22,500 nucleotides of DNA from Chromera velia. Its lineage: Eukaryota; Sar; Chromeraceae. Location of the stretch: NCBI GenBank assembly GCA_018398765.1, contig JAHBMJ010000932.1:1-22500 (forward strand). The letters run 5' to 3'. The notes beneath the pieces were generated by a model, which ran no database searches, was not told the DNA's origin, and saw only the letters and a list, made by a program, of their open reading frames with translations. Shown here piece by piece: positions 1 to 22,500 of the stretch; within the stretch, counting starts at the first letter, position 1; the number at the start of each line of letters is the position of its first letter. Made by a program: the position numbers and the translations under genes.

Positions 1-140
1 GGAGGGAGGGAGGGAGGAGGGAGGGAGGGAGGGAGGGAGGGATAGATAGACAGAAAGGCAGACAGACAGACATTCTATACTCCTTTTTTTCGTCAACACA
101 GACGGACAGGCGGACAGACCTAAGGACAGACAGTGCGTTT
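1..140. repeat. (GGGA)n and degenerate GACA/GACAGACG microsatellite
   Basis: The first 42 bases are almost pure GGGA tetranucleotide repeat. This passes into GATA, then GACA units, and into degenerate GGACAGGCGGACAGACC-like sequence to about 135. The plus strand is purine-rich throughout. The window edge cuts the array, so its true length is unknown. A short (AC)7 run follows near 190-204. Confidence 0.9.
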
Positions 141-1157
141 CTTCCGACGTTATACAGATAGCAGTCAGAACAGTCAGCAATGAATCTACACACACACACA
201 CACTTGTGCGTCCCTGACAGACAAAAAGCAATGACCGAGGCCTGCGCTTGAGCAATTATCGTCTTCCTGTAAAACTTCGGTTCTACATGCTTAGAGAAAA
301 CTGACTGGGAGCCGCGCACTGCGACTCTTTTCCGTTCTTCCACTCTGAATGCCACCGCGACAAACACAAGCGATGATCAACGAGAGAGATACACTTTCTT
401 GTAGAATGTTTGTATGTATGTATGTACATTTATGTATTTTTTATATAGTGTATTGATACTGGTGCACCTTCCATGCACGGCTTCTGTTCATCCGAATGGC
501 TTTGTTTTTTTTGGATTGTTCGGATTCAGCCGGGACATTGGTTCGACTGACTTCACGTTTCTTTTTTATGTCTCTTGCGAAGGCCAGGATCGCGTCAAGC
601 ACGGCGCGACGGCGCGGCGGCCGACTCTTCCTTCGTCTGCAACCAGGAGTAAAAGGGAGGAGAAGAGGAGGCCCCCGTTCCTGCATCCTCCAGTCCCTCT
701 GCCCCAGCAGGAAGAGATAGAGGGGCCTCCAGGGGTCTCGCATGCTCTGTCTGTGTCTGTATCTGTACATGTCGGGCGGGTCCCCTCAACTTGTATGTAG
801 AGACAAAATGTGGTGCCAGCACAAGCACCAGCAGAGGCAGTGAGGAAATCCGCGGCATCCTAAAGCGAAACTCGCTCTCTATTTCGCAGGCCCCCTATCA
901 GACCACAAATAGAAGAAAAAAGAGAGGCCCTTTTGAACTCCTGGTGGAATTTGTCTAACAAAAGCTACTGAACTCGGTATTTTGACTGGTAGCTGTCACC
1001 TTTATGCAACGCTTCGGCCCCTTTTTGATTCTCGACCGTGGACTCAGCCGTTTCTCTTTCTTTTTTTTCGGACCACTTCGCTGTAGCACTGCATGCGGCT
1101 GTCTTATATAGACGACAGAAATCTTCTCATGCATGCATGCACGACCTATATATCGGT
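141..1157. other. unassigned sequence, no confident gene
   Basis: I see no recognisable protein or RNA gene. The minus strand at 858-595 can be read as an 87-residue peptide starting with a secretory-signal-like hydrophobic stretch (SSLPLLVLVLAPHFVS). The same strand also holds an open, very basic frame at 770-441 with a possible acceptor (GGTTGCAG) between the two. Neither has a recognised domain, and overlapping plus-strand frames are also open because the local sequence is GC-rich. A small gene is possible but not supported. A short TATG run lies near 410-426. Confidence 0.5.
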
Positions 1158-1160
1158 GTG

Positions 1161-1207
1161 AATCAAAAATGCATGCATGCAATGCATGATGCATGCAATT
1201 TTTGATT
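1161..1207. repeat. GCATGC-rich palindrome
   Basis: The outer arms AATCAAAAAT and ATTTTTGATT are perfect inverse complements. They enclose a core made of TGCATGCA/GCATGC units that are themselves palindromic. The stretch could form a stem of about 20 bp. A further GCATGCATGC tract lies just upstream at about 1129-1141. Confidence 0.85.
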
Positions 1208-2209
1208 TCGGAATTTATAGATACAAGTGAGTGTGCGCGCAAAGCGCGCAGAAGTGACTAAGGACGTGTGAGTGTGTTATGCCAAACTATATAAACTATG
1301 ACGGGCTGAAGGAAAACGTTAAAAGACATATGAACATACAGATTACAGGCTGATTCTACGGTCTGATTACTAAATCCTTTCCTGCCAAACTGATGATATC
1401 CAAATATATCAATCACTCATTCACTCAATCAATCAATCAGTCGATAAATGTATATATATTTAATATAGATATACTAATAAATAACCTGTATACTAAAGTC
1501 ACCAAAATTAATTAAAGACGAATAACACCTATGCACATCATAGAATATTCTAAAAATCCTTAGACTTATGGGTAAAGACATTCTGTAACCTTCTTTATAG
1601 GATATTTTTTGATCAATGTTTTATATACTAATATGTAGTAATTAATTAGCTCATCAATAATCGGTCAAAAGAGTTTTTACAATCAGGTACAAATTTTCCT
1701 AAATCTCCTCAAACAGCTTATAATTATAAAAGAGTTTATATTTTTGTGTAATAAATGCAATAAGTGCTGATCGATATTGACGATCAACTTACGGATCAAG
1801 TATATGATCAAGTCAAGGAAACTTACCATGCAATACCATCATGAAAAACATGTATCAAAAAGCAATTTAATGTTCAATAAATGCCGGTCAATGTTGATGA
1901 TCGAGTACAATCAAGTCAAGAAAACTTATTATGAAATAACTTTCAGGCGCTGTTATGAAAAAACAGGTAAGATAATAGCTACGTCCGGAGAGAGAAACGA
2001 AAAGGGGGAAGAGAATGAAGAAAACAGTAACAGAAAAAAAAAAACACAAAACAGATAAAGAGGATAGAAGAGGCGACGGGAGAAAAGATAGAAGAGCGGA
2101 AAAGCAAAATATAGAAGGTTGTCAGACTAACAATTTTTTAAAGGCAGTGCTTGGGAAGGGCGGTCCAGTCAGAACTTTGCAGTGAACACGGGGAAACAGA
2201 AAGATCAAA
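1208..2209. other. AT-rich intergenic sequence with a weak internal duplication
   Basis: No coding or RNA gene is visible. From about 1440 the stretch is strongly AT-rich. An imperfect tandem duplication is visible at about 1752-1945: both parts contain a GCAATAAGTGC/ATAAATGCC-like start, a GATC-rich middle and the shared core CAAGTCAAG(G/A)AAACTTA. From 1980 to 2150 the plus strand is purine-rich (AGAGAAACGAAAAGGGGGAA type). The open frame at 1777-2058 is low complexity and lysine/asparagine-rich, and I do not regard it as a gene. Confidence 0.5.
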
Positions 2210-2260
2210 CGCATGCCGGGGGCGAGTGGGATGCTTTTTGAGTAATGGAGTAGAGTAGTG

Positions 2261-2832
2261 GGTGTGACGGCTTTCTTCTTTCAGAGCTCTTTATGGGAAG
2301 TCTGTAAGTCTGGAGCATACACAGAGTCCAACAGATGTTGCCTGAAGTAATCAATGAAGTCAAATGATTTCGACGGAGCTGAAATTCGTGCGGCGCGGCA
2401 CTGAATCGAATGCGCGCACGGCGGTTAATCGAATTCACCTGCAGCCTAGGGCGCGCGCGATGGCTTGCCCCCGGCCCGCCCCATGGCTTAGCCTTCCTGC
2501 GTGTGCATGGACAGAACGACTGACACCCTATGTCTCAACTCCTTCCCTCGGGTGTGGCGGCTTTCTTCCTTCAGAGCTCTTTATGGGAAGTCTGTGAGTC
2601 TGGAGCATACGCAGAGTCCAACAGATATTGCCTGAAGTAATCAATAAAGTTAAATGATTTTGACGGAGCTGAAATTCGTACGGCGCAGCATTGAATCGAA
2701 TGCGTGCGCGGCGGTTAATCGAATTCACCTGCGGCCCAGGGCGCGCGCGACAGCTTGCCCCCGGCCCGCCCCGCGGCTTGGCTTTCCTGCATGTGCACGG
2801 ACGGAACGACTGATACCCTATATCTCAACTTT
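2261..2832. repeat. 290-bp tandem dimer inside the TIR element
   Basis: Copy 1 is 2261-2550 and copy 2 is 2551 to about 2832. Both begin GGTGTG(A/G)CGGCTTTCTTC and share landmarks such as CAGAGCTCTTTATGGGAAG, GACGGAGCTGAAATTCGT, GGCGGTTAATCGAATTCACC and CTTGCCCCCGGCCCGCCCC at the same 290-bp offset. Differences are mostly transitions (C to T or G to A), as expected for old copies with methylation-driven decay. The minus strand is open through each copy (2438-2205 and 2728-2528) and both translations start MNSINRRARIRF. I take this to follow from the duplication and not to show that it encodes a protein. Confidence 0.9.
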
Positions 2833-2858
2833 TTGCCCCCCCCTCTGCATAGGAGACC

Positions 2859-3216
2859 GGCGCTTTTCTGCAAGAAACTTGTTCTCATAATTGGTAAAGA
2901 GTTAGAAGCTGAAACTTTATGTAAAAAGATGTTATAATGATAGAAAAAGAACTATAGAACAGATTTTTTATATTATTTCTAGAAACATAGGCTGCCATAC
3001 AAATTTTGTAAGTTCTATATTGTATTTTTTACTATTCAAAACCGTTAAAAAATGGCCTTAAAATCAAAAAATTTGTATGGCAGCCTATATTTCTAAAAAT
3101 GATATAAAAAATCTGTTCCATAGTTCTTTTTCTATCGTTACAACGTCTTCTTACACAAAGTTTCAGCTTCTAACTCCTTACCAATTATGAGAATGAGTTT
3201 TTTATGGAAATACGCC
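2859..3216. repeat. long inverted repeat (foldback), 150-bp arms, 59-bp spacer
   Basis: The left arm (2859-3008) and right arm (3068-3216, read in reverse complement) share long blocks including CATAATTGGTAA, GAGTTAGAAGCTGAAACTTT, ATAGAAAAAGAACTAT, GAACAGATTTTTTATAT and GGCTGCCATACAAATTTT. The inner 127 bp are nearly identical and the outer 25 bp are more diverged. A transcript through it would form a strong hairpin. It lies immediately inside the right TIR of the surrounding element and is probably part of it, though it could be an independent foldback insertion. Confidence 0.9.
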
Positions 3217-3259
3217 GCTTTAGGCGGGCAAAAAGCACCCTACTCGCCCCCGGCATGCG

Positions 3260-3686
3260 AAATTTGGGAGGTAGTCAGGCAGACAAAATGGGTACCTGGG
3301 ATGATGAGAAAGCAGTCAAACAGGTAGGGAGGCAGAACTTTAAGTACACTCAGAAAAGAACTTCAAGACCAAATTAGGAATGCGGTCAGGCACACAAGAA
3401 GGCATACCTTCGTACGAGAGCCAATAGGCAGGTAGGTTGGAACACGCTCAATCGTGCCGGAAGGAAACGTCAAGACGGAAACACATGCAGTCGGATTGCG
3501 ACCTCTGAATCTCACCGTTTGTTTGTGAGATGGCATATGGAGATGTGTACAGCTGAGAGGTCGGATATTAAGAGGTCAGAATTGAGAGAAATGGCATGAA
3601 AGAGGCAAGATAAGAGAAGTGAAATGCAATTAAGTGAAGAGATGAGATATGAGTAAACAGGGTCACCAAGAGAGTAGCCTGTGTGC
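3260..3686. other. purine-rich cryptically repetitive sequence
   Basis: No gene is visible. The plus strand is rich in short degenerate words such as GGCAGAC, CAGGTAGG, TGAGAGG and GAAGAGATGAGATATGAG. It looks like a worn-down simple repeat. The pyrimidine-rich tandem repeat that follows has the complementary composition. Confidence 0.5.
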
Positions 3687-4010
3687 CTGCCTATCTGTCT
3701 GTCTGCCTGTTTGCCTGCCAGCCTGCCTAACTATGTACGTCTGCATCTTTGCATGTCTCTCTGCCTTCCTACTATTCTGCCAGTGTCATTCTCTCATTTT
3801 GCCTATCTGCCTATTCTGCCGTTTAGAATATTTGCCTATTTGCCTACCTGCCTGCCTGCCAGCCTGCCTAACTATGTACGTCTGTGTCTTTGCATGTCTC
3901 TCTGTCTTCCTGCTATTCTGCCAGTGTTATTCTCTCATTTTGCTGGTCTGCCTATTCTGCCCTTTAGGATATCTGCCTGTTTGCCTGCCTGCGTACCTGT
4001 CTGCAATGCC
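3687..4010. repeat. 141-bp tandem repeat built on a TGCC/TGTC tetranucleotide
   Basis: Two copies are visible, 141 bp apart. The landmark CCAGCCTGCCTAACTATG recurs, placing CTATGTACGT at 3731 and 3872. TTGCATGTCTCTCTG, TATTCTGCCAGTGT and TATTCTCTCATTTTGC-type blocks recur at the same offset. The edges dissolve into TGCC/TGTC repeats. Because 141 is a multiple of three, the frames run open through both copies as 47-residue Cys/Leu/Pro-rich repeats (for example 3681-4049). I read these as a consequence of repeat structure, not as a gene. Confidence 0.85.
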
Positions 4011-4683
4011 ATGCCCACCTGTCTACGCCGGGTGATAGCTGGGGCATAAGAGCAATCAGATGATGGCTGTGGGTAGGAAAAATCGAAAACCAAACACAGA
4101 AAAGTCTTAGAGTAAAGTGGGAAGAGGCCATGCATTGAAATCAGAGCACTGAACTGAGAAGACGTTGAGATAACGAGAGAGTCAGCTGTGGGCACTGAGA
4201 TTTAATGAGAGCTGACATAAGCGCGAAAGGCTGGGTGAAGAGGCAACTTAGATGACAGTGGGAGAGATATAGCATACAAAGGTGTAATGTAAACAGTGAA
4301 ACGAAATAAGCAGGGCAGTGGATTGTTATGCGAATTCAAAGCATGCGGTGAAAGCGATCATTGTGACTCAGAGATCGAATGGTAATAAGTATATATATAT
4401 ACGTGGCGAATAATATCGAATGCGAGCAGCAGACCTTCATGAGTGAACATATCAGCGCAGTGAGCTAGCATGAACGCACAATTTTGGGCAGTCGGAAAGC
4501 TGCAGGATGCATGCAGATAACGAGGATCGCGTGCAATGACAGAGGCAGGCGGGAAGGAGAGAATGGAGTGCAGTGGAATAAAGCAAACGAATGAGCCTCT
4601 GAGAGGCATTGAGAGCAGGCAGTGAGATAAAAGCAATTAATGTAAGAATGAGGCCATGCAGTATGAGCAGTCGCCTCGGGGCG
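4011..4683. other. purine-biased sequence with cryptic GCAGTGAGA-type words, no gene
   Basis: No gene is recognisable. The plus strand carries many degenerate copies of words such as GAGGCCATGCA, GCAGTGAGAT, GCATTGAGAG and CAGAGCACTGA. This suggests an eroded short-period repeat like that at 3260-3686. A (TA)n tract lies near 4391-4401. Open frames on the minus strand at 4358-4776 overlap one another and show no domain. Confidence 0.45.
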
Positions 4684-5500
4684 CAGCTTAGCTCTGCTGA
4701 GATCACTGACAGCCGAGAGGCCCTGGGATCGCACACACTCATTTTGGAGGGGGGGGATTGGTTCTGTCTCTGTCACGGTCGGTCAGTGTCGCCCGAGTTC
4801 CAAAATATGCCCCTCAAGCAACTCGCATGGAGCCGCGATCGCGCGTGCCTTACTTACTTTACGCATGCATGCCCCTCAAGTATAACTCGCATGGAGTTGC
4901 ACATACGATGCGCGCAGTCCCAAAAAACATATACTTCACGCGTGTTGCCGTGGCCTCCACCCCATGGCAGCATATAAGATATGCCTAAGCCTCCGATGGT
5001 GTGCACTAATCAAATATGAGCGGACCCCCTAAATGGCCTCCCGAGGCACTCACCCAACTGGTTGGGTATATCTTGTGTCACCTCGTCGGGCAGCTCAGCT
5101 CTGCTGAGATCAGCCGAGAAGCCCTGAGATCACACGGATCTGTATAACGCATTTTTTTATTTTTGGAGGGGGGGGTTCGGTTCTGTCTCTGTCCGTCCAT
5201 CACGGTGTTGCCCAAATTTCAGAATATGCCCCTCAAGCAAGCCATACGGAGCAGGGATCACATTATAATTACTTCGCTCCTCATGATACATGCCCCTGAA
5301 GTAACTTGCACGGAGTTGTATGTGCACGGTCCTGAAAAGCATATTGTACGCATGTTGTCATAGCCCCTACCACTTTATACAGGTAAGACATGCCCAAGTC
5401 GATCCCTCAATGATGCTTTACATCAATCAAGTTGGCCGACCGGGTCCTCCTAAATGGCCCCCCAAGGCACTTACCCAACTGGTTTGGTGTATCCCGTATT
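4684..5500. repeat. 407-bp tandem dimer
   Basis: Copy 1 is about 4684-5090 and copy 2 about 5091-5500. Both start CAGCT(T/C)AGCTCTGCTGAGATCA. They share, in the same order, a G-run after TTTTGGAGG, GGTTCTGTCTCTGTC, AATATGCCCCTCAAGCAA, ATGCCCCT(C/G)AAGTA, CGGAGTTG/TGGAGTTG, CTAAATGGCC and GGCACT(C/T)ACCCAACTGG. Divergence is clearly higher than in the 290-bp dimer, with several short indels. No coding capacity is recognisable. It directly abuts the next repeat unit at 5511. Confidence 0.85.
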
Positions 5501-5510
5501 ACGCAACTTT

Positions 5511-5873
5511 ACCGAAAGGTTTGGCAGGTGGGGGCTGAGCGGCCCCTCCAACCACAATCTTCATTCGCTAAATCTAGTCACATATACTCACACAATACCA
5601 CACATCTACTCATCATTGCAACACAATGTAGGTCGTTTCCTTACTTCCTATCATATACAGTTTTGTCGGTTCATACAGCATCTCCTGCCGACTCTATCTT
5701 GCAGGTCATTGACTGTATTGATTCCACTTAACATACCGATTGTACAGGCCGTATATAGCCGTGTACGTATTATTTTTGTATGCATGTGACTTTATGTGAG
5801 GGTGGTGGATGTCTAGAAAGGTGGCCACGTGGCTGACGCCCGGCCACACCCTGTGGCGGCGCTAACCCTTTTG
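5511..5873 (+). repeat. left ~360-bp direct repeat
   Basis: This matches 7223-7583 along its whole length. Shared blocks include AGGTTTGGCAGGT, GGGGCTGAGCGGC, AATCTTCATTC, CCTGCCGACTCTATCTTGCA, GGTCATTGACTGTATTGATT, GACTTTATGTGAGGG and GATGTCTAGAAAGGTGGCCA. Differences are almost all transitions. The sequence after the repeat (GTCCCCCTCATCTG) differs from that after the right copy. Confidence 0.9.
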
Positions 5874-6399
5874 CGTCCCCCTCATCTGATGCACTCAGTT
5901 CTCTCTTCTACCCCGTTCTCTTTGCTTCTTTTTCTATCTCTCTCTATCTCTTTCTCCATCTATAAGCTTTCTACGCGAGTCTGTCGAAGTCTTTGCTGGC
6001 CATGAGAGGTTTCAGTCGCCCAGGTACTTTATAACTGCAGGGCAGACCTCTTCATGTCCCTTGTTTCTCCTCCACCTGGCCCATAATTAAGGAGTCCCTG
6101 CATTCACTCCCTGCCCGCCTTGCTTTTTTCAGACCCACTTTGCTCCATCATCCCTGTCTTCATGAGCCCCTTCAATGGCTATACATGACTCCAACCCAAT
6201 CGCCCGCCAGTTCCTGCCTTCGGTTTTTAACGATTAGTAAAATGTAGCCTCCTCAGGCCTGCACCCGCTGCTCTCCGTCTCCTTGGCATCGTGTGCTCTC
6301 CCCCAAGTTCTGAACACAGACAACCGGTCGATTTTGTATCCCACCATCCATTCTCTCATCTCCGAAGGCTTCCGGTTCTCATTGGGTCTCTTGCTTCTC

Positions 6400-7005
6400 C
6401 TATGGGGCAGCACTTCTGGTATATATACTAGATTTTGGAGCCGTTTGGAGCTGATATAACGAAAAAAAGTAAAAATTTTATTTGGTTTTTTAGTAACCAA
6501 ATATTTTTCAGGTGTAGCTTGACGAGTTACTTCGAAAAAACATAAAATTTTGGTGTGAGTTATTTGTTTTATTAAAGGTTACAGGGGTTAAATATATATC
6601 GCTTCGTGATGTTATGGGTTACTCAGTTAGAGGTCATTTTGAGTCATTAACCATCATTCAAAGTTCATCTTTAAAAGTATTTAAAACTTGTTTAAAACAT
6701 GTTTAAAGACCTTACAGTGGATGGTTACTCACTTTATCAGGGGTCAAAAATAGTTACGGATTACTTGCTTAGAGGCCTTTTTATCAAATATTGAATTCAG
6801 TGACACATCAAAATCATACAATTGTTCAAAAACCAAATGTTTAAACCATAAAGTGTTTCAACCTTTTTGAGATGTTTTTAGAAGTAACTTAAGCTAAACA
6901 ATCGATTGACACCACTTTTAAAGTGCTAGGTGATCGATATATAGGGGGAGGGGTACTAAAATCACTAAAAAAAAATAGTAACCATCCTGGAGTGTTGCAC
7001 CCTAG
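6400..7005. mobile_element. 606-bp hAT-like non-autonomous element with perfect 8-bp TSD
   Basis: The octamer TGCTTCTC flanks it on both sides (6392-6399 and 7006-7013). The left end CTATGGGGCAGCACTTCTGG and the reverse complement of the right end, CTAGGGTGCAACACTCCAGG, match at 15 of 20 positions. An 8-bp target duplication and TIRs starting C/T-AGGG are typical of the hAT superfamily. The interior is AT-rich and has no transposase. Near both ends it carries repeated GTTACT/AGTAAC words (for example GGGTTACTCAGTTAGAGG and GGATTACTTGCTTAGAGG), which could be subterminal transposase-binding repeats. It sits inside the LTR-like unit, so it inserted later. Confidence 0.8.
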
Positions 7006-7222
7006 TGCTTCTCTTTAGCTCCTTACTTCTCTGCATGCCCACTTTACCTTTTCCAGTCTCTTCCGTGGAATACATGTATGCATGCAATTCACTCAATTTG
7101 ACATCATGAAGGTAAAAGGCAACCAGAAGCTAAACTCTCTGCTCCCCCTTGCTGCAGTGGCTCAAGCAATCACAGACTGTCTGACAACTGAAGGAACGGA
7201 TGAGCCTGACGCCGTGAGTACC

Positions 7223-7583
7223 ACCAAAAGGTTTGGCAGGTAGGGGCTGAGCGGCGCCTCTAACCACAATCTTCATTCACTAAATCTAGTCACATATACT
7301 CATACAACACTACACATCTACTTATCATTGCAACACAATACAGGTCGTTTCCTTACTTCCTACCACACACAGTCTTGTCAGTTCACGTAGTATCTCCTGC
7401 CGACTCTATCTTGCAGGTCATTGACTGTATTGATTCTACTTAACATATCGATTGTACAGGCCATGTATAGCAGTGTACGTATTATTTCTGCATGCATGTG
7501 ACTTTATGTGAGGGCGGCGGATGTCTAGAAAGGTGGCCACGCGGCCGACACCCGGCCGCACCCCGTGGCGGCGCCAACCCTTT
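7223..7583 (+). repeat. right ~360-bp direct repeat
   Basis: This is the partner of 5511-5873, same orientation, offset 1712 bp at the left end. It is followed at once by CGCAACTTT, the same nine bases that precede the left copy. A related reverse-complement word, CAAAGTTGC, occurs about 100 bp further on (around 7688), so the nine-base match could partly reflect local sequence and not a true target duplication. Confidence 0.9.
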
Positions 7584-8189
7584 CGCAACTTTGACAAAAG
7601 TTCTGCACACACGGGATGCCGGGGCCCAGGGCCTCGGTTCTTGTCTAGATCTGTATACCCCTGCAACCTGGCTCAAGGGGTCTCGCGCAAAGTTGCCCGA
7701 CTTCGACACCCATCCGTCATGCAATGCAACAGCTCCGTGCGAGTCCCCCGTGAAACTGAACTTGACCGCGAAAAAAGCCCAAACGTGCCCCTCAGGCGTA
7801 TTTAAGCGTAAACATCGGGGCCGCACTGCATGTGATCCGTAAGAAATGACTGCATGAGTCAGACTGACCTGCAAGCATAAGCTAGCTACGATCTTCGATG
7901 ATAAAAAAGAACTGCATAGTATTGGATAGACGTAGCTGCAAATTCTCCTGTATATCTGGACCAGATGGAGGTAACAGGCCCACCAGTAAGTTCGAATTTG
8001 CAGTCAATCTTGCGTCTGTGCATGCAGCTAAGCAGCAGCTTTTTAACTGACCTTCCTACGAGAATGAGTCTAGAGAATGAGTGTACTCTGCACAGTTCAA
8101 TCAAGCATTTTTCTGGACGCGTGTCGGGAGAATCGAATCTTCAAGCCAGAATTCGTATATGAAGATAGACACGCAGACGTTGAACTTCT
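7584..8189. other. unassigned sequence between the direct repeat and the satellite
   Basis: No gene is recognised. The first 250 bp are GC-rich and open in several overlapping frames on both strands (for example 7492-7842 plus and 7874-7482 minus) with no domain or codon signature to choose between them. The final segment, 8155-8210, recurs at 9867-9925 and so brackets the satellite array. Confidence 0.5.
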
Positions 8190-9340
8190 CTCTACTTTTA
8201 TCTTTCTCTCTGTTTGCATGACAGCCTCTCCACTTCCATCTTTCTTTCTCTCTGTTTGCATGACAGCCTCTCAACTTCGATCTTTCTGTCTGTTTGCATG
8301 ACGGCCTCTTCACTTTCATCGTTCTGTCTGTTTGCATGACGGCTTCTCCACGTTCATCATTCTGTTTGTTTGCATGACGGCCTCTCCACGTTCATCGTTC
8401 TGTCTGTTTGCATGACGGCCTCTCCACTTCCATCTTTCTATCTGTTTGCATGGCGGCCTTTCCACTCCCATCTTTCTGTCTGTTTGCATGACGGCCTCTC
8501 CACTTCCATCTTTCTGTCTGTTTGCATGACGGCCTCTCCACTCCCATCTTTCTGTCTGTTTATACGAAGGCCTCTCCACTTCCATCTTTCTGTCTGTTTG
8601 CACGACGGCCTCTCCACTCTCATCTTTCTGTCTGTTTGCATGACGACCTCTCCACTTTCATATTCCCATCTTTCCTTTTTGCTTGCCTCGTAGGTCTCTG
8701 CTTTCTTCTGTCGTGTTTGCTTGCATGACGGCTTTCCGCGCTTCCATCTTAATTTTCCTGCCGGCGTGTTTGACCACCTCTCTACTTGCGTTTTTCCTGC
8801 ATGATGTCGACTTGCATGAAAGCGTCTTTGCTTCCATGTTTCCTGCCAGTTTGCATGACATGTTCTCAGCTTCCACCTTCGCTGTTTGCTTGCATGCCGA
8901 CTCCCCACTTTTGTCTGTCTTGCCGGCTTGCATGACCACTTTCCACTAGCTTCCATCTTTCCTGCCTGCGTGTTAAGGGCCTCTCCAGTTTCATGAATCT
9001 TTTCTGTCGCCTTGCATGAAAGATTTTCCGCTTCCATGGTTCCTGTCGGTTTGTGAGACATCTTTTCAGGTTCCATCTTTCCTGACAGTGTGCATGCACG
9101 ATGACTTTCCACTTTCCTCCACTTTCGTCCGTCTTGTCTGCTTGCATGATGGGTCTCGGTGCTCCCATCTTTCCTGCCTGCGTATATGACGGCCTCTCCA
9201 GTTTCATCAATTTTTCCTATCTGCTAGCCCGTCTGCTTGCAGAAGGTCCGCTTCACTTTCATCTTCCTTGTCTCCTCACATAAAGACCTTTCAGTCTTCA
9301 TCTTTCTTGTCTGTCTGCGTATATGACGTCTGCTCCAGTT
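8190..9340. repeat. 38-bp minisatellite array, regular then decaying
   Basis: The consensus unit reads TTTGCATGACGGCCTCTCCA followed by CTTCCATCTTTCTGTCTG. Unit starts at about 8213, 8255, 8293, 8331, 8369, 8408, 8445, 8484, 8521, 8559, 8597 and 8635 keep a spacing close to 38. From 8680 onward the same words (TTGCATGA, TTCCATCTTTCCTGCC) recur with irregular spacing, indicating an older, degraded half. The minus strand of the consensus has no stop codon in any frame. It therefore reads through as a 38-residue periodic peptide (QTERWKWRGRHANRQ type), with one continuous 224-codon frame at 9112-8438. This follows from a stop-free unit whose length is not a multiple of three. It is not a CRISPR array because there are no unique spacers. 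Confidence 0.9.
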
Positions 9341-10642
9341 TTATTTTTCTGGTTTTCTTTTCTGTTTTCATATGCTTGGATGCTGGCTTTTCCTGGACCA
9401 AATAAAATGTTTTTGCCTTCCTAAAATTTGAAAACGAGAATCATTGGGGGGATGGAGTTTATAATAATTAAAAAACAATAAAGACTTCCTTACATGGAAT
9501 TTCTAGCAGAATTTTCAATATGTTCACTATAGCATTTAATACATTGTGAGTTAACGTTTCTATAAAATTCTTCCTAGGTGGGAATTTAACAGAAAAACCG
9601 AATGGACTTACGCTTATTTACGGCTGAACATATAAAACTGTATATAGAAATGAAAAAAATATATGAATTTATTAATTTAAGTTAAAATTTAAGTACAACT
9701 TTGCATAGTTTACCAAATTTTGGATACTTTTCTTTTAAGAACTTTCAAAGTTCAAATAATTTATTTTTTGATATATAGTCAAAATTGTTAAAAATTGTTT
9801 TAAATGGTCGATGGTACCGTCGATCGTGGAATACTGAAAGAACACATATGAACACACCAGAAGTCCTATATGAAGGTAGACACGCAGACATTGAACTTCT
9901 TTCCACTTTCATCTTTTTTACTTAAATAACAACTACTTCTAGCCGTTTTATTTTTATCTTTTTTTTTGTTTGCATGATGGTCTTTCCACTTTCATCGACG
10001 AATTGATGATTGAGGGTTTTGCTATATGCATGTATGCCGCATCATCGTTCAGACAGTCTTTTTGTGCGACGTTTCTTTTTAGAGCCTGCATGGGTTTAGT
10101 CTAGACGATTTTTTACTGGGCCCCGGCTGCCCGGCATGCCACTGGAGCCTGTGGAAGTGGCATCCTGCATTATATACATACATACAGTTAGATGTCGCTC
10201 GGGCGCGCGCTTCACATGCAGCACTCGATCCGACTGAGTCGGACTGACACAAACGGGCTATAAAAATTGTCACCAAAAAAAAATGCATGTATACAGTGCC
10301 ATGTCGAGGCCAGTCGACATATGCATGCACTGAGTCTGACATTCATGCCAGTCGATGCCAGTCGGTCTTAGAGATGCGGACGGAGTATGGCCGGAGTCTG
10401 AGGATCTGAGAGATTCTGAGAGGTATACATGTGAGAAGTTCAGAGATTTTTGGAGGAGAATCTCGGCGACTTCTTCTTTTGTGTAAATTCGCGTCACATG
10501 CCTTCCGGTCGTGTGTGTGTATTCGCATGTATTGAAACGTTCTCCGACACTGATGGAACTGGGGGTTGTTTGATACTAAAGGACTTTCACTGTCAGACGA
10601 TTCGATCGATCCTTTGATCTCTTCCTATATGGCTCTCCACTG
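9341..10642. other. intergenic; AT-rich core, satellite remnants, region upstream of the nuclease gene
   Basis: From 9400 to 9840 the sequence is AT-rich without a gene. At 9867-9925 a segment starting TATATGAAGGTAGACACGC repeats 8156-8210, and 9965-10005 (TTTGTTTGCATGATGG and CTTTCCACTTTCATCG) is an isolated relic of the 38-bp satellite. From 10080 to 10640, upstream of the nuclease start, I see GCATGC at about 10135 and 10322, CGATCGATC near 10600 and no clear TATA box. Confidence 0.5.
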
Positions 10643-12703
10643 ATGGCATCCAGAGTGAAATTCTTTTTCTTCTTTGGGCGAGCATCGGAACACGTGCAGT
10701 GTCTCGCAGCATCGAGCGGTCTTCTCTGTGCGCTGGCATTTTTCCCCCTGACACAAAAGAGACGTACCGTCTACGCAGAGGCAGGGCGGGAAAGTGATTC
10801 CCTTGGGACAGGGGGGTTTTCCCCTACCTTGTTTCAGAGAAGTCTTCTGTCCCCTCCAGACTCAAATGAAGTGCAGAGACGGGATGAAGAGGGGAACGGA
10901 GGTTTTTTTCCGAGTGCCAATTGGGCATTGGCTCATTATCCGCACAGTCGGTTGCCTTCCTATGAGAATTTGCGGGTTCGAGATGGCTACATGTCGTCTG
11001 TCAATTTCCGTCTCCGAATCCCCAACTGGGTCGCTGAAAAGGTCACACAAGAGACCTTGAGTGGAGAGGCCAGTAGAGACGGCGTGCGTTTTTTTTCAGA
11101 CCCAACCGTCCCATTTTTCTGGAATGCCCGTCATACGGACTATTGGAATTCCGGGTACAGCAGGGGACACATGGCGACCGCAAGTTCGCATAAGAACACA
11201 CAGAAGACGCTTGCTGAGACGTTCTCACTCAGTGGAAACTGTCTGCCCCAAGATATGGCAAACAATGGAAGTGACTGGTTGATGTTAGAGCGATTTGCCC
11301 AAAATCTGACCAGGCACTTCGATGAAGTCTTCGTCTTATCAGGGCCCCTCTTCCTTCCCCAACCCCCGAAAAGGCAACGCGAAGAAGAGCAAGAGGGATC
11401 CCCGGCCCCTCCCCTCGCCCCCCTCTCACTACCCCCATCAAAAGGGAGCGACAGACAGACGAAGGAAGTATCGTATGATGTGATAGGCCCTCAGTCAGTC
11501 GCTGTTCCCACACACCTGTTCAAAATTATTTTCTGTCGCAGTCCGAAGAAAGCAAAACAGACGGAGGAGACGGAGTCCGAGTCTCCCCACCAGACCCCAA
11601 CCCGACCACTATTGCACAGGGGGTCTCTTTTTGGTCCCGACCCGAGTTCTGTAAACTTTCCGGGGCCAGAAGGAGAGACGGGGGCCCTCCCTTCCGTCTC
11701 CCCTTCAAATCAGATGGGGGAAGGGGGTTCCGCAAATGGACCCAGTGGCACTCTTATGTCAGCCTTCGTGACCCCCAACAGAAATCTTCTCCAGGCACCA
11801 AAAGATGGAGCAAAAGCCTTCCAGGTCCCCGTCTCCTTCCTTGCCTTCCACAGCGGCCTAGATCTGTCCGGCATCGTGCCGCCAGAGGCAGCAGCGGCCC
11901 TCGGAATGAATAGAAGGGTGGTACAGGGGCATTCCGACGTTGAAATTAGTAGAGTGACGTCGAACTCCTCTGACGTGTCTCTGCCAACTTTCACAGGGCC
12001 CGCAGAGACCCTGGGGGGGTTGATTGAGCCTGAGGGTGTGATGTTGCGACTGGAGGCAGATGCAAGGATGCATCCGATGAAGCCGTTGTTCGGAGGACGG
12101 GAGGGGCAGGAGGGGAGAGGAAAAGAAGGGGGGAGAGGGAGAAACTTGGGGGGGGGCACCGGAGCTGCGCCCATTCTTCCTGGCAAGGGAGGAGAGTCTG
12201 AGTCTGAGGGGAGGGCGGCCCGTTCTTCATTTGAAGTGCGAAGAGTCGGAAGTGTGTCGGGGGGGTTGTCGGACGCGAATTCGGACAGGCAGTCTGAGAG
12301 TGGACATGAGGAGGTTCAGGAGAAGCTCCCCCCGGTGTGGCTGAGGGGATATGATCAGGTGAGGGGGGCTGGGGATGCCTTGCTAGACCGTTGGGATCTC
12401 TGTGTGCAATTCGGATGCTCTGATGGAAAGATGTTTGACTCAGATAGGTCGAGACAGTGGAGGTACTTAGGAAAAATCCGACACCTGCAGAGACGGTATC
12501 GACAGTTGCAGAAAGGGTATGAAGGAGGAGGTACACGTGGAGTTGAAAGAAATGCAGAGGGGGGTCCCATTCAAAGCTCGAAGGGATGGCTCTTAGAAGA
12601 ATTGAAAAAATTGAGAGAGGAGTATGATGCAAATCATTTCAAAGAAGAAAATTTTCTTATTGAACGGGCATTCAAGGAGGCAGCAGGCATGCAGTCTGAG
12701 TAA
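10643..12703 (+). CDS. EXOG-type mitochondrial DNA/RNA non-specific endonuclease, insertion-rich
   Basis: The 686-residue protein belongs to the beta-beta-alpha-metal (Endonuclease_NS/EndoG) family and is closest to EXOG, which trims 5' ends of DNA at the mitochondrial inner membrane. Residues 172-176 read YSRGH, the EXOG variant of DRGH, with His176 as the catalytic base. Asn199 (GNCLPQ), Asn208 and Glu216 keep the exact spacing of the metal and active-site residues of the family. FRLRIPNWVAEKV, LSGPLFLP (232-239), VSYDVIGPQSVAVP (276-289), AFVTPN (374-379) and LSGIVPP (408-414) follow the EXOG order. The basic N-terminus with a hydrophobic segment (about 18-36) fits a mitochondrial signal anchor. 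Low-complexity insertions at about 241-275, 300-370 and 415-580 almost double the usual length (human EXOG is about 370). The C-terminus (584-686) is helical and charged. The ATG at 10643 is first in a stop-free single exon. Confidence 0.93.
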   Translation: MASRVKFFFFFGRASEHVQCLAASSGLLCALAFFPLTQKRRTVYAEAGRESDSLGTGGFSPTLFQRSLLSPPDSNEVQRRDEEGNGGFFPSANWALAHYPHSRLPSYENLRVRDGYMSSVNFRLRIPNWVAEKVTQETLSGEASRDGVRFFSDPTVPFFWNARHTDYWNSGYSRGHMATASSHKNTQKTLAETFSLSGNCLPQDMANNGSDWLMLERFAQNLTRHFDEVFVLSGPLFLPQPPKRQREEEQEGSPAPPLAPLSLPPSKGSDRQTKEVSYDVIGPQSVAVPTHLFKIIFCRSPKKAKQTEETESESPHQTPTRPLLHRGSLFGPDPSSVNFPGPEGETGALPSVSPSNQMGEGGSANGPSGTLMSAFVTPNRNLLQAPKDGAKAFQVPVSFLAFHSGLDLSGIVPPEAAAALGMNRRVVQGHSDVEISRVTSNSSDVSLPTFTGPAETLGGLIEPEGVMLRLEADARMHPMKPLFGGREGQEGRGKEGGRGRNLGGGTGAAPILPGKGGESESEGRAARSSFEVRRVGSVSGGLSDANSDRQSESGHEEVQEKLPPVWLRGYDQVRGAGDALLDRWDLCVQFGCSDGKMFDSDRSRQWRYLGKIRHLQRRYRQLQKGYEGGGTRGVERNAEGGPIQSSKGWLLEELKKLREEYDANHFKEENFLIERAFKEAAGMQSE

Positions 12704-13208
12704 TGAACCTCTTATGTAAGATGTAAGAAACTTTTTCGTCTGATTTCTATGCTTACATGCAAGTACATGCAAGTACACGCATATACACGCAAGTTATGAT
12801 GTCACCACTGTCATGAATGTGATTCTCATCTGTTTAATTCTTATGTGTTGCTGGACAGGACTGGAGAAAGATTCACATAAAGATAGAAACTGTTTTATTT
12901 GATTTCTATATTTGCATGCAACTATATGCAAGTACATATAAGTTATGATGATGATGATGATGATGATGTATGGTAATGTATGGGGTTAAAACCGGCGAGC
13001 CGTATAGGATCTGGCCAATCTAGAATTTTATGCATAGATTCGATCCTTCGACCTAGGCCCGCCTAGGCCCCACATGAATGAGATTCTCATGTTATTGTTT
13101 AATTCTTGTGCCAGTGTGATTCTGGAGAGGATTGAACAAAAATTTATGTACGTAGAGATAGAAACTGTTTTATTTGATTCTTATACTTGCATACAACTAT
13201 ACGTAAGT
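12704..13208 (+). repeat. dispersed repeat copies directly behind the nuclease gene
   Basis: Three related segments lie here. A partial one at about 12715-12800 contains GATTTCTATGCTTACATGC and CAAGTTATGATG. A second, at about 12812-12948, starts CATGAATGTGATTCTCAT and includes AGATAGAAACTGTTTTATTT and GCAAGTACATATAAGTTATG. A third, at about 13073-13208, starts CATGAATGAGATTCTCAT and contains the same AGATAGAAACTGTTTTATTT. A (GAT)8-type trinucleotide run lies at 12945-12969. A fourth, more diverged relative is at 14655-14765. The family begins within about 12 bases of the stop codon, so it probably supplies 3' UTR sequence. It has no coding capacity. Confidence 0.8.
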
Positions 13209-14393
13209 TAGGGCTGGGAAAAGGTTCATTGAGAAAAGGTTCAAATCTGAAAAAGTGAACCTGTTGAACCTGTTTTGAACCTGTTGAACCTGTTGAACCT
13301 GTTTTGAACCTGTTTTGGAGGCCAGACGCGTGGCCACTGGTACAAGGCCGGCCAGGCCCGCGCCGCCCGCGGCTGATATAGGTGAAATAAGGAGCCGGAG
13401 CCGCGCGCACAGCAACTGTCCCCAGCCGGTTCAATCTATTATGTCGGATAGATGCATGTCGGCATATGTTAGCATCATATGTCAGCATGAAAACTCATGC
13501 TGACGGTTGCAGAAGTGAAGAAGTACATGTGACTTAACAAGTTTTCCACTTGCAAGGCCCCGCATCAAAACGGACAGTCTCCACTGAAGGAATGAGGAAG
13601 TATAGAGTTTGTTTGACAACAGTTTGCACAACAGTGTAATTGACAATGTCTTTTTGGAGGGGCTGCTTCAAACTCGTGCCGGCAGTAGTCCCTCTGTTTG
13701 CTTTTGCTTGCTTGCTTCCGATGACACAATATTGCCAATTCACATGATCGTGTGCACTGATGAGTATTCGAAAACAGAGTTTCAATCCGATTTTGTGTGG
13801 CAAAAGGTTGGAACAAATGCAAACCCAGATGTTTGGGTGCCATCCGCCATAGCTGGGAGTGGTGGGGGCCATGGGGGGGAGCAGGGGCCCAGGGGGGGGG
13901 GCAACACGCCGGGCCGGGAGCAGCAGGTCAAAGAGGCGGCGGTACACGGAGAGAGAGGGGGAGAGCGGGGGCCGCGGGGCAACCGGTGAGCAGATGAAGA
14001 AAGAAAGAAACGCTATGATGGTCTTAATTATGTTGACTAAATTATTATGATTGATACGATCATATAAATTTAATTATGGCATTTTCTAATTTTTTTAGGC
14101 TTTTTTGATTACTAATTTTTGACTATAAACAGTGAATAACTTGAGACTAGCACCTAATATGAGCGTAAATATTGATTTAAACTATTTAAAAACACTACTA
14201 AGGCATAGATTCTATAATAAAACGTTCTAAAAATGCATTAAAGCCTAATTTAAAGGCATAAAATAATACAAAAAAATGAGGTTTCTATTAATTAAAATTG
14301 AACTTGTTTTTGAACCTGTTTTTGAACCTGATTCAGGTTCATTACTTCGAAGTGAACCTTGAACCTTGAACCTTGAACCTTTTCCTAGCACTA
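13209..14393. mobile_element. 1185-bp hAT-superfamily non-autonomous element with 8-bp TSD
   Basis: The left end TAGGGCTGGGAAAAGGTTCA and the reverse complement of the right end, TAGTGCTAGGAAAAGGTTCA, agree at 18 of 20 positions. The flanking octamers ACGTAAGT (13201-13208) and ATGTAAGT (14394-14401) match at 7 of 8. An 8-bp duplication and TAGGGCTGGG-type ends are hallmarks of hAT elements. Just inside both ends lie clusters of GAACCT (six copies at 13257-13317, several at 14313-14380), the usual arrangement of hAT subterminal binding repeats. The interior has a GC-rich block (13319-13420), an open segment on both strands at about 13534-13989 in which I find no transposase or BED-finger signature, and an AT-rich right half. 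The element interrupts one copy of the dispersed repeat at 12812-13208, giving a clear order of events. Confidence 0.87.
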
Positions 14394-14401
14394 ATGTAAG
14401 T

Positions 14402-14948
14402 TTTCCGAATTAAGTTATAATCTCACTGATCGAAGCTTGTTTCAAATGAGTGCATGTACGCTTTGTGTGGTTGTTCAGCCTTTAGCTCCGGCCTAGGCTG
14501 TGGACGGTTGTGGTTGTTCATATTTATGTGGAAGCAGGCTAAGCTGTGACGGCATGCTCCTTTTGTTTACAACTGCATGCATGAGTTGCCATTTGTCTCT
14601 GGTTTTGGAGACCCTAGGCTTAACTACAATTAAGTAAAGTAAAATAAGTAAGTATATGAATGAGATTCTCATAGGTTTAATTCTTGTGTGTACTTGTGTG
14701 ATTCCTAGTGTGGACTGGATTAGACTGGATAAGACTGAATAAAGATTCACATAGATATTGAAATTAACATCTAAAGAAACGCCGTCATTAATCTTCTGTT
14801 CTTTTATGCTCGCTCTTATCTTATTGTATTTTATTTAACATTATTTTATGTTATTTCATTAATAATTTATACTAAGAATTTTTTAGAATTTTTTAAGAAA
14901 TTCACTATATTTTTTTATGTTTTTGTTGTTGTTAGCTTGAAACCTCAT
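14402..14948. repeat. continuation of the interrupted repeat, further relative at 14655-14765, AT-rich tail
   Basis: Sequence after the hAT insertion (TTTTCCGAATTAAGTTATAA) continues the interrupted copy. From 14655 a relative of the family begins ATGAATGAGATTCTCATA and runs through TTTAATTCTTGTGTG and AAAGATTCACATAGATA to about 14765. GCATGC occurs near 14548 and 14573. From 14766 to 14948 the DNA is AT-rich and featureless; it lies downstream of the U2 gene. No protein gene is visible. Confidence 0.6.
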
Positions 14949-15136
14949 GAGTGCACAACATGACCGAAAGTGTAAGCGGACAGCTATGCGTGAAGTAGAG
15001 TGCAAGCAAGCTTACAAAACTACCTCCCCGAGAAAAATTGTTGTGATAAAGTGGGTCTGGATGGACCCATATCAGCTGTCACACTGATAAGAACAGATAC
15101 TACACTTGATCTTAGCCCGAGGGGCCGAGAAGGTAT
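14949..15136 (-). ncRNA. U2: U2 spliceosomal snRNA
   Basis: Read on the minus strand from 15136, the RNA begins AUACCUUCUCGGCCCCUCGG and continues GGCUAAGAUCAAGUGUAGUA and UCUGUUCUUAUCAG. This is the near-invariant U2 5' domain: stem I, then the branch-site-pairing GUGUAGUA. Stem IIa (UCAG-UGUGACAGC-UGAUA) and a short stem IIb (GGGUCCAUCCAGACCC) follow. A single-stranded Sm-type site (AAUUUUUC) lies near 15020. Stem III pairs GAGGUAG with CUACUUC and is capped by UGUAAG-CUUG-CUUGCA. Stem IV, near 14958-14982, is shorter and diverged (UGUCCG/CGGUCA with a U-U mismatch), and the RNA ends near UGUGCACUC. The length of about 188 nt is normal for U2. The 5' end is well fixed by homology; the 3' end is good to about 5 nt. 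Confidence 0.96.
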
Positions 15137-15510
15137 GGTGATATTGAGCGTCGGGTTGGGGGGCCCACAAGATTGATGATTCGGTTCCTCGAACGAAAAA
15201 AAAAAGGTGCATGCTATAGCTGGTGCGATCGAGACGCGTTATTAATGACACGCGCGATTGGATGCAAGACCAGTGAACTGCCCGCTCTCATTAATTGGCC
15301 CTCCTTTCACTTTGGGTAGCTCAGCCAGACAACCAACCCAAGGTGCACATACTGTGCAAGTGCAGGGTGCATGATGAAGTTTGTACAGGACTCTGTGAGC
15401 TTCAGAATTGTGTCCTTTTCTTCTCCCAAGAAGTGATCGACTGAGTCTTGTAGACGGCGTTGGCTTCTAAATCCGGGCAGAGAGAACGAGCCACCAACAG
15501 GAAGTGCCCC
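15137..15510. promoter_or_regulatory. shared upstream region of the divergent U2 and membrane-protein genes
   Basis: Only about 375 bp separate the U2 5' end (minus strand) from the first ATG of the four-exon gene (plus strand), so promoters of both must lie here. Visible candidates are an A10 run at 15197-15206, GCATGC at about 15212 (some 76 bp upstream of the U2 start, near where snRNA proximal elements lie in other eukaryotes), and ATTGG at about 15259 and 15295. An in-frame TAG at 15451 and no ATG before 15511 support the chosen protein start. None of these elements is proven. Confidence 0.4.
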
Positions 15511-16331
15511 ATGGGGATGTTCCGAACCTCTGCTGCTCTGAAGCTAAGAGGAGGGGGTAGGGGGGGGTTGGGTGTCTCAGTGAGTCTTCTGCAAGAAAGA
15601 TTTCCTCTTCTCCATCCGCTCCTTCAAAGCTCTGCCGTCTCCTTTCGTAGTCCCCTCTTGCGTCCTCCACGACGCATCGGAAGTGCGCGTTTGTTGTCAT
15701 CTTCTTCTTTTCGGTTACAGCAGCAACTAGGAGAGGGGCACAAAGAAGGGGAAGGAACTTCAGCCGAAAAGGGGAAAGCCGCAACGGAAGCAGATCAAGG
15801 CAGAGCAGCGCCAAAAGGCAACCAACAGGAGGATGAGTATCAGAACATAGATCCGGGCGTCGGTCCTCCAACTTGGCCCATTGTGAGACCGAAGGCCTTT
15901 GAGATAGAAAGAGACTTTTCGAAGTCTCTGTTTTCTTTCGGGAGTGCTGAGGTGTTTCGTCCAGGTGCACAAGCGGTGGGAGGCCAGACTGAGGAGAATG
16001 TGAAGGCACTGTGGGCGCAACTTCCCCCGAGGCCGCCGGTGTTGAAGGACCCGATTGGATACGGGAAGTGGTTCGTTGGCCTTTCCTATACTTTCACTTT
16101 CGTGTTCAAATCTAAACATTTCGGCCCTCCACCAATCTTGTCTGAGTTACCCACCCTGTCGATCTTCTTTTGTTCGCTCGTTAGTGCCTACCTTGCTTGC
16201 TCTGCATGTCAACAGAAGAAGAGATGGGAGAGAAAGAAACACATGGTTTGTCTGCTTGTGCAAGGAAAATAAAGTAATACAGTACCATACCGTCTATGTC
16301 CCCCTGGCACCCCCTCTGTCGGTCTCTGTCC

Positions 16332-16370
<39 letters not shown>

Positions 16371-18043
16371 CCCCCCTCACTCCCTCCCTCGCTCCCTCCC
16401 TTCCTCCCTCCCTCCTCCCTTCCTTCCTTCCTTCCTTCCTTCCTTCCGTCCTTTTTCTCATTTCTTGCTTCCCTTTCTTGCTTCTCTCCCTTCTTTCTCT
16501 TTCTCTCCTGCTCTTTCTCTGTTAGCCTCTCTCTTTTTTCTGTTTTTCCCTGTCGATTTCTCCGTCCCTCTGTGCGTTTCTCTTTCTCTGCCTGCCGGTC
16601 TCCTCCCTGTCTCATTTTCTTTCTGTCTCTCTCCTTCCCCCCTACTGCCAACAGTGTTTGCGCAAAAGCAAGAGTCTTTGAGGGAGGGAGGGCGGGTGCG
16701 TGTGTGTGAGTGAGTGTGTGAGTTAGGTAGTGCATGAGTCAGTCAGAAAGAGAGATGCATGGATAGGTAGGTAGAGAGAGAGAGAGCAGGTGTATTTGTC
16801 TTTGTGCCTGCGCACTGCAGGCTGATGATACGCAATCGCATAGCTTGGGAGGCGTATAAGGGCACGACCCACTACCACATGATGCAATGGAGAATTGCTG
16901 TCATTGGGGTCTGCCTGCTCATCGTCTCCTGGCCCCTCCACTGGATGACGAAGGCTTATAAGAAGGACGTGTTCGAAAGTCAGTCAGTCAGCCTGACAGC
17001 ATGCAAATTTGAAGAAGCCTCTGTAATTCGTCTATTTCACATCTGTATTCGTTCATTCCACCTCTATGTGCATGTCTTTTAAATTTCTTTGCTACAGGGC
17101 GTACAAGAGGAAAAGACGTATTCAAAAAATCAGTAAGTCGGAAAACACAGAAGAAGGTTGAAGAGAGTGAAGGAAGGAGGAGTAAGAAGGAAAAGAAGCA
17201 CGATAGATGCCTCGTCAGTCCTGATATTTGTTCAGATGCTTGATGGATCCCTGCAAGTGTGGCGTCTTTGGGCTTTCTCCTTCTCTTTGTTTCTGCTTGT
17301 GCGTTTTCTTGTTTCTTTCAGCTTGTTTGTCCGAGAACATACCTTCTATTTTCATTCCCCGTCTCCTTTACCTCGCGCTTCAACCACGTCTGTCTGTTCA
17401 TTGTCTGTCTATTTGCCGAGGCCCCTCTGTTGTCTCTTTCTTTTCCATCCATCCTCTCTTCTTCATCCTAGCTCTCTGGGTTCGTCCGGCCGCACTCTTC
17501 TCATGTCTTTTTCATTTCTTTCTGTCTCATCTCTGAATTCTCTTCTGAAATCGTTCCACTGCTGCGTCCGTCCGTGAGTCTGTTGCGAGCGTGTACGTGC
17601 GTCTGGGAAGTGTACGACGTGCTATTGGATTGGATAACGAAGCATCTCTTTGTCGCTTTGCTGTTCACCCCGTTACTTCCCTGTCCTCTTCTACTTCTAC
17701 TGCCCTATGGGTTGTTTCTCTTTGAGTCTTTTTTTTTTGCGTCGACGAAAGGGCCGACCGAATCACATTACGGGTTTTGTTCCGTCTTTGTTGGATCTTT
17801 TGTCTCAAAAACGTAGGGCATTGTCTGTCTTCCCTTCTGCAAAAGGAATGTCCTTTTTCACGAACCCTGGGTGGCCGTGTTGTGTGCTTCCTCTCGTCAC
17901 TTTTTCTTTCTTTCTTTCTTTCTTTCTTTTCTTTCTTCCTTCCTTCCTTCCTTCCTTCCTTCATTTCTTCCTTCCTTCTTTTCTTTCTTCCTTTCTTCCG
18001 TCCTTCCTTCCTTCATTTCTTCCTTCCTTCTTTTCTTTCTTTC

Positions 18044-18078
<35 letters not shown>

Positions 18079-18205
18079 TTTTTTTTTTTTTCTTTTCTTT
18101 CTTCCTTCCTTCCTTCCTTCCTTCATTTCTTCCTTCCTTCTTTTCTTTCTTCCTTCCTTTCTTCCGTCCTTCCTTCCTTCATTTCTTCCTTCCTTCTTTT
18201 CTTTC

Positions 18206-18240
<35 letters not shown>

Positions 18241-18267
18241 TTTTTTTTCTTTCTTTCTTTCTTTCTT

Positions 18268-18320
<53 letters not shown>

Positions 18321-18660
18321 CGCCGGGGGGGGGGCGCTCTGTGTATGTCTGTGCGCGCGCGTGTGTGTGTCTGTGTTCCAATGAGAGAGTGAGTGCATTC
18401 GTGCGTGTGCGTGTGTCGGTGTGTGTGAGTGTCTGTGTGTGAATATGTGTGAATGTGAATGTGCGTGTGTCGGTGTGTGTGAGTGTCTGCGTGTGAATGT
18501 GTGTGTATGTGTGTGTGCAGGACAAGCAAGAATAAAGTGGAACGAAGAATTTGACCCATACAACGACCCAGCATACAAGGATTGGAGACCGGGAATGAAC
18601 GTTGCAAATCGGCATTTCGACAAAATTGGTCATATTTACGCAAAATGGGGAGAGTGGTGA
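15511..18660 (+). CDS. probable mitochondrial single-pass membrane protein, four exons, family unknown
   Basis: My exon model is 15511-16067, 16821-16982, 17098-17132 and 18521-18660, 297 residues in one frame. Donors are GTGGTT, GTCAGT and GTAAGT; acceptors are CTGCAG, CTACAG and GTGCAG. Exons 1, 2 and 3 leave 2, 2 and 1 bases, and each joins without a stop. The N-terminus (MGMFRTSAALKLRGG, then RLLSSSSFRLQQQ near residue 60) looks like a mitochondrial presequence. A hydrophilic Glu/Lys/Gln region follows, then a conserved-looking stretch (GPPTWPIVRPKAFEIERDF). One transmembrane helix (about 209-228, QWRIAVIGVCLLIVSWPLHW) precedes a basic segment (YKRKRRIQKIRQARIKW) and an aromatic tail (DPYNDPAYKDWRPGMN to KWGEW). 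This layout suits a small accessory subunit of a respiratory complex or ATP synthase, but I do not recognise the family. The exon 1 and exon 2 donors are the least certain joints. Confidence 0.72.
16336..16449. repeat. (TC)n, C-run and (CCCT)/(CCTT) microsatellite in intron 1
   Basis: About 16 TC dinucleotides run into a C8-9 run, then CCCTCCCT and CCTT tetranucleotides. The array lies inside the 753-bp intron 1 (16068-16820). The rest of that intron is also pyrimidine-rich to about 16650 and then becomes GAGG/GTGTGAG-type sequence. Long open frames on both strands here are products of low complexity. Confidence 0.9.
17899..18274. repeat. (CTTT)/(CCTT) array with a ~162-bp higher-order duplication, intron 3
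   Basis: This is a 375-bp pure pyrimidine tract of CTTT and CCTT units. Marker words TTCATTTCTTCC, TTTCTTCCGTCC and TTTGTTTC recur in the same order about 162 bp apart (for example TCATTTCTTC at 17961 and 18123). The block was therefore duplicated as a whole after the tetranucleotide expansion. The tract lies in the 1388-bp third intron (17133-18520). On the minus strand it is pure purine and could form triplex (H-DNA). Confidence 0.9.
18275..18520. repeat. (CT)n-(CG)9-G10-(GT)n compound microsatellite ending at the exon 4 acceptor
   Basis: A CT run of about 15 dinucleotides ends at 18304, followed by nine CG dinucleotides (18305-18322), CC and a run of ten G (18325-18334), then alternating GC/GT-rich sequence to 18520. 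The last GTGTGTGTGCAG is the acceptor of exon 4, so the usual pyrimidine tract is replaced by GT repeats. Alternating CG and GT runs favour left-handed Z-DNA. Confidence 0.9.
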
Positions 18661-19084
18661 TCAGCTGTCACGGGTTTCTCGACTATACCCAGGACCATAC
18701 CGTTTTATAATAACTTTTTAATATTCAAATTATTGCCAATACTAGTACCAACATAGTATTACCGTCAATTTTGCCCGAGTATGCATCTAGCTCAGCAGCT
18801 AGGTATGCATGCATTAACTTTTCACCAACGGTAGACGTTTCTCTCTTTCATTTATTTTATCGCCCCACGCGGGCCAAGTGGTTCTTAATTGAGCTAATCA
18901 GTAACACTATCAGCGCGCACGCTAGAGCGCACGTTTTATCATTCTAAATTCTAATTTTAGTGAAACGTTGATGCCACTGGCAAGTTAATGGTGTCCAAAA
19001 AGAAATTACCGTAACAGTCGGCGTGACTATAGGCCCACAGTATAGGGCTAGCACTAAGGCAGTTGTCCTGGACTGCCTAGCGGC
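18661..19084. other. downstream of the membrane-protein gene, no gene seen
   Basis: The stop codon at 18658-18660 is followed by AT-rich sequence. TATGCATGCATTAAC lies at about 18802, and a short inverted repeat around GCGCACGCTAGAGCGCAC at about 18915. I see no coding or RNA gene. The first part is probably the 3' UTR. TATAGGGCTAGCACTAAGG near 19041 resembles an hAT end, but I could find no partner end or target duplication. Confidence 0.45.
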
Positions 19085-19965
19085 GCCAGGACGACTCAGG
19101 TCGGACGGCGACGCCAGTGCAGATCCGGGTATTCCTGTATGCTAAGACAGGCGCGGGCCTTGCGGCGGATGACATGCCGGATGTCGAGGTTTACCCGGGT
19201 CTAGGCCCTTATGCGCGGTTTGCGTGCGTCACTTAGCCGATTTGGTATTTGAATTTGTGTGAAGCATTGCAGAGAGACTGGTAGCAATGTTGGGACACAG
19301 ATGGTCGTTCAGTTATTGTAGTCAGCGGATGGCAGTTATGTTGAGGAGTTCGAAGCTTGAGGAGAATGTGATATGGAGAGATTGATTAAGACTTAGAAAT
19401 AGACTCGTGCGTTGAGAAACTACGTTCGTAGACCTCTTAGTAGATTGATTCATGTTGAATTGGGAGACGAACTCCATCTCCAAAAAACAGCCTTAATTCT
19501 AGTGACGCATCTCTCTCCTCTTGTGCCGCCAGGACGACTCGGGTCGCACGGCAACACCGGCGCGGACCCGGGCATTCCCGTGCACCAAGACAGGCGCGGG
19601 CCTCGTGGCGGATGTCGAGGTCTGCCAAGGTCTAGGCCCTTATGCGTGGTTTGCATACATCACTTAGCCGATTCGGTATTTAAATTTGTGTGAAGCGTTG
19701 TAGAGAGACTGGTAGCGACGTTGGGACACAGATGATCGTTCAGTTGTTCTAGTCAGCGGATGGCAGTTATGTTGACGAGTTCGAAGTTTGAAGAGAGTGT
19801 GATGCAGAGAGATTGATTGAAACTTAGAGATAGACTCGTGTGTTAAGACACTATGTTCGTAGACCTCTTAGTAGATCGATTCATGTTGATTTGGGAGACG
19901 AACTCTATCTCCAAGAAACAGCCTTAATTCTAGTGACTCATCTCTTCTTCTTCTTATACACCGCC
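19085..19965. repeat. 443-bp tandem dimer
   Basis: Copy 1 is 19085-19527 and copy 2 is 19528 to about 19965. Both start GCCAGGACGACTC(A/G)GGTCG. They share GACAGGCGCGGGCCT, GTCTAGGCCCTTATGCG, TTAGCCGATT(T/C)GGTATTT, AGAGAGACTGGTAGC, GTCAGCGGATGGCAGTTATG, GTAGACCTCTTAGTAGAT and ACAGCCTTAATTCTAGTGAC in order. Differences are mainly transitions plus one deletion of about 10 bp in copy 2. No coding capacity is recognisable. A CCGCCA at the end of copy 2 matches the junction between copies and may be the start of a lost third unit. Confidence 0.9.
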
Positions 19966-21700
19966 AACCTTCCCTATAGACATACGTAAAGTACCTTATT
20001 ACACACTCACTATAATGTAAACACACAGTCTGGGGGTGCATATCGCTTATTACACCGCCATGCAGCATCGGCATGATCACTAGTACTAACATGATTAGCC
20101 CTAAGATCAGCCTTAGCTTCAGCCGCCCGCCAGCTAACCCCGAGTAAACCCCTTTATATAGCTTATCTTTTAAGCAGGTACGCCGCTCACTAAGCCTCAT
20201 GTACTAATAGCTCACGTACTCACATCAATGAGACAGACTTTATAATACACATTGATATGATATTGCATCTGATATTATATGTTGCCTATAGTAAGTTACA
20301 TTTTTAAAATGCTAAAGATGATGCTATAGATCTAACTTGAATTTAGAGATCTACTAGTAGTAATACTATACTAGCAGTCTGTAGTAGCAGATTATAGCCT
20401 AGCTATAGTAGCCTTAGTAAGAGCCGAGCCTACATCTAGGCCTATATGACATTGTATACATCAAAATCATCCTAGATCTAGAAATTATATTAAATGAATC
20501 ACCTCGGTCACTGCGGTCAAACATGATGAACCAGTTAGCAGCTTTTGCTTGACAAGATACTTTCTATCATATCATTATATGATGGAGCTACTTGTAAGTT
20601 AGTAAGCCAAGTTTGACAAGGGAGTTCATCCATCATTGCTTGTAAGTTTCACCCGACCAGGTCAACCAGCCCAACTCAGCCGCATATGCATACGGCTCTA
20701 TGCATGCATTGGTAAAAAATAAAAGGTCATACAGATATAAACAAACGTGTATATACTTTAATCTTTTAATTGTAGAGTGCTTCATCAGACCAACGCTCTC
20801 AACCTATCTTGAACGAAGCCAGATTATATATTCAAAGCCAGACCATCACACATATAGTACACTTCACACATTGTCAAAAGACTTAAAAAGTGTATATAGG
20901 GATAGCTATCGTATCGATATCGTATTGTATCGGTATCGGTATCGAAGTATTGACTATCGGTTCTTTCTCGAGCGGCCAAGTATCGGTTAGTATCGACCTA
21001 CTTAGAGCTTGTGCATAGCTAAGTACAAAGGGAAACAGATTAAGCAGAAGCCGTATAAGAAAGAAAAACAAAGGATTGAAAAAATTGAGAGAAAGGAGGA
21101 GGAACAGATCCATCAGGCAGCTGGAGAGAATATGAGGGATGTCACTTTCACTACACACTTTGAAGTTACAATTCCCTCTTGCAACTAGAAGGAAAAGAGC
21201 TCAAAATTTGTTTTTGTTAAGCCACGTTCGCTGCTTGCCTTTTTATTTTTTTTAATTCGTTGTGAACTGGCCTTTTTTACATAGAAAAACGTCTAACAGA
21301 TGCATAGTAAACCTTCTTTTGTCAAGGTCTTAGACTGGCCGGTATTGAGTAACATCAAATCAAATTTTGAAGCTTAATGATGACGTTACTTGTAAGTTAG
21401 TGGACCTAGCTCCACGTTGACGTTCATCCATCATCATTTCTTACTTAATCCTTATTTAACCTAATAACTTGTAAGTTAGTAAGTCAATCCCAGGACTGTT
21501 TCACTTCTATCATTACTTACAAGTGGGGAATGACCAGGGGGATATTAAAAGATCTAGTAAATGATTCTTAAAATGAATATAACTGTTGAACTTATGGCTT
21601 TGAAATTCGTAAAAAAACTATGTAAGAAAGCAGATACGAATTGTGGCCCGATTGCGGTTTTTAATTGATTTATTCAGGAATCAGGATGGGCAATTCTGAG
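19966..21700. other. AT-rich repeat-bearing intergenic region
   Basis: No gene is recognised. Between 20290 and 20480 there are many short palindromic CTAGTAGTA/CTATAGTAG words. From 20908 to 20996 TATCG recurs about ten times (GTATCGGTATCGGTATCG). The word ACTTGTAAGTTAGT occurs at about 20590, 21388 and 21467, and the first two are followed by TTCATCCATCAT, so a short repeat family is present. The stretch 21000-21160 is purine-rich. The minus-strand open frame 21158-20883 spans unrelated repeat sequence, and I discount it. Confidence 0.5.
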
Positions 21701-22151
21701 CAGATTCAATGAAGTTGGGCGAAAGGAAGGAGAAATGTCTGAGGAAGCCTCCATGCCGAGGCAGACACCAGAAGTCCTCCGTAAGTGAAGGCATCGATCG
21801 ATCGACAGTTCGATTGACGCACGGCGCCCATACAATCACTCTTTGTGGAACCACACAAACGTATTTGCATGGAGGTCTATAGAGCGGTACTCAATTTCCA
21901 ATTTGATTAAATTACCCTCACCCGATGTCATTTGTACCGATGCAGACGTAGAGGAGGATTCAATCCACTTCATGCCTGCTTGGCATTCGCGAGATCGAAC
22001 GAAAATCAAATCCTCACAAACAGCAGAAAAGAAAAATCGTCATCTGTATAGAGACACAAACCCCGCACTCTCTAACATCGGATTTTTTCCGCATCGTTCT
22101 GTTCCCTTCGGCATTTTCTGTCTCCCCCCCCTTCTATCTCTCTGTCTGTGT
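21701..22151. other. region downstream of the nitronate monooxygenase-like gene, probable 3' UTR and spacer
   Basis: The part next to 22151 should hold the 3' UTR of the minus-strand gene. At 21735 a plus-strand ATG opens MSEEASMPRQTPEVL and meets a consensus donor (CTCC-GTAAGTG, about 21780), which could be a first coding exon. The only downstream partner frame runs antisense into the minus-strand exon and has no recognisable domain, so I do not call a gene. CGATCGATCGAC lies at about 21795. Confidence 0.4.
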
Positions 22152-22316
22152 TCACATTCTGCTCGTGATCAGACGCGCATTGTCGTGCATGATCTTGGCG
22201 GCGTCTCTGACCATCTCGTCGACGATCTCCTTGGCAGGCTTGATGTCATCGATCGCACCCGCAGCCTTTCCGGAGAGGAGGGGCATCAACTCGTGAAAGG
22301 CGGGGGCCTTGTCGGA
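22152..22316 (-). CDS. nitronate monooxygenase / 2-nitropropane dioxygenase-like protein, C-terminal exon
   Basis: The terminal exon encodes 54 residues plus TGA (stop 22154-22152). It opens after a good acceptor (TGCCTGCCTGCAG before TCC) in phase 0. The sequence SDKAPAFHELMPLLSGKAAG, then AIDDIKPAKEIVDEMVRDAA, matches the C-terminal end of the NMO/2-nitropropane dioxygenase TIM-barrel family (FMN enzymes oxidising alkyl nitronates). There the usual form is LMAGQ-AG-I-DI-PA-EIV-MV-EA. The Gly-Ala-Gly phosphate-side loop and the helix after it are recognisable. The related enoyl-ACP reductase II (FabK) ends the same way and cannot be excluded. The upstream coding exons and catalytic residues lie beyond 22500; I could not place another exon with confidence in 22317-22500, which reads as intron. 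Codon use is GC-rich and unlike the flanking DNA. Confidence 0.72.
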   Translation of the reverse strand, partial: SDKAPAFHELMPLLSGKAAGAIDDIKPAKEIVDEMVRDAAKIMHDNARLITSRM

Positions 22317-22500
22317 CTGCAGGCAGGCAGACAGGCAGCATGTGCGTGCGATCAATGTACACTGTCTGTATGCTCTGGAGTCCGTTGAATGTATCATGCA
22401 AGGTATTGTTCCCACAGTGAAGTTTTTCCGGTGTTGAATTCTTTGAGGATCGCCAGAAAGCTCCGTTCCGACAGGCGGAGGCGCCAATGACGGACGCACA
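22317..22500 (-). other. probable intron of the nitronate monooxygenase-like gene, running to the window edge
   Basis: On the minus strand this stretch ends in a pyrimidine-rich TGCTGCCTGTCTGCCTGCCTG tract directly before the AG at 22318-22317. One frame stays open to the edge, but its translation does not resemble the family. An upstream exon starting near the window edge is possible and cannot be judged here. Confidence 0.45.

Follow-up and report, generated by a model that had tools for sequence, protein, structure and literature searches.

How did a segment of 1185 bp, bounded by transposon-like ends and devoid of any recognisable transposase, come to lie within a local repeat of the Chromera velia genome, and from what was it made? 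The segment occupies positions 13209 to 14393 of the stretch of DNA analysed here (22,500 nucleotides, hereafter the window), limits which the original prediction of a hAT insertion had placed exactly. Our results indicate that it is very probably a non-autonomous element comparable to the Ds-del class, namely a deletion derivative of a hAT-type family, which was probably mobilised in trans and formed by abortive gap repair. Its membership of the hAT superfamily is well supported by the ends and the target duplications, and moderately supported by the protein evidence. The features concerned are the following (positions in the window, strand in brackets).

13209-14393 (+): predicted non-autonomous hAT-type element, internal deletion derivative with a junction of class A, 1185 bp
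13209-13228 (+): 5′ terminal inverted repeat (TIR), 20 bp, matching the 3′ TIR at 18 of 20 positions
14374-14393 (-): 3′ TIR, 20 bp
13201-13208 (no strand): 5′ half of the target site duplication, ACGTAAGT, a 7/8 match with 14394-14401
14394-14401 (no strand): 3′ half of the target site duplication, ATGTAAGT, differing from the other half by one transition
13222-13311 (+): 5′ subterminal hexamer cluster, with AGGTTC at 13222 and 13237 and GAACCT at 13257, 13266, 13277, 13286, 13295 and 13306
14312-14380 (+): 3′ subterminal hexamer cluster, with GAACCT at 14312, 14324, 14354, 14361, 14368 and 14375 and AGGTTC at 14335
13209-13703 (+): 5′ segment, aligning with the start of the parent-like copy (bases 1-495, 93%)
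13704-13721 (+): deletion junction with filler repeating the adjoining GCTTGCTTCCG; about 5170 parent bases missing
13722-14393 (+): 3′ segment, aligning with the other end of the parent-like copy (parent 5667-6296 at 91% by BLAST, followed by the TIR)
13074-13208 (+): upstream part of the interrupted local host repeat (paralogue 12813-12933, 76%)
14402-14423 (+): probable resumption of the interrupted host repeat on the downstream side, a weak match with AAGTTATRAT common to the paralogue

The near-perfect TIRs that had been announced are indeed present, TAGGGCTGGGAAAAGGTTCA and TAGTGCTAGGAAAAGGTTCA being identical at 18 of 20 positions, and so is the target duplication, which matches at seven of eight positions as read beforehand. 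TIRs of this shortness fall within the 5-27 bp given for the hAT superfamily in PMC3517528. The subterminal GAACCT clusters, also part of the original prediction, hold all the hexamers of the window element (12 GAACCT and 3 AGGTTC), which are confined to 13222-13311 and 14312-14380. A Pfam scan of three open reading frames overlapping 13209-14393 gave no match, as expected from the claim that the central segment has no recognisable transposase.

A search for further copies with the same ends and their own 8-bp duplications had been proposed as the way to verify the insertion, and such copies were found in the assembly (177.8 Mb in 4040 contigs). Using the element as query, we obtained 60 aligned stretches, and at least 11 copies besides that of the window align from base 1 to base 1185 with 85-96% identity; the copy counts from this search are lower bounds, because only the best 40 of 280 candidates were scored. 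Genome-wide, the first 18 bases of the 5′ end are found at 409 places with at most two mismatches, against 8 for the reversed pattern, and the exact 20-mer of the 3′ end at 133 places, against none for the control.

The comparisons below rest on a sample of 40 copies with both ends. It comprises 24 of the 30 loci L001-L030, the other six being left out as one or both ends were absent from the alignment, and 16 copies chosen by eye from about 45 pairs of 5′ and 3′ motifs among the matches listed, four of them for their unusual length. Between these copies, the inner 150 bp at each end match in all 780 pairs (E ≤ 1e-5), and the outer 150 bp match in only three pairs on the 5′ side and one on the 3′ side, none of which involves the window copy. 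Homology running past 13209 or 14393, which was to count against the original prediction, is therefore limited to a few other copies. Similar outer flanks were seen in the pairs L012/L027 (on both sides), L026/L052 and L027/L058; these are perhaps insertions into copies of one repeat.

The second test that was to count against the insertion, a look for flanks lacking 8-bp duplications, did not refute it either. The duplication is exact in 15 of the 40 copies and matches at seven of eight positions in another 10 (that is, at least 7/8 in 25 of 40), compared with a single pairing out of 1560, and no exact one, when the flanks of mismatched loci were paired. The differing base is a transition in nine of the 10 copies with a 7/8 match. 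The other 15 copies match at 6/8 or worse, which weighs against the reading proposed here, and when the duplication was read as 5, 6, 7, 9 or 10 bases, it was exact in none of the 40. The hexamer clusters are likewise common to the family, with a mean of 5.9 GAACCT or AGGTTC per 130 bp at each end, versus 0.01 per 130 bp inside (40 copies).

The 36 complete copies without a nested insert range from 668 to 1592 bp. These lengths, together with some 29 junctions in the 40 copies (see below), rule out a MITE in the sense of a homogeneous short family descended from one progenitor. The four remaining copies (L046-L049) contain nested insertions in addition to the deletion. One of these, L047, has an exact AAGTTTGG duplication and holds an insertion of 6.3 kb whose open reading frames, judged by eye, look copia-like. 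Four long motif pairs, on C2452 (4155 bp), C1043 (6920 bp), C696 (2504 bp) and C1541 (1699 bp), were considered as longer relatives of the family and rejected, as they proved to be deleted copies holding nested DNA.

From what element were these copies derived? An internal piece of copy L055 has 29 matches in the genome, and the one on C1271 lies about 5 kb from a match to the 3′ end. The stretch fetched at this place (L064) contains a copy of 6308 bp with the TIRs of the family and two mismatches at each search motif. All 40 copies are colinear with the two ends of the C1271 copy and lack its middle: their 5′ parts reach parent base 791 at most, their 3′ parts start at base 5273 or later, and the homology extends over nearly the full length of every copy, to the left and right of the junction alike, well beyond the TIRs. 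The window element consists of about 500 bp of the 5′ part and about 640-670 bp of the 3′ part, so that about 5.2 kb has gone, the transposase region included. The shortest retained ends in the sample are about 150 bp on the 5′ side (L023) and about 200 bp plus a 31-bp piece on the 3′ side (L050). The original prediction had left open whether the element was a deletion derivative or a new non-autonomous family; with a 6.3-kb hAT-like parent and a junction recurring at 10 places, both descriptions hold.

If L012 and L014, with junctions that differ by 5 bp, are taken together, the sample carries about 29 different primary junctions (otherwise 30). The junction of the window element, class A, is shared by seven of the 40 copies and was found at 10 places genome-wide with at most two mismatches (control, none), and the two-copy classes are B (L020 and L027), C (L052 and L055), D (L054 and L056), E (L011 and L015) and F (L012 and L014). 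The class A filler measures 18 bp by alignment in the window and 11-13 bp in L002-L005, L007 and L008, and repeats the sequence adjoining it. At 21 of the about 29 junctions, representing 31 copies (the nine copies with two junctions or nested inserts are excluded), the mean microhomology is 1.52 bp, compared with 0.66 bp when the same parent is joined at random (p about 0.0005 by simulation), and at least 2 bp is reached at 8 of these 21 junctions (binomial p about 0.01). These figures rest on manually entered values: junctions with a filler of 6-25 bp (classes A and B, L010, L019 and L051) were set to 0; class E was given the value 1 of L011 (L015 gave 4) and class F the value 1 of L012 (L014 gave 0). 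Both the microhomology and the filler repeating adjoining sequence fit abandoned gap repair after excision, a process that Rubin and Levy reportedly proposed for Ds.

General end joining typically leaves microhomology too, and the deletions could have arisen as ordinary genomic events in copies already inserted, rather than by gap repair linked to transposition. Such events would suit the second internal deletion that we observed in five copies (L026, L028, L050, L054 and L056). However, one and the same junction occurs at 10 places with different flanks, and therefore a deleted form has transposed. Moreover, both ends are spared in 40 of 40 copies, although this sample was chosen for having both ends and is biased in that respect. 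Altogether, we find it unlikely that ordinary deletions produced the family.

Gap repair linked to transposition is thus the origin that we favour. The transposase of the parent would have recognised the TIRs and the GAACCT hexamers, and the deletion would stem from the abandoned repair of an excision gap (abortive gap repair/SDSA). The shortened copy would have been pasted in trans into the local repeat, with 8 bp duplicated, and the same junction would then have spread to the 10 places at which it is seen. It is this recurrence of the class A junction which suggests, from sequence comparison, that the transposase of the parent mobilised the deleted form in trans.

Divergence among the seven class A copies is 2.0-6.7%; the copy nearest to that of the window is L002, at 2.9%, and the window copy has nine changes absent from the other six (gap-free columns). 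For pairs of copies of different class, the mean is 6.7% on shared columns. In a tree built from the shared ends, class A is split into two groups (supports of 1.00 and 0.99), the class B, E and F pairs are not sisters, the C and D pairs are, and the deep nodes are poorly supported. This discordance between junction and end phylogeny (L001-L008, L011, L012, L014, L015, L020 and L027) speaks against a simple account of the family and may reflect gene conversion between copies, or else noise, since the deep supports are low. There are 809 low-frequency changes, including 591 transitions, of which 463 are C>T or G>A. We looked for a decay signature and found CpG (4.1%) and CpA (3.4%) only mildly above CpT and CpC (2.4% each), and therefore claim no specific decay process.

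Does the C1271 copy adequately represent the parent? On shared columns, it differs by 4.8-8.0% from 34 of the 36 copies, and by 13.8 and 13.9% from L056 and L054, respectively; it has no recognisable target duplication and it is broken. The copies could accordingly form a free-standing MITE-like family, issued from another, unseen transposon sharing its ends only, and not from a C1271-like element. We consider this very improbable: the homology to C1271 is not restricted to the TIRs and, as just described, covers almost whole copies on both sides of the junction, and some other places in the genome keep parent sequence into the BED finger or into the C-terminal piece of the transposase.

These two pieces also bear on the superfamily. 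A full-length relative encoding a hAT transposase with a Dimer_Tnp_hAT domain had been predicted. The 6.3-kb copy on C1271 provides the relative, but its dimerisation domain stays below the cut-off. Inside this copy, an open frame of 501 residues includes a BED zinc finger (PF02892), a domain common in the hAT superfamily, with a marginal score of 20.7 bits versus a cut-off of 20.6. A separate frame, GGSERVFSTAG...LRRNAL, matches Dimer_Tnp_hAT (PF05699) with 12.3 bits versus a cut-off of 21.4, the copy being decayed. Motifs such as TTDNASSM and CVNHDINLAV look hAT-like, the former being a candidate motif for the RNase H-like catalytic core with DDE residues that marks the superfamily. When PDB sequences were searched with the 501-residue frame, no hAT transposase was retrieved, only a BED finger with E = 0.1, and a profile search of the genome with PF14372 gave nothing over the cut-off. 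Membership of some other superfamily that also makes 8-bp duplications is the least probable of the alternatives: the length of the duplication alone is not decisive and the dimerisation domain is below its cut-off, but short TIRs, subterminal hexamers, a BED finger and a SERVFS-type piece all go with hAT and jointly point to it.

The hAT-type copy on C1271 is broken in more than one way, its DPVDWW and SERVFS pieces being in different frames and a nested element of about 2.1 kb sitting between the middle and the C-terminal pieces of the transposase (L064 coordinates, one line as above).

L064, about 1757-3871 (-): nested element, about 2.1 kb, bounded by inverted ends of its own (TAGGGGGGTCACGGACTCC and GGGGTCCGTGGCCCCCCTA close to them) and flanked on either side by TGCTAGCA

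The 501-residue frame has 13 matches in the genome, none of which, apart from C1271 itself, exceeds 73 residues. The C-terminal piece has three matches, on C1271, on C1436 (a 29-residue remnant at 76%, enclosed by a pair of 5′ and 3′ motifs spanning 819 bp) and on C3770 (a 40% relative). Small transposase remnants elsewhere in the genome also match the family interior, and longer relatives may exist among the places that retain the interior, for instance on C2561, C3448 and C3538. The searches with protein pieces found no intact transposase source in the assembly, and the sole transposase locus that they found there, C1271, is broken. The family has therefore probably lost its mobility, except if unassembled DNA harbours an intact copy, as it may.

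Seven loci at which PF05699 exceeds its cut-off (L031-L037) were considered as partners of the family and rejected, as the surrounding stretches (L038-L044, of which L038 and L041 reach a contig end, L039 includes 2001 N and L042 99 N) offer no better match to the family end motifs than one with 5 mismatches over 18 bases. These loci are taken for other hAT elements or (domesticated) genes.

How does this family compare with known systems? According to PMC3260210, maize Ac/Ds elements have an 8-bp duplication, short TIRs and repeats of the hexamer AAACGG within about 200 bp of each end, and the Ds-del elements are simple internal deletions of one autonomous parent. The duplication, the short TIRs, the subterminal hexamers and the simple internal deletions of one parent all recur here; in contrast, the Chromera family has another TIR, GAACCT in place of AAACGG, a 6.3-kb parent-like copy which includes a nested insert, and an algal host. 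All the copies sampled in the present work are deletion forms derived from their parent, whereas the most numerous class in maize B73, 486 of 903 according to that paper, has little besides the TIR in common with Ac. Mar, a hAT MITE of Drosophila for which an origin by internal deletion and amplification has been proposed (PMC3517528), likewise consists of non-autonomous hAT copies, next to which a full-length relic persists in the genome. It differs in being assigned to the Buster group, and many different junctions were found in our family. A parallel for the junctions is given by the Rhodnius mariner clusters MITE_9 and MITE_120, which consist of many copies with differing internal deletions of one parent and for which PMC4678618 invokes abortive gap repair; these, however, belong to the Tc1/mariner superfamily.

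The Chromera family is a new family of a long-known kind of element. Our literature search brought up no description that we recognised as this family. It provides an algal hAT case in which the copies examined are internal deletion derivatives and the transposase source is nearly gone, so that the abandonment of gap repair and the disappearance of autonomous copies become readable from sequence outside plants and animals. A more ambitious proposal, which we put forward tentatively and hold to be somewhat doubtful, is that the family constitutes a natural deletion library of one hAT element, its about 29 deletions mapping the ends sufficient for movement. The sharing of a junction by copies that differ in the phylogeny of their ends would then mean, in addition, that gene conversion or template switching between copies has reshuffled these ends. 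If this were true, the carriers of the library would show which ends suffice for movement, with the transposase source down to a single broken locus.

As for the insertion site, the original prediction described the element as datable, as splitting one copy of a repeat, and as having an empty site that could be reconstructed from sister copies. Related stretches are found in the window at 12813-12933, 13074-13208 and 14656-14763. The first of these aligns to the insertion point and, weakly, beyond it (47 of 5000 shuffles score as high); the splitting of a repeat copy is thus backed by a local paralogue up to the insertion point, and only weakly past it. The same paralogue offers one view of the empty site, but the numerous sister copies that had been anticipated did not appear, as a genome-wide search with the joined flanks gave only two matches, both in the window. 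The dating holds as a relative order of events and not as an age in years. The segment 14424-14657, which begins 22 bp past the target duplication, belongs to a different repeat of about 230 bp with at least 38 other copies in the genome at 86-90% identity.

The neighbourhood of the element includes, about 550 bp downstream, a U2 spliceosomal RNA gene (14946-15136, minus strand, 128.8 bits) and, ending about 500 bp upstream, an open frame of 686 residues with a DNA/RNA non-specific endonuclease domain (10643-12703, plus strand; PF01223, E 5.4e-34). Further upstream, the stretch 2210-3259 has inverted ends of 31 nt (94%) around a near-palindrome at 2858-3217 with arms of 157 nt (87%), and looks like another inverted-repeat element with an internal fold-back. 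Two tandem arrays were also noted in the window, one of 12.4 copies of a 38-bp unit (8188-8661) and a long one of TTTC type with about 100 copies (17903-18302). In the assembly as a whole, a light-harvesting protein resembles PDB sequences only distantly, and the chlorophyll-binding family PF00504 has 58 matches, those of a photosynthetic eukaryote.
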